NCBI GenBank assembly: GCA_016722945.1
Contig: JAEQMT010000023.1
Coordinates: 1 to 64,000 of the forward strand
Length of the DNA: 64,000 nucleotides
Origin: Desulfofustis sp. PB-SRB1
Lineage (GTDB): Bacteria; Desulfobacterota; Desulfobulbia; Desulfobulbales; Desulfocapsaceae
Reading direction: 5' to 3'
Of the stretch, positions 1 through 64,000 are shown piece by piece. The notes beneath the pieces were generated by a model. It was not told the origin of the DNA. It did no database searches and saw only the letters and a program-made list of their open reading frames with translations. Positions within the stretch are counted from its first letter, which is position 1. Each line of letters starts with the position of its first letter. The position numbers and the translations under genes are program-made.

Positions 1-346
1 CCCTGAAAAATAGATGGTATACACAATCAGCAAAATCTTCTTTTTCCAGTTGATGAATGTTTTTTTGAAATGGAAAATCAATATCTTTACCTTTGAACCT
101 GATTTTAGTTCGTTTTATGACTTCATAGATTTCAGTCCCTTCCATCCGGGAGAGAAAATAGCGCCTTATAGATGGATCAGAAAAATGAAAAAAATGACCA
201 GAATAGTCCCATACAAAACCATCCTGCTTGACAGTCTTGCAATATCCTCCAACCTCAGAGTCTCTATCAATTATTAGAAAATCGTCATGGCCGCAAAAAT
301 TGGCATACCCTAACCCACTTATTCCTGCTCCTACAATTAAGTCCAT
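1..346 (-). CDS. FAD-dependent oxidoreductase, UDP-galactopyranose mutase-like (C-terminus beyond left edge)
   Basis: Reading the minus strand from an ATG at 346 gives an open frame of about 115 codons that runs off the left edge. Its N-terminus has a dinucleotide-binding signature, GAGISGLGYA, at residues 5-14, then a second conserved block (DRDSEVGGYCKT), followed by DYSGHFFHF. This is the arrangement seen in UDP-galactopyranose mutases and related protoporphyrinogen-oxidase-like flavoproteins used in surface polysaccharide synthesis. An in-frame stop lies just two codons upstream of the ATG, so this start is forced for ATG. No good Shine-Dalgarno sequence is visible. The neighbouring glycosyltransferase and deacetylase support a polysaccharide role. 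The exact substrate cannot be told because most of the protein is missing from the window. Confidence 0.75.
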   Translation of the reverse strand, partial: MDLIVGAGISGLGYANFCGHDDFLIIDRDSEVGGYCKTVKQDGFVWDYSGHFFHFSDPSIRRYFLSRMEGTEIYEVIKRTKIRFKGKDIDFPFQKNIHQLEKEDFADCVYHLFFR

Positions 347-573
347 AAATCAATACCATAAAAATTTAGTTCAAAAGAAATCTCACAAGTAGCCCAATAG
401 TCTAAATAACCGTTTAATTATATGACGCTTGATGTCGTTTTGGTAATATTTACAGCGAGTATGTGGCGAGAGATATACTGCTTGATTCTATAGCCACATC
501 GTAATAGGTTCTCAACATTATCGCAGCGATTTGTGCTCATTATATCTCGTACATGAAAATTTAAATGAATTTG

Positions 574-1716
574 TCAGGATAGAACCTTATTAGATAGGCC
601 AGCGTATAGTGTTTCAAGATCCTTGACAAGAACATTGAGTTTCCATTTTTGACATGTCTCAAACGCGCGTACCCCAAGTCTATCTCTTTTTTTATCATCA
701 CGCAACAAGTCAAGAATTGCCAGAGAAAGGTTTTTGCTGTCTCCCGCAGGTACCATGATCCCGGTATCGTTGTGTTTCAGCATCTCAGGAGTGCCGCCTA
801 CATCAGTCGCTACAATGGCTTTTTTTAATGCCATGGCCTCTTGGATGGAAGCAGAAAAACCTTCTTTCAAGGATGCAAGGATGAAAATATCAAATAGTGA
901 AAGCACAGATTTGGGCTGGTCACAAAAGCCCGCCATAATAATATTATTTTCTACACCAAGATCCTTAGCAAGTCTCTTTAATTCATCAAATTGAGGCCCA
1001 TCACCGGCGATAAAGAATACTACATCAGGATACTCTTTCAGGACCATTGGAGCTGCTTTAATAAAATATTTAATTCCTTTCTCTTCTCTTAATCGTGCTA
1101 GTGTACCAACCACCTTGGTATCGTGACCAATCTTGTAAACGGATTTGACTTGGTTAAACTCATCTTCAGGGATTTTTTCAAATTTACTCGATGATATTCC
1201 TGTGTGCAGGATGTAAATTTTATCTTCAGGAATATTTCGTTTGGTTATACAGGATCTTTTTACAGCTTTGGATACCGCAATAGCCTTTGTAGTAACATTT
1301 TTTAAAAGATAATCGCTTACAACTTGAATAATCGGGTAATTAATATCCTCATCATAGGCATGAATTATATTGGGAACTTTTGTTACAATGCTTACAATTC
1401 GTCCAAAATTAGCTGATCCATAACCATGTAAATGAAGAATATCAATATGTTCTTTTTTAACTATTTTTAGCAAGTCTATAATAGTTAAAAAATTGGTTTT
1501 ACCTCTATTTAAATAGTAAACAGTAAATCCATCTTTGATCAGTGGATCATGAAGGTGTTGCTTTCCCCTGAGAACACAAAAGACTATTTTAAATGCATTT
1601 TTATCAAATTCTGGGATCATGTTCAGATAAAAGTGACCAGGGCCGTGTATTACCTCTCCAAACCCTACATGATCAGCTACCCATAAGATATTCAACCTGC
1701 TGTTCTCAGTCCCCAT
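574..1716 (-). CDS. Glycosyltransferase family 4 (GT-B fold)
   Basis: Predicted 380-residue cytoplasmic glycosyltransferase that would move a sugar from an activated donor onto a growing polysaccharide or lipid-linked glycan. The C-terminal half carries the GT4 signature: GTLARLREEKG near residue 204, FIAGDGP near 235, and EGFSASIQEAMA near 285, with the two spaced glutamates that bind the nucleotide sugar, followed by DVGGTPEML. The N-terminal half has a typical acceptor domain (ILWVADHVGFG, ILHLHGYG). The frame is open further upstream to 1788. I prefer the ATG at 1716 because GGTGAG sits 7 bases before it, and because the extra 24 codons are partly encoded by the repeat at 1761-1883. It is AT-rich like its two neighbours. 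Donor and acceptor are unknown. Confidence 0.88.
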   Translation of the reverse strand: MGTENSRLNILWVADHVGFGEVIHGPGHFYLNMIPEFDKNAFKIVFCVLRGKQHLHDPLIKDGFTVYYLNRGKTNFLTIIDLLKIVKKEHIDILHLHGYGSANFGRIVSIVTKVPNIIHAYDEDINYPIIQVVSDYLLKNVTTKAIAVSKAVKRSCITKRNIPEDKIYILHTGISSSKFEKIPEDEFNQVKSVYKIGHDTKVVGTLARLREEKGIKYFIKAAPMVLKEYPDVVFFIAGDGPQFDELKRLAKDLGVENNIIMAGFCDQPKSVLSLFDIFILASLKEGFSASIQEAMALKKAIVATDVGGTPEMLKHNDTGIMVPAGDSKNLSLAILDLLRDDKKRDRLGVRAFETCQKWKLNVLVKDLETLYAGLSNKVLS

Positions 1717-1760
1717 AGTAAATCTCACCGGAATAGGAAAATGTATATAAGAGGAATATA

Positions 1761-1883
1761 TGATGAGCTCGTAAAAAGTCATCGACAAACTACATTTACA
1801 CTACTTGTTGTATATATATGAGAATCAGATACACTGTATGTTGGTTATCAAAGTTAGGATTTAGGGTTTTTACGAGAGCATTA
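1761..1883. repeat. Degenerate copy of the 157-bp MITE-like repeat
   Basis: Both ends match the termini of the dispersed repeat described at 5241, 14822 and 45228. The left end reads tgatgagctcgtaaaaagtc, and the right end is tttttacgag followed by agcattaa. The ends are inverted repeats of each other. The interior is short and diverged. It lies between the polysaccharide deacetylase and the glycosyltransferase and would encode the doubtful N-terminal extension of the latter. Confidence 0.6.
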
Positions 1884-1898
1884 ATATATAACGGTCCT

Positions 1899-3101
1899 TT
1901 ATTTTATTACATCAGAAATTTGGTTTTTAATAATTGTTGAAAGGTTCTGGTTATTTTTTCCAGGTAGCCTGAGCAGATACTTTTCACTAATCCTGGAGAT
2001 AGTGAACGGATCGTCACCAATTCTATTATTTTTTTTGGATTGTAAATAGCCCCAATGATTGCTCAGATAGCCAGCCTCCTTTGACGCCTGTACAGACTGG
2101 TCGCAACCAATATACCATGGGTAGCATAAGCTCAAAACATCTTTATCTAACTTTAATTCTATGTTTTTTTTTGCTTTTACAAGATCATCCCGAATCTCAA
2201 TGAATTTCTCTTCTTCGGTCTGAATAGAACCATTGTATATTCCTTGTCGAGTGAGGGATAGCAAATAGTTATTGAGTCGTTTTTTCCAGTTTCTTTGTTC
2301 ATAGAAAATTCGGCCACCATGTCGTTTGACAAACTCCATACAAAGGCGTGAGATATCAGGATTTTCAATATATCTTAAATGTGAACTCATTTTAGGGGCA
2401 TATCGATAGATTGGTTGCCCGAGAAATTTTGCATCTGCCGTGAAATCTTTATCATCAGCTCCAAAAACTGGTGAATATAGCCGTTGACTAAAGTATGAAT
2501 AATCACTCCACGGAGAGATAAAATCAACAACTTTATCACTTATAAAGACACAGTTGTGGTTGTTGGTATGGGACTGGAAATCAATGATTCCCGACTGGTG
2601 CATAGTTTTGATTTCATCCCAGTTACACATTTTATTTTCACATGAAATAGATACTATTTGCTCAAGGTTCGCATTTCCAGTCCAGAAATCCTCTAGAGTA
2701 AGTGACAAACCGCTGCCAGGATCAACCAGTCCCGGAACAATGAATGAGACCCCGGTTAATCCATACTTCTTGAGTAAGGGGTAGATAATTGTAAATATAC
2801 TGATGTGTCCGTCATCAAAGGTCAATACAACATGTTTGCCGTCACTGTGAATATCACCTTTCAGAAATGAGACCAGTTCTTGAGAATTAAGTGTTTTATA
2901 TCCGTTTTTTACCAGAAATAAAATCTGTTTCTCAAATAGCTCAACTTCTACCTGGTGAAATACAAAAACACATATTTCATTTTTTTTTAAAACTTCAATA
3001 TTTTTAAAAACAAACTCAGGATATTTTCTGAAAAATAATGAATATAAATCGTCTTTATTTTTTACGTATATATCAGAAAAACTCCTTGAAACAACTCCCA
3101 T
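1899..3101 (-). CDS. Polysaccharide deacetylase family protein (NodB homology)
   Basis: A 400-residue protein with NodB-homology (carbohydrate esterase 4) motifs. TFDDG at residues 94-98 gives the catalytic and metal-binding aspartates, and SHTNNH at 177-182 matches the metal-binding H-x3-H motif. The enzymes of this family remove N- or O-acetyl groups from polysaccharides. I see no signal peptide, so it may act in the cytoplasm or be a bactoprenol-glycan-type deacetylase. It is longer than a minimal NodB domain (about 200 residues), with a roughly 130-residue insertion after the second motif. It lies upstream of the glycosyltransferase on the same strand, about 180 bases apart with a repeat between them. 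The base composition is AT-rich compared with the genes beyond 4 kb, which suggests that the polysaccharide genes were acquired together. Confidence 0.85.
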   Translation of the reverse strand: MGVVSRSFSDIYVKNKDDLYSLFFRKYPEFVFKNIEVLKKNEICVFVFHQVEVELFEKQILFLVKNGYKTLNSQELVSFLKGDIHSDGKHVVLTFDDGHISIFTIIYPLLKKYGLTGVSFIVPGLVDPGSGLSLTLEDFWTGNANLEQIVSISCENKMCNWDEIKTMHQSGIIDFQSHTNNHNCVFISDKVVDFISPWSDYSYFSQRLYSPVFGADDKDFTADAKFLGQPIYRYAPKMSSHLRYIENPDISRLCMEFVKRHGGRIFYEQRNWKKRLNNYLLSLTRQGIYNGSIQTEEEKFIEIRDDLVKAKKNIELKLDKDVLSLCYPWYIGCDQSVQASKEAGYLSNHWGYLQSKKNNRIGDDPFTISRISEKYLLRLPGKNNQNLSTIIKNQISDVIK

Positions 3102-3260
3102 AGTATTTTCCTATTCATCAGGTAAACATAACTTTCTGGAAAAATAATGCACTGGTCATGAAGGTTTGATAACTCCTGAGTATCATTTCGATTTATCGAA
3201 TAACTTTAGCTGCATACTGGCAACGCAAAAGGACGGATTGAAATCATTTTTATCACATAG

Positions 3261-3411
3261 CTGCAGGGAACCTTGAAAAATGGACTTTTCGCCCAATCTC
3301 CGCGTTGCTCAAAAAGTGTAATCCTGGCAATATCAGTAATATGGATCCGGTAAAATTTTTCTCGCGCCTTGGTCTTGAACGAAAGCTCTCATTTTTCAAG
3401 GCTCCCTGCAG
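3261..3411. repeat. Long imperfect inverted repeat, MITE-like
   Basis: Arms of 22 bases at 3261-3282 (ctgcagggaaccttgaaaaa...) and 3390-3411 (...tttttcaaggctccctgcag) are inverted copies with one mismatch. They enclose about 107 bases, and partial pairing continues inward (gacttttcg against cgaaagctc). The only frame inside it, 60 codons on the plus strand, has no homology that I recognise. A degenerate relative of the arm (ccattttgcaaggttccc) appears at 36495-36512. The structure fits a small non-autonomous element or a strong hairpin. Confidence 0.65.
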
Positions 3412-3855
3412 TAACGTTGTTTTCTCTACTACGGTTACTCGTAAAAACTATAACACTGCGTACAAGCTGGAATCAAATTTATTGTAAGTTTATATACTTG
3501 TAACAGTGATCTAGAATGACCCGGCCATCCAAATTTAAGTTTGACGGACTTTTCCGAAGGTAGCGAAAAATCACCAGATTCGGAGGTTCTGTGCTATCCA
3601 TTTAAATACAGCTCCACCTGCCAGCGATATCGATAGAGGTACGCTATTGGTTGAGATGAGAAAGAATCGTTGTTTGTTAAAAAGGATCATAGTTTGTCGT
3701 TTTATGCGTCGCTACACTTTAGGGAACCTATTCTTTCTCAAAGGGTAACTTCTTTGGCTGTAGTGGTATTAGACGAGGGTGTAAAATGGGAAATGTAACA
3801 GCATTTCGATGAGATGGAGATAATAAAAGAGTTCGGAATCGATGAATTGTGGTTA
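3412..3855. other. Gene-poor AT-rich stretch beside tRNA-Leu
   Basis: About 440 bases with no convincing open frame on either strand, no recognisable RNA and no clear repeat. It separates the AT-rich polysaccharide genes from the tRNA-Leu gene and could be decayed remains of an integrated element. I found no second copy of the tRNA 3' end within it. Confidence 0.5.
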
Positions 3856-3942
3856 TGGTGCCGGAGGTCGGAGTCGAACCGACATGGAGTTGCCCCCGCT
3901 GGATTTTGAGTCCAGTGCGTCTACCAGTTTCACCACTCCGGC
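3856..3942 (-). tRNA. tRNA-Leu (anticodon CAA)
   Basis: On the minus strand the sequence folds as a class II tRNA. The acceptor stem pairs gccggag with ctccggc, followed by discriminator A and an encoded CCA. The anticodon stem is ctgga/tccag with loop ctcaaaa, which gives anticodon CAA (leucine UUG codons). There is a long variable arm (cgggggcaactccatg) and a T arm with loop ttcgact. The length is 87 bases. Its 3' end faces the AT-rich polysaccharide region, the usual geometry for an element integrated into a tRNA 3' end. Confidence 0.96.
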
Positions 3943-4039
3943 ACGTTGGGCCTACTATTCATTGATTATCATGTTCCGTCAAGTGTAATTGCCGCTTTCC
4001 GTGCACTTGCCAGAAGCACGACCAGCGGTTCATGGGAGG

Positions 4040-5218
4040 TTACGAAGCGGATCGCCAGCACACTTCGTTGCCTGCCACCGGCGCCAAGGGAATAAAGCGC
4101 GACAGGAGCAGGGATACAGACGCCAAGGCCGCACCGGTGATAAATACCGCGGCTGGTGAAATAATCCAGACAACGCCATAGAGAGCAGGCAGAACAACCG
4201 CGGCGATATGATTGATGGTGAAGGATACACCGGCGGTTGGGGCCATATCTTTGGGATCGGCAATCTTCTGGAAATAGGTCTTCATGGCAATGGCCATGGA
4301 AAAAAAGAGGTGATCCAGGATATATAACACTACCGCAATCCAGGGATGTTGCACGAATGCATAGCCCAAAAAGACCACGACAAGGCCAATGTATTCAACG
4401 GTGAGAGACCTTCGTTCCCCCCACCGGCCGATCAGCTTGCCGATCTGCGGTGCACAGATCATATTCAAGGCACCGTTTACCAGAAACATGATGGAAATGG
4501 CAGCGGCATCAAACCCGAATTTTTCCACCATTAAAAAGCCCGCGAAGACCACGAATATCTGACGGCGGGCGCCGCTTAAGAACTGCAGCGCATAAAACAG
4601 CCAGTACCGTTTACGCAGGATAATCTTCTTGTGCTGCTCAACCTTCTGGGGAAAATAGGGAAAGACCACCCAGCAGAAGCCGGCGATGGCAATAGTGGCG
4701 CCACCGCTCACAAGGTAGACCGTTTCCATGGTCACATCAAAGATATCGAGCATCAGCCAGACCAGGCCGAAAGCCAGCAACGAGGCGAATGAACCGATGG
4801 CAACCATGCGTCCCATGTTATGGGCGGCGGTTGCCTTGTCGAACCATTGCAGTTGCAGCGACTGGTTCACCGTTTCGTAATAGTGAAATCCGGTGGACAT
4901 CAATACGGTAGTGGCATACAGCCCGACGGCGGTAGGAAAATATCCGGTGGCTGCCGTACCGATTCCCAAAAGCAGCAAGGCGCCCAGCGCCAGGGTCTGT
5001 TCGCGCATAAAGATTAGGACATAAACCACGGCAAAGGATAGGAAACCCGGAATTTCCCTCAGAGACTGTAACATGCCGATCTCCACCCCGGTAAAGGCGG
5101 CCCGTTCAATGGTGAAATTATTCAGCAGGGCCTGCCACGTCCCAAAGGACAGGGGCATGGCGGCCGCCATGATAAAGAGTAGAACCTCAGGGCGATTCCA
5201 TTTTGAAGCAGGGGACAT
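4040..5218 (-). CDS. MFS transporter
   Basis: A 392-residue integral membrane protein with about twelve hydrophobic segments in two halves, separated by a basic cytoplasmic loop (QKVEQHKKIILRKRYW near residue 205). This is the architecture of a major facilitator superfamily secondary transporter. The inner-membrane location follows from the hydrophobicity pattern. No residue pattern tells me the substrate. It stands alone between the tRNA-Leu gene and a repeat cluster. A 157-bp repeat begins 22 bases upstream of its start codon, so its promoter must lie within or be affected by the repeat. Confidence 0.85.
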   Translation of the reverse strand: MSPASKWNRPEVLLFIMAAAMPLSFGTWQALLNNFTIERAAFTGVEIGMLQSLREIPGFLSFAVVYVLIFMREQTLALGALLLLGIGTAATGYFPTAVGLYATTVLMSTGFHYYETVNQSLQLQWFDKATAAHNMGRMVAIGSFASLLAFGLVWLMLDIFDVTMETVYLVSGGATIAIAGFCWVVFPYFPQKVEQHKKIILRKRYWLFYALQFLSGARRQIFVVFAGFLMVEKFGFDAAAISIMFLVNGALNMICAPQIGKLIGRWGERRSLTVEYIGLVVVFLGYAFVQHPWIAVVLYILDHLFFSMAIAMKTYFQKIADPKDMAPTAGVSFTINHIAAVVLPALYGVVWIISPAAVFITGAALASVSLLLSRFIPLAPVAGNEVCWRSAS

Positions 5219-5240
5219 AAGTATCAGTAGCTTTTACACA

Positions 5241-5397
5241 TGATGAAGTCGTAAAAAGTCAGACTTGCAGGCTAAGATGGCTAAGTAATAAGTCTACGGA
5301 GTGGTGGTCATTTTGACCTCGCAGGCGTACATGAGGTACGTCGAGAAGTCAAAATGATCCCACGACGACGTAGAGCGAAGTTTTTACGACGCCATCA
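5241..5397. repeat. 157-bp MITE-like repeat, full copy 1
   Basis: It begins tgatgaagtcgtaaaaagtc and ends gtttttacgacgccatca. The ends are imperfect inverted repeats. The centre is a second dyad: tggtcattttgacctcgcag pairs with gtcgagaagtcaaaatgatc around a palindromic gtac core. The copies at 45228-45384 (same orientation) and 14822-14978 (opposite orientation) have exactly the same length. There is no coding capacity. Confidence 0.85.
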
Positions 5398-5401
5398 TAC
5401 A

Positions 5402-5536
5402 TGATGGACTCTTAAAACCCCATATTCCCGTCATACCGGAATTGACCTGACACCCATACTTAATTGAAATTACTGGATTCCCGCTTTCGCGGGAATGACG
5501 GCAGCGATCATTTTTGAGGTTTTTACGACGCCACCA
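5402..5536. repeat. Second, diverged repeat-family copy in tandem with copy 1
   Basis: Four bases after copy 1, a second left-type end (tgatggactcttaaaac) appears. A matching right-type end (tttttacgacgccacca) lies near 5536. The interior is unlike that of copy 1 and contains the palindrome at 5475-5500, so this looks like a composite of two repeat families. Confidence 0.55.
5475..5500. repeat. Short palindromic repeat with GCGGGAAT stem
   Basis: An eight-base stem (attcccgc / gcgggaat) with a four-base loop, followed by gacg. From general knowledge, this palindrome motif recurs in intergenic regions of many proteobacterial genomes. A related fragment (attcccgtcataccgg) lies about 45 bases to the left. 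It occurs here inside the diverged repeat between the MFS and UPF0210 genes. Confidence 0.6.
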
Positions 5537-5550
5537 TTTTATGGCTCACA

Positions 5551-6936
5551 TTAATTCTTAAAGCTGTGGATTGGCGCCGGCAGGCGTCCGCCCCATTTAA
5601 CGAAACGGCTTGACTTGCCCACGTTTCTCACCGCCATCACCGGACTTGCCCCGAAGAGTCCGCCAAAGTCAACGTAGTCGCCCGCCTCCATGCCCGGCAC
5701 CGGAATGATGCGCACCGCGGTGGTCTTGTGATTGATCAGTCCCACCGCCATCTCGTCGGCGATAATGGCGCCGATGGTGTCGCCGTCCACTGATCCAGGT
5801 ATGGCCACCATATCGAGACCCACTGAGCAGACGCTGGTCATGGCCTCCAGCTTTTCCAGGCTGAGTTCGTCTTTGCCCACTGCTTCGGCCAGCACCGCGT
5901 CTTCCATAACCGGGATAAAGGCACCGCTGAGCCCGCCGACGGTCTTGGCGGCGAAGATGCCGCCTTTCTTTACGGCATCGTTGAGCAGAGCGATGATGGC
6001 GGTGGAGCCGGGTGCACCGATGGCATCGACGCCTAAGATATGGAGAATCTCGCCAACGCTGTCGCCCACTTTCGGGGTCGGCGCCAGAGAGAGATCCACC
6101 GCCCCGAAGCTGACGCCCAGCATCTCTGAAACCTGACGGCCCACCAACTCGCCGCAACGGGTCACACGAAAGGTGGTCTGCTTGATCTCTTCGGCAATCT
6201 CATCGAGGCTGAGGGGAGCGCCTTCGCTCTGGCGCGCGGCAATGAGCCGTTCCAGGGCGCGAGCGATCACGCCTGGTCCCGAGACGCCGACGTTGAGTAC
6301 CGTTTCGGCCTCTTCGACGCCGTGGATGGCGCCGGCCATAAAGGGGTTGTCGCCGGGCTGGTTGCAGAAGACCACGAACTTGGCGGCGCCGAATCCGTTC
6401 TGGGTTCGTGACTCATAGGCTATATCCTTGACGATGTGGCCGACCATGGCCAGCGCGTCCATATTAATTCCCTTTTGTGATGAACCGATGTTAATGGAGG
6501 CGCACACCCGCTCGGTAACGGCCAGCGCTTCGGGCAATGACTGGAGAAAAGCCTGGTCGGTATCGGTCATTCCCTTTTCCACCTGGGCTGAAAAGCCGCC
6601 TAAGATGTCGACACCCACCGCTTTTGCGGCTTCATCCAGGGCTTTGGCAAGGATAACGAATTCAGCCGGGCTGTAGCCACCGGCTACGAAGCTGATGGGG
6701 GTTATGGCGATACGCTTGTTGACCACCGGTACCCCCAACTTGCGGGACACGAAATCGCAGGTGGTAACGAACTTCCCGGCCCGATCGGCGATCCGTTCCA
6801 TGATCAGGGCGCCGGTTTTGGTGGGGGTGTCGCCCCGGCAGTCGAGAAGGTTGATGCCCATGGTAACGGTTCTGACGTCGAGGTGTTCCTTCTGGATCAT
6901 TTCGACGGTGGCAAGGATCTGATCGGAGCGCAGCAT
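5551..6936 (-). CDS. UPF0210 (PFL) family protein
   Basis: A 461-residue protein matching the UPF0210/PFL family: N-terminus MLRSDQILATVEMIQKEHLD, and glycine-rich segments such as NVGVSGPGVIARAL and GLDMVAIPG. Family members are about 450 residues long and cytoplasmic. Their fold is related to glycyl-radical enzymes, but no biochemical role is firmly established. The gene is followed in many genomes by, or paired with, a small ACT-domain protein. Here the ACT gene at 6966-7520 lies directly upstream on the same strand with a 29-base gap, so the two probably form an operon. The most sensible reading is an enzyme or regulator whose partner senses an amino acid. I cannot name a reaction. Confidence 0.88.
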   Translation of the reverse strand: MLRSDQILATVEMIQKEHLDVRTVTMGINLLDCRGDTPTKTGALIMERIADRAGKFVTTCDFVSRKLGVPVVNKRIAITPISFVAGGYSPAEFVILAKALDEAAKAVGVDILGGFSAQVEKGMTDTDQAFLQSLPEALAVTERVCASINIGSSQKGINMDALAMVGHIVKDIAYESRTQNGFGAAKFVVFCNQPGDNPFMAGAIHGVEEAETVLNVGVSGPGVIARALERLIAARQSEGAPLSLDEIAEEIKQTTFRVTRCGELVGRQVSEMLGVSFGAVDLSLAPTPKVGDSVGEILHILGVDAIGAPGSTAIIALLNDAVKKGGIFAAKTVGGLSGAFIPVMEDAVLAEAVGKDELSLEKLEAMTSVCSVGLDMVAIPGSVDGDTIGAIIADEMAVGLINHKTTAVRIIPVPGMEAGDYVDFGGLFGASPVMAVRNVGKSSRFVKWGGRLPAPIHSFKN

Positions 6937-6965
6937 GGCGAGGTCTCGCTGATGGATGGGGTTGG

Positions 6966-7520
6966 TTAAAACGGAATCTCGTTGGTTACCTTGAACAAAT
7001 CATGATGCTGGAGCATGATGGTCAGCCCGGTTTCTTCCCGAAGGGTCATGAGTTGCTCGCGTACCTGGACGATTGAGCTGACCCGGCTCAGGTCGAGCTG
7101 AAGCACCATGGTGTAGCGGTCATCCGCCATGGTAGTAGCCAGATCGAGAATATTGATGTCATGGCGGCGGCAAAACGCGCTGACGCCGTGTACCAGCCCT
7201 TTGCGATTCCGGCCGCGGGCGGTCATGATATATGTTTTTGCCGGCAGGCTGATGTCTTCGATATCCGGCTGCTTGCTGATTTCGCGAGCCATCACGTCGA
7301 GGGTGGTGGAACTCTGCACGGCGGCAATAGTTTCGATGATGGTTTTTGGGGTGATTGGCCGGTCGAAATTGACCATCAATATCATGGTCAGATAGCCGCG
7401 CAGCACCGACTGGTTGAGATCGGCGATATCACCGCCAAGCGCAAATATGGCGCCGGAGACATCGGCGACAATGCCCGGGCGATCGCTTGACATCACCGAA
7501 ATGATCATCTGGGTGTTCAT
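6966..7520 (-). CDS. Tandem ACT-domain protein
   Basis: A 184-residue protein with two ACT-type regions. The first starts at residue 4 (IISVMSSDRPGIVADVSGAI), with the typical D-R-P-G-I turn. The second starts near residue 94 (YIMTARGRNRKGLVHGVSAF). ACT domains bind amino acids and are usually regulatory. It resembles the glycine cleavage system regulator/UPF0237 type and lies directly upstream of the UPF0210 gene, as in many other bacteria. No DNA-binding or catalytic domain is present. Its likely job is to give the UPF0210 partner ligand responsiveness. Confidence 0.85.
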   Translation of the reverse strand: MNTQMIISVMSSDRPGIVADVSGAIFALGGDIADLNQSVLRGYLTMILMVNFDRPITPKTIIETIAAVQSSTTLDVMAREISKQPDIEDISLPAKTYIMTARGRNRKGLVHGVSAFCRRHDINILDLATTMADDRYTMVLQLDLSRVSSIVQVREQLMTLREETGLTIMLQHHDLFKVTNEIPF

Positions 7521-7706
7521 ACTATGGCCTGGAAATGGGAGTGGGAAATAGTTGCACAGCGGTTCTGCCTATACCCGATCCGCCATCGGATCACATTAAT
7601 TATCTTGGGCATGAGCGCGTTCAGCTCCGTTGATCCGGGCCCTGCTCATACATATTACTGTAAACAGAGTTGATGGTTTGATTGAGTGTTAATAAGGAGA
7701 TGATCT

Positions 7707-8198
7707 ATGTGTACAATCAATCGTTATGTCCTCTTATTTTTTTGTGGTATTATGGTGAGCGGGTGTGCCTTTCAGGGCAACTATGGCGCCCTGCGCGAGA
7801 CCAATGAAGTTACGACCCTGTTTCAAAATAAAGAAATTCTGCAGGGCTACAACTATTTCTACAGCGGAGATGTGGCGAGGCCCCGCGCCATTCTCGCGGT
7901 GAAGGAGCAATACAGTCTGGCAGGGGAGGCGTGGGAATCCATTGAAATATCAGAGTCACTGATGGAGACCTGGGCCGCCAGCGCCCAGCTCAGACCTGCC
8001 TATGAAACCGGTTCAACCAGGTACGGCGGACGCTACCAGGGAGCGAACATCTTTGACCCGCGCGGCGAGCTTGCGGCGGTGTGGTATTCCCGCTACGACT
8101 GGGGTCTTTTTGAGTTCAGAGATGATAACGTGATATTTGCGTTTCCCCCGAAAAACCGGCCCGGATCCGACTGGAACAAAAACAAGCGTGACCGATAA
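7707..8198 (+). CDS. Putative lipoprotein of unknown function
   Basis: A 163-residue protein with a lipoprotein signal peptide: a short charged start, a hydrophobic core (YVLLFFCGIM) and lipobox VSGC with the acylated cysteine at residue 20. The mature part contains YFYSGD, GRYQGANIFDP and several aromatic residues but no motif that I recognise. AAGGAG lies 8 bases before the ATG. It is likely membrane-anchored on the periplasmic side. A second strong ribosome binding site at the end of this gene drives the downstream exonuclease, so the two are probably co-transcribed. Confidence 0.75.
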   Translation: MCTINRYVLLFFCGIMVSGCAFQGNYGALRETNEVTTLFQNKEILQGYNYFYSGDVARPRAILAVKEQYSLAGEAWESIEISESLMETWAASAQLRPAYETGSTRYGGRYQGANIFDPRGELAAVWYSRYDWGLFEFRDDNVIFAFPPKNRPGSDWNKNKRDR

Positions 8199-8214
8199 AA
8201 GGAGGCGCCGATCA

Positions 8215-9243
8215 TTGTCGAAAAAAAGCTTCATTGAGGATTTGCGCGAAGGTGAACGGATTGACGAGTTGTTCATGGTCAAGCAGGTGCGCCACGGCGA
8301 AACCAGGGCCGGCAAACCGTATCTGCATCTGACCCTTGGCGACAAAAGCGGTGAGACGGGTGCTCCCGTCTGGGATAACAGTGAGGCCGTCACACCGCAT
8401 TGCCGGCTCGGCGCTGTCATCAGGGTACGGGGCATGGTCCAGTCCTACCGCGATACACTGCAGCTTAAAGTGGAATCCATCGAGCCGGTGGAGGATCAAC
8501 AGGTCGAGTTGCACCATTTTATCCCGGTGAGCAGTCGCACCCCGGATGATATGGCCCACGAGTTACGCACGGTTATCGAAAAGGTTGCTAATCGATTCCT
8601 GCGGTTGCTGCTGCAAGATATCTTCTTCGGCACCGAAACGGGCGCTCAATTTGTTGCCGCACCGGCCGCCAAGGGGCTGCATCACGCCTATCAGGGCGGC
8701 CTTCTGGAGCATACCCTGTCCATGGTGAAGGTGGCCAGCATGCTTGCCGATCATTACCCCGGGGTCGATAGCGATCTGCTCGTCGCCGGGGTATTGCTCC
8801 ACGATGTCGGCAAAACCGTTGAGCTGGATGCGGTCGCCGGGGCGGTTGAATACAGCGACACCGGCCGCCTGAAAGGCCACCTGCTGATCGGCTGTGAAAT
8901 CATCACTGCCGCCGCCGCCGCTATTGCCGACTTTCCGGGGGAGTTGCTGATCCATCTGCATCACCTGGTGCTCAGCCATCATGGCCGGCTTGAGTTTGGT
9001 TCCCCGGTCGTCCCCATGACCCCGGAGGCATTGTTGCTCAGCTTTATCGACGATGTGGACGCAAAGATGAACCGGTTTGAGCAGCTGCGCCGCAAGCTCA
9101 AGACCGGCACCCCCCAATGGAGCGACTATCAGCGCAGCATGGAGCGCTACCTCTACTTGACTCCGCTGGACGGCAATGCCGATCTGGAGCAGAGTAAGGA
9201 AAAACCGGTACAGTCGCTTCGCCAGCCGCGCCTGTTCGGCTGA
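8215..9243 (+). CDS. YhaM-like 3'-5' exoribonuclease (OB-fold plus HD domain)
   Basis: With a TTG start at 8215 the protein has 342 residues. AAAAGGAGG lies 9 bases before this TTG. The frame is open upstream, but those extra codons would overlap the lipoprotein gene. An OB-type nucleic-acid-binding domain (residues about 15-95: VRHGETRAGKPYLHLTLGD) precedes an HD domain with EHTLSM near 166 and LLHDVGKT around 195-200. This layout matches B. subtilis YhaM, a 3'-5' exonuclease acting on RNA and DNA. The HD pair (about H196-D197) would bind the catalytic metals. It precedes holB by 8 bases. The nuclease role is inferred from the family. Confidence 0.87.
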   Translation: MSKKSFIEDLREGERIDELFMVKQVRHGETRAGKPYLHLTLGDKSGETGAPVWDNSEAVTPHCRLGAVIRVRGMVQSYRDTLQLKVESIEPVEDQQVELHHFIPVSSRTPDDMAHELRTVIEKVANRFLRLLLQDIFFGTETGAQFVAAPAAKGLHHAYQGGLLEHTLSMVKVASMLADHYPGVDSDLLVAGVLLHDVGKTVELDAVAGAVEYSDTGRLKGHLLIGCEIITAAAAAIADFPGELLIHLHHLVLSHHGRLEFGSPVVPMTPEALLLSFIDDVDAKMNRFEQLRRKLKTGTPQWSDYQRSMERYLYLTPLDGNADLEQSKEKPVQSLRQPRLFG

Positions 9244-9251
9244 GTGTTTTC

Positions 9252-10229
9252 ATGTTCATGTCCGCAGTGGCCAACTTCCCCTTACGTTTTTCTGAAATAC
9301 TTGGTCAGAGCCGGGCGCAGAAGGTGTTGCGCCGACTTTGGGATTCCTCGCGGCTGGCGCATGGCTATCTGTTTCGCGGGCCGCGCGGGGTGGGCAAGCG
9401 AAGCTGTGCGGTGATTTTCGCGGCTCATCTCTTGTGTCCCCAGCCGCACGTCGACGGCGGTTGCGGGCAGTGCCCCGCCTGTCGTAAACTCGCTTCGGCA
9501 AATCACCCCGATCTCTGTTTTGTTCGTCCCGAGGCGGGTTCAATCAAGATCAAGCAGGTACGGGAGCTGCGGCGTGATCTTGAGTATCCTCCCTTTGAAG
9601 CGCCTTTCCGGATCACCATCATCGAAGATATCAACACCATGACCACCGAGGCCGCCAACAGCCTGCTGAAGACCTTGGAGGAACCGCCTTCCGGCAACGT
9701 CCTCATCTTGACCGCCACCGATGAGAGCGAGGTGTGGCCAACCATCGTATCGCGCTGTCAGAGCATCAATTTTTATCTTCTCAGTGTGGCCCAGACGACG
9801 GCGGTGCTCCATCGGCTGGCCCCGGAGACGGACGAAGATGGTCGGCGTGAAGCAGCTTTGTTTGCCGAGGGCAGCCCCGGTACCGCCCTGCGCATTCTGG
9901 AACATGACATGATCGCCCTGTACCAGCGGGTGACGGCGGCGGTGGAGGCGGGCATCGAATCCACCGGCCACGCCGAGCTCGAATTGCTGGAGGCGGCGGC
10001 GGCGATGGCGGCGTTGAAAGATGAGGTGGAGATGTTTCTGGGGATGCTGCGCACCTGGATATATGAGAAGATGGCTCAGGGCGGCAGCCGCGCTCTTGCT
10101 GGCAGTCGTGTCCAGTTGGACGCCGTCGACGAGGCGTTGGGCCAGTTGCGGCGCCACTGCAATCGCGCCCTGGTGTGTGAGGTACTGCTTTTTAATTTAC
10201 AACGCAGTATGCAGCGGGTAGTCTCATAG
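9252..10229 (+). CDS. holB: DNA polymerase III delta' subunit
   Basis: A 325-residue clamp-loader subunit of the AAA+ family. The P-loop reads GPRGVGK at residues 43-49. Zinc-binding cysteines follow (C62, then CGQCPAC with C71, C74 and C77). The segment MTTEAANSLLKTLEEPP and the SRC sensor motif are both diagnostic of DnaX/HolB proteins. It would act in the clamp-loader complex that places the sliding clamp on DNA. The start could be the ATG at 9252 or the one at 9258, and no strong ribosome site separates them. It is followed 32 bases later by the ricT-like gene, an adjacency also known from Firmicutes (holB-yaaT). Confidence 0.92.
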   Translation: MFMSAVANFPLRFSEILGQSRAQKVLRRLWDSSRLAHGYLFRGPRGVGKRSCAVIFAAHLLCPQPHVDGGCGQCPACRKLASANHPDLCFVRPEAGSIKIKQVRELRRDLEYPPFEAPFRITIIEDINTMTTEAANSLLKTLEEPPSGNVLILTATDESEVWPTIVSRCQSINFYLLSVAQTTAVLHRLAPETDEDGRREAALFAEGSPGTALRILEHDMIALYQRVTAAVEAGIESTGHAELELLEAAAAMAALKDEVEMFLGMLRTWIYEKMAQGGSRALAGSRVQLDAVDEALGQLRRHCNRALVCEVLLFNLQRSMQRVVS

Positions 10230-10261
10230 CGTTATAGCAACCATAGCTTACCAATCATTGC

Positions 10262-11224
10262 ATGTACCCGACAGATAACGTATCAGTGAACAGCGAAGAC
10301 TCACCCGGCGAATCCGACCCGATTTCATCTGAGCCGGACTATTTTTTCTATCGGATCCGGTTTCGCCCGGATGGCCAGGAGTCTTGTGGATTTGCCCGCG
10401 ACCGCGAGATGAAGCCTGGGCGGACGGTCATGGTGAAAACCGATCATGGCTTGGAGCCGGCCATAGTCCGCGGTCCGTCACCGCGCCGCTACGAGGGAGA
10501 AGGCGATCCGCGCGGCTGTTTCGAGATTGTCAGGCAACCAAGCTCGGATGAGGAGAATCGTTTTGCCGGCCTCATCGAAAAAGAGCGTGAGGCGTTTGAC
10601 ATTTGTGCTGAGCTGATCGTCAGGCATCGCCTTGTAATGCGGCTTATCAGGGTGGAAAAATTCTTTAACGGCGGCAAATACATCTTTTATTTCACCGCCG
10701 AGAACCGGGTGGATTTTCGTGGCCTGGTGAAGGATCTGGTGCAGGAATTCCGAACACGGGTGGAGATGCGCCAGATCGGTGTCCGGCATGAGACGAAAAT
10801 GGTTGGCGGCATGGGCATATGCGGGCGTGAGCTCTGTTGTTCATCGTTTCTCACCAGTTTTGATTCGGTTTCCATCAAGATGGCCAAGGAGCAGGATTTA
10901 CCCCTCAACCCGGCCAAGATCTCCGGTACCTGCAACCGTCTGCTCTGCTGCCTGGTCTACGAATATGACACCTACAAAAAGCAGCGGCGCACCATGCCGC
11001 GGGTCGGTCAGTCCATAGCAATCGATGGCGCTTCCTACCAGGTAAAACGTCAGCAACCGCTGCAGCAGGTCATCGTGGCCGTGGACGGTGCCGGTGAAGA
11101 GCACCATTTATCCCGTGATCAGTGGATGGGGGCACAGCAAAACGAGGCCGCCCGGCCTTCTCGTCAGAACGACGGCAAACACTGGGGTGGCCGTGATAAA
11201 TCGGCGCCCTCCCGTTCACGCTAA
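10262..11224 (+). CDS. ricT: PSP1-domain protein, RicT/YaaT-like
   Basis: A 320-residue protein with the PSP1 C-terminal domain. It has the cysteine pattern of RicT-type proteins: GGMGICGRELCC near residues 181-192, and CNRLLCCLVYEYDTY near 224-238. In B. subtilis, RicT forms a complex with RicA and RicF that carries Fe-S clusters and affects RNA processing and development. The biochemical role in Gram-negative bacteria is less clear. The C-terminal tail is basic and low-complexity (RPSRQNDGKHWGGRDK). It lies between holB and metG in a compact operon, the latter only 12 bases downstream. Confidence 0.87.
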   Translation: MYPTDNVSVNSEDSPGESDPISSEPDYFFYRIRFRPDGQESCGFARDREMKPGRTVMVKTDHGLEPAIVRGPSPRRYEGEGDPRGCFEIVRQPSSDEENRFAGLIEKEREAFDICAELIVRHRLVMRLIRVEKFFNGGKYIFYFTAENRVDFRGLVKDLVQEFRTRVEMRQIGVRHETKMVGGMGICGRELCCSSFLTSFDSVSIKMAKEQDLPLNPAKISGTCNRLLCCLVYEYDTYKKQRRTMPRVGQSIAIDGASYQVKRQQPLQQVIVAVDGAGEEHHLSRDQWMGAQQNEAARPSRQNDGKHWGGRDKSAPSRSR

Positions 11225-11236
11225 ATCAATTTCAGC

Positions 11237-13171
11237 ATGACCACCTACATCACCACTCCCATTTATTACGTAAATGCCCAGCCACACCTGGGCCACGCCT
11301 ACACCACTATCGTCGCCGACACCTACAACCGGTTTTGCCGTTTGCGTGGTGAGGCGTCGAGGTTTCAGACCGGCACCGACGAGCATGGTGATAAGATTGT
11401 CGAGGCGGCGGCCGGCCAGGGGGTTGAGCCACAAACGTATGTCGATTCCATTTCTGCCCAGTTTCGTCAGACCTGGCCGCTTCTGGGGGTGGAGTACGAT
11501 CGTTTTATCCGCACCACCGATGCTGATCATGTCAACACGGTCCGCCATATCCTGCAAGCCGTTTACGACCAGGGAGATATCTATTTCGACAGTTACTCCG
11601 GCCTCTATTGTACCGGCTGCGAGCGTTTTCTCATCGAACGGGAGCTCGTCGACGGCAAGTGTCCGGACCATCTGGTTGCCCCCAAACCGATCACCGAGCA
11701 GAATTACTTTTTCAGAATGTCGCGTTATCAGCAGCGGCTCATCGACCATATCGAGGCCAATCCCGATTTTATAACACCTGCAAGGTATCGCAATGAGGTT
11801 CTCTCCTTTCTGAGCGATCCGCTGGAGGATCTGTGCATTTCCAGGCCGACCAGCCGGCTGAGCTGGGGGATACCATTGCCGTTTGACGCCGATTATGTCA
11901 CCTACGTCTGGTTTGACGCGCTGATCAATTACCTGACCGGCGCCGGCTATCCCGACAATCCCGATTACATGGCGATCTGGGGCGGGGCGGAACACCTGAT
12001 TGCCAAGGATATTCTCAAGCCGCACGCCATCTACTGGCCGACCATGCTGATGGCCGCTGATGTGCCGCTGTATCGCAAACTTCATGTGCATGGCTACTGG
12101 AACGTGGCGCAGACGAAGATGTCCAAGAGTCTGGGCAACGTAGTCAGGCCGGCGGATATGGTGGCCGATTTCGGTATTGATACGATTCGTTACTTTTTGC
12201 TTCGGGAAATGACCTTTGGCCTCGATGCATCGTTCAGCAATGATGCGATCATTGCCCGCAGCAACGCCGATCTGGCTAACGATCTGGGAAATCTCTGCAG
12301 TCGGGCCCTGACCATGATCGTTAAATATTGCGACGGCCGGGTTCCTGAGCCCGCTGAGCCGCAAGAGATTGACCAGAATCTGGCGGCTGCCGCACATGAA
12401 ATGGTTGACAGCTACTGCGGCTATATGGCCGATTTCCAGTTCCATCGGGGGTTGCAACAGCTCTGGGGGTTTATCGGTGAGGCAAACCGCTATATCGTGG
12501 CAACCGAGCCATGGAATCTGGCAAAAGCAGAAGATGGGGTACGGCTCGCCACCGTGATGTACAATCTTGCCGAATCATTGCGGATAATCGGCGTTGCCCT
12601 GCAACCGGTGATGCCCGCCACCGCCCGCACCATCCTGGAAAATCTTGGCGTTGCCGCGGACGACCCATCGCTTAACACCTTTACCGATACAGACCAGTGG
12701 GGACGACTGCCGGTGGGCACCACTATCAGCAAAGGGAAAAACCTCTTTCCACGGTTGTCGCCGCCATCTCCTCAGGGCGAAAAGAGCAGCGGTGGAGCCG
12801 GGCCGAAAAAGAAGAAACACAAAGGCGACGACAGCCACACTATCTCTATTGGTCAATTCAAGGCCATCGATTTACGGGTGGCTCAGGTGGTGGCGGCCGA
12901 GCGGGTGCCGAAATCGAAAAAGCTGCTTGAACTGGTCGTTGATGTTGGTGAAAAACGCACCGTGGTGGCGGGTATCGGGGAGTCGTACGAGCCCCAGGAA
13001 TTGCTTGGGAAAATGGTGGTGGTGGTCGTCAATCTCGAGCCGGCAACCTTGATGGGTGTTACTTCCAACGGTATGGTGCTGGCGGCGGCCACCACCGGCC
13101 CCGAAGGAGTGAACGGTTTATCTCTGGTAAGCCCGGAGGCGGGCGCCAAACCGGGTGACAAGGTCTCGTAA
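11237..13171 (+). CDS. metG: Methionyl-tRNA synthetase
   Basis: A 644-residue class I aminoacyl-tRNA synthetase that charges tRNA-Met. The HIGH-type signature is HLGH at residues 17-20, the KMSKS loop is at 294-298, and a zinc-binding knuckle (CTGCERF) lies near 126. After the anticodon-binding domain there is a low-complexity lysine-rich linker (about residues 520-535), then a C-terminal EMAPII/Trbp111-type tRNA-binding domain (FKAIDLRVAQV to the end), which also serves for dimerisation in bacterial MetRS. The length is typical of the two-domain form. It is embedded in the holB-ricT-metG-yggT run, with 13 bases to yggT. Confidence 0.97.
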   Translation: MTTYITTPIYYVNAQPHLGHAYTTIVADTYNRFCRLRGEASRFQTGTDEHGDKIVEAAAGQGVEPQTYVDSISAQFRQTWPLLGVEYDRFIRTTDADHVNTVRHILQAVYDQGDIYFDSYSGLYCTGCERFLIERELVDGKCPDHLVAPKPITEQNYFFRMSRYQQRLIDHIEANPDFITPARYRNEVLSFLSDPLEDLCISRPTSRLSWGIPLPFDADYVTYVWFDALINYLTGAGYPDNPDYMAIWGGAEHLIAKDILKPHAIYWPTMLMAADVPLYRKLHVHGYWNVAQTKMSKSLGNVVRPADMVADFGIDTIRYFLLREMTFGLDASFSNDAIIARSNADLANDLGNLCSRALTMIVKYCDGRVPEPAEPQEIDQNLAAAAHEMVDSYCGYMADFQFHRGLQQLWGFIGEANRYIVATEPWNLAKAEDGVRLATVMYNLAESLRIIGVALQPVMPATARTILENLGVAADDPSLNTFTDTDQWGRLPVGTTISKGKNLFPRLSPPSPQGEKSSGGAGPKKKKHKGDDSHTISIGQFKAIDLRVAQVVAAERVPKSKKLLELVVDVGEKRTVVAGIGESYEPQELLGKMVVVVVNLEPATLMGVTSNGMVLAAATTGPEGVNGLSLVSPEAGAKPGDKVS

Positions 13172-13184
13172 AGGAGCATGATTT

Positions 13185-13487
13185 ATGGTTTTTACCGGCA
13201 ATTTCATCAGCAGCATACTGGGAATAGCTCAATTCATACTGCAGATCTATATCTGGGTGATTATTGCCCGGGCGGTTATTTCCTGGGTAAGCGCTGATCC
13301 GTATAACCCCATCGTCCGTTTTATCGTAGAGGTAACCGAACCGGTGCTTGGCCGGGTGCGGCGCTTTCTGCCGTTTGGCGCGATGGGCGGCATCGATTTT
13401 TCCCCGGTTATCGTTATCCTCGGGGTTATGGTCTTGCAGGCGTTTCTTGGCTCCATGCAGATGCAGGTTGATACTTGGCTCAGGTAA
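13185..13487 (+). CDS. YggT family membrane protein
   Basis: A 100-residue protein with two hydrophobic segments separated by a conserved arginine- and proline-containing loop (SADPYNPIVRFIVEVTEPVL), typical of the YggT/YlmG family. AAGGAGC lies 8 bases before the ATG. Homologues have been linked to cell division, chloroplast nucleoid distribution and osmotic tolerance. No enzymatic role is known. It sits directly before a DivIVA-like gene and close to yggU, an arrangement that recalls the ylm/divIVA division cluster of Gram-positive bacteria. Confidence 0.9.
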   Translation: MVFTGNFISSILGIAQFILQIYIWVIIARAVISWVSADPYNPIVRFIVEVTEPVLGRVRRFLPFGAMGGIDFSPVIVILGVMVLQAFLGSMQMQVDTWLR

Positions 13488-13523
13488 CACAAAGTTGCCT
13501 TAATACATGAAGTGAGGCCGACT

Positions 13524-14516
13524 ATGACGATCACTCCTCAGGCAATCAGGGATCAGGATTTTCAGACAAGATTTCGCGGCTATGATGCGATCGAGGTAAA
13601 GGGATATCTGGAGCTTGTGGCGGAAGAATTCTTTGAGTTGCTTGAAAAAATACGGCACCAGGAAGAGATCATCCAGGGGCGCGACCAGGAGACGGAACAA
13701 GACGATACAGACCGCCACCGATTAGCAGAGCAGCTACAGGATGCCCGGCAGGAAATTTCCCGGATGGGTGAGGAATTGGCTCAGCGGGACGAAGATAAAC
13801 AGCATCTTGATGAAGAGCTTGCCGGGCTTCGCCGTGAGATAGAAGCCTTTGACACCGAACGACAAGTACATGCCAAGGCCCTGGCGACGGTGGAGCAACA
13901 AAAAAAGGAAGTGGAGCGGCAGCTGCGCGCAACCGAGATAAAGGTGGAGGAGATGCGCACCAAGATCACCCTCATGAAGGAGCATAACGAGGAATTGCGC
14001 CGCGAGGAAGTGGATTTCAAGCGAACCATCGGCGCCGCCCAGCGTTTTGCCGATGAACTGCGGCAGACCGCCGAACGGGAGAGTATGGAGTTGCTCCGGC
14101 AAAGCGAGGAAAAGGCACGGGCGGCGCTTGCCTCAGCCTATCGCGAAGTACAGCAGCTGCGCCAGCGGGCTTATACTGAATTTTCAAGGCTTCCCGCCGA
14201 GATAGAAAGGCTCAATGAGCAGCGCCGAACACTGCGCGATGAACTGCACCAACTGCTCGGCAAACATACCTCAATGCTCGATGAGTTTTCCGAAATTGAT
14301 CAGGAAATTACCCACATCAGCTACGATGAATTGTTTGAGAAAATCAACGTAGCCGACGATGGGGACGACCCCGACGAATCTCTCGATACCCCGAATCCAT
14401 CTGATGTCGGGCTACCCATAAGGGAAGATACTGATAATGGCGACGGTGGCGATGATTTCCCTGGTGAGTCACCCAACAATGGTGTTGCCTATTTCAGTGA
14501 TGAAAAAAAGACGTGA
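13524..14516 (+). CDS. DivIVA-domain coiled-coil protein
   Basis: About 330 residues. The N-terminal 50 residues have the DivIVA signature: ITPQAIRDQDFQTRFRGYD followed by EVKGYLELVAEEF. The middle (about 40-260) is an almost unbroken coiled coil rich in E, R, Q and K. The C-terminal 60 residues are acidic and probably disordered. The frame also has a GTG at 13512. I prefer the ATG at 13524 because GTGAGG lies 6 bases upstream. DivIVA proteins recognise curved membrane at poles and septa. In Gram-negative bacteria the role is poorly known. Its stop codon overlaps the GTG start of yggU. Confidence 0.85.
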   Translation: MTITPQAIRDQDFQTRFRGYDAIEVKGYLELVAEEFFELLEKIRHQEEIIQGRDQETEQDDTDRHRLAEQLQDARQEISRMGEELAQRDEDKQHLDEELAGLRREIEAFDTERQVHAKALATVEQQKKEVERQLRATEIKVEEMRTKITLMKEHNEELRREEVDFKRTIGAAQRFADELRQTAERESMELLRQSEEKARAALASAYREVQQLRQRAYTEFSRLPAEIERLNEQRRTLRDELHQLLGKHTSMLDEFSEIDQEITHISYDELFEKINVADDGDDPDESLDTPNPSDVGLPIREDTDNGDGGDDFPGESPNNGVAYFSDEKKT

Positions 14517-14824
14517 ATGTCATTGCCGGCTCGATGAAAAGCGGTGTGGCGACGTTGCCGGTATATGTGCAGCCGCGTGCCGCCCGCAACAATGTCCGGG
14601 GGATGTACCAGGGTTGCCTGAAAATCGCGGTTACCGCGGCACCGGTGGATAATGACGCCAACAAGATGGTAACCGTGTACCTTGCCAAGCTGTTCGGTGT
14701 CAGTCGCTCCGCCGTGCGGGTTGTGGCCGGCGCCCGCGGCCGCCGCAAAATCATCTGCTTTGACACCCTGAGCCGGGAGGCTCTGGCCGAACGTTTGCAG
14801 GTAATTATTGCCAATGAATCCTGA
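14513..14824 (+). CDS. DUF167/YggU family protein
   Basis: A 103-residue protein matching the YggU family: VQPRAARNNVRGMYQGCLKI, then VTAAPVDNDANK and VVAGARGRRK. The function is unknown. The fold is a small alpha/beta domain. It starts at GTG 14513, translationally coupled to the divIVA-like gene by a 4-base overlap. Its TGA stop (14822-14824) is the first three bases of a 157-bp repeat, so the natural C-terminus may have been reset by the insertion. Confidence 0.87.
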   Translation: MNVIAGSMKSGVATLPVYVQPRAARNNVRGMYQGCLKIAVTAAPVDNDANKMVTVYLAKLFGVSRSAVRVVAGARGRRKIICFDTLSREALAERLQVIIANES

Positions 14825-14978
14825 TGGCCTCGTAAAAACTTCGCTCTCCGTCGTCGTGGGATCGTTTTGACTTCTCGACGTACCATATGTACGACTGCGA
14901 GGTCAAAACGACCGTCAATCCGTAGACTTATTACTTTGCCATCTTAAACTGCTAAACTGAGGTTTTACGAGTTCATCA
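14822..14978. repeat. 157-bp MITE-like repeat, full copy 2 (inverted)
   Basis: It begins tgatggcctcgtaaaaactt and ends ggttttacgagttcatca. It is the reverse complement orientation of the copies at 5241 and 45228 and has the same length. Its central dyad is cgttttgacttctcgacgta, then ccatatgtac, then gactgcgaggtcaaaacgac. The first three bases are the stop codon of the yggU gene. The transcript would form a long hairpin directly after that stop. Confidence 0.85.
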
Positions 14979-15001
14979 ATCCTGATATATATTAAAAGAT
15001 T

Positions 15002-15703
15002 ATGGAAACAGATAACCCCCGGATAGTGATCGCCAACTGGAAGTGCAACAAAACTCTGTCTTCGGCGCGGGAGTGGATGCGTAATTTTGCCCGCACCTAT
15101 GAACCCTCAGCGAACGTGCGGGTGATTATCGCACCGCCGATGATATGGCTGGTATCTCTTGCCGAAATGCTCAAAGAACTGGCCCTGCCATCGGTTACGC
15201 TGGCGGCACAGGACATATCCTCGTTTCCCAGAGGTGGCTATACCGGCGCCATTGCCGCCGATATGGTCGTGCCCTATGCGGATTATGTGATGATTGGCCA
15301 TGGCGAGCGCCGTCGCTATTTTCATGAGACCACCAACGATTCAATGAACAAGGTCCGCGAGGCGGTTGACGCCGGTTTGCACCCCATATTTTGTGTCGAT
15401 CCGGACAATATCACGGCGCAGCTTACCGCCCTTGGCGAGGTCGATTGCAGCGAGTTGATCATATCTTTCAACCTGGTGGAGCAGGCCACCCATCAGCGCG
15501 GTCCTCATCCCGAAGAGGTGGGCAAAAAGGCACGGTTCATCGCTGAGATTAGCCCCGGCCGTCCATTGGTCGTGGAGGGCTCCATAACCCCCGCCAATGC
15601 ACTGTCCTACGCAGACATAGCGGAGATTTCCGGTTTTATGGCAGACCGTGCGGGTCTGGATGCGGAGACGTTCTGCGAGTTGATTAACATTGTCGAAAAG
15701 TAG
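15002..15703 (+). CDS. Triosephosphate-isomerase-like protein lacking catalytic glutamate
   Basis: A 233-residue TIM-barrel protein. The N-terminal ANWKCNK (N12, K14) and GHGERRR (H100, E102) match the substrate lysine and catalytic histidine regions of triosephosphate isomerase. The loop that normally reads YEPVWAIGTG is instead SFNLVEQATHQRG, with N157 where the catalytic glutamate should be. The phosphate-gripping C-terminal motifs are changed as well (VEGSITPAN; GFMADRAGL in place of the LVGGASL type). It is therefore unlikely to be a working isomerase and may be a pseudoenzyme or have another activity. It stands alone between a repeat and the convergent ubiB gene. The homology is clear but the function is unknown. 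Confidence 0.8.
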   Translation: METDNPRIVIANWKCNKTLSSAREWMRNFARTYEPSANVRVIIAPPMIWLVSLAEMLKELALPSVTLAAQDISSFPRGGYTGAIAADMVVPYADYVMIGHGERRRYFHETTNDSMNKVREAVDAGLHPIFCVDPDNITAQLTALGEVDCSELIISFNLVEQATHQRGPHPEEVGKKARFIAEISPGRPLVVEGSITPANALSYADIAEISGFMADRAGLDAETFCELINIVEK

Positions 15704-15707
15704 CCGG

Positions 15708-17402
15708 TTATTTCTTTTTTTTCTTGGGCAGTAGGAACGAAACGACAAACCCTACCGAATAAATACCCGCCCCAATCAGACCGATCATGCCGAGATGGCC
15801 GATAAATCCCCGTGTATCCGAGATGCGATCGGCCAGCAGCAGGATCGAGGAGCCGACGATAAGAGCGGCGATAATCATCGCCAGCCCCATCAGGCGGCTG
15901 GCCAGATCCACCTTTTCCCCCAGATGTTCAATACGCATAAGCTCCAGGTTCAGGGTGAACCGGTTGGTTCGCGTCTGATCGATGATTCGCTGGATATCGG
16001 TGGGCAGATCCTCCAGCAGCAGCAGGTAGTTTTCCAACGCCGTCTGCACCCGGCGGCGCATCGCTTTCATCCCATAACGACTGGTCACCACCGCCTCTAT
16101 CTCCGGCTCAACATGGGCCAGAACGTCGAAGCTCGGATCGATTTCAGCGGCCACCCCTTCGATGGTGGTGAGTGCTTTGACAAGCAGGAGCAGATCACCG
16201 GGACAGCGGATCTTGAATCGTTGCAACAGGCCGAAAAAATCATTGAGCAAATCGGCGATATCGATATTTTTTAGCTCCACCGCATGCACCTGATTGACCA
16301 GTTGCTGGAGTTCGGCGCGAAAATCACGCCGCTCGATGATGGCCGGGTCGGCATCGGTAAGCTCAAATACCACTCGGGCAAGGCGTTCGGTGTCCCCCTT
16401 TACCACCGCGGCAACAAAATCGACCAACTGGTCGGCGGTCTGTTTGTCGAGCTGGCCGGTCATGCCGCAGTCAATAAAGCAGAGTTTGTCACCGCTCAGT
16501 AGAAAGATGTTGCCGGGATGGGGGTCGGCGTGGAAAAATCCGAAATGCAGACATTGCCGGAATACCGCGCGGGTACCGGTGGCGACGATTGCCCTGCGCC
16601 TCTCAGCGCTGAGCGTGGCGGGATCGATGGCGCTGAGCGGCGTGCCGTTGACCTCTTCCATGGTCAGGATGTTGCGCGTCGTTGCCTGCCAGTATATTAC
16701 TGGAAAGAAAATGTCGGGATCACCCTCGAACATCTTATTCATCCTCTCCGCTGCCTGTCCTTCCAGCACCAGGTTGACCTCGCGATGCAGCTCACGGGAG
16801 AACTCCTTGGCAACTTCAATGGGGCTGTAGCCAAGATCGGAAAAGTATTGCTCCACCCACTGGGCGAGGGTCTGCAGCAGTGAAATATCATCCTCCACCC
16901 GTTCCCGATTACCCGGTTTGAGCACCTTGATGACCACCCGTTCACCGGTTGTCAGGCGAGCCCGGTGTACCTGCGCCATGGAGGCCGAGGCAAGGGGGAT
17001 TTCATCGATGGTGTCAAAGAGCAATTCAAGCCGGCCGGGGAATTCCTGGTTGAGGATCTCATGGATCTGGACAAAGGGCACCGAGGCCACATTGGTCTGC
17101 AATTGTTCAAATTCCTTTGCCCATTCAGGCGGAACGAGATCGGGCCGGGTGGAGAGAACCTGGCCGATTTTGATGAAGGTCGGGCCAAGTTCCTCCATTA
17201 CCCGACGTACCCGCTCCGGCCTGCTCAACCTATCGATGTGCGGCTGGGCTTCCGCCTCGATGTCTTCGCGGGTCTTGCCGAGCAACCGATAGAGGCCGGT
17301 TTCGGTGATCACCTCACGAAAGCCGTTGCGGGAGAGTACCGAGATAATCTCGGCCAGTCGTTTGGTATTTTTCAGGGTTTTTTGGATGGCCCGGATTTTC
17401 AT
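15708..17402 (-). CDS. ubiB: UbiB/ABC1 (AarF) family atypical kinase
   Basis: A 564-residue membrane-associated atypical kinase. It has the family's KxGQ motif (KIGQ at residues 78-81) with the following LSTRPDLVP, an alanine-rich loop (SASMAQVHRA), the lysine segment RVVIKVLKPGN, and the catalytic HADPHPGN. Two C-terminal hydrophobic helices end in a lysine-rich tail. UbiB proteins support quinone biosynthesis by acting on lipid precursors or on the Ubi complex. In a sulfate reducer this would be for menaquinone or lipid homeostasis. It converges with the TIM-like gene, with 4 bases between stops, and lies downstream of the hypothetical gene at 17485-18213 on the same strand. Confidence 0.92.
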   Translation of the reverse strand: MKIRAIQKTLKNTKRLAEIISVLSRNGFREVITETGLYRLLGKTREDIEAEAQPHIDRLSRPERVRRVMEELGPTFIKIGQVLSTRPDLVPPEWAKEFEQLQTNVASVPFVQIHEILNQEFPGRLELLFDTIDEIPLASASMAQVHRARLTTGERVVIKVLKPGNRERVEDDISLLQTLAQWVEQYFSDLGYSPIEVAKEFSRELHREVNLVLEGQAAERMNKMFEGDPDIFFPVIYWQATTRNILTMEEVNGTPLSAIDPATLSAERRRAIVATGTRAVFRQCLHFGFFHADPHPGNIFLLSGDKLCFIDCGMTGQLDKQTADQLVDFVAAVVKGDTERLARVVFELTDADPAIIERRDFRAELQQLVNQVHAVELKNIDIADLLNDFFGLLQRFKIRCPGDLLLLVKALTTIEGVAAEIDPSFDVLAHVEPEIEAVVTSRYGMKAMRRRVQTALENYLLLLEDLPTDIQRIIDQTRTNRFTLNLELMRIEHLGEKVDLASRLMGLAMIIAALIVGSSILLLADRISDTRGFIGHLGMIGLIGAGIYSVGFVVSFLLPKKKKK

Positions 17403-17484
17403 GGTGTGCCGACTCTTTTCTTTTATGATGGCTGGTGGTGTACCACGAGGTTGCTGAGATCTTCTATGGTGCGGTCAGTATGGT

Positions 17485-18213
17485 TCACGACCGCCGCCAG
17501 GTGCTGATCTCTTTGATACGATGCGGCTGGCGGGTGTGCGCCTCCTGGGCGAGCCGCACCAGTTCCCGCTGTATTTCCCGCAGCGGCGGGATGGCAGGGA
17601 GTTCGGGAAGGATTTCGTGCACCGCATCAGGGATCGGCAGCCGCATTTTTTCCTCCATGCTCTCATGGCGCCGGCTGAGGGGTTGTTCGGCATTCAACCC
17701 GATGCCGTCACCGCCTTCAAGGGATCGAAAAAATCCCATGATGCCGGTGAAATCGTTTTTCCGGTAAAAGAGGTTTATCTCTTCGACGATGGTGTCGTGC
17801 TGTTCGGTGAGTTCGGCAAATTTGGTGCGATAGGAACCAATGGCCTCGAACAATTGTTGGTACAGATCAAGAATCAGGTTCTTGAAGCGGCGGCGCTGGC
17901 TGATGCCGCGAATGCGCTGATTGTTCAGCAATTGCTTCTGGATCATTGGTGAGCGATAGACGTAGGGATCGTTGAAAATATCATGGGGAATGCGGGTGAG
18001 GTCTTGGAACCGTGCGATCAGATCCTCGTCTCCCAGCAAAATATAAATTCTGACCAAATCCACCCCCACCTCCGATTCCAGCTCGATCATCGAGGCAATG
18101 ATGTCGTTTCGGTACGCCGTGCTGTCTTCCTCGATGATGCGGCGCATCCCGAAATACCGCTCAGCAAGGTCTTTTTTTATCTCAGCGGCAAGTACCCGGT
18201 CTATATCTTCCAT
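17485..18213 (-). CDS. Hypothetical protein, helical
   Basis: A 242-residue, charged, mostly helical protein without signal peptide or membrane segment. I recognise no domain. The middle contains RIRGISQRRRFKNLILDLYQ and a likely coiled coil (residues 120-160), and the end is basic. It lies 82 bases upstream of ubiB on the same strand and is divergent from dnaG. Codon use resembles its neighbours, so it appears to be a real cytoplasmic gene, perhaps limited to related bacteria. Confidence 0.7.
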   Translation of the reverse strand: MEDIDRVLAAEIKKDLAERYFGMRRIIEEDSTAYRNDIIASMIELESEVGVDLVRIYILLGDEDLIARFQDLTRIPHDIFNDPYVYRSPMIQKQLLNNQRIRGISQRRRFKNLILDLYQQLFEAIGSYRTKFAELTEQHDTIVEEINLFYRKNDFTGIMGFFRSLEGGDGIGLNAEQPLSRRHESMEEKMRLPIPDAVHEILPELPAIPPLREIQRELVRLAQEAHTRQPHRIKEISTWRRS

Positions 18214-18334
18214 GGCGTCCGCAAAGTCTGTCTATGGCCCGTCGCCAACAATCCATGGCACGGCTGCCGGTTTCTCGCTATAGTGTTATAGTTGGTAGGC
18301 ATGACACCGGTCTGAAAATTAAGGTTTGGAGCCG

Positions 18335-20143
18335 ATGAGCTGGGAAGATGTCAAGGAAAAAATAAAGGAACAGGCGGATATTGTCCAGGTAATCGGCGAG
18401 TACGTCGAGCTCAAGCGCAGTGGCGTCAGATACCTTGGTTTATGTCCGTTTCATACCGAAAAGACCCCATCTTTCTCGGTTAATCAGGCTGATCAGTACT
18501 ACTATTGCTTTGGTTGTCAGGCCGCCGGTGATGTCTTTTCCTTTATCATGAATTATCACCGGATCGAGTTCAATGAAGCGCTGAAACTGCTTGCCGATAA
18601 ATATCATATCGCAATTCCAGAAAAAAAAGAGACGGCAAAACATCAGGCTGAGCGGCAGCGGCGCGAGCGACTATTCCAGCTCAATGAAAAAACCGCCGCC
18701 CTCTACCGGGACTATTTCATCAAACAGAAAGGCGCTGAGGCAGCCCGCACGTATGTGTCTGAGCGCGGCATAACCAGTAAAACGGGTGCTGCCTTTGAGC
18801 TTGGTTTTGCCCCCGATCCGGCGCGGGAGGGATGGAACTTTCTGCAGTCGCGTCTCACCAGTGAGGAGACAGGATTAGCCGCCGAAACGGGGCTGCTGGC
18901 CACCAAGGAAAAGGGGCGAACCTATGATCGATTCAGAAACCGTATCATCTTTCCGATCCGTGATAGCCGGGGGCGCTGCTGTGGTTTCGGCGGTCGCGCC
19001 CTGGATGAACGTGGTCCCAAGTATCTCAACTCGCCGGAGAGTGTTATCTATCGCAAAGGTGAGTTGCTCTATGGGTTATACCAGCAAAAGGATCTCATTC
19101 GGCGTGCTCGGCGGGCGGTATTCGTGGAGGGTAATTTTGATCTGCTCTCCCTGGTAGACCACGGTTTTGAAGGAGTCGTGGCACCGCTTGGGACGGCCCT
19201 GACCTCGTTTCAACTGGGCCTCGTCAAGCCCCTTGTTGATGAGGTGATTCTTTTGTTTGACGGTGACCAGGCCGGCATTACCGCGGCTCAGCGGGCCGTT
19301 GTCCATTTTCTTGCTGAACAGCTCACTGGTCGCATCGCCCTGTTGCCGGCGGGTGAGGATCCGGACACCTTTGTCCGGGCGCACGGTGTCGGCGCCCTGC
19401 ATGAGCTGATTGCCGCGGCCCATCCATTGCCTGAGTTTGTTGCCGACCAGCTGAAAAAACGACATGGTTTGAGTCTGGACGGGAAACGAAAGATCCTTGC
19501 CGAAATTAAGCCGTTGATCGAGGCCGCTGCCGGGCGTGCCCAGCGGGCCATGATCGTCTCGCATTTTGCCGATCTGCTCGGGGTGTCGGCCGATGATATC
19601 CGCGTGCAGGCAAAAACAGCTCCGGCTCCGGACCGGCGGGAACACGCCGCTGCAATCAGCGTCCAGCCGGCCGCCGGGACGACGCTCACCCCGGTTGCCC
19701 GCCGTCTGCTGGTTCATATGCTCATGCATCCTCACAATGTTGCCGCCCTGAAGGAGGCAGGGGCTCGAGATGAGCTTGCCGGCGGGGTCGGTGAGGTGGT
19801 CTTGCTCCATTTGGAAAGCATGATTGGCCATGGCCACGAAACAGTTCAGCCGGAGGAGGTCCTGCACGCTCTGCCGCCGGGGGCGGAGCGTACGGTGGTG
19901 GCTCAATTGTTGTCGCAGCGACCGATGATGGGTGATGATGAAAGCGGCTCTTTACGGGGGGCGGTGGAATGCGCGGAGCTGATTGACTGGTTGAAAAAAT
20001 CACGGTTGCAAAAACAGGCCGGCTCGTTGCTCGTTCAGATCGAGCAGGCCCAGAAGGAAGAAGATTTTGTTGTTCTGCGGGATCTAATTGCCCGAAAAAT
20101 GGAGGTCGACAACCTTCTGAAGGGTCTGGTGTCCGGGAGATGA
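18335..20143 (+). CDS. dnaG: DNA primase
   Basis: A 602-residue primase that makes RNA primers at the replication fork. The N-terminal CHC2 zinc ribbon is CPFHTEKTPSF ... YYCFGC (about residues 38-62). The central catalytic core and TOPRIM domain follow, with FVEGNFDLLSL and LLFDGDQAG supplying the acidic residues. A C-terminal helicase-binding region follows. The start could be TTG 18326 or ATG 18335. The ATG is preferred because AAGG and GGAG lie upstream at workable distances. It is followed by rpoD, the classic primase-sigma gene order, with a 140-base gap containing a repeat remnant. Confidence 0.96.
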   Translation: MSWEDVKEKIKEQADIVQVIGEYVELKRSGVRYLGLCPFHTEKTPSFSVNQADQYYYCFGCQAAGDVFSFIMNYHRIEFNEALKLLADKYHIAIPEKKETAKHQAERQRRERLFQLNEKTAALYRDYFIKQKGAEAARTYVSERGITSKTGAAFELGFAPDPAREGWNFLQSRLTSEETGLAAETGLLATKEKGRTYDRFRNRIIFPIRDSRGRCCGFGGRALDERGPKYLNSPESVIYRKGELLYGLYQQKDLIRRARRAVFVEGNFDLLSLVDHGFEGVVAPLGTALTSFQLGLVKPLVDEVILLFDGDQAGITAAQRAVVHFLAEQLTGRIALLPAGEDPDTFVRAHGVGALHELIAAAHPLPEFVADQLKKRHGLSLDGKRKILAEIKPLIEAAAGRAQRAMIVSHFADLLGVSADDIRVQAKTAPAPDRREHAAAISVQPAAGTTLTPVARRLLVHMLMHPHNVAALKEAGARDELAGGVGEVVLLHLESMIGHGHETVQPEEVLHALPPGAERTVVAQLLSQRPMMGDDESGSLRGAVECAELIDWLKKSRLQKQAGSLLVQIEQAQKEEDFVVLRDLIARKMEVDNLLKGLVSGR

Positions 20144-20190
20144 TTTATGGCGTCGCAAAAACTTCGTTCTCCGGGCTCAGAGGATCGTTG
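20144..20190. repeat. Fragment of the 157-bp repeat family
   Basis: Directly after the dnaG stop, tttatggcgtcgcaaaaact followed by tcgttctccg matches the left end of copy 2 (tgatggcctcgtaaaaactt, then cgctctccg). The rest of the element is not recognisable. It lies in the dnaG-rpoD spacer. Confidence 0.5.
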
Positions 20191-20283
20191 TATATTATCC
20201 GGGCTCACTATGATTGATTGTGGTGGAATGTCATGACGCTATCATTGTTCACGGCTCTTTTTCAGCGGTTATGAGATTGTAGA

Positions 20284-21918
20284 ATGAGTGATACCAAACG
20301 GTTCCCGCCCGACCCTGCGTTTTCGAACTATTTTGATGATTTTCTTCTGGATGAAAGCGAAGAATTAAATACCGCGGATCTGACCAGACTGTTTCGTGAA
20401 GAAGATACCAGGCCGCGATTGCCCGAAGGTTTTCATGAAGATCGGCGCAAAGCGACGAGGGATCGACGCAAGGATCGCACTGGTGACCGGCGCAAAACGC
20501 TAAGCGTACGAGAAGAGCTGGCCCACGACCAGGATGGTGACCCGGTGGCCGCGTACCTGCGGGAGATGGGCACGCTTGCCCTGCTTACCGAAGAAGACGA
20601 AATTCATTTATCATCGCTGATCGAAGAGGGAGGACAGCGCGTTCAAAACGCCGCCTTATCCACTCATGTGGCAATAGCGGTGCTGACAAACCTTGCCGAC
20701 AGCCTTGCCGACGGGCGCCAGGATATCACCCAGGTCCTTCAGGTTGAGGCGGAGCTCGACGAGGCCGCGGTTGAGCAGATTAAAAACCGCTTTCTTGACC
20801 GTGTTGACAAGGCACAAGCCCTTGATCGGGAGCGTCTGGCGCTTGGCTTAGGGATTGATCGGTGCCGCTCCAGGGATGACTATTTCACAAAACGGCGGGC
20901 AGTTCTTGAGAAAGGCGAGGAAATCTCCAGGCTTTTTCATGAGATGGCCATCAAAAAACGCTATATCGATCCTATCGTGGCAGGCCTTGAGTTATTGTCG
21001 GAGCGGATGCGCGGGGCAGTGGTTAGCATGGTAGATAGACGAAGCCCGGCTCATCCGGGAGCAACCCAGAGGCCGGTAACCTTGTCCTTGGCTGAATTAA
21101 CCGTTGATGTTCAATTCATGCGTGAAGTGGGGCTCGATGCGCCGGCCCTGGCGCAGATTACCCATGAGATTGATTCGGGCGCCACTATCATAAAGCACGC
21201 CAGACAATCAATGGTACAGGGAAATCTGCGACTGGTGGTGGCGGTTGCCAAACAGCATCTTGGTCGCGGCCTCGGTTTTGGTGATCTCATTCAGGAAGGC
21301 AATATCGGTTTGATGAAGGCGGCTGAGCGCTTTAATCATCGCCGCGGCTTCCGGTTCAGCACCTATGCCGTCTGGTGGATCAGACAGGCCATCGCACGAG
21401 GCGTTGCAGACAAAGGAAGGATCATCCGTTTACCGGTATATATGATCGACACGATCAATAAGCTGCTACGGGCATCAACCCAGTTTTATGCGCGGGAGCA
21501 GCGTGAACCGACGGCGGCGGAGTTGGCCGAGGTGCTGGGGATGGAACTCGAAAAGGTGAAAAACGGGTTGAAGGTTGCCGGCGATGCCGTCTTGTTTGAT
21601 ACTCTGGGAGGCGATGCGGGAGAAGCAGCTCTGGGCGCCACCCTTGCCGAGCAGGACCGGCCGGGGCCGGAAGAGATAACGGTAACGGCGCGCTTAAAGG
21701 AGTGTCTCAAGCAGGTGCTCGCCACCTTGACGCCGCGTGAGGCAATGGTTCTGAGAATGCGCTACGGCATCGACGTTGACAGTGACCATACCCTGGAAGA
21801 GGTGGGCTCACATTTTGCGGTTACCCGCGAGAGGGTTCGGCAAATCGAGCTTAGGGCGCTGGAACGGCTGAGAAAGCCCGGCCGGATGGAGGAATTGAGG
21901 GATTTCCTGGATCAATGA
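20284..21918 (+). CDS. rpoD: RNA polymerase primary-type sigma-70 factor
   Basis: A 544-residue sigma factor of the RpoD type. Region 2 is clear ([33 protein letters not shown]), as is region 3 ([16 protein letters not shown]). Region 4 has a helix-turn-helix ([19 protein letters not shown], near the C-terminus). A region 1.2-like segment ([20 protein letters not shown]) starts near residue 83. Upstream of it is an unusual arginine- and lysine-rich stretch ([20 protein letters not shown]) instead of a usual acidic region 1.1. The position after dnaG favours it being the housekeeping sigma. The protein is shorter than many RpoDs, and the N-terminal divergence leaves some chance that it is a group 2 sigma. 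Confidence 0.9.
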
Positions 21919-21991
21919 ATAAAACTACGTGTGGCGCCAAGCAGGTTTTGAATGCTTCACTACGCTCGGTTGCTGGATGATGGATGGTGCG

Positions 21992-23092
21992 ATGCATGAT
22001 GAAACGGTGGCGTGGCTGAGCCTGAGCCTTGTCCCGGGACTGGGAGCGCGGGGTCTCTATAAACTGGTTGATCGCTTTGGCACGGCACAAGCGGTTTTGC
22101 ACGCTTCGCCTGCCGATATCGGGGAAGTTACGGGATTGCGCGAAGAGGTTGGGCGCGGGCTTACTGACCGCCGGAGATATATCGATCAGGCGACGGCGGA
22201 GTTACATCGATTGACACGCATCGGCGGCAGGTTGTTGACGTCCCCTGACCCCGCGTACCCCGATGTTCTCCGCCACCTGTCACCACCGCCGCCAATCTTG
22301 TTTGTCAGAGGCGATGTCGATCTGCTACACCGCCCCATGGCGGCGCTGGTGGGTACCCGGGCGGCGACAAGTTACGGGCGGCGAATGGCCGCGTCGCTGG
22401 CCGGTGCCCTTGCCTGCCGTGGGGTGGCGATTGTTTCGGGAATGGCGGCCGGGATCGATACAGCCGCCCATCAGGGCTGTCTGAGCGGTGCGGGGGCGAC
22501 GGTCGGGGTATTGGGATGCGGTCTGAACGTGGTTTATCCACGTTCGAACCAGCGTCTGTTTGATGAAGTTCTAGCAAGCGGGGCGCTTGTTTCCGAATAT
22601 CCATTGGACACTCAGCCGGAGCCGTTTCGCTTTCCCGCCCGCAACCGGATTATTGCCGGTCTTGCCCGGGCCATCGTGGTGATTGAGGCGGGCGCCAAGT
22701 CAGGAGCTTTGATTACCGTGCAGTATGGGTTGGAGGCGGGCAGAGAAATTTTCGCGGTACCCGGTCAGGCGGATTCTTTCAAGAGCCAGGGAGCCCACTG
22801 GCTGATCAAGCAGGGCGCCGGTCTGGCAACCTGTGCCGATGATATCCTGGCCTGTTTCGACGATGTGGTGCAGCAGGCTGATAATGAGGAGACGGCTCCA
22901 GCACGAGGAGGAGTCGAAACAGAAGGCTCCGGCGACCTGCTTGCCCATCTTGAGCAGTATCCGCTGGGGCGTGAAGAGGTTCTGCGGCGCAGTGGGCTCA
23001 GCTCCGCCAGGCTCAGCGAGCTGTTGCTGCTGCTGGAACTGGACGGCGTGGTGGAATTGTTGCCGGGTAATATGGTACGCAGAGTCGGTTGA
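21992..23092 (+). CDS. dprA: DNA-processing protein DprA
   Basis: A DprA/Smf family protein of about 366 residues that loads RecA on incoming single-stranded DNA during transformation. The Rossmann-like core is clear (VGTRAATSYGRRMA, VSGMAAGIDTAAHQG, GVLGCGLNVVYP, FPARNRIIAGLA, EAGAKSGALIT). An N-terminal helix-hairpin-helix-like segment and a C-terminal winged-helix-like region are also present. The frame is open from a GTG at 21929. I chose the ATG at 21992 because the alignable family sequence begins there and GGATGG precedes it, but the start is uncertain. It is close behind rpoD. Confidence 0.92.
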   Translation: MHDETVAWLSLSLVPGLGARGLYKLVDRFGTAQAVLHASPADIGEVTGLREEVGRGLTDRRRYIDQATAELHRLTRIGGRLLTSPDPAYPDVLRHLSPPPPILFVRGDVDLLHRPMAALVGTRAATSYGRRMAASLAGALACRGVAIVSGMAAGIDTAAHQGCLSGAGATVGVLGCGLNVVYPRSNQRLFDEVLASGALVSEYPLDTQPEPFRFPARNRIIAGLARAIVVIEAGAKSGALITVQYGLEAGREIFAVPGQADSFKSQGAHWLIKQGAGLATCADDILACFDDVVQQADNEETAPARGGVETEGSGDLLAHLEQYPLGREEVLRRSGLSSARLSELLLLLELDGVVELLPGNMVRRVG

Positions 23093-23116
23093 ATTTGCTA
23101 AAGCAGAGGGTTTGAG

Positions 23117-23830
23117 ATGATAGGTGAGAGAGTTTCCAGGGCTGGGGCGGCTCAGATCATGCTGGCGCCATCCATCCTGTCGGCTGATTTCAGCAGGCTG
23201 GGAGAGGAGATTGAGGCGGTTGCCGACGCCGGCGCCGATGCCATCCATATCGATGTCATGGATGGTCATTTCGTGCCCAACATTACCATCGGTCCGCTGG
23301 TGGTGCAGGCGGTACGCCGGGTAACGGATCTACCCCTGGACGTGCATCTGATGATCACCAATCCCGATGCCTTCATCGACGGTTTTGTTGATGCCGGCGC
23401 CGACTGGCTCAGCGTCCATGTTGAGGCGTGCACCCATCTGCACCGTACCATCCAGCATATCAAATCGCGTGGGGTGAAGGCCGGAGTGGTGTTCAATCCA
23501 GCGACCTCACTTAACAGCCTGGATTATATTCTTACCGAGCTTGATTTTGTGATGATAATGAGCGTCAATCCGGGCTTTGGCGGCCAGTCGTTTATTGCGT
23601 CAACTCTGCCCAAAATAACCGCTCTTGCCCAAAAAATGGATAAAGCCGGCCATACCATTCCCATCGAGGTGGATGGCGGCGTTGCCCCGCAAACTATTGG
23701 TGCCATTGCGGCGGTCGGCGCCACCATCTTTGTGGCCGGCTCGGCGGTGTTTAACTCGCCCGATTACCACGCCACTCTGACCCAGCTTCGTGCCGGCGCT
23801 CACGAGGCAACACATCAAGCTAACCCCTGA
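23117..23830 (+). CDS. rpe: Ribulose-phosphate 3-epimerase
   Basis: A 237-residue TIM-barrel enzyme that interconverts ribulose 5-phosphate and xylulose 5-phosphate in the pentose phosphate pathway. Motifs: APSILSADF, HIDVMDGHFVPN (metal and catalytic residues), DVHLMI, MSVNPGFGGQ and EVDGG. AGAGGG lies about 7 bases before the ATG at 23117. A shorter start at 23159 would match many homologues but lacks a ribosome site. It is followed 12 bases later by pgi, so the two sugar-phosphate genes are probably co-transcribed. Confidence 0.96.
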   Translation: MIGERVSRAGAAQIMLAPSILSADFSRLGEEIEAVADAGADAIHIDVMDGHFVPNITIGPLVVQAVRRVTDLPLDVHLMITNPDAFIDGFVDAGADWLSVHVEACTHLHRTIQHIKSRGVKAGVVFNPATSLNSLDYILTELDFVMIMSVNPGFGGQSFIASTLPKITALAQKMDKAGHTIPIEVDGGVAPQTIGAIAAVGATIFVAGSAVFNSPDYHATLTQLRAGAHEATHQANP

Positions 23831-23842
23831 AAACGAAAACCA

Positions 23843-25441
23843 ATGAAGATCCCCACCCAGGATGTTACCGCCAGCACCAGTTGGCATCATTTGGCCGATT
23901 TGGCCGCCCGCCCCTTTGCCCTCAACAATCCTGATGCCTTGGTGCGGGGTGATCGTCTGGAATCGATGGTGTGCAGATCCGCCGGTTTGAAGCTGCTGTT
24001 CGCCACCCAACGAGTTGATCATGAGGTGGTGAAAGCCTTGGCCGATTATGCCGATGAACATCAACTGGTTGAACAGTTTCGGGCCATGCGCCGGGGGGCG
24101 GTACTCAACCGCATCGAGGGATGGGAGAGTGAAAACCGGCAGGTGTTGCACACCTCGTGCCGCGATCTGTTTTCGGTGCGGCCGGCTGATCCGGCTTCAG
24201 CTGAGCAGGCTCGCCGGGAATTTGACAAGCTCCGGTTCTTCCTTGAAGAGGTAGATGCGGGAGTGGTTCAGGGCGCCCATGGCCAACCTTTTGAGACCAT
24301 CCTCAACGTGGGTATCGGCGGCTCTGATCTGGGGCCCCGGGCCACCTATGAGGCGTTGCGATCATTTGCCGTCAAAGGCCGATCCGCTCGCTTTATCGCC
24401 AACGTGGACCCCGATGATGCGAGCGCTCAACTCAGTGGGCTGAATCTTGCCCGCACCCTGGTCACCGTCGTTTCCAAAAGTGGCTCTACCCTGGAAACAC
24501 TTACCAACGAAACTTTGGTGCGAGAGGCGTTTTACCGCGCCGGACTCGATCCGGCCCGTCATTTCATCGCGGTCACCGGGGCCGGCAGTCCCATGGATAA
24601 CCCCGAGCACTACCTTCGTTCATTTTACATGTTCGATTATATCGGCGGCCGGTACAGCACCACATCCATGGTTGGGTGCGTGCTGCTCGGTTTCTGCCTG
24701 GGGGTTGAGCAGCTCAGTGAATTTCTGCGTGGCGCCCATGCCATGGATGAGGCCGCCGAAGCATCTGCTATAGGCGATAACATGCCGCTCATGCTGGCCA
24801 TGCTGGGATTGTGGAATCGTAATTTTCTGGGCTATCCCACCCTGGCCATCCTGCCCTACAGCCAGGCCCTGCATCGTTTTGCCGCCCACCTGCAGCAGTG
24901 CGATATGGAGAGCAACGGTAAATCCATCACCCGTACCGGGGCGCCGGTGTCGATGCCCACCGGGCCGGTAATCTGGGGTGAGCCGGGAACCAACGGGCAA
25001 CATGCCTTTTATCAGCTCATGCATCAGGGCAGTGAGGTTGTACCGGTGGAATTTATCGGCTTTCTCAACCCGCAGCGGGGCCAGGATATGGTTGTGCGGG
25101 GGACGAACTCGCAGCAAAAGTTGATCGCCAATCTGCTCGCTCAGGCGGTTGCCTTTGCGGTCGGCAGGAACCATACCAATCCCAACAAACGGTTCGTCGG
25201 CAACCGGCCCAGTTCGATAATCATCGGTGAGCGCCTTAATCCACGCCTCATGGGGGCTTTGCTGGCTTTGTATGAGGCCAAGATCGTCCTGCAGGGGTTT
25301 GGCTGGAATATCAACTCATTCGATCAGGAAGGAGTTGAGTTGGGCAAGGCCCTTGCCGGACAGTTTATGCGCCAGATGAGTGAGGATGGGACGGAGAGCT
25401 CGACGCTGGAGGCGAGGTTGCTTTCCCTCCTTACAAATTAA
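23843..25441 (+). CDS. pgi: Glucose-6-phosphate isomerase
   Basis: A 532-residue enzyme interconverting glucose 6-phosphate and fructose 6-phosphate. The conserved segments are GIGGSDLGPR, VVSKSGSTLETLTNE, the GGRYS region, GEPGTNGQHAFYQLMHQG (with catalytic histidine) and the C-terminal ELGKALA with its lysine. The length fits the E. coli-type long PGI. It acts in the cytoplasm in glycolysis, gluconeogenesis and, with glgA in this window, glycogen turnover. It follows rpe closely and is the last gene before the dsr region. Confidence 0.96.
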   Translation: MKIPTQDVTASTSWHHLADLAARPFALNNPDALVRGDRLESMVCRSAGLKLLFATQRVDHEVVKALADYADEHQLVEQFRAMRRGAVLNRIEGWESENRQVLHTSCRDLFSVRPADPASAEQARREFDKLRFFLEEVDAGVVQGAHGQPFETILNVGIGGSDLGPRATYEALRSFAVKGRSARFIANVDPDDASAQLSGLNLARTLVTVVSKSGSTLETLTNETLVREAFYRAGLDPARHFIAVTGAGSPMDNPEHYLRSFYMFDYIGGRYSTTSMVGCVLLGFCLGVEQLSEFLRGAHAMDEAAEASAIGDNMPLMLAMLGLWNRNFLGYPTLAILPYSQALHRFAAHLQQCDMESNGKSITRTGAPVSMPTGPVIWGEPGTNGQHAFYQLMHQGSEVVPVEFIGFLNPQRGQDMVVRGTNSQQKLIANLLAQAVAFAVGRNHTNPNKRFVGNRPSSIIIGERLNPRLMGALLALYEAKIVLQGFGWNINSFDQEGVELGKALAGQFMRQMSEDGTESSTLEARLLSLLTN

Positions 25442-25506
25442 GGCGCTAAATCCTACCGCAAAATGAACCATCATTCACTTTCGTCTTCTTCATCATTGCT
25501 TTTTTG

Positions 25507-25533
25507 TTGACAAAGTACGTCTCTGCCTATAAC
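25507..25533 (+). promoter_or_regulatory. Possible sigma-70 promoter upstream of dsrA
   Basis: TTGACA (25507-25512) and TATAAC (25528-25533) are separated by 15 bases in the 278-base AT-rich spacer between pgi and dsrA. The hexamers are good but the spacing is shorter than the ideal 17. No experimental support can be inferred. Confidence 0.35.
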
Positions 25534-25655
25534 CTCGTCGGCTACGTTAAAATAGTTTGAGGTGTTGTGCATCTATTGTATTTCTAGTAACTTTTCCGTT
25601 TTCAATTGTACGTGAGCAGCACGCTACGGCGATACGGCGAGAGCGATTAGGTATA

Positions 25656-25678
25656 CTCATATAATAGTGTATATTGAG
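25656..25678 (+). promoter_or_regulatory. TATAAT and dyad upstream of dsrA
   Basis: A TATAAT (25660-25665) lies inside an imperfect dyad, ctcatata ... tatattgag, about 45 bases before the dsrA start. No good -35 is seen at the correct distance. The dyad over the -10 resembles an operator, but this is inference. The dsrA ribosome site AAAGGAGG is at 25707-25714. Confidence 0.35.
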
Positions 25679-25719
25679 TTAGGGTGTAGGTTTAAACCGT
25701 AATATTAAAGGAGGAAATC

Positions 25720-27000
25720 ATGGCAAAACATGAGACACCCTTGTTGGACCAGCTGGAAGGCGGCCCGTGGCCGAGCTTCGTTAGCGACCTGAAGGCACAG
25801 GCCGAGACCAAGCCCGAGGTATGGGATATTCTCGGACAGCTGGAACTGTCTTACAAGGATCGAATCACCCACTGGAAACATGGTGGCATTGTTGGCGTAT
25901 TCGGCTACGGCGGCGGTATTGTCGGGCGGTACTCCGACGTGCCCGAGCAGTTTCCGGGCGTCGAGCATTTTCACACGATCCGGGTGGCCCAGCCGGCATC
26001 CAAGTATTATTCCACCGAAAATCTGCGCAAGCTCTGTGATCTCTGGGAAAAGCACGGCTCCGGCGTCACCAACATGCACGGCTCTACCGGTGACATCATC
26101 CTGCTTGGTACCCGGACGGAGAACCTGGAGCCGTTTTTCTGGGATCTGACCCACGAAATGGGCCAGGATCTGGGCGGTTCCGGCTCCAACCTGCGAAGCC
26201 CCGCCTGCTGTCTTGGCCTGTCGCGCTGCGAGTGGTCATGCTACGATACCCAGGATGCCTGCTATCACCTGACCTTGCACTACCAGGATGAGATCCATCG
26301 TCCGGCCTTCCCCTATAAATTCAAATTCAAATTTTCCGGGTGCGCCAACGACTGCGTAGCGGCCATCGCCCGCGCCGATGTTTCGGTGATCGGGACCTGG
26401 AAAGACAAAATCCGTATCGATCAGGCGGCCGTCAAAGAGTATATCGCCGGTAATTATCCGTCCAACGGCGGTTCTCATGCCGGTCGTGACTGGGGTCCCT
26501 TCGACATCAAAAAAGAGGTTCTGGACCTGTGCCCCACCGAGTGCATGTGGATGGAAGGCGACGAGCTCAAAATCGACGATGCCGAATGTACCCGCTGCAT
26601 GCACTGCATCAACGTCATGCCGCGTGCCCTGCGGCCCGGTGCCGAGCAGGGGGCGACGATTCTGGTTGGCGCCAAGGCGCCCATCCTGGAAGGTGCCCAG
26701 ATGTCAACCCTGATGGTGCCGTTCATGAAAGTTTCCAAGGATAACGAGTACGAAGAGCTCATCGACTTTATCGAGAAGATCTGGGATTGGTGGATGGAAG
26801 TGGGGAAAAACCGTGAGCGTGTCGGTGAGTCCATGCAGCGCGTCGGCCTGCCCACCTTCATCAAGGTCATGGATCTCGAGCCGATTCCGCAGATGATCAA
26901 GGAGCCGCGCTGCAACCCCTATGTCTTCTGGGCAGAGGAAGAGGTTGAGGGTGGCTTTGAGCGGGATATCGATGAATTCCGCGCCCGCCATGCCGCATAG
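25720..27000 (+). CDS. dsrA: Dissimilatory sulfite reductase alpha subunit
   Basis: A 426-residue alpha subunit of DsrAB, the cytoplasmic siroheme enzyme that reduces sulfite in sulfate respiration. The siroheme-[4Fe-4S] cysteines appear as C164-x5-C170 and C208-x3-C212. An inserted ferredoxin domain has CPTEC near 271-275 and CTRCMHC at 290-296. Length and domain order are typical. The strong ribosome site AAAGGAGG lies 5 bases before the ATG. dsrB follows after 53 bases and dsrD after that, the normal order in sulfate reducers. The sequence is of the reductive bacterial type as far as can be judged by the presence of dsrD. Confidence 0.98.
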
Positions 27001-27053
27001 GCACAGCGTGCCAGATTGATAGACTATTAATCCAATATAATAAGGAGAACAAC

Positions 27054-28181
27054 ATGGGTTATAATCCGGATAAACCGATGGAGGGACGCATCACCGACCT
27101 TGGTCCGCCACACTACGAGCAGTTTCTGCCGCCGGTTATCAAAGAGAACAAGGGCAAGTGGCTGTGGCATGAAATCACCCAGCCCGGTGTTCTGATGCAC
27201 AAATCGGAAACCGGCGATGAGGTGTATACGGTGCGCTGCGGGTCCGCCCGCCTGATGACCGTTAACCACATCCGTGAGATCTGCGATATCGCCGACGCCC
27301 ACTGCGACGGCTATCTTCGCTTCACCACCCGTAACAATATCGAGTTCATGGTTGACTCCAAGGACAAGGTGCAGCCGTTACTCGATGATCTGGCCAGCCG
27401 CGGCAACAAGTTTCCGGTCGGCGGCACCGGCGCCGGGATCACCAACATCGTTCACACCCAGGGGTGGATTCACTGCCACACCCCGGCAACTGACGCCTCC
27501 GGCCCGGTAAAAGTGGTGATGGACGATCTGTTCGAATATTTCACCTCCATGGCGCTGCCGGCCCAGGTGCGGATTGCCCTGGCCTGCTGCCTGAACATGT
27601 GCGGCGCCGTACATGCCTCTGATATCGCCATTCTGGGTATTCACCGCAAGCCGCCGATGATCGATCATAAGCGGATTACCGGTGTCTGCGAATTGCCGCT
27701 GGCCATCGCATCATGTCCGCTTGGCGCGGTCAAGCCGGCCAAGGCCGAGGTGGACGGGAAGGAGATCAAGACCGTTAAGGTAACCGTCGAGCGCTGCATG
27801 TTCTGCGGCAACTGCTACACCATGTGTCCGGCCATGCCGATGGCCGATCCGGAAGGTGACGGCATTGCTATCCTGGTGGGCGGCAAGGTTTCCAACGCCA
27901 AGAGCGCGCCCAAGTTTTCTAAACTGGTCATTCCGTTTCTGCCTAACAATACGCCGAAATGGCCGGAGACGGTTGAGGCGATACGCAAGATTCTCGAGGC
28001 CTATGCCAAGGACGCCAAGAAATATGAGCGGGTTGGTGAATGGGCCGAGCGGATCGGGTGGGAGAGCTTCTTCGAAAAGTGTGATATTCCCTTTACGGAG
28101 AAGTCAATCGACGATTATCGACTGGCATACGATACGTGGAGAACCACCACTCAGTTTAAATTCACCAGCCATGTTAAGTAG
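27054..28181 (+). CDS. dsrB: Dissimilatory sulfite reductase beta subunit
   Basis: A 375-residue beta subunit that carries the catalytic siroheme of the DsrA2B2 complex. The cysteine-rich segment [14 protein letters not shown] (C178, C179, C183) and the later [13 protein letters not shown] belong to the siroheme/cluster site. A ferredoxin insert has [12 protein letters not shown] at 248-258. AAGGAG lies about 6 bases before the ATG. It forms one transcription unit with dsrA and probably dsrD. A GC-rich hairpin follows the stop codon. Confidence 0.98.
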
Positions 28182-28200
28182 TTAACTGGCTTTTTTCGAC

Positions 28201-28236
28201 AAAGGCCCACCCCGCGACGCGGGCGTGGGTCTTTGC
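28201..28236 (+). terminator. GC-rich stem-loop between dsrB and dsrD
   Basis: aaaggcccaccccgc pairs with gcgggcgtgggtcttt around a 3-base loop, directly after dsrB. Only a weak T-run follows (gccgtttt). It may be a partial terminator or an RNA-processing/stabilising hairpin that sets the ratio of dsrD to dsrAB, rather than a full stop. Confidence 0.6.
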
Positions 28237-28505
28237 CGTTTTCTGAATCAACCGAAAGGAGAATGATAATGGCGCTGAGTGTCGATGAATTGAAAGCAAA
28301 AATTGTGGAAAAAGCGGAGAAATCTCCTAAGCCACAGTTGTACATCAAGGATTTCTACGCCTGTGATCCTGACGCCAAACCGCGCCAGATCAAAAATGTT
28401 GCCAACGAGCTGGTCCGGGAGGGCAAGCTGATGTTCTGGTCGTCAGGTTCAACTACTATGTACGCCGCTCCCCACCGCATTCAAAACGAGGAGAAGAAAA
28501 AATAG
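28233..28505 (+). CDS. dsrD: Dissimilatory sulfite reductase-associated protein DsrD
   Basis: A 90-residue protein with a winged-helix fold. The ORF opens at 28233, but an ATG at 28269 (MALSVDELKAKIVEKAEKSP) has AAAGGAG about 8 bases upstream and gives 78 residues, the usual DsrD length. I therefore regard 28269 as the true start. DsrD has been reported to act as an allosteric activator of DsrAB rather than as a DNA-binding protein. Its presence points to reductive or disproportionating sulfur metabolism rather than oxidative Dsr. It is followed by a rho-independent terminator. Confidence 0.95.
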   Translation: MPFSESTERRMIMALSVDELKAKIVEKAEKSPKPQLYIKDFYACDPDAKPRQIKNVANELVREGKLMFWSSGSTTMYAAPHRIQNEEKKK

Positions 28506-28541
28506 AAACGGCAACGGCCTGTTTTTCATTTCCGATTCTGT

Positions 28542-28579
28542 AAAGAGCGCGGGGCTTTCCTCACGCTCTTTTTTTTTGC
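28542..28579 (+). terminator. Rho-independent terminator after dsrD
   Basis: aaagagcgcg pairs with the downstream cacgctcttt with an imperfect loop, followed by a run of nine or more T. It would end the dsrABD transcript. Confidence 0.75.
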
Positions 28580-28718
28580 TTCCGTCGGTGGCAGTGCAAC
28601 ACCACCCAGGCTGCGTCGGGCTCTTTATATCTTTTTCCAACAGCATAAGCGTGTTACAGGCAGGCGCACGGCACGGTATGCGTATTTTCGCATGGATCGT
28701 GAGATAGTACTGGGTGAA

Positions 28719-29711
28719 TCAGGCCACGGGATTGACGATAGTGCGCCCTCTGATTTTACCCGCAATGATCGATTCGCCAAGACCAAGCACATCCTGTAAC
28801 GACACCTCGGTGCAGATCGAATCAAGGGTCTCAAGATCGAGATCTTGAGCTAGTCGATCCCAGGCCCGGGTGCGGGTTTTCAGATCCGCCATCACCGAAT
28901 CGATTCCTTTCAGCGTTACCCCCCTGAGTATGAAAGGCGCCACCGAAGTGGGCAGCTTCATGGAGTCCGCCAACCCACAGGCCGCCACCATGCCGCCATA
29001 TTTCATCTGGCTGAGAACATTGGCAAGGGTGTTTCCTCCCGCCACATCGACGGCGCCGGCCCAGCGCTCTTTGCCAAGGGGTCTGGCCGGATCACTGAAT
29101 TCTTGCCGGTCTAAAACCTCTGAGGCTCCTACATTGCGCAGATACTCGGTTTCGGACACCCGCCCGGTCACGGCAACCACCCGATAGCCACGTTTTGCCA
29201 GCAGCATAATGGCGACGCTGCCCACGCCTCCGGCCGCCCCGGTGACCAGAATATCACCATCTGCCGGTCTCAGACCATGATCTTCCAAGCCAAGTACGCT
29301 GAGCATTGCAGTGTATCCGGCGGTGCCGACACCCATGGCGTGCCGGGTACTCATGCCGCCTGGCAGGGCAACGAGCCAGTCACCCTTCACTCTGCCGATC
29401 TGACTGAACCCGCCATGGTGCACCTCACCAACCCCGAAACCGTTGAGGATGACCTTGTCTCCTTTGGTGAATCTACCGTTTGTCGATTCAATCACACTGC
29501 CTGAGAAATCGATGCCTGGAATGAGAGGAAACCTCCGGACTATCGGAGCGGCGCCGGAAATTGCCAGCCCGTCTTTGTAATTTAAGGTGGAATACTCGAT
29601 AGCTACCGTTACATCCCCATCCATCAAATCCTCTTCGGACAGGGTTGAAAGCTCCGCTCTTTGTTTGTCATCACTCTTGGAAATCACTATTGCCTGAAAT
29701 GATTTCATCAT
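28719..29711 (-). CDS. acuI: AcuI/YhdH-type zinc-free alcohol dehydrogenase family oxidoreductase
   Basis: A 330-residue medium-chain dehydrogenase/reductase of the YhdH/AcuI branch. The catalytic half has TLNYKDGLAISG and PGIDFSGSV. The NADPH-binding Rossmann half has VTGAAGGVGSVAIMLLA near residue 155. The cysteine and histidine ligands for zinc are absent. AcuI enzymes reduce acryloyl-CoA to propionyl-CoA, which detoxifies acrylate. The exact substrate here is inferred. It stands in its own unit, in convergent orientation with dsrD and downstream of ahcY. Confidence 0.87.
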   Translation of the reverse strand: MMKSFQAIVISKSDDKQRAELSTLSEEDLMDGDVTVAIEYSTLNYKDGLAISGAAPIVRRFPLIPGIDFSGSVIESTNGRFTKGDKVILNGFGVGEVHHGGFSQIGRVKGDWLVALPGGMSTRHAMGVGTAGYTAMLSVLGLEDHGLRPADGDILVTGAAGGVGSVAIMLLAKRGYRVVAVTGRVSETEYLRNVGASEVLDRQEFSDPARPLGKERWAGAVDVAGGNTLANVLSQMKYGGMVAACGLADSMKLPTSVAPFILRGVTLKGIDSVMADLKTRTRAWDRLAQDLDLETLDSICTEVSLQDVLGLGESIIAGKIRGRTIVNPVA

Positions 29712-29798
29712 GTTTCCTCCGCTTGCATTGCGTCTCGGTTCATGGGTGTGGTGTGCGAGACCTGCTGTAATACCTTCGATGTACGGGCAAAAGATTGT

Positions 29799-31097
29799 CT
29801 AGTATCGGTAATACCCGGGTTTAAACGGTCCGTTGACCGGGACGCCGATGTAGTCAGCCTGTTCCTGGGACAGCGTCTCCAGGGTGGCGCCAAGTTTTTT
29901 AAGATGCATACGGGCAACCTGCTCATCAAGATGCTTGGGTAGAAAATAGACCTCGTTGCGGTAATCGTCACCATTGTTCCAGAGCTCGATTTGGGCCAGT
30001 ACCTGATTGGCGAACGAGGTGCTCATCACGAAGCTGGGATGGCCGGTGGCGCAGCCCAGATTCACCAGACGACCCTCCGCCAGGATGATGATTTTTTTGC
30101 CGTCGGCAAAGGTGACGTGATCGACCTGCGGCTTGATGGATTCCCAGGGAAGATCGCGAATGGCGGCAATCTCAATTTCCGAGTCGAAATGGCCGATATT
30201 GCAGACGATGGCCTGATCCTTCATGCGCTCCATATGGGCCCGGGTGATCACCGATATATTGCCGGTACAGGTAACAAAGATATCGCCGATGGACGCCGCC
30301 TCATCCATGGTAACTACCCGGTGACCCTCCATGGCGGCCTGCAGGGCGCAGATCGGGTCGATCTCGGTTACCAGGACGATGGCGCCCATGCCCTGCAATG
30401 CCTGGGCGCATCCCTTGCCGACATCGCCATAGCCGGCAACTACCGCGATTTTTCCGGCAATCATCACGTCCGTTGCCCGCTTGATGCCGTCAATAAGTGA
30501 TTCACGACAGCCGTAAAGGTTGTCGAATTTTGATTTGGTCACCGAGTCATTTACGTTAATGGCCGGGCAGAGCAGGGTACCTTTTCGCGCCATTTCTCCT
30601 AACCGATGCACTCCGGTGGTAGTTTCCTCGGTGATGCCGCGTATCTCATCCATCAGTTCGGGGTAGCGCTGGTGCATTACCAAAGTAAGATCGCCGCCGT
30701 CATCTAAAATCATGTTGGGGCGCCAGTCGTCGGGGCCGAAGATGGTCTGCTCGATGCACCACCAGAATTCCTCTTCGGTTTCACCCTTCCAGGCGAAGAC
30801 CGGGATGTTGCGGGCGGCCAGGGCAGCGGCGGCGTGATCCTGGGTGGAGAAGATATTGCACGAAGACCAGCGTACCTCGGCGCCCAGTTCAATAAGGGTC
30901 TCCACCAGCACCGCCGTCTGGATGGTCATATGGATGCAGCCGGCAATGCGGGCGCCGCTGAGCGGTTTAGTGGCGCGGTATTCCTCGCGCAGACTCATGA
31001 GTCCGGGCATCTCGGTTTCGGCAATGGCGATTTCGCGGCGGCCCCAGTCGGCCAGAGCGAGATCGGCAACTTTGTAATCGGTGGTTGTGGTAATCAT
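29799..31097 (-). CDS. ahcY: S-adenosylhomocysteinase
   Basis: A 432-residue NAD-dependent enzyme that splits S-adenosylhomocysteine into adenosine and homocysteine. It has [16 protein letters not shown] near the start, [16 protein letters not shown] with the catalytic lysine and aspartate, and the NAD site [13 protein letters not shown]. The C-terminus ends KPGYYRY, which is diagnostic. It is a cytoplasmic tetramer in the family. It lies 33 bases downstream of metK, so the two steps of the methyl cycle are encoded together. Confidence 0.97.
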
Positions 31098-31130
31098 GGT
31101 TGTGTTTTGGTAGGTATGAATGTGAGGTGA

Positions 31131-32297
31131 TCAGGCAATACCGGCGGCGGCGCGCAGCTCATCGGCCTTGTCGGTTCGTTCCCAGGTGAAATCGGCTCTT
31201 TTCCTGCCGAAATGGCCGTAGACGGCGGTGGCCCGGTAGATGGGCCGTAACAGGTCGAGGTGCTGGATAATAGCTTTTGGTCGCAGGTCGAAGCGCTGGG
31301 TGACCAGATCCCTGATGGCGTCGTCTTCGATCAGACCGGTGCCGAAACTGTTGACGTTGATGGAGACGGGCTGAGAAATGCCGATGGCATAGGCAACCTG
31401 CACCTCGAGTTCATGGGCGATGCCCGCCGCCACCAAATTTTTGGCGATGTATCTGCCCATGTATGAAGATGAGCGGTCGACCTTGGAGGGGTCCTTACCG
31501 GAAAACGCCCCGCCGCCATGCGATCCTTTGCCGCCATAGGTGTCGACGATGATCTTGCGTCCGGTTACGCCGCAGTCACCAACCGGGCCGCCGATAACAA
31601 ATCTTCCGGTGGGATTGATATAGAAGGTGGTGTCGCCATCGATCATGTTCTGAGGCAGAACGGGTTTGATAATCTCCTCCATCACCCCTTCCTTGAGATC
31701 TTCGTAATCGATGATCTCGTCGTGCTGGGTAGAGAGCACTACGGCGCTGATCCGGTGCGGCATGTTGTCCACATATTCCACCGTAACTTGGCTTTTCGCA
31801 TCGGGCCGCAGCCAGGGGAGCAATCCTGTCTTTCGTACCTCGGCTTGGCGGCGGGTAAGCCGGTGGGCGTAGTAGATGGGCATCGGCATCAATACCTCGG
31901 TATCCCGGCAGGCATAGCCGAACATGAGGCCCTGGTCGCCGGCACCCTGATCCAGATCCAGACCGCTGCCCTCGTTCACCCCCTGAGCGATATCGGCGGA
32001 TTGCTTGTCGATGGAGGTAAGGATTGCACAGGATTGCCAATCAAACCCCATATCCGAGGAGTTATAACCGATCTCCCGGATGGTCTGGCGGGCCACATCG
32101 GCCATGTCCACCCAGGCGCTGGTGGTGATCTCCCCGGCAATGAGCACCATGCCGGTGGTCACCATGGTCTCGCAGGCTACCCGGCAGTGAATATCCTGGC
32201 TGATTATGGCATCAAGGATCGCATCAGAAATCTGGTCGGCAACCTTGTCGGGATGACCTTCTGATACCGATTCAGAGGTAAAGAGATAGTTTGACAT
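31131..32297 (-). CDS. metK: S-adenosylmethionine synthetase
   Basis: A 388-residue enzyme making S-adenosylmethionine from ATP and methionine. It has the N-terminal [19 protein letters not shown], the loop [12 protein letters not shown], and the P-loop-like [16 protein letters not shown]. Length and motifs are typical of the bacterial type. AGGGAA lies about 6 bases before the ATG. It forms an operon with ahcY downstream. I found no SAM riboswitch in the leader. Confidence 0.98.
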
Positions 32298-32358
32298 GCA
32301 CGTTCCCTTTTTTGTATGGCAGTGGCGAAGTATCTAAGGGTTAAAAATTTAAAGAACA

Positions 32359-32364
32359 ATTATA
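32359..32364 (-). promoter_or_regulatory. Possible -10 element of metK promoter
   Basis: On the minus strand a perfect TATAAT lies about 60 bases before the metK start. The -35 is not obvious. The leader around it contains gttccccttt and a complementary aaagggaac that overlaps the ribosome site, so a pairing that affects metK translation is possible only if transcription starts farther upstream. Confidence 0.35.
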
Positions 32365-32501
32365 GTGCATCCTCCCCTCTTTTAAAGGGGAACAATCGGT
32401 AAAACGCATTGTGGCCCGATTTTGATACCGGTGTTATTGTCTTCCCGCACAGGAGCAGATGTCACCGCTTTGTGTTCATTACAGAAGGATTGATAGAGAT
32501 T

Positions 32502-33473
32502 ATGTCATTAGCGCAGGCTCAAGAGGTTCTACGCATCGAAGAGCAGGGCATCGCCGCGGTTCGGGCAGGTTTGGGTGATGAGTTCACCAGAGCGGTTGAT
32601 CTTATTACCCATTGTCCCGGCAAACTTATCATAACGGGGATTGGCAAGTCTGGCCTAGTTGCCCGCAAGATCGCCGCAACCATGAACAGTACCGGCACCT
32701 CCGCATATTTTCTGCACCCGGTTGAGGCGCTGCATGGGGATATGGCGATAGTGGGGGAAGGTGATGTAATCCTGGCATTATCATACGGCGGCGAGACGAG
32801 TGAGCTCAACTACCTTCTGGCCGCAATTCGTGCCAGATCAGGCGCGATCATCGCGCTGACCGGAAACACATCTTCCACCCTTGCCGGTGCTGCCGATGTT
32901 GTTCTCAACGTGGCCGTTCCCCAAGAGGCGTGCCCTCTGGGCCTTGCCCCCACCACCAGCACTACCGCGACCTTGGCGCTGGGGGATGCGCTGGCGGTGG
33001 TGTTGATGAATCGCAGCGGCTTCAGGGAAGCAGATTTTCGCAGAAATCACCCCGGCGGCGGTTTGGGTGAGCGTCTCAAGGTGCGTGTTGCCGAGGTGAT
33101 GTTCACCGGGGACTTGATTCCCCGTGTTACCAGTCAGGCACGCCTTTCTGAGGCGGTTGATGAGTCGAACCGGAAAAACCTGGGAGCGGTGGTCGTTACC
33201 GGCGCCTACGACACCGTGTTGGGAATAATCACCGACGGTGATATTCGCAGGCTGGTGGCTGGTGATGAGATAGTTGAGGGTGTTGGTGTAACCGCGGTGA
33301 TGACCGGCAACCCGGTGACGATCTCCGCCGACAAACAGGCTGTGGACGCCTTGAGCATCATGCAGGAGAAAGAGGTTACCGTACTGCCGGTGATCGAAGG
33401 TGAGATGCGGCTGATCGGCATCTTGCACCTCCACGATCTTTTGGGGAAGGGGGAGTTTCGCTTTCTTATCTGA
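32502..33473 (+). CDS. kdsD: Arabinose-5-phosphate isomerase (KdsD/KpsF/GutQ)
   Basis: A 323-residue enzyme converting ribulose 5-phosphate to arabinose 5-phosphate, the first committed step to Kdo for lipopolysaccharide. The SIS domain (GKLIITGIGKSGLVARKIA, HPVEALHGD, LALSYGGETSE) precedes a pair of CBS domains. The frame is open from a TTG at 32409, but the family begins at the ATG at 32502. Its TGA stop (33471-33473) is the first three bases of a truncated repeat, which may have trimmed or replaced the original C-terminus (GKGEFRFLI). Confidence 0.93.
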   Translation: MSLAQAQEVLRIEEQGIAAVRAGLGDEFTRAVDLITHCPGKLIITGIGKSGLVARKIAATMNSTGTSAYFLHPVEALHGDMAIVGEGDVILALSYGGETSELNYLLAAIRARSGAIIALTGNTSSTLAGAADVVLNVAVPQEACPLGLAPTTSTTATLALGDALAVVLMNRSGFREADFRRNHPGGGLGERLKVRVAEVMFTGDLIPRVTSQARLSEAVDESNRKNLGAVVVTGAYDTVLGIITDGDIRRLVAGDEIVEGVGVTAVMTGNPVTISADKQAVDALSIMQEKEVTVLPVIEGEMRLIGILHLHDLLGKGEFRFLI

Positions 33474-33530
33474 TGGCGTGGTAAAAACTTGGCTCTACGG
33501 TCGCAAGGAACCGTTTTGACTTTGCAGGGG
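33471..33530. repeat. Truncated copy of the 157-bp repeat
   Basis: tgatggcgtggtaaaaactt, ggctctacgg and ccgttttgac match the first 60 bases of copy 2 at 14822. The right half is missing. The first three bases serve as the kdsD stop codon. Confidence 0.65.
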
Positions 33531-33589
33531 GCTCACCCGTCCAATGGAATCTGCCATTGCAGAAGAAAAAAGCAGGGTATGGCCGGGCA

Positions 33590-36283
33590 TCACTCCGGAG
33601 CGTAGAATTCCCACTTTCCGGTTGTCAAATTATGTTTGAAATTCATCACCAGCCGGGCCGGTATACCGCTGCTGATATCGGTGGCCCGCAGGTTGAAGAT
33701 CAGTTGATCACCGATCCTGTGCGTATATTCCACCTGTGCCCCGACCAGTCCATCGATATCGAGGCGTGGGAAATGGGCTTCGAAGATTTCCAGAAAATGA
33801 TCTTCAAGATAGGCGATACGGCCCTCCAACAGCAGGTCTCGCTCCGCCTCCTGGATGGATATGGCGGCGTCCGCGCTTATTTGTGAAAATTCGGCATCAG
33901 CACTAAAGGGGCTATTCTCGATAGATGCGATAACGGCCCTCCACTTGACAATAGCATTACGATACTCCCGGCTCTCCAAATAGCCGGTTGCCGCCTGGCT
34001 ATCGCGGGTGACGGCGGCCTGGAGAATAATGCGTTCTAATTTTTGTCTCTCGTCACCGGAGAATGTCTGCCGCAACAATTGTTCATTTGCCTCGAGGATT
34101 TCGATAGCTTGCCCATATTCAGCGATCGCCTCGTTCCATCGATTGCTGCTGAAAGCACCCCTGCCCGCCGATATTGCTTCAAACAAGGTGGCCTGGACAC
34201 TGCGTAAGCGCAGCTCGTTAATCTGCGCCTGGTCGGGGGAGGAAGACTGTCGGGCGGCGGTTAGCGCCGTCTGATAATAGTCATGGGCGCTGGCCCATTG
34301 CCGAGTGGCATATGCCTCATCACCCTGTCTGATCATATCGGTGACGGCTATTTTCTCAAGCTGTGCCGAGATTGATTCTACCACCTCAGAAGTATCGCCG
34401 AGCGAATCTGATTGGGCAAGGGCAAGTGCCTCTTGCAGATCACGGCCGGCGTCCACCCACTGCTGCTGCTCAAGATGAGAGGTTCCAGAGGCGATGAGAA
34501 GCTGTACGTTGATGAAGGCGAGGTTCTCTTCAATGGGGGTAAGCAGCTCAGGTTCGATGACATCGTTTTTGCGGGCAAAGTTGAGCGCATTGTCGTATGC
34601 ATCTTTTGCCTCCTGCCACTGCCTTTCCGCAAAGAGCGTGTCGCCAGATTGTTTGAGTGTTTCAAATTCAGTAATTTTGGCAAGTGTTTCTTTGGCGATG
34701 TAGGTACCGTCAACCAGGACGTTGCCGGCCAGCCCCTGTCTGAATTTTTCTGACTGCAGCAGGCGATTGCTGGAGTCGACAAGGTGATCCCGGTTGGCGG
34801 TTTCGAACAGCAGGATTTTATGCGCCGTATCGGCGGCTGTTGCGCATAGCTGTTGAGCCTGGGCGAAATTGTCTTTGATGTAAAGTTGCTGGCAGGCGAT
34901 AAAGGTGCTCTGGGCCTGTTGGGAAAGATTGATGTCGCGATAGAAAAAGTAACCAACCACGCCGGCCACCATCACCATCACCGCGAGCACGGCGGGGATG
35001 ACCGGGTGCAGCGGCCTGCGCAGGGTGTCTTCATAAAAATTGCCGCTTTTCTTCTGGGGCTGCTTTTGTTTCTTTTTTGGTATGGCGGCGGGTTGTTTTT
35101 TTCCGGATTTTCGAAAAAGGTTTGCAAAGATACCTTTCTTGCCCTTTTTGTCCTCTGGGGGTGCGGCATCAGCTTTTTTCTTTTTTAATTTCTTGGCGGC
35201 CGGTTCGCTTTGCTTCACGCCGCCGGTCAGATCAAGCCCCTCAAGCATCTGCTGGGATTCAACCACACGATCAATATCCTGGGCAATCCCCGGGTAGTCC
35301 GACACCATGGCGGTGACCTGGCGATACAATTCCAGCGCCCCGCCGGTATCTCGATTTTCTTCCAGCTCGCGGGCCTGCTGGTGCCATCCGCGTGCTTTAC
35401 CCAGAGTGTCGGCACACCGCTTAGCCAGTTCGTGCTGGTCGGCAAACAGGTCGTTGCCGGCAAGAGCGGCAAGTTCGCGATCGAGCTCCACGAACCGTTT
35501 TGTCCTCGCCAGCAAGCTCAGCCTGTCGGTATCTATTTGCTGAACTTTCTCGGAACCTGCCTCACTATCAACTTCCTCGGCTGATTCGCCGTCGGCCTCT
35601 AACTGAAGCGGGTCACCTTGCGGCACACTCTGATCGAACAATGATTCGTCGGCGAGCTCATCAAGACCCGGAAAACTCGATTCAGGAAGATCGATCTCAG
35701 ACTCTGTTTCGAGCTCAATAGAAAAAACCGACTCTAATTCATCAGCGGCGAAATCCTGGTCGGGCTCTTTACTCTCATCCGTCAGGTGCTCGGGCTCTGG
35801 CTCTTCCGGTTCACCACTTTGTTCGTCTGGTACCGCCTCAATCTTGTTGACCGGCAAGAGATCGGGGTGAGCCCCATACCAGATGGCTGCCTCCTCATTA
35901 AAGGCATTGCTGGAGTAATAGATCTTGCCGATGAGCATATCACCAATGATGATGATGAGTTCGGCAAGAGAGTGGGTGTTCTCCCAATATTCCCCGAGAC
36001 AGATTGCCTGCGGGTCGAAATCGGGATGAAAAACGGGGGTCTTTGGTTTGCAGTTCGGCGGAAAATGGGGGAAACCAAACGGAATATCGATGGAGACGAC
36101 GGTTTGTTCAGAGGTGTTGATATCGCCGCTTTCGTCTTTATAGAGACAGGGTAGACGGTAGGTTATCTCATATTTCTCCGGTGGATCGCCGGCAATGGGG
36201 GTGACTTCAATCGCCTCATGCTCCCCAAACCGCTCAACAATCTCGTCGTATACTGAGCGAAGTTGGTCTGCATCCAGCGCCAT
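33590..36283 (-). CDS. Membrane protein with N-terminal ubiquitin-E2-like (UBC) domain and periplasmic helical repeats
   Basis: An 897-residue protein of three parts. Residues 1-140 resemble a ubiquitin-conjugating E2 fold: a beta-rich first half, FPPNCKPKTPVFHPDFD at about 74-90, then ICLGEYW, whose C95 aligns with the E2 active-site cysteine, and downstream a helical segment with NEEAAIWY. The usual HPN is HPD here (86-88). Residues 150-250 are acidic and low-complexity. Residues 350-415 are very lysine-rich, followed by one transmembrane helix at about 428-448. The last 450 residues are helical and repeat-like (TPR-type patterns with A, L, Y and W spacing), presumably periplasmic. No E1, JAB protease or ubiquitin-like gene is nearby. 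The fold assignment is from motif reading and the function is unknown. The gene lies apart from its neighbours. Confidence 0.7.
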   Translation of the reverse strand: MALDADQLRSVYDEIVERFGEHEAIEVTPIAGDPPEKYEITYRLPCLYKDESGDINTSEQTVVSIDIPFGFPHFPPNCKPKTPVFHPDFDPQAICLGEYWENTHSLAELIIIIGDMLIGKIYYSSNAFNEEAAIWYGAHPDLLPVNKIEAVPDEQSGEPEEPEPEHLTDESKEPDQDFAADELESVFSIELETESEIDLPESSFPGLDELADESLFDQSVPQGDPLQLEADGESAEEVDSEAGSEKVQQIDTDRLSLLARTKRFVELDRELAALAGNDLFADQHELAKRCADTLGKARGWHQQARELEENRDTGGALELYRQVTAMVSDYPGIAQDIDRVVESQQMLEGLDLTGGVKQSEPAAKKLKKKKADAAPPEDKKGKKGIFANLFRKSGKKQPAAIPKKKQKQPQKKSGNFYEDTLRRPLHPVIPAVLAVMVMVAGVVGYFFYRDINLSQQAQSTFIACQQLYIKDNFAQAQQLCATAADTAHKILLFETANRDHLVDSSNRLLQSEKFRQGLAGNVLVDGTYIAKETLAKITEFETLKQSGDTLFAERQWQEAKDAYDNALNFARKNDVIEPELLTPIEENLAFINVQLLIASGTSHLEQQQWVDAGRDLQEALALAQSDSLGDTSEVVESISAQLEKIAVTDMIRQGDEAYATRQWASAHDYYQTALTAARQSSSPDQAQINELRLRSVQATLFEAISAGRGAFSSNRWNEAIAEYGQAIEILEANEQLLRQTFSGDERQKLERIILQAAVTRDSQAATGYLESREYRNAIVKWRAVIASIENSPFSADAEFSQISADAAISIQEAERDLLLEGRIAYLEDHFLEIFEAHFPRLDIDGLVGAQVEYTHRIGDQLIFNLRATDISSGIPARLVMNFKHNLTTGKWEFYAPE

Positions 36284-36378
36284 GTTTCATCCCCAGGGGT
36301 CAAGTGAAAAAAATCAGAGCTGATATTAACCGAGGAGACCAATGTAGCAGATTGATGACTTTTGTTGCCAGTGAAATT

Positions 36379-36400
36379 TGATGGCCTCGTAAAAACCTTG
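36379..36400. repeat. Terminal fragment of the 157-bp repeat
   Basis: tgatggcctcgtaaaaacct matches the left end of copy 2. The remaining bases to 36540 are not recognisable, except a degenerate arm-like segment (ccattttgcaaggttccc, 36495-36512) similar to the inverted repeat at 3261-3411. Confidence 0.5.
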
Positions 36401-36540
36401 ACATCGCCTCCGTTCGTCGCTGCCGCCCTCGATTACGCCACTAAAGAGCAGGCCTCAGCGGGAATCCGGTAAATGTCAATGGTTGGGGGGAGGGCCATTT
36501 TGCAAGGTTCCCATATATAGCGGCAGGGTGCGGGAAAAGA

Positions 36541-37173
36541 TCAATAAAGCGATGCCTTGATTACCGCAAGGTTGCCCAGATCGGCAAATCCATTGACGTG
36601 ATAGTCGGCGGTGAGTTCACTGTTTTTAAAGGCGATAAAGGGCACCTCGCAGCCGGCGGCATGGTGCTGATCCAGGATTGAGTCGCCGATAAACAGTGCT
36701 TCTTCGGGGCGGCAGTCAAACGCTGAGAGGATGGCGAGCAGTGCATCCGGGGCCGGTTTGGGATTTTTTACATCGGCGGCAGTAACCACCATATCGAAGT
36801 AATCGGTCAGCCTGTATGTTGCCAGCAGGGGACGCATGGTGTTTGTCCGGTTGGTGGAAATGGCGAGACGGCAGCGCTGCCTGGCCATTTCGAGAAATTC
36901 CACCAGTCCATCTTCCATCTTCAGGTATTTCAGGAACCGGCCGTAATCGATCCCGGCCCGGTAGCGCTCAACGGCACCCTGTTCAATCCCCGGATAATGG
37001 CGAAAGATATGCTGCACCGAGTCCACCACGTTGTGCATATGGACAAAGTCTAGTTCCTCCCGGCTCATGGGAGGACAGCTAAAAGCCGCGAGCATATCAT
37101 TGTAAAAGGCCTCATTTGCCGCCCGCGAGTCGAACAGCACGCCGTCACAATCAAAGACGATCAGTTTGAGCAT
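36541..37173 (-). CDS. HAD family hydrolase (phosphoglycolate phosphatase-like)
   Basis: A 210-residue haloacid-dehalogenase-type phosphatase. Motif I is FDCDGVLFDS (residues 7-16, nucleophile D8). Motif II is the AISTNRTNT region, the motif III lysine is in NPKPAPDAL, and motif IV is FIGDSILD. The helical cap between motifs I and II is that of the Gph/PGMB group. It probably dephosphorylates a small sugar or metabolite phosphate in the cytoplasm. The substrate cannot be read from the sequence. It is the last gene of a tight minus-strand cluster after secDF and the YkgJ-type gene, 6 bases behind the latter. Confidence 0.88.
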   Translation of the reverse strand: MLKLIVFDCDGVLFDSRAANEAFYNDMLAAFSCPPMSREELDFVHMHNVVDSVQHIFRHYPGIEQGAVERYRAGIDYGRFLKYLKMEDGLVEFLEMARQRCRLAISTNRTNTMRPLLATYRLTDYFDMVVTAADVKNPKPAPDALLAILSAFDCRPEEALFIGDSILDQHHAAGCEVPFIAFKNSELTADYHVNGFADLGNLAVIKASLY

Positions 37174-37179
37174 GATGGT

Positions 37180-37899
37180 TTATTGTCCAGATCCGAAGAA
37201 TTGGTGTTCAACCCATCTGAAACCATACTCCAGAAGCTCTTCATCCGTTGGCGTGGCGGCCGGAGTAGGGACGTCAAGGATGATCTCGCCGTTTTTTACC
37301 TGCTCAGCGAACCGATCAAGATCAAATAGGGTATTGATGAATAATTCGCATTGTTCCGGGTCTGGTCGAAAACCCTCTTTGAACGCCTGATTCTGAGTGA
37401 GCGCGGCAAATGCTTTGTTGAATGTTTCATAGGCGCTTACATCCTGCGAGGCCAGATAACTCAGCGGGGTGTGCACAGGCGCTTCGGCAAACCCGTGGCA
37501 GTGATCTTCCTGTACCAGCACGAAACGGCGCTCGAAGTTCTCGCCCGTCCATATCGTCGCCTGGCCGACGGGATAGCTTCGGCAGGCACCGGGCCGATGA
37601 TCGTATACCGAGCAGCCGCGCCGGTCAAGAAAAGCGCAGCGGGCCGTGCCGTCATCCACCATGGTCAAAAAACAATGGGGCAGGACATCGTCCGGCAATT
37701 GTTCAATGATGACGTATTTTGCCAGCAGCTCGGTGGAACTGAGCCCGGTTGCCCGGCGCAGCCGAAGCATATCATAGGGTGTCAGTTCAAGTTCGAGGCC
37801 GTGGCAGCAGTGGGTAAAGCAACGCAGCCCCGGCCGGCAGTCAAAACAAAAGGAGTGCGTTGCCCCGATCTCCCTGATCGGCGGATGTTGATCTTTCAC
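37180..37899 (-). CDS. YkgJ family cysteine-cluster protein
   Basis: A 239-residue protein with the YkgJ/UPF0153 cysteine pattern: CFDCRPGLRCFTHCCHG near residues 18-34, then CAFLDRRGCSVYDHRPGACR near 88-107. Such proteins are thought to bind zinc or an iron-sulfur centre, with unknown role. No membrane segment is present. It lies 2 bases after secDF on the same strand and is probably co-transcribed and translationally coupled to it. Confidence 0.87.
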   Translation of the reverse strand: MKDQHPPIREIGATHSFCFDCRPGLRCFTHCCHGLELELTPYDMLRLRRATGLSSTELLAKYVIIEQLPDDVLPHCFLTMVDDGTARCAFLDRRGCSVYDHRPGACRSYPVGQATIWTGENFERRFVLVQEDHCHGFAEAPVHTPLSYLASQDVSAYETFNKAFAALTQNQAFKEGFRPDPEQCELFINTLFDLDRFAEQVKNGEIILDVPTPAATPTDEELLEYGFRWVEHQFFGSGQ

Positions 37900-37901
37900 T
37901 G

Positions 37902-40490
37902 CTATTTTGCCGGTTTGCGCTTATAAAAGGTAAGCAGCGGGCTGGCAATAAAGATCGAGGAGTAGGTACCCACCAGTACCCCCATCAGCAGGGCAAAGGA
38001 AAAATCATGGATTACCGAGCCACCGAATAAAAACAGGGCAAGCAGCACCATGGCCGAGGTGAGCGAGGTAACGATGGTCCGGCTGACCACCTGATTGATG
38101 CTATCGTTGATCAGGTTGGCGGAGAGCAGATAGGTCTGCGATTTTTTCATGTTCTCCCGGATGCGGTCAAACACCACCACCGAGTCGTTCAGCGAATAGC
38201 CGGCCAGGGTGAGCAGGGCGGTGACGATGAGAAGGGTGATCTCCACCTTGAACAGATAACAGATCCCCAGCACCACCAGGACGTCGTGAAAGGTGGCGGC
38301 GGCGGCGGCCAGGCCAAAACCCAAATCAAAGCGGAAGGCAAGATAGATCAGCACTCCCACCAGGGAGATGGCGATTGCCTGAATCGCCTTGTTGCGCAGG
38401 GTCGCCGAGACGCTGGCGCCGATCTCCGACTGGCTTTCCAGAACGAACCCCTTGTCGGCCAGGGTATCGGCAAAAATCGCATTGACCTGGTCGTCGAGGT
38501 TGGCCACCACCGCCTCGGATTTTCTGATCTTTATCATCAACCGGTTCTCGTTTTCCACCTCTTGCAGGTCGGCGCCGAGCAGATCACTCCGGGCAAAGGC
38601 GTCGCGTACCTCGGCAATGGAAAAGGGCTGTTCGGCCCGGTACTGCAGCAATGAGCCGCCGGAAAAATCAACCCCCATATTGGCCTGGCCCCTGGATACC
38701 TGCACCAGGGCGACAAGACCGACTGCCACCAGCACACCCGATATGGTGAAGCTGATTTTGGTAAGTCGCATAAAATCGATGCTTGTTTTACCGGTAAAGC
38801 GCAGGAAGCGCAGTTTTTTGATGAGATGTGCCCCGGTCAGGGTATCAAAGGCCAGCCGTGAGCAGAACAGGGCGGTAAAGAGGTTAAAGATGATACCCAG
38901 GGTCAGGGTGATGGCAAACCCTTTAATCGGCCCGGTACCGAAGATAAAGAGCACCATGGCGGTGATCAGCGTCGTTACCTGGGAATCGACAATGGTCCAC
39001 AAGGCCTTGCTGAAGCCGCCGTCGATGCTGGAGCGTACCGACTTGCCCACGGCCAGCTCCTCGCGCATACGTTCGAAGATGAGTACATTGGCATCCACCG
39101 CCATGCCGATGGATAAAACGATACCGGCAATACCCGGCAGAGTCAGGGTGGCGTTCATAATGGCGAGCCCGGAGAACAGAAACAGCATGTTGAGGGCCAG
39201 GGCGAAATTGGCGATCAACCCGGGAATCCGGTAGTAAACGAGCATAAAGGAGAGCACCAGGATGGCTCCGAAGATGCCCGAGGTGATCCCTTTCTGGATG
39301 GAGTCCTGTCCGAGAGTCGAGCCCACCGTCATATTCTGGATCACATCAACCGGAGCGGGCAGGGCGCCGACGCGCAGGACAATGGCAAGATCGGCCGCCT
39401 CCTCATGGTTGAATCTTCCGGTAATCTGGGCCGCTCCTCCCAGTATCCGTTCATTGATGCGGGGAGCTGAGCGGACGTTGCCGTCCAGGACGATGGCCAA
39501 TTGCCTGCCGACGTTTTTCTCGGTGATATCGGCAAAAAGTGTGCCGCCGCGTGAGGTGAAATCGATGCTGACATAAGGTTCATTGAAGGTGCCGCCCACC
39601 CGTACCTGGGCATCTTTAACCATGTCACCGGTCATCAGCACCTTGTTTTCCAGCAGAATTGGAGCATAAAAATCAAGGCCGGTCTGGCGGTCGCGGGTTC
39701 GCTCAAAATAGATCGAGGTATTGTCCGGTAGAGAGGGTGCCAGGTAGCGGTTGAGCCGCGTCACCTCATCGGGTTCCTGGCGGCTGCCCGACCACTGGCC
39801 GGTGCTCTGCGCCTGTTCCAGCAGCTCTTCGAGGTTGATGCCGGCCTGCTCGGCCACCAGTTTGAATTCGAGCTGGGCGGTACCCTGTAACAGGTTAAAG
39901 GCTCGATCCGGGTCCTTGACGCCGGGTAGCTGAATAACAATCTCATCCTCACCCTGACGCACGATAACCGGTTCAGCCACGCCAAACTGATCGATGCGAT
40001 TGCGCAGGATTTCCAGGGACTGATTGACCGCATTGTTGGCGATGAAATTCACCCGCTCCTCTGAGAGCGACAGCAGCAGCCGGGGAAACCGGCCCTCCTG
40101 AACATCGGCCGTTACCGCCAGTTCCTCGTCAAATCGATCATTGATGATTTCCTGCACCCGGTCGATGGCCTGGGCGTTGGGCAGGGTGAGAATCAGGATG
40201 TCCTTGGTGGAACTCTCGGTGATCACCGCGCTGATGGACTCTTTGGCCAGCGTATCCTTGAGGTCATTGGCGGCCAGCTCAAGGGTGTTTTCCAGGGCCT
40301 TTGGCAGGTTTACCCGCAAAACCAGGTGGATGCCGCCCTGCAGGTCGAGCCCCAGCCGCAGACCCTCGGGTGCCATATATTTTTTCCACCAGGTGGGCGT
40401 ACCACCATAAAAAGAGGGTACGACGGTGATAACCGCAAGCGTGACGAGAAAGAACAGCAGGCCGAGTTTGAGTTTGATAGTCGTGTTCAT
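37902..40490 (-). CDS. secDF: Protein-export membrane protein SecDF (fusion)
   Basis: An 862-residue fusion of SecD and SecF that uses the proton-motive force to assist Sec-dependent export. The SecD part starts with one membrane helix and the LGLDLQGGIHLVL motif at about residues 46-58, then a large periplasmic domain and five helices (VGSTLGQDSIQKG, GIVLSIGMAVDANVLIFER). The SecF part starts near 575, with VDFSGGSLLQY at about 605 and a second set of helices including LAGYSLNDSVVVFDR. In many Proteobacteria secD and secF are separate genes, so the fusion is notable. No yajC gene lies next to it. It is the head of the secDF-ykgJ-HAD cluster. Confidence 0.95.
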   Translation of the reverse strand: MNTTIKLKLGLLFFLVTLAVITVVPSFYGGTPTWWKKYMAPEGLRLGLDLQGGIHLVLRVNLPKALENTLELAANDLKDTLAKESISAVITESSTKDILILTLPNAQAIDRVQEIINDRFDEELAVTADVQEGRFPRLLLSLSEERVNFIANNAVNQSLEILRNRIDQFGVAEPVIVRQGEDEIVIQLPGVKDPDRAFNLLQGTAQLEFKLVAEQAGINLEELLEQAQSTGQWSGSRQEPDEVTRLNRYLAPSLPDNTSIYFERTRDRQTGLDFYAPILLENKVLMTGDMVKDAQVRVGGTFNEPYVSIDFTSRGGTLFADITEKNVGRQLAIVLDGNVRSAPRINERILGGAAQITGRFNHEEAADLAIVLRVGALPAPVDVIQNMTVGSTLGQDSIQKGITSGIFGAILVLSFMLVYYRIPGLIANFALALNMLFLFSGLAIMNATLTLPGIAGIVLSIGMAVDANVLIFERMREELAVGKSVRSSIDGGFSKALWTIVDSQVTTLITAMVLFIFGTGPIKGFAITLTLGIIFNLFTALFCSRLAFDTLTGAHLIKKLRFLRFTGKTSIDFMRLTKISFTISGVLVAVGLVALVQVSRGQANMGVDFSGGSLLQYRAEQPFSIAEVRDAFARSDLLGADLQEVENENRLMIKIRKSEAVVANLDDQVNAIFADTLADKGFVLESQSEIGASVSATLRNKAIQAIAISLVGVLIYLAFRFDLGFGLAAAAATFHDVLVVLGICYLFKVEITLLIVTALLTLAGYSLNDSVVVFDRIRENMKKSQTYLLSANLINDSINQVVSRTIVTSLTSAMVLLALFLFGGSVIHDFSFALLMGVLVGTYSSIFIASPLLTFYKRKPAK

Positions 40491-40605
40491 CTAGGTTTGA
40501 GGAAGAGTTATGGAGCAAAAGGAAATTGGCATCAGGGCGGCGATTATACCGCACTTTAGTGAGGATGCAAGAAGGGCTTGGCGCCAAATAAAAAAGGTTG
40601 CGGAA

Positions 40606-41373
40606 TTAATCGTCTCTTTTCATACACCGGTTGATTGAGGCCGCCAGGCAACCAGCGCCGAACCCGTTGTCGATATTGACCACCGCAACCCCGGGTGCAC
40701 AACTGTTGAGCATGCCCAACAGGGCGGCAAAGCCGCCGGCCCCGGTGCCGTACCCCACCGAGGTGGGAACGCCGATTACCGGGCAGTTTACCAAACCGCC
40801 CACCACGCTGGGCAGGGCGCCTTCCATACCCGCCACCACGATGATTACGGTGGCGCCGGTAAGGATGTCGAGGCGGTTGAGCAGCCGGTGCAGTCCGGCC
40901 ACGCCCACATCGTAGAGCTGGGTTACCGGATGGCCCAGAGCACGGGCCGTGACATGCGCCTCTTCGGCCACCGCGATGTCGGAAGTGCCGGCGCAGATCA
41001 GGACGATGTCGCCTCTGATCTGGTCGCGGTCAATGGCCGTTTCGTTGGCGCTGAGCATTGCCGCCTGCGCGTGGTAGTGCAGAGCGGGTATTTCATTGAT
41101 GACATATGCCGCCTTTTCCCGATCAACGCGGGTTGCCAACACCGGTCCCGGCTTGGCCAGCAGGGCCCGGGCAATGGCGACAATTTGATCACCGCTTTTA
41201 TTTTCGCCGAAAATGACCTCGGGAATTCCGGTCCTGACGCCGCGCTGATGATCGACGACGGCATCTTCGATAACCTCCGCCGGAAAACCGTGCAGGGCGT
41301 TCAAGGTCTCCTGCAGTGAGGCATTCCCGTTTTGCAGGCGGGTTAGAATATGGGTGAGAGCGGTTTTATCCAT
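40606..41373 (-). CDS. larB: LarB-like carboxylase (nickel-pincer cofactor biosynthesis)
   Basis: A 255-residue protein of the LarB family, related to PurE. LarB carboxylates nicotinic acid adenine dinucleotide and hydrolyses it, the first step to the nickel-pincer nucleotide cofactor of lactate racemase and relatives. Matching segments are PEVIFGENKSGDQIVAIA, VLICAGTSDIAVAEEA, GVAGLHRLL and VAGMEGALPSVVGGLV. The frame is open to 41436, but the ATG at 41373 gives the usual family length. No larC, larE or larA gene is nearby, so the rest of the pathway must be elsewhere if it is present. Confidence 0.88.
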   Translation of the reverse strand: MDKTALTHILTRLQNGNASLQETLNALHGFPAEVIEDAVVDHQRGVRTGIPEVIFGENKSGDQIVAIARALLAKPGPVLATRVDREKAAYVINEIPALHYHAQAAMLSANETAIDRDQIRGDIVLICAGTSDIAVAEEAHVTARALGHPVTQLYDVGVAGLHRLLNRLDILTGATVIIVVAGMEGALPSVVGGLVNCPVIGVPTSVGYGTGAGGFAALLGMLNSCAPGVAVVNIDNGFGAGCLAASINRCMKRDD

Positions 41374-41522
41374 GATGTTTATAAATGTTGCGGGGATTGA
41401 TTTTCGGTTTAGTGCGGGCTCCGGCGATGGAGCCATAACAAAGGATCCGCGATCAATCTGTTTACCTGGTTATATAATTCTGGTAGGCTCGCCGGCTACT
41501 TATTTCACATACTCAGCATAAT

Positions 41523-42533
41523 ATGAACACAAGTAGCATACCGCCATATATATCAGCCCTTCTTAATCCGTCTCAGCACGAGAATCACCCCGAGAAGGTG
41601 GAGCTGCTGCAGACCCATATATCGTACGTGCTCATCGCCGGTCCGTATGTATATAAATTTAAAAAACCGGTTAATTTCGGCTTTCTTGACTTTTCCACCC
41701 TGGAAAAACGGGGTCACTATTGTCTGCGCGAACTGGAACTCAATCGCCGGCTTTGTCCCGATATCTATCTTGAGCGGGTAGCGGTAACCAGACGGGCGGA
41801 TGGTTTTAAGCTGGCAGGAGACGGCGAGGTCATCGAATACGGTGTGAAAATGCGCCGCCTGGATGAAGCAAAGATGATGGTTTCCATTATCGGTGCCGGG
41901 GGTCTCAGGCGCACTCATCTTGCGGCGATCATCGATACCCTTGTCCCCTTTTACCAGAGCGCCGCCGCTGATGCCGCCATCGCCGCCTATGGCACCGCCG
42001 AGGCGGTGGGAGTGAACGTGCTGGAAAATTTTACCCAGACGGAACCCTTTATCGGCGAAGATTTACCTCGTCACCGATTTGCTGCCATCCGGGCATACGC
42101 CATGGCACAGCTGGCCCGTGAACGGTGGTTTGGTGCACGGGTCGATGGAGGACATATAAAAGACTGTCATGGCGATCTCTATTCCGCCAATATCTGTCTG
42201 GATGAACCAACCCATATCTTTGACTGTATCGAGTTCAATGACCGGTTTCGCTACGCCGACGTGGCTGCAGATATCGGGTTTCTGGCAATGGATCTTGATT
42301 TTTATGCGCTTGATGAGCTATCCAATTTTTTTGTCAACCAATTCGCCCGGGCAAGCGGGGATAGCGAATTACTTTCTTATATAAATTTTTATAAATGTTA
42401 TCGGGCGTACGTGCGCGGCAAGATCAACCTCTTTACCGCCGCCGATGACGCGGTGGACGAGGAAACGGCGACACGGTGCAGGCAGCTGGCGCGCCGTTAT
42501 TTCATCCTGGCCGAGCGTTATACCGCTGGTTGA
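41523..42533 (+). CDS. Aminoglycoside-phosphotransferase-like kinase (COG2187 type)
   Basis: A 336-residue protein with an APH-like kinase fold: an N-terminal lobe with YVYKFKKPVNFGF, and a catalytic loop DCHGDLYSANICL near residues 218-230, followed by FDCIEFND (metal-binding aspartate). This matches the first half of a family usually found fused to a P-loop ATPase/kinase. Here the fusion partner is a separate overlapping frame directly downstream. The substrate is unknown and antibiotic resistance should not be inferred. Confidence 0.83.
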   Translation: MNTSSIPPYISALLNPSQHENHPEKVELLQTHISYVLIAGPYVYKFKKPVNFGFLDFSTLEKRGHYCLRELELNRRLCPDIYLERVAVTRRADGFKLAGDGEVIEYGVKMRRLDEAKMMVSIIGAGGLRRTHLAAIIDTLVPFYQSAAADAAIAAYGTAEAVGVNVLENFTQTEPFIGEDLPRHRFAAIRAYAMAQLARERWFGARVDGGHIKDCHGDLYSANICLDEPTHIFDCIEFNDRFRYADVAADIGFLAMDLDFYALDELSNFFVNQFARASGDSELLSYINFYKCYRAYVRGKINLFTAADDAVDEETATRCRQLARRYFILAERYTAG

Positions 42534-42544
42534 GGGATAACACG

Positions 42545-43138
42545 GTGGTCGTTATTTTCTTTGGGCTTATCGCCGCCGGGAAAAGCGTGCTCGCATCATC
42601 CTGGGCGGCCCACCATCGGTGCCCCTGCCATAATACAGATGTGGTGCGCAAGCAGTTGGCCGGATCATCACCGCACACCTCGCACCGATCAGCCCTGGGC
42701 AGCGGAATTTATACTACCGAATTCACCGATCTTACCTATCGGACGCTTTGCTCTCACGCCATCGAAGATCTGCGTGGCGGCAAAAACGGCTGCGTCGTTC
42801 TTGACGGTTCATATCGCAGAGAGTCTGATCGTAGCTTTTTGACGGAGACCCTTGGGCAATACGCGGAGGTGCTGTTTATCTATTGCTACTGCTCTGAGCA
42901 GACCACCAGGAAGCGACTGAGGCAAAGAGCCGAAGATACAATGGCGGTGTCGGATGGTACCTGGGGAATCTATATTCGCCAGAGAGAAGATTTTTCCGTG
43001 CCGGATGATATTGACGGGGCGCACCTGCTCCATCTCAACACCGAACGGCCGCTCGCGGAACTGCTGGCAAGCGTCGATACCTTCGTTACCGAGGTGCATG
43101 CCGCAATAGAGAAAAAGACGCAGGCCGAGAAACCATAA
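42545..43138 (+). CDS. P-loop kinase/ATPase (AAA_33, COG0645 type)
   Basis: About 197 residues. The Walker A motif reads GLIAAGKS near the start (residues 7-14), followed by a strand ending NTDVVRKQLAG, typical of zeta-toxin/polynucleotide-kinase-like P-loop kinases. The frame is open from 42476, inside the previous gene. I prefer the GTG at 42545 because GAGGG lies 8 bases upstream, overlapping the preceding stop. In many bacteria this domain is the C-terminal half of one polypeptide with the APH-like domain. Here the pair appears naturally split and probably acts as a complex. Confidence 0.78.
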   Translation: MVVIFFGLIAAGKSVLASSWAAHHRCPCHNTDVVRKQLAGSSPHTSHRSALGSGIYTTEFTDLTYRTLCSHAIEDLRGGKNGCVVLDGSYRRESDRSFLTETLGQYAEVLFIYCYCSEQTTRKRLRQRAEDTMAVSDGTWGIYIRQREDFSVPDDIDGAHLLHLNTERPLAELLASVDTFVTEVHAAIEKKTQAEKP

Positions 43139-43267
43139 AGAACGCCGTATGGTATCATAGGTTGCCAAGCATATCAAAAAAACAAAACCATCAGGTGAGA
43201 CTGAGAACGAAGTTAGATGGTTACATCCATCAACACTGATGCTTTACAAACACAATGAGGATTATCG

Positions 43268-43714
43268 GTGTATACGAGAATCTATTTTCTTCGATTTCCA
43301 AAACAAACCAGCGACAAGCCGGTTATTTACCATCTTGTCAAACATCATGAGGTGGAGGTCAATATTCTCAGGGCGGAAATCCTTCCCCAGCGTGAAGGAG
43401 TGATGATTCTTGAAATGACGGGCACCAAGCACAACGTCAAGGAGGCGCTCTCCTATCTCGATGGCCTGGGAGTGCACACCGAACGTTTAGCCGCCAAGGT
43501 GAGCCGCGACGAGCAGCGCTGTTTTCAGTGCGGTGTCTGTACCGGGGTCTGCCCGGTGGGTGCACTGACGCTGCGGCAAAAGGATATGGCGGTACTGTTT
43601 GATGCGGAAAAGTGCACCGGGTGCGGGCAGTGCGTGTTGATCTGTCCGGTGCGGGCCATGGAACTTTCCCTTGGCGCCCGGTGGCGGCAGATCGATGGTG
43701 TACCGCTGAGCTGA
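43268..43714 (+). CDS. NIL-domain protein with two [4Fe-4S] ferredoxin motifs
   Basis: A 148-residue protein. The N-terminal NIL domain (residues about 1-75, YTRIYFLRFPKQ...) is followed by two clusters of the ferredoxin type: CFQCGVCTGVCPVG at about 85-98 and CTGCGQCVLICPV at about 117-129. NIL domains are usually substrate-binding domains of methionine ABC transporters, and NIL-ferredoxin proteins have been linked with homocysteine/methionine metabolism in anaerobes. It starts at GTG with TGAGGA about 9 bases upstream. The partner is unknown. It converges with bamD. Confidence 0.87.
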   Translation: MYTRIYFLRFPKQTSDKPVIYHLVKHHEVEVNILRAEILPQREGVMILEMTGTKHNVKEALSYLDGLGVHTERLAAKVSRDEQRCFQCGVCTGVCPVGALTLRQKDMAVLFDAEKCTGCGQCVLICPVRAMELSLGARWRQIDGVPLS

Positions 43715-43723
43715 CAGGAATAA

Positions 43724-44542
43724 CTAACTGCTGGCTGCTCCGGGTTGCTCGGTGTTTTCGTCTTTGTTCCCGACAAACGGCATCCAGTCGGGCAGGGAAA
43801 GATCGATGAACCAGGATGCAAACCCCGACCGGGGCGGATTACCTTCTTCAATAAGGGTTAACAGCTCTTGGGCCTGAGGGGCGATTTTTGCGTCGGGGTA
43901 GACGGCCAGGATGTAGTTGAGACGAACCTTGGCCTGATCATACTTCTTGGCGCGAAGATAATATTGGACCACGAAAAATTCGTGGTTGACAAGAAATTCA
44001 CTCGCCGCCCTGATGCGCGCCTGGGCCTCCTCGGTGTAGGGTGAGTCGGGGTAGGCGCGAAGCAGTTCCTCAAACGCCTGAATAGCAGCAACGGCGCCGC
44101 TGGTGTCACGATCGACGCGGTCTATGCCACGGTAGCTGCACATTCCCTTTTGGTACATTACGTAGGGAATCGCCTCGTTGGTGGGATGGCGCTCTTCAAA
44201 TTCCTCGTACAATACCAGTGCCTCGGCGTACCGCTCCATCTGGTAACTGCTGTCCGCCGCCTTCAATTCGGCCAGCGGCGCCTCAGGGCTGAACGGATAG
44301 CGGTCGAGGATCTCATTGAAATATTCCAGGGCAAGAAAATACTTTCCATCGTTGTACTCATCCATACCCTTCATGACGAGCTGCTCGGCGGGCAGGAAGA
44401 CGTCAGCCTTTTCCTCGCCGATCTTGATGACATCTTGCACCGAACCGCAGCCCCCCAGCATCACCAGGCTGAACAGCACAATGGCCAGACCACGGTATGG
44501 GAGGCGACGGCGACAACCCTCGACAATCATAGGTACAATCAT
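43724..44542 (-). CDS. bamD: Outer-membrane protein assembly factor BamD (lipoprotein)
   Basis: A 272-residue lipoprotein with an N-terminal signal sequence ending in lipobox LGGC (cysteine about residue 32). It is followed by tetratricopeptide-type repeats (YNDGKYFLALEYFNEILDRY, ERYAEALVLYEEFEERHP, AFEELLRAYPDSPYTEEA). BamD is the essential lipoprotein of the BAM complex in the periplasmic leaflet of the outer membrane. A second possible start is the ATG four codons downstream (44530). It converges with the NIL-ferredoxin gene and lies downstream of trxA. Confidence 0.92.
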   Translation of the reverse strand: MIVPMIVEGCRRRLPYRGLAIVLFSLVMLGGCGSVQDVIKIGEEKADVFLPAEQLVMKGMDEYNDGKYFLALEYFNEILDRYPFSPEAPLAELKAADSSYQMERYAEALVLYEEFEERHPTNEAIPYVMYQKGMCSYRGIDRVDRDTSGAVAAIQAFEELLRAYPDSPYTEEAQARIRAASEFLVNHEFFVVQYYLRAKKYDQAKVRLNYILAVYPDAKIAPQAQELLTLIEEGNPPRSGFASWFIDLSLPDWMPFVGNKDENTEQPGAASS

Positions 44543-44617
44543 GGTTAAAATAAAACTCTAATACGTTAGGCTAGGGTCGTTGGCTGGCCGCCGCTAAATC
44601 CCAACAATCAGCATGGG

Positions 44618-44944
44618 CTATGAAGCCTTTTTAATCATTTCAACGAGCTGTGTCTTTCCAACCGCTCCGGTGATCTGGTCCACCACCTCACCACTTTTGA
44701 AAACGATCAGTGTTGGAATGGCACGAATGCCGAACTTGCCGGGTGTTACCGGGTTGTCATCGACATTCATCTTGGCGATGGTGACGGAGCCGTCATATTC
44801 TTTCGCCAGCTCTTCAATAACCGGGCCGATGGCCTTGCACGGGCCGCACCAGGGCGCCCAGAAATCAACCAGGGTCGGCTGTTCGGAGGCAATGGTGGTA
44901 TCAAAATCGGCATCGTTGACCTGCATGACTTTGTCGCTTGCCAT
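44618..44944 (-). CDS. trxA: Thioredoxin
   Basis: A 108-residue thioredoxin with active site WCGPCK at residues 32-37 and the cis-proline loop IRAIPT. It is a cytoplasmic disulfide reductase. AGGAGAG lies about 7 bases before the ATG. Length and motifs are typical. It lies upstream of bamD with a 75-base gap. Confidence 0.96.
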   Translation of the reverse strand: MASDKVMQVNDADFDTTIASEQPTLVDFWAPWCGPCKAIGPVIEELAKEYDGSVTIAKMNVDDNPVTPGKFGIRAIPTLIVFKSGEVVDQITGAVGKTQLVEMIKKAS

Positions 44945-45227
44945 GAGTTACTCTCCTGTTAACTATGGGGTTTAGAGGCGAATTAGATATGTTTGCGGAG
45001 GTTCGTATAACTGACCTGTTTGCGCTCAACAATTAAAATGTATATCAGCCTATCTTACCCCCCGCTCTCAGGGCTGACAAGAAAATTATAAAAAGTTGCC
45101 TCTGATGGAGCAGGTTGTGATCATCTACAATTTTCACCATTGGGGCAAAGATCAAGTGAAGTTTGACATGAAAAAGCCTGCCGTGCTATAGACCCACGGT
45201 GATAACAGTGCTACAGCTATCAGCAAA
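44945..45227. other. trxA upstream region, no gene seen
   Basis: A 283-base AT-rich stretch holding the ribosome site and presumably the promoter of trxA. It holds no open frame of note and no recognised RNA. It is followed by the full repeat copy at 45228-45384. Confidence 0.5.
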
Positions 45228-45384
45228 TGATGAAGCTGTAAAAAGTCAGACTTACAGGCTAAGATGGCTAAGTAATAAGTCTACGGAGTGGTGGTCATTT
45301 TGACCTCGCAGGCGTACATATGGTACGTCGAGAAGTCAAAATGATCCCACGACGACGAAGAGCGAAGTTTTTACGACGCCATCA
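45228..45384. repeat. 157-bp MITE-like repeat, full copy 3
   Basis: Nearly identical to the copy at 5241-5397, in the same orientation and of the same length. It differs at a few positions (tgatgaagctgtaaaaagtc at the left end; acatatggtacgtcgagaag in the centre). It ends 19 bases before the hemL start, so hemL expression must initiate within or across the element. Confidence 0.87.
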
Positions 45385-45403
45385 ACAAATTGAGGAATAA
45401 GTA

Positions 45404-46693
45404 ATGGATACCGCAAAATCCACGCAGCTTTTTTCCCGCGCCAAACAGCTCATGCCCGGCGGCGTCAACAGCCCGGTGCGGGCCTGCCGGTCCGTGGGGT
45501 GTGATCCCGTTTTCATCGAAGAGGCAAACGGGGCGACGGTGGTCGATGCCGATGGTAACCGCTATCTCGATTTTGTCTGCTCCTGGGGGCCGATGATTCT
45601 CGGCCATTCCCACCCCGATGTGGTGGCGGCTATCCAGCAGGCGGCGACTTTGGGCACCAGTTACGGTGCGCCGACTTCGGCGGAGTTGATTCTGGCGGAA
45701 ATGGTGGTGGAGGCGGTACCGGGTATTGATTGCGTGCGGTTTGTCAGTTCCGGCACCGAGGCCACCATGAGTGCCGTGCGGCTGGCCCGCGGTTTTACCG
45801 GAAGAAATGTCGTGGTCAAGTTTGACGGCTGTTACCACGGCCACGCCGATTCCTTTCTGGTGAAAGCGGGCTCCGGTTTGATGACCCTGTCCATACCGGG
45901 CAGTCCCGGGGTGCCTGATGATATCGTCAAAAACACCATCTCCATTGGCTATAACGATCTGGCCACCATGGAGAAAACCCTCACCGACCCCGCCCTTAAT
46001 ATCGCCTGCGTGATCGTTGAGCCGGTGGCCGGCAATATGGGCTGCGTGATTCCGGCTCCGGGATTTCTTGAGCGTCTCCGTGAACTTACCGCACAGCGTG
46101 GCATTGTCCTCATTTTCGACGAGGTGATCAGTGGGTTTCGGCTCAGCCTCGGCGGCGCCCAGAGTTACTTCGGTGTTACTCCCGATATAACCTGTCTGGG
46201 CAAGATCATCGGCGGCGGACTGCCGGTGGGCGCCTATGGCGGTCGGGCCGATATCATGGCAATGATCGCCCCGGACGGGCCGGTTTACCAGGCCGGCACC
46301 CTCTCCGGTAACCCTCTGGCCATGCAGGCCGGGATCGCTACCATCCGCCGGTTATTCGAGCCGGGGTTCTACGATGGACTCAGCGAGGCCGCAACCGGCT
46401 GCGCCGAAGCGCTGAGGGAAGTGGCCCGGCGTGCCGGGATAGCGGTGCGGATCAATCAGATCGGCTCCATGATGACCATGTTTTTCACCGATCAGCCGGT
46501 CACCGATTTCACTTCGGCGATGACCGCCGATACTGAGCGATATGGCGAATATTTCCGGCTCATGCGCTCGGCCGGCATCTACCTGGCCCCGTCGCAGTTT
46601 GAGCTGCTTTTTCTATCGGCGGCGCATCGTCCGGAAGATGTGCAAAAACTGGTGGAAATGACTGAATGGTCATTCAAAAAAATGGCGAAATAA
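45404..46693 (+). CDS. hemL: Glutamate-1-semialdehyde 2,1-aminomutase
   Basis: A 429-residue PLP enzyme making 5-aminolevulinate in the C5 pathway for tetrapyrroles, including the siroheme needed by DsrAB. Signature segments are MPGGVNSPVRACRSVG, FDGCYHGHADSFLV, the aspartate region IVLIFDEVISGFR, and the PLP lysine in CLGKIIGGGLPVGAYGG at about residue 267. The start ATG is 19 bases after the 157-bp repeat, and a weak GAGG precedes it. It stands before the atp genes. Confidence 0.97.
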   Translation: MDTAKSTQLFSRAKQLMPGGVNSPVRACRSVGCDPVFIEEANGATVVDADGNRYLDFVCSWGPMILGHSHPDVVAAIQQAATLGTSYGAPTSAELILAEMVVEAVPGIDCVRFVSSGTEATMSAVRLARGFTGRNVVVKFDGCYHGHADSFLVKAGSGLMTLSIPGSPGVPDDIVKNTISIGYNDLATMEKTLTDPALNIACVIVEPVAGNMGCVIPAPGFLERLRELTAQRGIVLIFDEVISGFRLSLGGAQSYFGVTPDITCLGKIIGGGLPVGAYGGRADIMAMIAPDGPVYQAGTLSGNPLAMQAGIATIRRLFEPGFYDGLSEAATGCAEALREVARRAGIAVRINQIGSMMTMFFTDQPVTDFTSAMTADTERYGEYFRLMRSAGIYLAPSQFELLFLSAAHRPEDVQKLVEMTEWSFKKMAK

Positions 46694-46785
46694 TAAAAAC
46701 CTCGTTGACTTTAACGACGCTGCATGCTACCAAGCGCGATGAATTTCACTCCTTCAGAATTGTGTGAAGGAAGGTGGGCACCCCT

Positions 46786-47031
46786 ATGTCCGAGCTGAGA
46801 AAAGAGCTGGTCTATGTTATCGGGCACTACGGGCAGGTGGGAATTACCTTTGCCGCCTGTATCTTTGTGGGGATCGGCGCCGGGATTCTGTTGGATCAGA
46901 AAGTGTTTGCCGGAAAAACCGCGCCGTGGTTCACCTTTATCGGGTTGGCGTTTGGTCTTGCAGCCGGTTTCAAAAGCCTTTACGATATTGTCAAAAAGGC
47001 TGAGAGGCGCGGCGGTAAAAAACCCGATTAG
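46786..47031 (+). CDS. atpZ: AtpZ/AtpI-type small membrane protein
   Basis: An 81-residue protein with two hydrophobic helices (GITFAACIFVGIGAGILL and FTFIGLAFGLAAGFKSLYDIV), typical of the AtpZ family found at the head of ATP synthase operons. AtpZ with AtpI has been linked to Mg2+/Ca2+ transport for the synthase and to Fo assembly. The frame opens at a GTG at 46774. I chose the ATG at 46786 because AAGGAAGGTG lies directly upstream. It is followed after 5 bases by atpI. Confidence 0.87.
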   Translation: MSELRKELVYVIGHYGQVGITFAACIFVGIGAGILLDQKVFAGKTAPWFTFIGLAFGLAAGFKSLYDIVKKAERRGGKKPD

Positions 47032-47036
47032 CCCTG

Positions 47037-47444
47037 ATGGTGGTGGACGGCTCGTGGTTTGACAATATGCAGCGGCTGGGGTGGTTCTACCTGGCATTGC
47101 TGGTTGGCGGTTCTCTGGTGCTGGGCTCAATCTCGTTTGCCGGTGCGGTATTTGCCGGGGGAGTGGTTTCGCTGTTGAGCCTGTGGGCATCGCAGCGGGG
47201 CGTGAAGCAGTTTCTCGAAGCGCTTGCCGGCGCTTCAGCGGATGAGGGGCAGGCGCCCACCAAATGGCGGCTGGTAGTCGGCTTCTGGATTCGCTTTCTG
47301 CTTATCGGCCTGGTTTTGCTGCTGCTTATCGCGGTGGCCGAGGTTAATGTGCTTGGTCTCACACTTGGCCTGAGTACTGTGGTTGTTACGGTGATCGTTA
47401 CCGCGCTGATGGCGGCGCGGAGTTATTATTTCGGGGGGAGGTAA
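47037..47444 (+). CDS. atpI: ATP synthase subunit I
   Basis: A 135-residue membrane protein with four hydrophobic segments, matching the AtpI/ATP-synt_I family. It helps assemble the c-ring. Its position between atpZ and atpB supports the assignment more strongly than the sequence alone. The start ATG at 47037 lies 5 bases after the atpZ stop. Confidence 0.83.
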   Translation: MVVDGSWFDNMQRLGWFYLALLVGGSLVLGSISFAGAVFAGGVVSLLSLWASQRGVKQFLEALAGASADEGQAPTKWRLVVGFWIRFLLIGLVLLLLIAVAEVNVLGLTLGLSTVVVTVIVTALMAARSYYFGGR

Positions 47445-47453
47445 CCAAATCCT

Positions 47454-48176
47454 ATGGAACATCCGATACTATTCATCTCCTTAATTCTTGAAACCATCGG
47501 CCTGCCGGTGCCGCACGGCCCGACTGGACACGGGTTGCTGGAGCAGTTGTGTGCTCCGTACATGACCTATACCTGGCTGGTCATGGTCTTTCTGTTCGTG
47601 GTCGCCAAGCTCACCATTTCCAACCTTGAGATGGTGCCCGGCGGCGGTCAAAACTTCTGGGAGATCGTCATCGAGGGAATGGACAACTTCTTCGTGGAAA
47701 ACATGGGCCGCAAGATGACTGATCAGTTTTTTGCCATGCTCGCCACCTTCGGTCTGTTCATCGCGGTGGCCAACCTGATCGGCCTCATCCCCGGATTCAT
47801 GTCGCCCACCGCCAGCCTCAACACCACCCTGGCCTTTACCCTTATCGTCTGGGTGACCCATCATTTTATCGGTTTTCGTGAACATGGTCTTAAATATTAC
47901 AAGAACTTCATGGGGCCTGTGTGGTGGCTGGTACCCCTGATGCTGCCCATCGAAATAATAAGCAACTTCGCCAGGATTCTTTCCCTGTCGATTCGTCTGT
48001 TCGGCAATATCATGGCCAAGGAGTATCTGCTTGCCATCCTGTTCATGCTGGCCGGTGCCTTTTTCGCACCGCTGCCCATCATGGTACTGGGCGTTCTGGT
48101 TTCACTGGTACAGGCCATGGTGTTCGTTTTGCTCTCGGTCATCTATTTTTCATTAGCCCAGGAAGACGCCCATTAG
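47454..48176 (+). CDS. atpB: ATP synthase subunit a
   Basis: A 240-residue integral membrane subunit of Fo that forms the ion path with the c-ring. The conserved arginine is in LSLSIRLFGNIMAKEY. NLIGLIPGFMSPTA and LVSLVQAMVFVLLS are also typical. GGGGAGG lies about 10 bases before the ATG. It is followed by atpE. Confidence 0.96.
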   Translation: MEHPILFISLILETIGLPVPHGPTGHGLLEQLCAPYMTYTWLVMVFLFVVAKLTISNLEMVPGGGQNFWEIVIEGMDNFFVENMGRKMTDQFFAMLATFGLFIAVANLIGLIPGFMSPTASLNTTLAFTLIVWVTHHFIGFREHGLKYYKNFMGPVWWLVPLMLPIEIISNFARILSLSIRLFGNIMAKEYLLAILFMLAGAFFAPLPIMVLGVLVSLVQAMVFVLLSVIYFSLAQEDAH

Positions 48177-48259
48177 AAAGCGACCTACCGTCTGCTGCGC
48201 AAACGGTTTTGTGTATAAGGAAGAAGGCCATTAACCCACTAACGTAAAAGGAGAAAAAC

Positions 48260-48508
48260 ATGGAAGGAAATATCTTTCTTGCATTGGTCTGTGTCGCCGC
48301 CGCTCTGTCCATCGGACTAGCCGGGCTGGGCGCCGGTATCGGTATCGGTTCCATCGGCCAGGGCGCCTGTCTGGGCCTTGCCCGTAATCCGGAAGTACAG
48401 CCGAAGCTGATGACATTCATGATTCTGGGCATCGCCCTGGCTGAATCAATTGCCATCTATGGGCTGGTAATTTCGTTTATTCTGCTGTTTGCCAACCCCT
48501 TCGCCTAG
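48260..48508 (+). CDS. atpE: ATP synthase subunit c
   Basis: An 82-residue double-helix proteolipid. The ion-carrying glutamate is E62 in LAESIAIYG, the polar loop is ARNPE, and the first helix has the glycine pattern GLGAGIGIGS. The residues after the glutamate (S63, Y67) resemble sodium-type c subunits, but the position of the first-helix glutamine required for Na+ is hydrophobic here (isoleucine). The coupling ion is therefore most likely H+, though this is not certain. AAAGGAG lies 7 bases before the ATG. A strong terminator follows, so the F1 genes are encoded elsewhere. Confidence 0.96.
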   Translation: MEGNIFLALVCVAAALSIGLAGLGAGIGIGSIGQGACLGLARNPEVQPKLMTFMILGIALAESIAIYGLVISFILLFANPFA

Positions 48509-48555
48509 CGGGACACTACCATGTAGGGCGAGACGTATGCCTCGCTTGAGCTGAG

Positions 48556-48586
48556 AAAGGCCGCGGACATATCCGCGGCCTTTTTT
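48556..48586 (+). terminator. Rho-independent terminator after atpE
   Basis: A nine-base perfect stem, ggccgcgga/tccgcggcc, with loop cata and followed by six T. It closes the atpZIBE unit, and the next gene starts within a few bases. Confidence 0.93.
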
Positions 48587-48592
48587 GCGTTA

Positions 48593-49315
48593 ATGGATGC
48601 TGATATAATCATTCACCCCCGCCGGGGACGCGGCGAGGATGAACTGCCGGAGCGCGCCTTTTTTCTGGTAAACCCCGCCGATGCGCGGTGGGGGCTTGAC
48701 TATTTTCAGGGTTCCGGCGCTACCTCGGCCAAAACAAACCTGGCCGCTCAGGTGTTGGTCGACAAGGGCAACCGTTTCTGTGTCGTCGGCCCCGCTCTGG
48801 GGGCAGCGGCCGCCGCCCTGGTATTGGAAAAACTGATCGTGCTCGGGGTGCGCCGGGTTATCCTGGTGAGTTGCTGCGGTGCCATCGATCCGCGCTTTGC
48901 CATCGGTGATCTTCTGGTTGCTGGAAAAGTTGTCGGTGGCGATGGGGTAAGCGGCCACTATGGCAAGCAACAGCCAATTACCTTACACCCAGATCTCACG
49001 CTTGAGTTGAGTGCATTTCTTGATACGGCCGCACTTGTCCATCTGGATGGTACCCTGTGGTCCACCGATGCCCCGTATCGTGAACGGGCCTCGATACTTT
49101 TTTCCCTGCGCGAACGTTTTGGGATCAGCGGGGTGGATATGGAGTGCGCCGGTCTGGCGGCGGTGGCCCAGTTCAGATCAATTGAGCTGGCCGCCGTCTT
49201 TGTCATCTCCGATGAACTCTGGGGGCCACGCTGGCGACCGGGTTTTCATCTGCCGCTCTATCGGCAGCGGATGCAGGAACTGATCAAAACGCTTGCCTCG
49301 TTTGGCGGGTGCTAG
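48593..49315 (+). CDS. Nucleoside phosphorylase superfamily protein (PNP_UDP_1)
   Basis: A 240-residue protein of the purine/uridine phosphorylase fold. It has VVGPALGAAAAALVLEKL, then the phosphate-site-like VSCCGAIDPRFAIGDLLV, and GVDMECAGLAAVA near residue 182, which resembles the ME-motif for ribose binding. It would cleave a nucleoside or related N-glycoside. The substrate is unknown. It starts immediately after the atpE terminator, with no clear ribosome site, and is followed by rimO. Confidence 0.82.
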   Translation: MDADIIIHPRRGRGEDELPERAFFLVNPADARWGLDYFQGSGATSAKTNLAAQVLVDKGNRFCVVGPALGAAAAALVLEKLIVLGVRRVILVSCCGAIDPRFAIGDLLVAGKVVGGDGVSGHYGKQQPITLHPDLTLELSAFLDTAALVHLDGTLWSTDAPYRERASILFSLRERFGISGVDMECAGLAAVAQFRSIELAAVFVISDELWGPRWRPGFHLPLYRQRMQELIKTLASFGGC

Positions 49316-49336
49316 CCGGTGGGTGACGACCACAGC

Positions 49337-50677
49337 ATGAACCACATTTCTACCTTTCACCTGGTCAGCCTTGGATGTCCGAAAAACAGAGTGGATTCGG
49401 AGGTGGTTTACGGCCTGCTGGAACAAGCGGGCTGGCGGGGATGTGACGAGCCCGAAGAGGCCCGGGTGCTGCTTATCAATACCTGTGGCTTCATAGAGCC
49501 GGCGGTGCAGGAGAGTGTTGACGAGATCCTGCGGTTGGCAGCCCATAAAGTCGGTGACGAGACCAAACACCTCGTGGTGTTTGGCTGCATGGTGCAGCGC
49601 TACCAGGCTGAACTGGTTGCCGAACTGCCCGAGGTCGACCTCTTTGTGGGGACCGAGGCCATTGCCGATATGGCTGAGCTGCTGGCCGGTATGGTGGAAG
49701 GTGAGACGGTGAACCGGCTTGTCCTGAGCCGGCCGTTTCTCATGAGCGCAGCTCTGCCCCGGGTGATTTCAAATTCATCCTGCTCCGCCTACGTGAAAAT
49801 TACCGAAGGGTGCGACAATCGCTGCTCATATTGCCTCATCCCATCGATTCGCGGCCCGCTGCGCAGCCGCCCTCCCGAAGATATCGCCGCCGAGGTGCAA
49901 CACCTGCAGGTCCGAGGAATCAAAGAGGTGGTGCTGATCGCCCAGGATCTCACCGCCTACGGTGCTGATCTGCCCGATACACCCCAGCTGGTGGATCTGC
50001 TAACCATGCTGCTGGAGAAGACAGCCATCTCCTGGATTCGCTTATTGTACCTCTACCCCACCGGGATTTCCGAAAAACTGCTGAGACTCATGGCTTCCCA
50101 GCCCCGGCTGGTTCCCTATCTGGACATCCCCATGCAGCATATCGGCACCCAGGTGCTGGCCCGTATGAATCGGCGCTACACCGGGGCGGAGATGTACCGC
50201 CTGATTGGGCGGGTACGAGCGATTCTACCGGACGTCGCCCTGCGCACCACCTTTCTGCTCGGTTTTCCCGGTGAGACCGATAAGGATGTGGAAGATCTGC
50301 TGAAATTTCTTCGCTGGGCCCGTTTTTCCCACGTGGGCGCCTTTGCCTACTGCAACGAGCCGGGCAGCCCCTCAGCCGCCTTTGCCGACCAGATACCAGA
50401 TGATATCAAAACGCAGCGGGTAGAAACCGTTATGCAGACCCAGGCAGCCATTTCCAGCACTATCTTAGGTGACTTTGTGGGGACAAAACAAGAGGTGCTG
50501 GTGGAGGGAGTAAGCGCTCAGACGGATTTGCTGCTGGAGGGCAGAACCCGTTACCAGGCCCCGGATATAGACGGCTGCGTTTTCATCAACGAGGGAAGGG
50601 CGAACAGAGGTGATCTGGTCCGTGTGCTCATCACTGAGTCGCACACCTATGATCTGGTGGGTAAGATTACCGGTTGA
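49337..50677 (+). CDS. rimO: Ribosomal protein S12 methylthiotransferase
   Basis: A radical-SAM methylthiotransferase of about 446 residues that modifies an aspartate of ribosomal protein S12. The N-terminal UPF0004 domain (HLVSLGCPKNRVDSE) has cysteines for a second cluster. The radical-SAM motif is CDNRCSYC near residue 156. A C-terminal TRAM domain (TKQEVLVEGVSA...) follows. The frame opens at a GTG at 49319. The ATG at 49337 fits the family better, with GGTGA about 11 bases upstream. The ribosome site is weak in either case. Confidence 0.94.
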   Translation: MNHISTFHLVSLGCPKNRVDSEVVYGLLEQAGWRGCDEPEEARVLLINTCGFIEPAVQESVDEILRLAAHKVGDETKHLVVFGCMVQRYQAELVAELPEVDLFVGTEAIADMAELLAGMVEGETVNRLVLSRPFLMSAALPRVISNSSCSAYVKITEGCDNRCSYCLIPSIRGPLRSRPPEDIAAEVQHLQVRGIKEVVLIAQDLTAYGADLPDTPQLVDLLTMLLEKTAISWIRLLYLYPTGISEKLLRLMASQPRLVPYLDIPMQHIGTQVLARMNRRYTGAEMYRLIGRVRAILPDVALRTTFLLGFPGETDKDVEDLLKFLRWARFSHVGAFAYCNEPGSPSAAFADQIPDDIKTQRVETVMQTQAAISSTILGDFVGTKQEVLVEGVSAQTDLLLEGRTRYQAPDIDGCVFINEGRANRGDLVRVLITESHTYDLVGKITG

Positions 50678-50740
50678 ACGTTTTCTTGAACTGCACCGGG
50701 TGATTGAGCGGAGTTTTCCGCCCGGGTGAGCAGTGGGGCT

Positions 50741-51025
50741 CTAGGAGCCCTCTTTGTTGACCTTTTCGCGAAGATCCTTGCCTACCTTGAAAAAGGGAAG
50801 CTTTTTGGGGCGGACCTTGATTTTCTTACCGGTTTTCGGGTTGCGTCCCTCATAAGAGCCATACTCTTTCACAACAAAGCTGCCGAAACCGCGAATCTCA
50901 ATGCTCTCACCGCGAACCAGCGCCTCGGTCATGGCGTCGAGCACCGTGTTGGTGATGGCGGCGGCTTCACGATGTGGGATGTCAATTTCTTGAGCCAGGG
51001 CCTCGATAAGCTCAGATTTGTTCAT
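50741..51025 (-). CDS. HU/IHF family DNA-binding protein
   Basis: A 94-residue nucleoid protein. It has MNKSELIEALAQEIDI, the signature GFGSFVVKEYGSYEGRNPKT with the DNA-clasping arm, and a basic C-terminal strand. The choice between HU and an IHF beta-like subunit cannot be settled from motifs alone. AAAGGAG lies about 6 bases before the ATG. It is a monocistronic minus-strand unit converging with rimO. Confidence 0.95.
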   Translation of the reverse strand: MNKSELIEALAQEIDIPHREAAAITNTVLDAMTEALVRGESIEIRGFGSFVVKEYGSYEGRNPKTGKKIKVRPKKLPFFKVGKDLREKVNKEGS

Positions 51026-51211
51026 ACCACACTCCTTTAATCACGATAGCTGTAAGAAAACCGGATGGACGCGTCCGCTTGTAAGACTCCACCACGGATG
51101 TAAGCGGCTTTATGAAGGTGCGCCAGTGGACTAATTTCTCGTTCTCACCACCACCCACACCACCGTCACGGGCAAGATGTACTCGGGACAATTTCTTTTG
51201 TAAAGAGAAAA

Positions 51212-51949
51212 TTATAAAAATATCTTGGTGATTTCACTTGGTTGCAGGATTCGGTAGGCACCGGAACCAAGTGAACCAAGGCCCAGTTTGCCATAGGCCA
51301 GCCGGGTGAGTGCAATAACCCGATGGTCGATTGCCGCAAACATCCGCTTGATCTGACGTTTTCTCCCTTCGTGAATGATTACCTTGAAAACCGTATGGTC
51401 GATGGTTTGCCGCACCATGGTGATGCTTGCCGGCGCGGTTTTCCGGTTATCGAGCACAATGCCCTGCCGCAGTTGGGCAAGCCGCTTTCGCCCGGGATGA
51501 CCGGACACCATGACCTGATATGTCTTGGTTGTCTGGTAACGGGGATGCATCACCTTGTGGGCCAATGCACCATCGTTGGTGAGCAGCAACGCTCCTTCGC
51601 TGTCCAGATCCAGACGGCCCACTGGAAAGACTCGCTGGTGGATAGTGGTGAGCAGTTCAGTGACCACCGGTCGGCCCTGCGGGTCGGCCAGGGTGGTGAC
51701 GTAGCCGACCGGTTTGTTGAGCAAAACATAAATGAGCGATGTCTCATCGACGGTGATCAGCATGCCGTCCAGGGCAACCATCTGCCGTCGGGGATCGATC
51801 TTGCATCCCATTTCGGTGACAACCCTGCCGTCGACGCTGATCCGGCCCGCTTTGATCAGCTCCTCCGCCTTGCGCCGTGAGGTGATACCGCTGGCGGCGA
51901 TAAATTTCTGCAGACGTTGACGCCCCTCGGATCTGCCCGTATCAGTCAT
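51212..51949 (-). CDS. rluB: RsuA/RluB family pseudouridine synthase
   Basis: A 245-residue rRNA pseudouridine synthase. An N-terminal S4 RNA-binding domain (LQKFIAASGITSRRKAEELI) is followed by the catalytic domain with GRLDLDSEG (catalytic aspartate at the second D), LLTNDG and the C-terminal EGRKRQIKRM. It would modify 23S or 16S rRNA. RluB is the closest-looking member, but RsuA or RluE cannot be excluded. The frame is open to 51982, and the ATG at 51949 gives the usual start. Confidence 0.9.
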   Translation of the reverse strand: MTDTGRSEGRQRLQKFIAASGITSRRKAEELIKAGRISVDGRVVTEMGCKIDPRRQMVALDGMLITVDETSLIYVLLNKPVGYVTTLADPQGRPVVTELLTTIHQRVFPVGRLDLDSEGALLLTNDGALAHKVMHPRYQTTKTYQVMVSGHPGRKRLAQLRQGIVLDNRKTAPASITMVRQTIDHTVFKVIIHEGRKRQIKRMFAAIDHRVIALTRLAYGKLGLGSLGSGAYRILQPSEITKIFL

Positions 51950-52013
51950 ATTGCACTCATGAAAAGGAGCGCCCGCATACAAAAAAGGCTACGCACAAAC
52001 AGAATTCTCCCAG

Positions 52014-52106
52014 CAGTGGTGGTCGATTTGACCTCGCAGGCGTTACCCGTCGAGAAGTCGAAAATGTCCCTTGAGACTGTAGCGCGCAGCTTCCGTGGCG
52101 CCATCA
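52014..52106. repeat. Truncated, degenerate copy of the 157-bp repeat (right half)
   Basis: cagtggtggtcgatttgacc, tcgcaggcgt and cgtcgagaagtcgaaaatgt match the centre of the family. The element ends at ggcgccatca. The final tca is, on the minus strand, the TGA stop of the 80-residue gene at 52104-52346. Confidence 0.65.
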
Positions 52107-52346
52107 GTGATGAGGGGTGTGGAGAAACAACCGGTGATACTCGCTTCTGTCCAGATGGGTGCGCATGGTATCGCTCAACAGGGCCACCAGGTTGTCGATC
52201 TCATCGCGGCTCAGGCGAGCAGCCAATACTTCGGTCAGTTCCCGGTTGCCGATAAGCTGCATGAAGGTGGAAAATGAGGCCCGATCGGTGGCTTCGTCAA
52301 GGCCGAAATATATAGAGGCGGGATCCGGTTTTGTGGTGTGGGTCAT
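52104..52346 (-). CDS. Small hypothetical protein downstream of yjbQ
   Basis: An 80-residue acidic protein with no recognised motif, no signal and no membrane helix. A helical C-terminal half (TEVLAARLSRDEIDNLVALL) is likely. It overlaps the stop of the yjbQ-type gene by 4 bases, so translation is coupled, which supports reality. Its TGA stop coincides exactly with the end of the repeat remnant at 52014-52106, so its original C-terminus may have been changed by the insertion. Confidence 0.65.
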   Translation of the reverse strand: MTHTTKPDPASIYFGLDEATDRASFSTFMQLIGNRELTEVLAARLSRDEIDNLVALLSDTMRTHLDRSEYHRLFLHTPHH

Positions 52347-52750
52347 GGGCGCTCCTCCACCATAAGCCAGCGCACCCCTCTGGTACGCGGACCGTCAAAT
52401 TCGCAGAAAAAGATGCGTTGCCAGGTACCGAGCTGAAAGGAGCCGCCGTCATAAAACAGCTGCACACTGATACCAGTCAGGCTGGTCATGATATGGGCCG
52501 CGGAATTGCCTTCTCCATGTTCGAAGGGGTAGTCAAGGGGAACGATTTTTTTGAGCCCGGCGATGATATCACGAGCAACCGCGGGATCGGCTCCTTCGTT
52601 AATAGTTATGCCCGCCGTGGTGTGCGGAGATGAAATATGGCAGAGTCCCGGCCCGCATCCGGCCTGGGCAATGTCGTGGTGCAGGGAGCTGGTGATATCC
52701 ACCAGCTCCATGGTGCGTCGCGTGGTAATGGTGACTCGTCCCTGTTTCAT
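52343..52750 (-). CDS. YjbQ family protein (UPF0047)
   Basis: A 135-residue member of the YjbQ/UPF0047 family, with ITSSLHHDIAQAGCGPG, ISSPHTTAGITINEGADP (conserved histidine, glutamate and aspartate) and LGTWQRIFFCEFDGPR. Members can show weak thiamine-phosphate synthase activity, but the physiological role is unclear. It is co-transcribed with the 80-residue gene and divergent from aroK. Confidence 0.92.
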   Translation of the reverse strand: MKQGRVTITTRRTMELVDITSSLHHDIAQAGCGPGLCHISSPHTTAGITINEGADPAVARDIIAGLKKIVPLDYPFEHGEGNSAAHIMTSLTGISVQLFYDGGSFQLGTWQRIFFCEFDGPRTRGVRWLMVEERP

Positions 52751-52853
52751 GGTATCCTTTGTTATACTGTGATGACGGCAGAAACATAGATAGTTTGTAC
52801 TGCTCCGTCAAACAAGAGTTATTATCCCGGCCTCTTCTTATGGAGAACTATAC

Positions 52854-53396
52854 ATGACCAGCCCTTCATATTTTCTTATCGGCGCCCGGGCGGTGGGTAA
52901 AACAACGGTCGGCAAGGCCCTTGCACACCGGCTTGGCCGGGCATTTCATGATACCGATGAGCTGATTACAAGCCGTGCCGGCCTGACCATAAAAGAGATG
53001 GTGAGCCGGTACGGCTGGGACTATTTCCGCGATCTGGAAAAACGTGTTCTCGCGGAAGTCACCCTGATGCCCGCGGCGGTTATTGCCACCGGTGGCGGCG
53101 CCATTATGCATCGGCACCAGTGGCAAAAGATCAGGCATTGCGGTCATCTCGTTATCTGGCTGGCGGCTCCGGTTGCGGTGTTGCGTCGTCGTCTGGCAGA
53201 TGATGGAAATACCGGTGCAATGCGGCCGTCGCTGACCGGTGGTGACGCCGGTGATGAACTGGCCGCCGTGGTGGCTGAACGCACCCCTCTGTATAGCCAA
53301 ACCGCTGATCTCAGAGTCGATGTCGCCTTACTTGACACCGAGCGTATTGTTGCCGATATTGTCAGCTACGTGCTAGACAAGAGGCGAGTTCACTAA
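52854..53396 (+). CDS. aroK: Shikimate kinase
   Basis: A 180-residue nucleoside-monophosphate-kinase-fold enzyme phosphorylating shikimate in aromatic amino acid synthesis. The Walker A motif is GARAVGKTT at residues 10-18 (an arginine and a valine replace the usual GSPGSGKST pattern but keep GKT). HDTDELI supplies the metal aspartate. The shikimate arginine is in FRDLEKRVLAEV, and the GGGAIM motif is at about 82-87. AGGAGAAC precedes the ATG by about 7 bases. It precedes glgA, with 48 bases between. Confidence 0.93.
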   Translation: MTSPSYFLIGARAVGKTTVGKALAHRLGRAFHDTDELITSRAGLTIKEMVSRYGWDYFRDLEKRVLAEVTLMPAAVIATGGGAIMHRHQWQKIRHCGHLVIWLAAPVAVLRRRLADDGNTGAMRPSLTGGDAGDELAAVVAERTPLYSQTADLRVDVALLDTERIVADIVSYVLDKRRVH

Positions 53397-53443
53397 CCAC
53401 CAGACGCCGGGAAGGTGGATCGGGCGGCACGGATATTCCGCCG

Positions 53444-55114
53444 ATGAGTCGCATCACATCATTTCTCACTACTATGGCAAAGACGAAACAAGAACCACCT
53501 TCTTATCAGCGTATCACCTCGGTGTGGATGCTGACCCGTGAATATGGCGATCTGGCCGGCGCCGGTGGGGTAAAAGACGTGGCCGCTCAACTGGCAACGT
53601 CGTTGGCCCGCTGGTCGGGACGCAAGGTACGTGTCGTGCTGCCCCTGTATGGATTTTTCGAACCACGTGAGCACGGTTTTTCACTGGTACCCGATCCCCT
53701 TTATCCTGACCGTGAACTGAGCTATTCGGTGGCCATGGATTATGTGGCAAGGGAGCGTTTTGAGCAGGTTCGCATCTGGGTAAAGATCATTGACCGGGTG
53801 CGGGTCTATCTCGTGGAGGCCAAGCGTTTCACGGAAAAACAGGCGGTGTATACCTACACCCGTGATGAATTTCACCATGAGTCCTGGAAAACCCCTGGCA
53901 GCGGCCATGTCGATTTTTTCGCCATGAATATCCTTCTGCAGAAGGCGGGGCTCGATCTGATGATGCTGCTCGGTGAGAAGCCACAGATCATTCATTGCCA
54001 TGACGGCCACACCGCAACTCTACCGGCGCTTATCCGGGAGTGTAACGGGTATCGTCACTATTTTCGGCAAACGGCAACTCTGGTAACTATTCACAATGCC
54101 GGCATCGGTTATCATCAGGATGTTTCCGATCTTGATTTCGTTCATGCCATAACCGGATTGCCATGGCGGGTTATCTCTCATTCCCTGCTCGATCACAGCT
54201 TCGATCCCTTTATTGCCGCCGGTCTCTACAGCCCTATGTCGACGGTCAGCGAGAACTACGCTCGTGAACTCCAGGAGCTAGATACCGATTATCTCACCGG
54301 CTGGCTGGGACATCGGTTGCTTGATATGGGAGTTGTGATCGAAGGCATCACCAACGGTATAAACCCCGCCGATTTCGATCCCGCCGACCATGAACGGCTC
54401 GGCATAAGTGCACCGTATCAGGTATCGGCCAGTGATCCCGATCTGCCCGGCAAGCGTCTGTGTAAGGAGGCCACCCTTGCCAGGGTGGGCCGGATTCCCG
54501 AGGATGACGATGACACTCAGGCAGGGTATCTGGACGGCTCCGTTGAAGAACCGCTCTTTACCTTCATCGGCCGGCTCAGCGACCAGAAAGGGGTCGATAT
54601 CTTTGCCCATGGGATCGAGCTCTTTCTTGGCGCCACTCCTCGTCCCCGCGTGCTGTGTCTGGGCAGCGGCGAGGAGAAACACGAGCGTACCCTGCGGCTG
54701 CTGGCCAATGACGAACGGTTTCGGGGACGGTTCTGCTTTATTGAGGACTACGACACCACCCTCGCCAACCAGATCTATGCCGCGGGTGACTTCTTTGTTA
54801 TTCCGTCTCGCTATGAACCGTGCGGGCTGACCGACTACATCGCCCAGTTGTTCGGTAATCTGCCCATCGCTCACTATGTGGGCGGGTTGGTCAAGGTGGT
54901 GGACGGCATAACCGGTTTTACCTATCACGACAACAGCCCGGAAAATCTGGCGGCGTCCATGGAACGTGCCATTGGTGTCTTTGACGATCGCCCTGCTTTG
55001 CGGGATATGCAGCGGGCGGCGGTGGCAAAAATCAGCAAGGAGCATACCTGGGAAAAAGTGATGCATGCCTATGTAAGCGTGTACAAAAAAAGCCTGGCTC
55101 GCCAAATCGGCTGA
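53444..55114 (+). CDS. glgA: Glycogen synthase (GT5)
   Basis: A 556-residue glycosyltransferase that adds glucosyl units from ADP-glucose to glycogen. The N-terminal nucleotide-sugar loop reads GAGGVKDVAAQLATSL instead of the more common KVGGLADV. The C-terminal half has FIGRLSDQKGVDIF, and the catalytic segment is SRYEPCGLTDYIAQLFGNLP, with the E/EPCGL motif. The length is somewhat above the usual 480, because of insertions around residues 110-170 and 330-360. It sits directly before gap and the large phosphotransferase-like gene, which suggests carbon storage linked to central metabolism. A second possible start is 53474. Confidence 0.9.
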   Translation: MSRITSFLTTMAKTKQEPPSYQRITSVWMLTREYGDLAGAGGVKDVAAQLATSLARWSGRKVRVVLPLYGFFEPREHGFSLVPDPLYPDRELSYSVAMDYVARERFEQVRIWVKIIDRVRVYLVEAKRFTEKQAVYTYTRDEFHHESWKTPGSGHVDFFAMNILLQKAGLDLMMLLGEKPQIIHCHDGHTATLPALIRECNGYRHYFRQTATLVTIHNAGIGYHQDVSDLDFVHAITGLPWRVISHSLLDHSFDPFIAAGLYSPMSTVSENYARELQELDTDYLTGWLGHRLLDMGVVIEGITNGINPADFDPADHERLGISAPYQVSASDPDLPGKRLCKEATLARVGRIPEDDDDTQAGYLDGSVEEPLFTFIGRLSDQKGVDIFAHGIELFLGATPRPRVLCLGSGEEKHERTLRLLANDERFRGRFCFIEDYDTTLANQIYAAGDFFVIPSRYEPCGLTDYIAQLFGNLPIAHYVGGLVKVVDGITGFTYHDNSPENLAASMERAIGVFDDRPALRDMQRAAVAKISKEHTWEKVMHAYVSVYKKSLARQIG

Positions 55115-55150
55115 GCGATCATCTAATGTATAAATAACAGGAGCACACCC

Positions 55151-56155
55151 ATGAGTATTAAGATTGGAATCAATGGCTTTGGCCGGATCGGTCGTAATAT
55201 CTTTCGCGCCCTCTATGGGGATCCTCATTTTGCCGACCTCGAAGTGACGGCGATCAACGACCTCACCGATACTGCAACCCTCGCCCACCTGCTCAAATAT
55301 GACTCGGTGCTGGGGGTGTTCGACCATGATATACAAAGCGATGAAACCGGCATCATCGTGGACGGCAGACATATCGCCGTTTCCAGTCAGCGTGATCCGG
55401 CCCAGATTCCGTGGGGTTCTTATGGGGTCGAGTATGTGGCCGAATGTACCGGTATATTTCGTGATGGCGAGACCACCCAGGCCCATCTTGACGGCGGCGC
55501 CAGGAAAGTGGTGATCTCCGCCCCCGCCAAGGGCAACGTAAAGACCTTTGTGATGGGGGTGAACGAAGATGAGTATGATCCCCTGACTCACCACATCGTT
55601 TCCAACGCCTCCTGCACCACCAACTGCCTGGCGCCGGTGGCCAGGGTAATTCTCGACAATTTCGGTATTCAGCGCGGTCTGATGACCACCGTCCATGCCT
55701 ATACCGGCGATCAGCGGCTCCTCGATTTTCCCCATGCCGACCTGCGCCGGGCTCGGGCCGCGGCCTTGTCGATGATTCCCACCAAGACCGGGGCGGCGGC
55801 CGCTGTTTCCCTTGTTATCCCAGAGCTGAAAAACAAGTTTGACGGTCTTGCCGTGCGAGTGCCCACCCCCACCGTCTCACTGGTCGACGTGGTCATGGAG
55901 GTGGAGCGGCAGACCACCACGGCCGAGGTCAACGAGGCATTGCGCGGGGCCGCGAACCGCTATCTGGGATATACCGAAGAACCGCTGGTATCCATCGATT
56001 TCCAGGGTGATCCGCGTTCCTCTATTGTTGATGGCCTGTCCACCAAGGTGATCGGTACCACCGTCAAGGTGATGAGCTGGTATGACAATGAGTGGGGCTA
56101 CTCAAACCGGATGCTCGATCTGATCTTGCATATGGAGGCCCACAAGCCTCTGTGA
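55151..56155 (+). CDS. gap: Glyceraldehyde-3-phosphate dehydrogenase
   Basis: A 334-residue NAD-dependent enzyme of glycolysis and gluconeogenesis. The NAD site is INGFGRIGRNIFRAL near residue 7. The catalytic cysteine lies in SNASCTTNCLAP at about 153-160. The C-terminal WYDNEWGYSNRMLDL is diagnostic. AGGAGC lies 6 bases before the ATG. It is between glgA and the large protein at 56185-60462, with 29 bases to the latter, so the three probably form an operon. Confidence 0.97.
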   Translation: MSIKIGINGFGRIGRNIFRALYGDPHFADLEVTAINDLTDTATLAHLLKYDSVLGVFDHDIQSDETGIIVDGRHIAVSSQRDPAQIPWGSYGVEYVAECTGIFRDGETTQAHLDGGARKVVISAPAKGNVKTFVMGVNEDEYDPLTHHIVSNASCTTNCLAPVARVILDNFGIQRGLMTTVHAYTGDQRLLDFPHADLRRARAAALSMIPTKTGAAAAVSLVIPELKNKFDGLAVRVPTPTVSLVDVVMEVERQTTTAEVNEALRGAANRYLGYTEEPLVSIDFQGDPRSSIVDGLSTKVIGTTVKVMSWYDNEWGYSNRMLDLILHMEAHKPL

Positions 56156-56184
56156 TGAGCATTGCTCTCAGCTGAAAAGCGCCT

Positions 56185-59100
56185 GTGAACCCTCCGCTCA
56201 AAGCATCTTCGGCGGCGCAGCTCGACTCCGACGCCCTTAAGGCTAATTTACTGGAGACGGCCTCCGATGCCCGAATCAGAGACGAGCATCAGCTGCTGCT
56301 CGAGGTGGTTGCATCGTATCGCGGGGTTCATTCAAGTCTCGAGCAATTGCTCTACGAGATCAGCCATCCGTACCGCAACTGGAATCTCATCATGCCCGCC
56401 TTGCGCGGCTTCGTGCTGAAAAATTTTCATCACTTTCGGCCCCATGCCCAGGGCCCTTATTGTCTGAGCCTTTTTTTCGGGTTGCTTTTTGAAGCCATTG
56501 ACGAGTCACGCCAGAACCCTACCCTGATCGACCAGATATTCGAGGCTCAGTGGGGACTTGTGGACAAGCTGGTTTCGCAGCTGCAGGGCGACGAAACGGC
56601 GCTCTATCAGGATGTCGTAAACCAGATGTTCAGCGGCTATTGCGCTTTGGCCCAAGCTGATCCGGAACTGTTGCTGCGGCTGGTGCACGGGCCGACATCG
56701 GTGAAACGGGTGATCAACCGGTTGCAGCATCTGGTTGAGCGCTCCGGCACCAGCTTTGACTTCCAGCCGGCCGCCGCCCTTTTGCAGCACCTTTTAGGGC
56801 TGGGCTACAACTACTGGCTGAGCGAGGATGATCCTCTTCCCTGGTTTCTGGAACGGTGCGAGCTGAATCTGGAGGAATTTCACGAACAGCAGGTCTTTCT
56901 CGCCATCTCCCATAAGGCCCTGCATCGCTACCGACAACGACTTGCTGATATCGACCCCGGCGCTGACTCCGAAGAAGCGTTAACGGCGCTCTTTGCTCTG
57001 CCTTCGCATCTGGATATGGTACGCTGGTATAAAGAGGTTCCCAACCAGCTGGGCGGCGGTCTTTCATATGGTGATCTTGCCGCCGCATCCTCCGAGCTGG
57101 CCGCCCGCCTCAATGAGAATCACAAACTCCTGTTCATGTTCAAGATCATGGATATCAAGGGGTTGCATCTTATTCACGAGGAAACCCTTAGGGAGATCAA
57201 CCGGAGTTTGGTGGTTTTGGTGCGGCAACAGAGTTTTGAGGAGATCGAGGAATTTCTGCTTACCACCTTTGCCCTGCTCAAGGCCAATGTCCGTAAATAC
57301 CCGCACACCTCCCTGCAGTGTATTCAGGTGCTTGGCGGTGAGGTCTTCAAACGCGGCAACAGCCGCATGGTAGAGGCCTTTTTATGGGGGGTGGTACGAT
57401 TTGGCTTTCAGACGGCCAACGTTACCGGGATTGACGCCAACTGGCAGCCGATCATCAACCCGGCCCATCTCAACAACATCCGGGTATGGCTGCACCTGAT
57501 CAAGCAGGAGCCGAAGTGGTGCGCTACGCTCTTTTCGGCCCTTATCATTCATCTCACCCTTACCGGCACCTGTGTCAAAGACACCGATCTTTTTCAGCGT
57601 GACATCACCGAACTGCTCAACCAGCCCATAGAGCCGATATACAATCTAACCAAGCAGTTCACCAAGTTGATGCCGGTGTTTTTCAACGAGATCGGCTCTG
57701 AGGGAACCCTGCGTGAGGTTTCCACCGAACTTGACGAAATTCACCAGCGCGGTGATATCCTCATCCACTTTCTGCGCAAGCAGAGCCATGTGGAGAGCTC
57801 CAATCTCATCGTTGATTTCATCCGCGCCATCTTCATGTTCTGGAAGACCGCCGACACCTTCGTGCTGATGCCCTTTCTCCCCCCCGAAGTGATTGCCCGG
57901 ATCAGCACCCATGGCCCCTACATCGACGATCAGTGCGGTATTGCCAAAGCGGTTATCGACCATTTCTCTCTCACCGCGGTGGATGACCTGCTGGTGCTTG
58001 ACCTGGACCAGTTGGCTGATTTTCTGGCCGGCCTCGACATCTTCGCTTCCCATGAGCGGCGCCGCTATCTCCTGCTGGTGCGCATGTTCAAGCTTACCCA
58101 CCAGAAGTACAACCTCGGCTTTCAGGAGCTTCGCGCCGAACTGGAACAGGCCGCCCGTGAGGGGTTTCCGCGTATGCAGGAACTGCTGGAGCGGCTGCCC
58201 GGCAGCGACACCGAGGCCATCATCGAGGCCACCCTGGACGCCTTGGAGGCGCTGAAAAAAGACATTCTCTCGGAACAGACCTTCGATATCCAGGAGGATA
58301 TTTATTACAAGCGCCACATCGCCGTCGATATCCCCTCCGTATATGGGCGCTACCGGGAGAAAAAATTCGACAGCCTGTCGTTGAGCTTCCGGCTGGAGAA
58401 TCTTGCCAATATCTATCTTGAAAAACTGCCCCAGACGGTGAACCTCTCGTTTATCACCAAGGCCACTTTCTACGCGATAACGCGGTGCCTGCGCATCTAT
58501 CGGCGAGCCTTGGAGATTGACGGCATCGTCTCGCGCAAGCTCGACACCCATCTCTCCCTGCTTGCCAATTCTCTAAAGATAGAGCGTTTTTCCTACACCC
58601 AGTACCTCGACATCTTCCGCGGCCTGTCCGAGGGGATCAAGGATATCATCTACGCCTATTACACCAATATCCACCAGAACAACCTCTCGATCATCATCCC
58701 GCAGGTAGGCGGCGACAATCTGCTGCCCAAATACCAGTCGCTGCATGACGAAGCGGATATGGGCAACAGCGTCCACCGTCTGTCCGAGGCCTTTTTCCGG
58801 GATCTGATCGCCTCCGCCTTCGGTCTGCAGCATCTGGATAACTTTATCGTCCGGGTTATGCAGACCCTGGAGAGCCAGAAGGACATCCTCGATCAGCAGA
58901 CGCTGGATCTGCTGATGACCTATAATCCGGAAAATGCACTATCCCATATTGCCCGGCCCAACCCATATACCCACAATCTCATTCACCTGGGCAACAAGGG
59001 ATTTAACCTGATGACCCTGCACCGGGACGGACTGCCGGTGCCGCCGGCCTTCGTCATCACCACCGAAGTGTTCAGATGCCGTTCCGTCATCCTCGATTTT

Positions 59101-60462
59101 TCCCGGGCCTGGATGGAGTTTATGGAGCAGGTGCGGACCGCTCTTACCAGCTTGGAGGAACAGACCGGGCGCCGTTTCGGTGACCCCGATGTGCCGCTAC
59201 TGCTATCAGTGCGAAGCGGCAGTGCCATCTCCATGCCGGGAATGATGGCCACTGTGCACAATGTCGGACTCAATGAAGATCTGGTGGAAGACTACGTGAA
59301 AATTCACGGCAGTGACTACTTCATGTGGGACAACTACCGCCGATTCATTCAATCCTGGGCCATGGTTTCGGGTATGGGGCGCGAAGATTTCCAGGAGTTG
59401 ATGAACGGTGCCAAGGCACGGTATCAGGTAAGCCTCAAACGCCAGTTTACCCCGGCCCAGATGAAGGAGCTGGCCCTGCAATACCAGAAACTCGTGCGGC
59501 GCCGCGGCCTTGGCATCCCCGATGATCCATGGTTGCAACTGGTGGGGGCGATCGAGATGGTGCTTGATTCCTGGGAAAACCACAAGGCCATCGACTATCG
59601 CCGGGTGATGGATGTCTCTTCGGGCTGGGGGACGGCGGTGATCGTGCAGGCCATGGTGTTCGGCAACCGCAGCATCGAGGCGGGTTCCGGCGTCCTGTTC
59701 ACCGCTCATCCGTATCGTAAGGTACACCGGGTGGCCTTGTGGGGCGATTACGCCTTCGGCGATCAGGGGGAGGATATCGTTTCAGGTCTGGTTACCAGCT
59801 ATCCCGTTTCGGTGGAGCAGTCAGACATTGATGGTCGCGACCGCAACCATTCTCTGGAATTGAAGTTTCCGGAGATCTATCAGCGGCTGCTGGCTATCTC
59901 CCGCGAGCTGGTCTACGAAAAGCGGTGGAACGCCCAGGAGATTGAGTTCACCTTTGAGGGGCCGCGGGCGGAAGATCTCTATCTCCTGCAGACCCGCGAT
60001 ATGATTACCATCAAGCAAAAAGAGCACCTCAACGTTTTTGTGGGTTCAAAGGAACTTGCCCGATCGTTGCTGGGTAAAGGGGTCGGGGTTTCAGGTTCGG
60101 CTTTGTCCGGCAAAGCGGTATTTACCCAGCAGGATATCGATCTCATGCGCACTCGGGAGCCGGACACCCCACTCATTCTTATCCGCCAGGACACGGTGCC
60201 CGAAGATATCAGCGTGATCTCGCTTACCGATGGGTTACTCACCTCGCGTGGCGGTCAGACCTCACACGCCTCGGTGGTGGCGGTGCGTCTGGAGAAAACC
60301 TGCGTGGTGGGCTGCCGGCAGTTGCGGGTATATGAACGGTATGCTGAGATCGGTGAGCACCGGATCGAATTTGGTGAGGATGTCTCCATCGACGGGCGGC
60401 AAGGGTTGCTGTTGCGCGGCAAACACCCGATCCGTGAAGAGATGCATATTCTGCCCATGTAG
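56185..60462 (+). CDS. Large PEP-synthase/PPDK-like phosphotransferase with unknown N-terminal region
   Basis: A 1425-residue protein in two parts. The first 930 residues are mostly helical and unlike anything I can name (NWNLIMPALRGF, HLIHEETLREINRSL). The rest is a pyruvate-phosphate-dikinase-type ATP-binding domain: NKGFNLMTLHRDGLPVPPAF near 935, LLLSVRSGSAISMPGMM near 1007, and GVLFTAHP near 1170. A swivelling phosphohistidine domain follows with GGQTSHASVV, H1361 being the expected phospho-carrier. The C-terminal PEP/pyruvate-binding barrel of PpsA and PPDK is missing, so the phosphate acceptor is unknown. It follows gap and glgA closely. The start GTG 56185 is uncertain. A glucan dikinase-like role is possible but unproven. 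Confidence 0.82.
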   Translation: MNPPLKASSAAQLDSDALKANLLETASDARIRDEHQLLLEVVASYRGVHSSLEQLLYEISHPYRNWNLIMPALRGFVLKNFHHFRPHAQGPYCLSLFFGLLFEAIDESRQNPTLIDQIFEAQWGLVDKLVSQLQGDETALYQDVVNQMFSGYCALAQADPELLLRLVHGPTSVKRVINRLQHLVERSGTSFDFQPAAALLQHLLGLGYNYWLSEDDPLPWFLERCELNLEEFHEQQVFLAISHKALHRYRQRLADIDPGADSEEALTALFALPSHLDMVRWYKEVPNQLGGGLSYGDLAAASSELAARLNENHKLLFMFKIMDIKGLHLIHEETLREINRSLVVLVRQQSFEEIEEFLLTTFALLKANVRKYPHTSLQCIQVLGGEVFKRGNSRMVEAFLWGVVRFGFQTANVTGIDANWQPIINPAHLNNIRVWLHLIKQEPKWCATLFSALIIHLTLTGTCVKDTDLFQRDITELLNQPIEPIYNLTKQFTKLMPVFFNEIGSEGTLREVSTELDEIHQRGDILIHFLRKQSHVESSNLIVDFIRAIFMFWKTADTFVLMPFLPPEVIARISTHGPYIDDQCGIAKAVIDHFSLTAVDDLLVLDLDQLADFLAGLDIFASHERRRYLLLVRMFKLTHQKYNLGFQELRAELEQAAREGFPRMQELLERLPGSDTEAIIEATLDALEALKKDILSEQTFDIQEDIYYKRHIAVDIPSVYGRYREKKFDSLSLSFRLENLANIYLEKLPQTVNLSFITKATFYAITRCLRIYRRALEIDGIVSRKLDTHLSLLANSLKIERFSYTQYLDIFRGLSEGIKDIIYAYYTNIHQNNLSIIIPQVGGDNLLPKYQSLHDEADMGNSVHRLSEAFFRDLIASAFGLQHLDNFIVRVMQTLESQKDILDQQTLDLLMTYNPENALSHIARPNPYTHNLIHLGNKGFNLMTLHRDGLPVPPAFVITTEVFRCRSVILDFSRAWMEFMEQVRTALTSLEEQTGRRFGDPDVPLLLSVRSGSAISMPGMMATVHNVGLNEDLVEDYVKIHGSDYFMWDNYRRFIQSWAMVSGMGREDFQELMNGAKARYQVSLKRQFTPAQMKELALQYQKLVRRRGLGIPDDPWLQLVGAIEMVLDSWENHKAIDYRRVMDVSSGWGTAVIVQAMVFGNRSIEAGSGVLFTAHPYRKVHRVALWGDYAFGDQGEDIVSGLVTSYPVSVEQSDIDGRDRNHSLELKFPEIYQRLLAISRELVYEKRWNAQEIEFTFEGPRAEDLYLLQTRDMITIKQKEHLNVFVGSKELARSLLGKGVGVSGSALSGKAVFTQQDIDLMRTREPDTPLILIRQDTVPEDISVISLTDGLLTSRGGQTSHASVVAVRLEKTCVVGCRQLRVYERYAEIGEHRIEFGEDVSIDGRQGLLLRGKHPIREEMHILPM

Positions 60463-60503
60463 GCAGCATACCGTAACTAATTATCACTGTCAGGAGGAGT
60501 ATC

Positions 60504-60686
60504 ATGGAAACAATGGATGCAATTCTGAAGGTTATGGAAAAAGAAGGCGCCCCGCTCAATGCCGGAAAGATCGCGGAACTCACCGGTATTGATCGAAAAG
60601 AGGTGGATAAGGCGATGGCGAAACTGAAAAAAGAACAGAAGATCGTCTCCCCCAAGCGGTGCTATTGGGAACCCGCCGCGTCATGA
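60504..60686 (+). CDS. Small winged-helix-type protein
   Basis: A 60-residue protein that looks like a stand-alone helix-turn-helix/winged helix: [20 protein letters not shown] followed by [18 protein letters not shown] and CYWEP. AGGAGGAG lies about 5 bases before the ATG, a very strong site. It could bind DNA or, like DsrD, bind a protein partner. It follows the large phosphotransferase-like gene by 41 bases. Confidence 0.8.
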
Positions 60687-60734
60687 GCACAACAGCATGA
60701 AACTATTCGGCAGGCGACGAGGGGTACTGCGATA

Positions 60735-61145
60735 ATGCGGGTATTTGACGGCATATACAACTGGGACGGTAAGAAACATGACGGCCGTGACCCCATTACC
60801 TGGTTTCCCGGCGCCTACCACCTGATCATTCACCACCTGGCCGGAGAAGACCCGGGGCCGCTCTATCTCAAGCCCTATCTAGTAATCTTTTCCGAAACGG
60901 GCAGTGGGCAATCTATCGGCGCCCAGCCGGAGAAATTCGCCAAACACATCTGTGTCGACTTTCAGCTCGATATCGAGCGGGTGCTCTGGGTGGAACAATT
61001 CCGCGGGGAGGTGGAGCGGTTCGAGGTGGTGGTCTTCACCAGAACCGGTGATATGGGCACTACCGCCTTTTACAAGACTCAGCGGCGGCCGCCCAACCCT
61101 GCCGAGGAGAGGTTGATTAAGAGAACTCTCGGGGTGAATAATTGA
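60735..61145 (+). CDS. Conserved hypothetical protein
   Basis: A 136-residue protein without signal or membrane helix. It contains WFPGAYHLIIHHLAGEDPG and IERVLWVEQFRGEVERFEVV, a mixed alpha/beta pattern. I do not recognise the family. It precedes the DUF3786 gene with 1 base between, so the two are probably co-translated. GAGGGG lies about 11 bases before the ATG. Confidence 0.7.
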   Translation: MRVFDGIYNWDGKKHDGRDPITWFPGAYHLIIHHLAGEDPGPLYLKPYLVIFSETGSGQSIGAQPEKFAKHICVDFQLDIERVLWVEQFRGEVERFEVVVFTRTGDMGTTAFYKTQRRPPNPAEERLIKRTLGVNN

Positions 61146-61146
61146 T

Positions 61147-61794
61147 ATGAGCGACACCAGGCATCGCAAATCGCCCGTTTTTGAAGAGACTTACCGACGC
61201 TATCTTGGTGAGATCGCAGCCCTTGATCTGGCTAAGCGGGCGCCGATTCTCGGCGGTCGTCTCGATGGCGATGGGCTGATTCTTTCGCTCTACAACCAAG
61301 CGTACCGGATATCAGGCGGCGCTATCCAAACCATTGAGGGGTCTGCCGCATCTGATGCGGCCAGGATAATTCTGGCGCAATATGTATTGCAATGCCCCAA
61401 CCGCGTACCCGCTGTCGATGATAGCTGGCAGCCGTACCGCTCTTTCAAGGATGCGGCGCCGCTTGTTTCCTACGTCCAGACCAATGCCATCAACCGTATT
61501 GAAGTTCAATGCGCGGGGAAAACCGGATTGCTGGTCGAGCGGGCACAGGCGATGGGGGCGCGGCTGCAAGCCAATCCGTCCTTTGACGTGAGCTGTATCT
61601 TCGACGCGCTTTACCGAATTAAGATAATGCTCAATTTCAACGACGCCGACGAAATGATTCCCTCCGCCTGTAACTTGTTGTTCAACTCGTCGGCCTGCTA
61701 TTTTCTGGATATGGAATGCGTGGCGGTACTGGCCACCATGCTGGCAGCCATGCTGCTGGCAGATGGTGGCCGGCACGTGCCGCCGGGTGATTAA
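61147..61794 (+). CDS. DUF3786 domain protein
   Basis: A 215-residue protein resembling DUF3786: ILSLYNQAYRIS near residue 46, SWQPYRSFKDAAPLVSYVQT, and DADEMIPSACNLLFNSSACY near 160-180. Family members occur widely in anaerobes, often with Fe-S or corrinoid-related genes, and have no proven function. It ends by overlapping the convergent small gene at 61791-62045 by 4 bases. Confidence 0.75.
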   Translation: MSDTRHRKSPVFEETYRRYLGEIAALDLAKRAPILGGRLDGDGLILSLYNQAYRISGGAIQTIEGSAASDAARIILAQYVLQCPNRVPAVDDSWQPYRSFKDAAPLVSYVQTNAINRIEVQCAGKTGLLVERAQAMGARLQANPSFDVSCIFDALYRIKIMLNFNDADEMIPSACNLLFNSSACYFLDMECVAVLATMLAAMLLADGGRHVPPGD

Positions 61795-62045
61795 AACCCC
61801 TGTCCTTTGATGTGGTTTTTCAGCTGGGCGATTTCCAGCCCCAGTGATACGCACTGTTTACCGTCCATGCAGGCATCCGCATCAGTGCTCTCAAGGTGAT
61901 GGGTAAGTTCATGGTCATCGTTTTTCAGATGTATTGCCCAGCAGTTTTTTTGGTTATCAAACTCGACGTTTACATCGAGACCACATACCCCGATATCGGG
62001 ATACAGGGAAACGATCTTGTTACAAAGCTCATGTTTGTCGTGCAT
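61791..62045 (-). CDS. Small hypothetical protein, cysteine-containing
   Basis: With the ATG at 62045 the protein has 84 residues. GAGGAGAAA lies directly upstream of this ATG, while the longer frame to 62186 has no good site. It contains several cysteines (HELCNKIVSLYPDIGVCGLD, DACMDGKQC), with spacing that does not match a known cluster motif. It is convergent with the DUF3786 gene and divergent from the EamA transporter. The function is unknown. Confidence 0.7.
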   Translation of the reverse strand: MHDKHELCNKIVSLYPDIGVCGLDVNVEFDNQKNCWAIHLKNDDHELTHHLESTDADACMDGKQCVSLGLEIAQLKNHIKGQGF

Positions 62046-62185
62046 GCTGATTTCTCCTCTTTTTATGGTAATGTTACACCTAGATGTATAATGCCGATCA
62101 GGTGGAAAACAAGATGCTATCAGGTCATTGATGCCGTTCGGCAACTCCTCATACCAGTCACCAATACCAGTGAGGGGTGCCTGCA

Positions 62186-63112
62186 ATGGTTATCGACATA
62201 GTAGATAGATCTTCCCAGCCGCACGCTTTTTCAAACAGGCAGATGGTTGGTTGGCTGGCGGTGTTTCTCTCAGCGTTCTGCTTCTATTTTGCCACCGTCA
62301 TTATCCGCTGGTCGGAAGCGTATGTGGCCATCGATACCTCATTTTTCGTGTTTGCCCGGTTTTTCCTGGGTTTTGTGGTGGTGTGTACAACCCTTGCCAT
62401 TACCGGCCGGCGGGTGCGACCGATGAACTACCACTATCTGCTGGGGCGAACCGTGGCAAACTCGGTGGCGGTATTTTTCTTCTATCGGGCGGTAGCGGTG
62501 GGCTCCGTTGCTCAGGCCAATATCTTAAACATGACCTATCCGCTCTTTGTCGCTCTTTTTTCCTGGTTTCTCATCAAAGAGCAGCGTGATCCGGTTGCCT
62601 TGCCCATTGTCGGGCTGGCCTGCGCGGGGGTCTATCTGGTGCTGGCGCCGGGGCTTGCCTCGGTAGAGTGGAATAACCTGTGGGGGCTGGGTTCAGGGAT
62701 TATGGCGGCGGCGGCGATGATGTATCTCAACCTCAGCAGGCGGTTTCACGATTCACAGACAATTTTGTTTTACATGTTCGGGCTCGGCTCGCTCTTCATG
62801 CTGCTTTTCTTTCACCGCTCGATTCACCTGCCGACTGCGATGGAGTGGTATTTTTTGCTGAGCTGTTCGGTGGCCGGGGTGATCGGGCAATATCTGCTGA
62901 CCTATGGCTTTTTGTTCGTCACCGCATTGGAGGGCTCGATCATCTCATCGGGCCGGATCCTGCTGGCCGCTATGCTGGGAACGGTGCTGGTGGGTGAGCC
63001 GGCTCTGGGTGCAACGGGCTGGCTTGGCGCCTTGTTGATCTTTGTGGCCAATTCCGCCCTTGCCTGGCGCCGGTCGGTCGTGTCTTCAGTGGAGGTAAAA
63101 CCACATGATTAA
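62186..63112 (+). CDS. EamA/DMT family transporter
   Basis: A 308-residue integral membrane protein with about ten hydrophobic segments arranged as two EamA repeats (first half from WLAVFLSAFCFYFATVII, second from NLWGLGSGIMAAAAMMYL). It probably exports or imports a small metabolite across the inner membrane. The substrate is unknown. The ATG at 62186 is preferred to the GTG at 62177 because GAGGGG precedes it by 8 bases. Confidence 0.87.
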   Translation: MVIDIVDRSSQPHAFSNRQMVGWLAVFLSAFCFYFATVIIRWSEAYVAIDTSFFVFARFFLGFVVVCTTLAITGRRVRPMNYHYLLGRTVANSVAVFFFYRAVAVGSVAQANILNMTYPLFVALFSWFLIKEQRDPVALPIVGLACAGVYLVLAPGLASVEWNNLWGLGSGIMAAAAMMYLNLSRRFHDSQTILFYMFGLGSLFMLLFFHRSIHLPTAMEWYFLLSCSVAGVIGQYLLTYGFLFVTALEGSIISSGRILLAAMLGTVLVGEPALGATGWLGALLIFVANSALAWRRSVVSSVEVKPHD

Positions 63113-63301
63113 CCCTGCAATCAGGTGACTATGCGTGTTTATATGGCGGTGTAGATGTATCTTTTGGGCGCTATCATAGCATAAACGGCATGCCACATGT
63201 TTGTGTTCGCCCCGGAGGGCGACCCTTTCGATAGTGAGCTCACCCTCAGGAATTTTTGTACGAGTTAAAGTTGGCTGCGTGAGAGCGGCAAAGCCGTGCT
63301 A

Positions 63302-64000
63302 TCACGCGTGCTGGTTGAGAATTTCCTTGATCAGGCGGCGGGCGGAACCGGTATGGAGATGTTCGACTCCGTTGGCAAGGAAAGGTTCCTTTTGGTTTTT
63401 TAGATGCTGCTCAATCATGGTAATACGCCGGGCATCCCGCAGGACGAGGAATTCCATGGATTTTTTGGACTTGTCCGGGGAGGCTTCGGTAAGTAGGTCG
63501 CATACCGCGGCGGCAAGCGGGGCAGGGGCGCCGAGCTCTTCCAATATGGCCCTGACCCGGTCGAGATTGTGGGGATCGTTTCTCTCAGCGGTTGCATCGG
63601 GATAGAGGTTGGAAAGGTTGGGATGGGCAATGACGTCGAGATACGCCGCGCACATCACGATACCGAGATCGGCCTGCTCTTCTGCCCCGATTTTCTCCGC
63701 GTGCGCCGCCAGCCTGGCGGCTCTGCCGATGCGGGCAAAATCGCCCTTGAGTTCTTTTTTCATCGCCACCGCCACCTTATCCTTGAACAGATCTGCCGTC
63801 AGGTGAGCGGCTTCCTCGGGCAGGGTGCCCACGCACTGGGCGGCGTACTTGCAATAGGCGGCACAGCCGAAGTCAAGCCGGGGGTTGACGAATCGATGAC
63901 CGCACGCCCCGCATGACCGGGTGGTATCATCCTTGTAGAACTCAACCTCGCTGGTGCACCGGGGACACGGCACCTCATAGATCGCGTCGTCCTTCCAATA
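63302..64000 (-). CDS. Zinc-ribbon protein with HD-like helical domain (N-terminus beyond right edge)
   Basis: The minus-strand frame stays open to the right edge, so the first residues lie outside the window. The visible part has about 232 residues. A zinc ribbon of the type CPRC ... CGACGHRF is followed by CAAYCKYAAQCVG, then a helical domain resembling the HD phosphohydrolase fold (RAARLAAHAEKIG, then VMCAAYLDVIAHPN, then LVLRDARRIT). The expected histidine-aspartate pair appears incomplete (AAYLD in place of LLHD), so it may be inactive. A GTG at 63973 could serve as an internal start but lacks a clear ribosome site. No function is assigned. Confidence 0.65.
   Translation of the reverse strand, partial: YWKDDAIYEVPCPRCTSEVEFYKDDTTRSCGACGHRFVNPRLDFGCAAYCKYAAQCVGTLPEEAAHLTADLFKDKVAVAMKKELKGDFARIGRAARLAAHAEKIGAEEQADLGIVMCAAYLDVIAHPNLSNLYPDATAERNDPHNLDRVRAILEELGAPAPLAAAVCDLLTEASPDKSKKSMEFLVLRDARRITMIEQHLKNQKEPFLANGVEHLHTGSARRLIKEILNQHA

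Follow-up and report, generated by a model that had tools for sequence, protein, structure and literature searches.

A UBC (E2) fold, apparently reused as a binding module, in a membrane-anchored TPR protein family of Desulfofustis and its relatives

Inactive E2 folds occur as binding modules in eukaryotes, where the UEV and RWD domains are inactive UBC folds that bind ubiquitin or peptides. Bacterial proteins with E2-like domains are known from CBASS type II systems. They are also described for Bil systems (PMC11354881); the E2s of both systems are operon-bound with E1 or JAB genes, whereas the protein described here is not and is matched by no PADLOC model. The polyUbl operons of bacteria contain catalytically inactive E2/RWD-like domains, as described in 2006 (Iyer 2006, row 6e; PMC1779556), so that an inactive E2 fold in bacteria is not in itself new. 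These row 6e domains, the UEV and RWD domains, and the family presented here all keep the UBC fold without conserved catalysis. The UEV/RWD-type trait, a UBC fold without the catalytic Cys, is seen in 21 of 101 relatives; the protein of the window itself has the Cys. Row 6e domains sit in Ubl/E1/JAB operons, whereas our protein has a membrane anchor and TPRs, and no Ubl context was found for it. With the E2s of PF00179 (UBE2S, UBE2C, UbcH5) it has in common the fold, the HP motif, the Trp after the active site, and an aligned Cys, but it carries HPD instead of HPN, the Cys is not conserved in its family, it is fused to a transmembrane helix and TPRs, and three tested pathway families are missing from its genome. 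The titles and abstract openings of the literature matches listed, several lists being capped, contained no description of a membrane-anchored E2-TPR family without conjugation genes.

The window, a stretch of 64,000 nucleotides from Desulfofustis sp. PB-SRB1, encodes this protein of 897 aa at 33590..36283 on the minus strand, as are all features given below. The open reading frame starts with ATG, a few bases downstream of GGGGA (read from the sequence). The UBC domain (aa 1-147; 35843..36283) is followed by a poorly conserved acidic linker (about aa 148-250; 35534..35842; 35 D/E versus 2 K/R within aa 151-250), a helical, TPR-like segment ahead of the membrane (about aa 260-345; 35249..35506) that has conserved blocks and a weak TPR_14 match below the cut-off (15.3 bits), and a Lys/Arg-rich stretch (about aa 356-425; 35009..35218; 23 K/R and 6 D/E) whose composition fits the positive-inside rule. 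A transmembrane helix follows (about aa 428-446; 34946..35002; hydropathy 2.42); the full-length alignment of 74 sequences, comprising the window protein and 73 relatives of more than 640 aa, has one such segment in 70 sequences and two in 4. Behind it lie a TPR region (about aa 447-818; 33830..34945), in which TPR_2 passes its Pfam cut-off in the window protein (37.8 versus 27 bits), and a C-terminal region that is conserved in the same alignment (about aa 819-897; 33593..33829). Cys464 and Cys480, shortly after the helix, are jointly present in 69 of the 74 sequences and probably form a disulfide in the periplasm. The basic residues before the helix and the Cys pair after it suggest a cytoplasmic UBC domain and periplasmic TPRs. 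The reading frame of the original prediction, its acidic and Lys-rich linkers and its single transmembrane helix were confirmed (the linkers and helix by composition and hydropathy), and its helical repeats, probably periplasmic, are indeed a TPR region.

Residues 1 to 147 are a genuine UBC fold. An AF2 model of aa 1-150 (pLDDT 88.2, pTM 0.85) retrieved E2 enzymes exclusively among the 50 matches listed by Foldseek (TM about 0.60 to 0.69) and likewise among the 50 listed by VIA-align (Z 12.3 to 13.5; top match with Z 13.5, rmsd 2.6 and 126 residues aligned), so that the predicted fold was upheld. Consistent with this, the best sequence match of the window protein in the PDB is UBE2C (E 7.5e-5), and a 47-row family profile had 135 matches to PDB sequences at E<=0.01, of which the 60 listed carry E2 names except for two called L3A2-1. 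The order of E2 motifs originally described was found as such: FPHFPP, FHPDF, AIC95LGEYW100, the helix SLAELIIIIGDML, and NEEAAIWY. The suggested HMM comparison gave a significant match of UQ_con (PF00179) to aa 63-136 (24.0 bits, E 3.2e-5), but the score stays under the 27-bit cut-off; some relatives pass it (e.g., with 30.9 and 30.3 bits), in 15 of 97 genomes. In 14 control genomes UQ_con had no match. The NCBIfam and PADLOC models gave nothing for the domain of aa 1-147. In the full-length alignment, conservation is highest in blocks of the UBC domain.

The catalytic residues are less constant than the fold. As predicted, Cys95 (codon at 35999..36001) aligns with the E2 cysteine. Conservation of this residue among homologues had been proposed as a check, and the outcome is divided: in 101 distinct domains, drawn from 160 loci with a match rather than from every genome match, position 95 is C in 80, but it is replaced in 21 (R 9, P 3, S 2, K 2, A 2, and Y, H, and D 1 each), and on a quick tree of these domains, Cys and non-Cys have replaced one another at least 8 times. 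The absence of conservation that would have spoken against the E2 reading is, therefore, partly what was found. Of the 99 domains from the window's order, 79 retain Cys95. Position 95 is occupied by H, S/R, S, and Y in different lineages of the main clade. The tree was made from 148 columns and leaves 38 of 98 inner branches open; its root and the placement of L160 and L161 are unsure because both are long branches that meet. The second catalytic landmark, the Asn of HPN, is missing in 99 of the 101 domains, that is, in all 99 of the window's order: at position 88, part of His86-Pro87-Asp88 in the window protein (36020..36028), 94 domains carry D, 3 carry E, 2 carry A, and 2 carry N. The Asn occurs in the E2 of a conjugation operon in genome G472, which also has the Cys, and in a Cys-less fusion of 1054 aa from another family. 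Some eukaryotic E2s are active without this Asn. Ten of 14 other landmark positions are invariant in all 21 Cys-less domains (P34, Y38, P72, P76, H86, P87, W100, N129, A132, and P144), and the remaining four vary (P35 kept in 18, D88 in 15, L109 in 20, and W135 in 17). For the aligned domain, pN/pS was 0.18 to 0.46 in eight Cys-less pairs (0.33 in the closest, R versus S), 0.23 to 0.32 in two mixed pairs, and 0.11 to 0.28 in five Cys pairs, with several pS values near saturation and some pairs sharing a member. These values argue for purifying selection on the domain even where the Cys is gone; since they are somewhat higher than those of the Cys pairs, the constraint may be partly relaxed.

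The genome of the window offers little of a conjugation pathway. Its only UQ_con match is the gene at 33590..36283, and profile searches for Prok-JAB, YukD, and Prok-RING_1 gave no match each. The YukD model, which stood for ubiquitin-like proteins in this search, covers one of several Ubl families, and it detects 1 of 14 control genomes, Prok-RING_1 detecting 4 of 14, none over the cut-off; because both models match so few controls, their absence weighs little. Two ThiF proteins exceed the cut-off, and a third, partial match is weak and below it; the two resemble, as we assume, ordinary housekeeping proteins of the MoeB/HesA and TcdA types. The genome-wide search for E1, Ubl, and JAB genes called for by the original prediction yielded ThiF proteins of housekeeping appearance but no YukD or Prok-JAB match. 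No Prok-JAB over the cut-off was found in 46 of 54 family carriers of the E2-like gene. The statement of the original prediction that no E1 or JAB gene is adjacent was borne out: the genes around it in the window are, by reading, KdsD-like, HAD, YkgJ-like, and SecDF-like, and no E1, JAB, or Ubl gene is among them. By reading, the usual neighborhood in the window's family consists of SecDF-like, YkgJ-like, HAD, KdsD-like, and AdoMet-cycle genes; a SecDF-like gene is near the family gene in 18 of 20 loci (L031-L050), the two exceptions being a short contig and L050, which has different neighbors.

The domain is present in 89 of 144 genomes searched, our own included. It occurs in 78 of 88 genomes of the window's family and in 11 of 56 outside it, all of these in two sister families. 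An even sample of the phylum had it in 12 of 395 genomes, of which ten belong to the window's order (our own included) and two lie beyond it. An alignment query recovered 156 relatives, whereas a full-length protein query of genome contigs recovered none; among the best 80 of the 156, which were used, the named records belong to Desulfobulbaceae, Desulfocapsaceae, Desulfurivibrionaceae, and related genera, which we take to be Desulfobulbales. Ten genomes of the family are without the gene, and four of these (G007, G009, G024, and G035) are small (1.8 to 2.4 Mb, 79 to 94% complete), a possible hint that the gene was lost as genomes shrank. Cys-less paralogues of about 530 aa with a transmembrane helix shortly after the UBC domain were seen in two genera (L051-L056); three of them (L051, L055, and L056), all from one genus, adjoin genes that read as ClpA-like and HolA-like.

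In most relatives, a divergently transcribed gene lies immediately upstream, with a product of mostly 201 to 395 aa. Four Cys of its N-terminal domain are invariant across all 22 products aligned; a cNMP-binding-type middle (25 of 31 aligned) and then DUF4388 follow, as assigned by Pfam in the two proteins run. Where at least 1.2 kb of upstream sequence was available (89 distinct-domain loci), this Cys4-cNMP-DUF4388 gene is adjacent and divergent in 68 and absent in 21, and the adjacency persists where the other neighbors differ (L058, L060, L062, L064, L066, and L067). The regulator is likely the partner of the UBC-TPR protein in most relatives. It cannot be essential, since no match to its N-terminal domain was found in the window's genome, and another partner must therefore exist as well. 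We considered a hidden ubiquitin-like fold in this N-terminal domain, which gained no support. Its AF2 model (pLDDT 81.9) has the order beta-beta-alpha-beta-beta and no convincing relative in the PDB: Foldseek gave nothing at E<=0.001, the best VIA-align match is 3on5 (titled xanthine dehydrogenase; by reading, XdhC-type) at Z 6.3, a level the tool calls common, and a profile of the domain had two chance-like matches (E 0.04 and 1.7) among solved sequences. At the site where relatives have the cNMP-DUF4388 gene, positions 36375-36480 of the window are part of a dispersed, seemingly MITE-like repeat. A query of 201 bases had at least 40 other matches in the same genome, a lower bound because scoring covered 40 of 255 first-look candidates, and 39 of them had 75 to 81% identity (E<4e-12). 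The element comprises about 160 bases with the ends TGATG..TCGTAAAAACC and GGTTTTTACGA..CCATCA in 15 of 20 copies aligned with that of the window, which is without the right end; an Rfam search of it gave no match.

Outside the order, a protein of 361 aa (L170, genome G472) matches most strongly, with 119 bits to the family profile. Its domain is related, but it has HPN and Cys, a zinc-ribbon-like tail where the family has the membrane helix and TPRs, and a complete conjugation operon around it, encoding a YukD-type Ubl (60.5 bits), a ThiF E1 (185 bits), a JAB protein (48.8 bits), a Prok-RING_1 protein (35 bits), and FHA and DnaJ proteins. The gene row at L170 3904-14443 (Ubl, E1, JAB, FHA, RING, E2, and DnaJ, with AAA and subtilase genes by reading) is, judged from its predicted products, a full bacterial ubiquitin-type system. 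This operon type may be covered by a 2011 paper on prokaryotic RING proteins (cited in PMC7159879). No E2 of this type was found among the relatives searched in other genomes of G472's own family. A second distant relative (G168) is a Cys-less UBC-TPR-TM fusion with no conjugation genes visible by eye across 19 kb. A search from both distant genomes gave, besides known members, one weak match (L192). The E2 domain was likely recruited from an operon of the Ubl-E1-JAB type, after which the HPN Asn would have been lost and the Cys would have been lost repeatedly; the direction of this change is a matter of interpretation, and both distant domains are long branches. Genome G027 has, in addition to the scaffold protein, a separate row (L068 3425-5997) of an E1-like gene (377 aa, by reading), an E2 gene (176 aa; UQ_con 34.7 bits), and a Prok-JAB gene (208 aa).

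Is the 897-aa protein a conjugating enzyme? Probably not. A divergent but active E2-like modifier would form a thioester at C95 with a Ubl of an unrecognized kind, delivered by a ThiF-family E1, and would, at the membrane, act on proteins of the envelope or cytosol. The aligned C95, the conserved H86-P87 and W100, the Cys in 80 of 101 domains, and the ThiF proteins of the genome speak for it, but we hold it to be quite unlikely: the Cys has come or gone at least 8 times while the domain stayed constrained, the HPN Asn is missing throughout the window's order, Prok-JAB, YukD, and Prok-RING_1 are without a match in the genome, and both ThiF proteins look like presumably ordinary MoeB/HesA-type and TcdA-type enzymes. 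In the Cys-bearing members, C95 might instead be a redox or ligand-binding Cys, and the domain a sensor in communication with the Cys4-cNMP-DUF4388 partner. The four invariant Cys of the partner would suit such a role, and in the raw counts, scored by hand in 93 rows, Cys and adjacency go together (both in 63, neither in 12, Cys only in 10, partner only in 8); 6 of the 12 rows with neither are the paralogues of about 530 aa. However, the coupling, strong in raw form, is unproven once relatedness is removed (supported branches give four independent pairs, with a median p of 0.5), and the window protein has C95 in a genome without a partner match; a sensor of this kind is thus improbable, if slightly less so than an active enzyme. 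That the UBC domain is a decaying vestige without function, only the TPR part being of importance, would agree with the disappearance of catalytic residues from some members and with the somewhat higher pN/pS of the Cys-less domains, but the domain comprises the most conserved blocks and pN/pS without the Cys is still 0.18 to 0.46, which makes decay very hard to believe.

Taken together, loss of the Cys, loss of the HPN Asn, selection on domains without the Cys, and the missing pathway families favor a non-catalytic use, and an enzyme fold was apparently reused as a binding module, because relatives keep the fold yet lose the catalytic residues. Between the two options left by the original prediction, a stand-alone E2-like modifier or a non-catalytic UBC scaffold, the evidence leans to the scaffold. 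We regard it as reasonably probable that the exapted E2 fold is a non-catalytic, cytoplasmic docking module of a membrane and periplasmic TPR scaffold. In this model, the N-terminal domain would descend from the E2 of a bacterial ubiquitin pathway and work like the UEV and RWD domains of eukaryotes. Facing the cytoplasm, it would bind a partner via a predicted face made of PFGFPHFPP, FHPDF, W100, and NAFNEEAA; judged from conservation, the surface that surrounds the former active site is the likely binding site. The flexible acidic linker, the TPR-like segment, and the one membrane helix would join this domain to the periplasmic TPRs, docking would bring the cytoplasmic partner to an inner-membrane protein, and the periplasmic TPR region, probably with a disulfide, would hold or organize envelope proteins. 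Counting against this reading are the Cys in 80 of 101 domains, that of the window included, the four landmarks that vary among Cys-less domains and their somewhat higher pN/pS, the eukaryotic E2s that are active without the HPN Asn, the few controls matched by the YukD and Prok-RING_1 models, and the absence of the partner gene at 21 of 89 loci and of a match to it in the window's genome. More tentatively, and with the balance of our judgment against it, the pseudo-E2 might be a near family-wide device for transmembrane signaling or assembly without ubiquitin-like chemistry; here, the cytoplasmic pseudo-E2 would read a regulator, typically Cys4-cNMP-DUF4388, and relay its state via the helix to the TPR platform.

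If the docking model is true, exaptation of a pseudo-E2 would have taken place in bacteria as well, in a chromosomal gene, in most of a family, and outside recognized conjugation systems. With natural variants that carry Cys, Ser, Arg, Lys, His, or Tyr at the active-site position, the family would make catalytic versus non-catalytic use of the fold directly testable.
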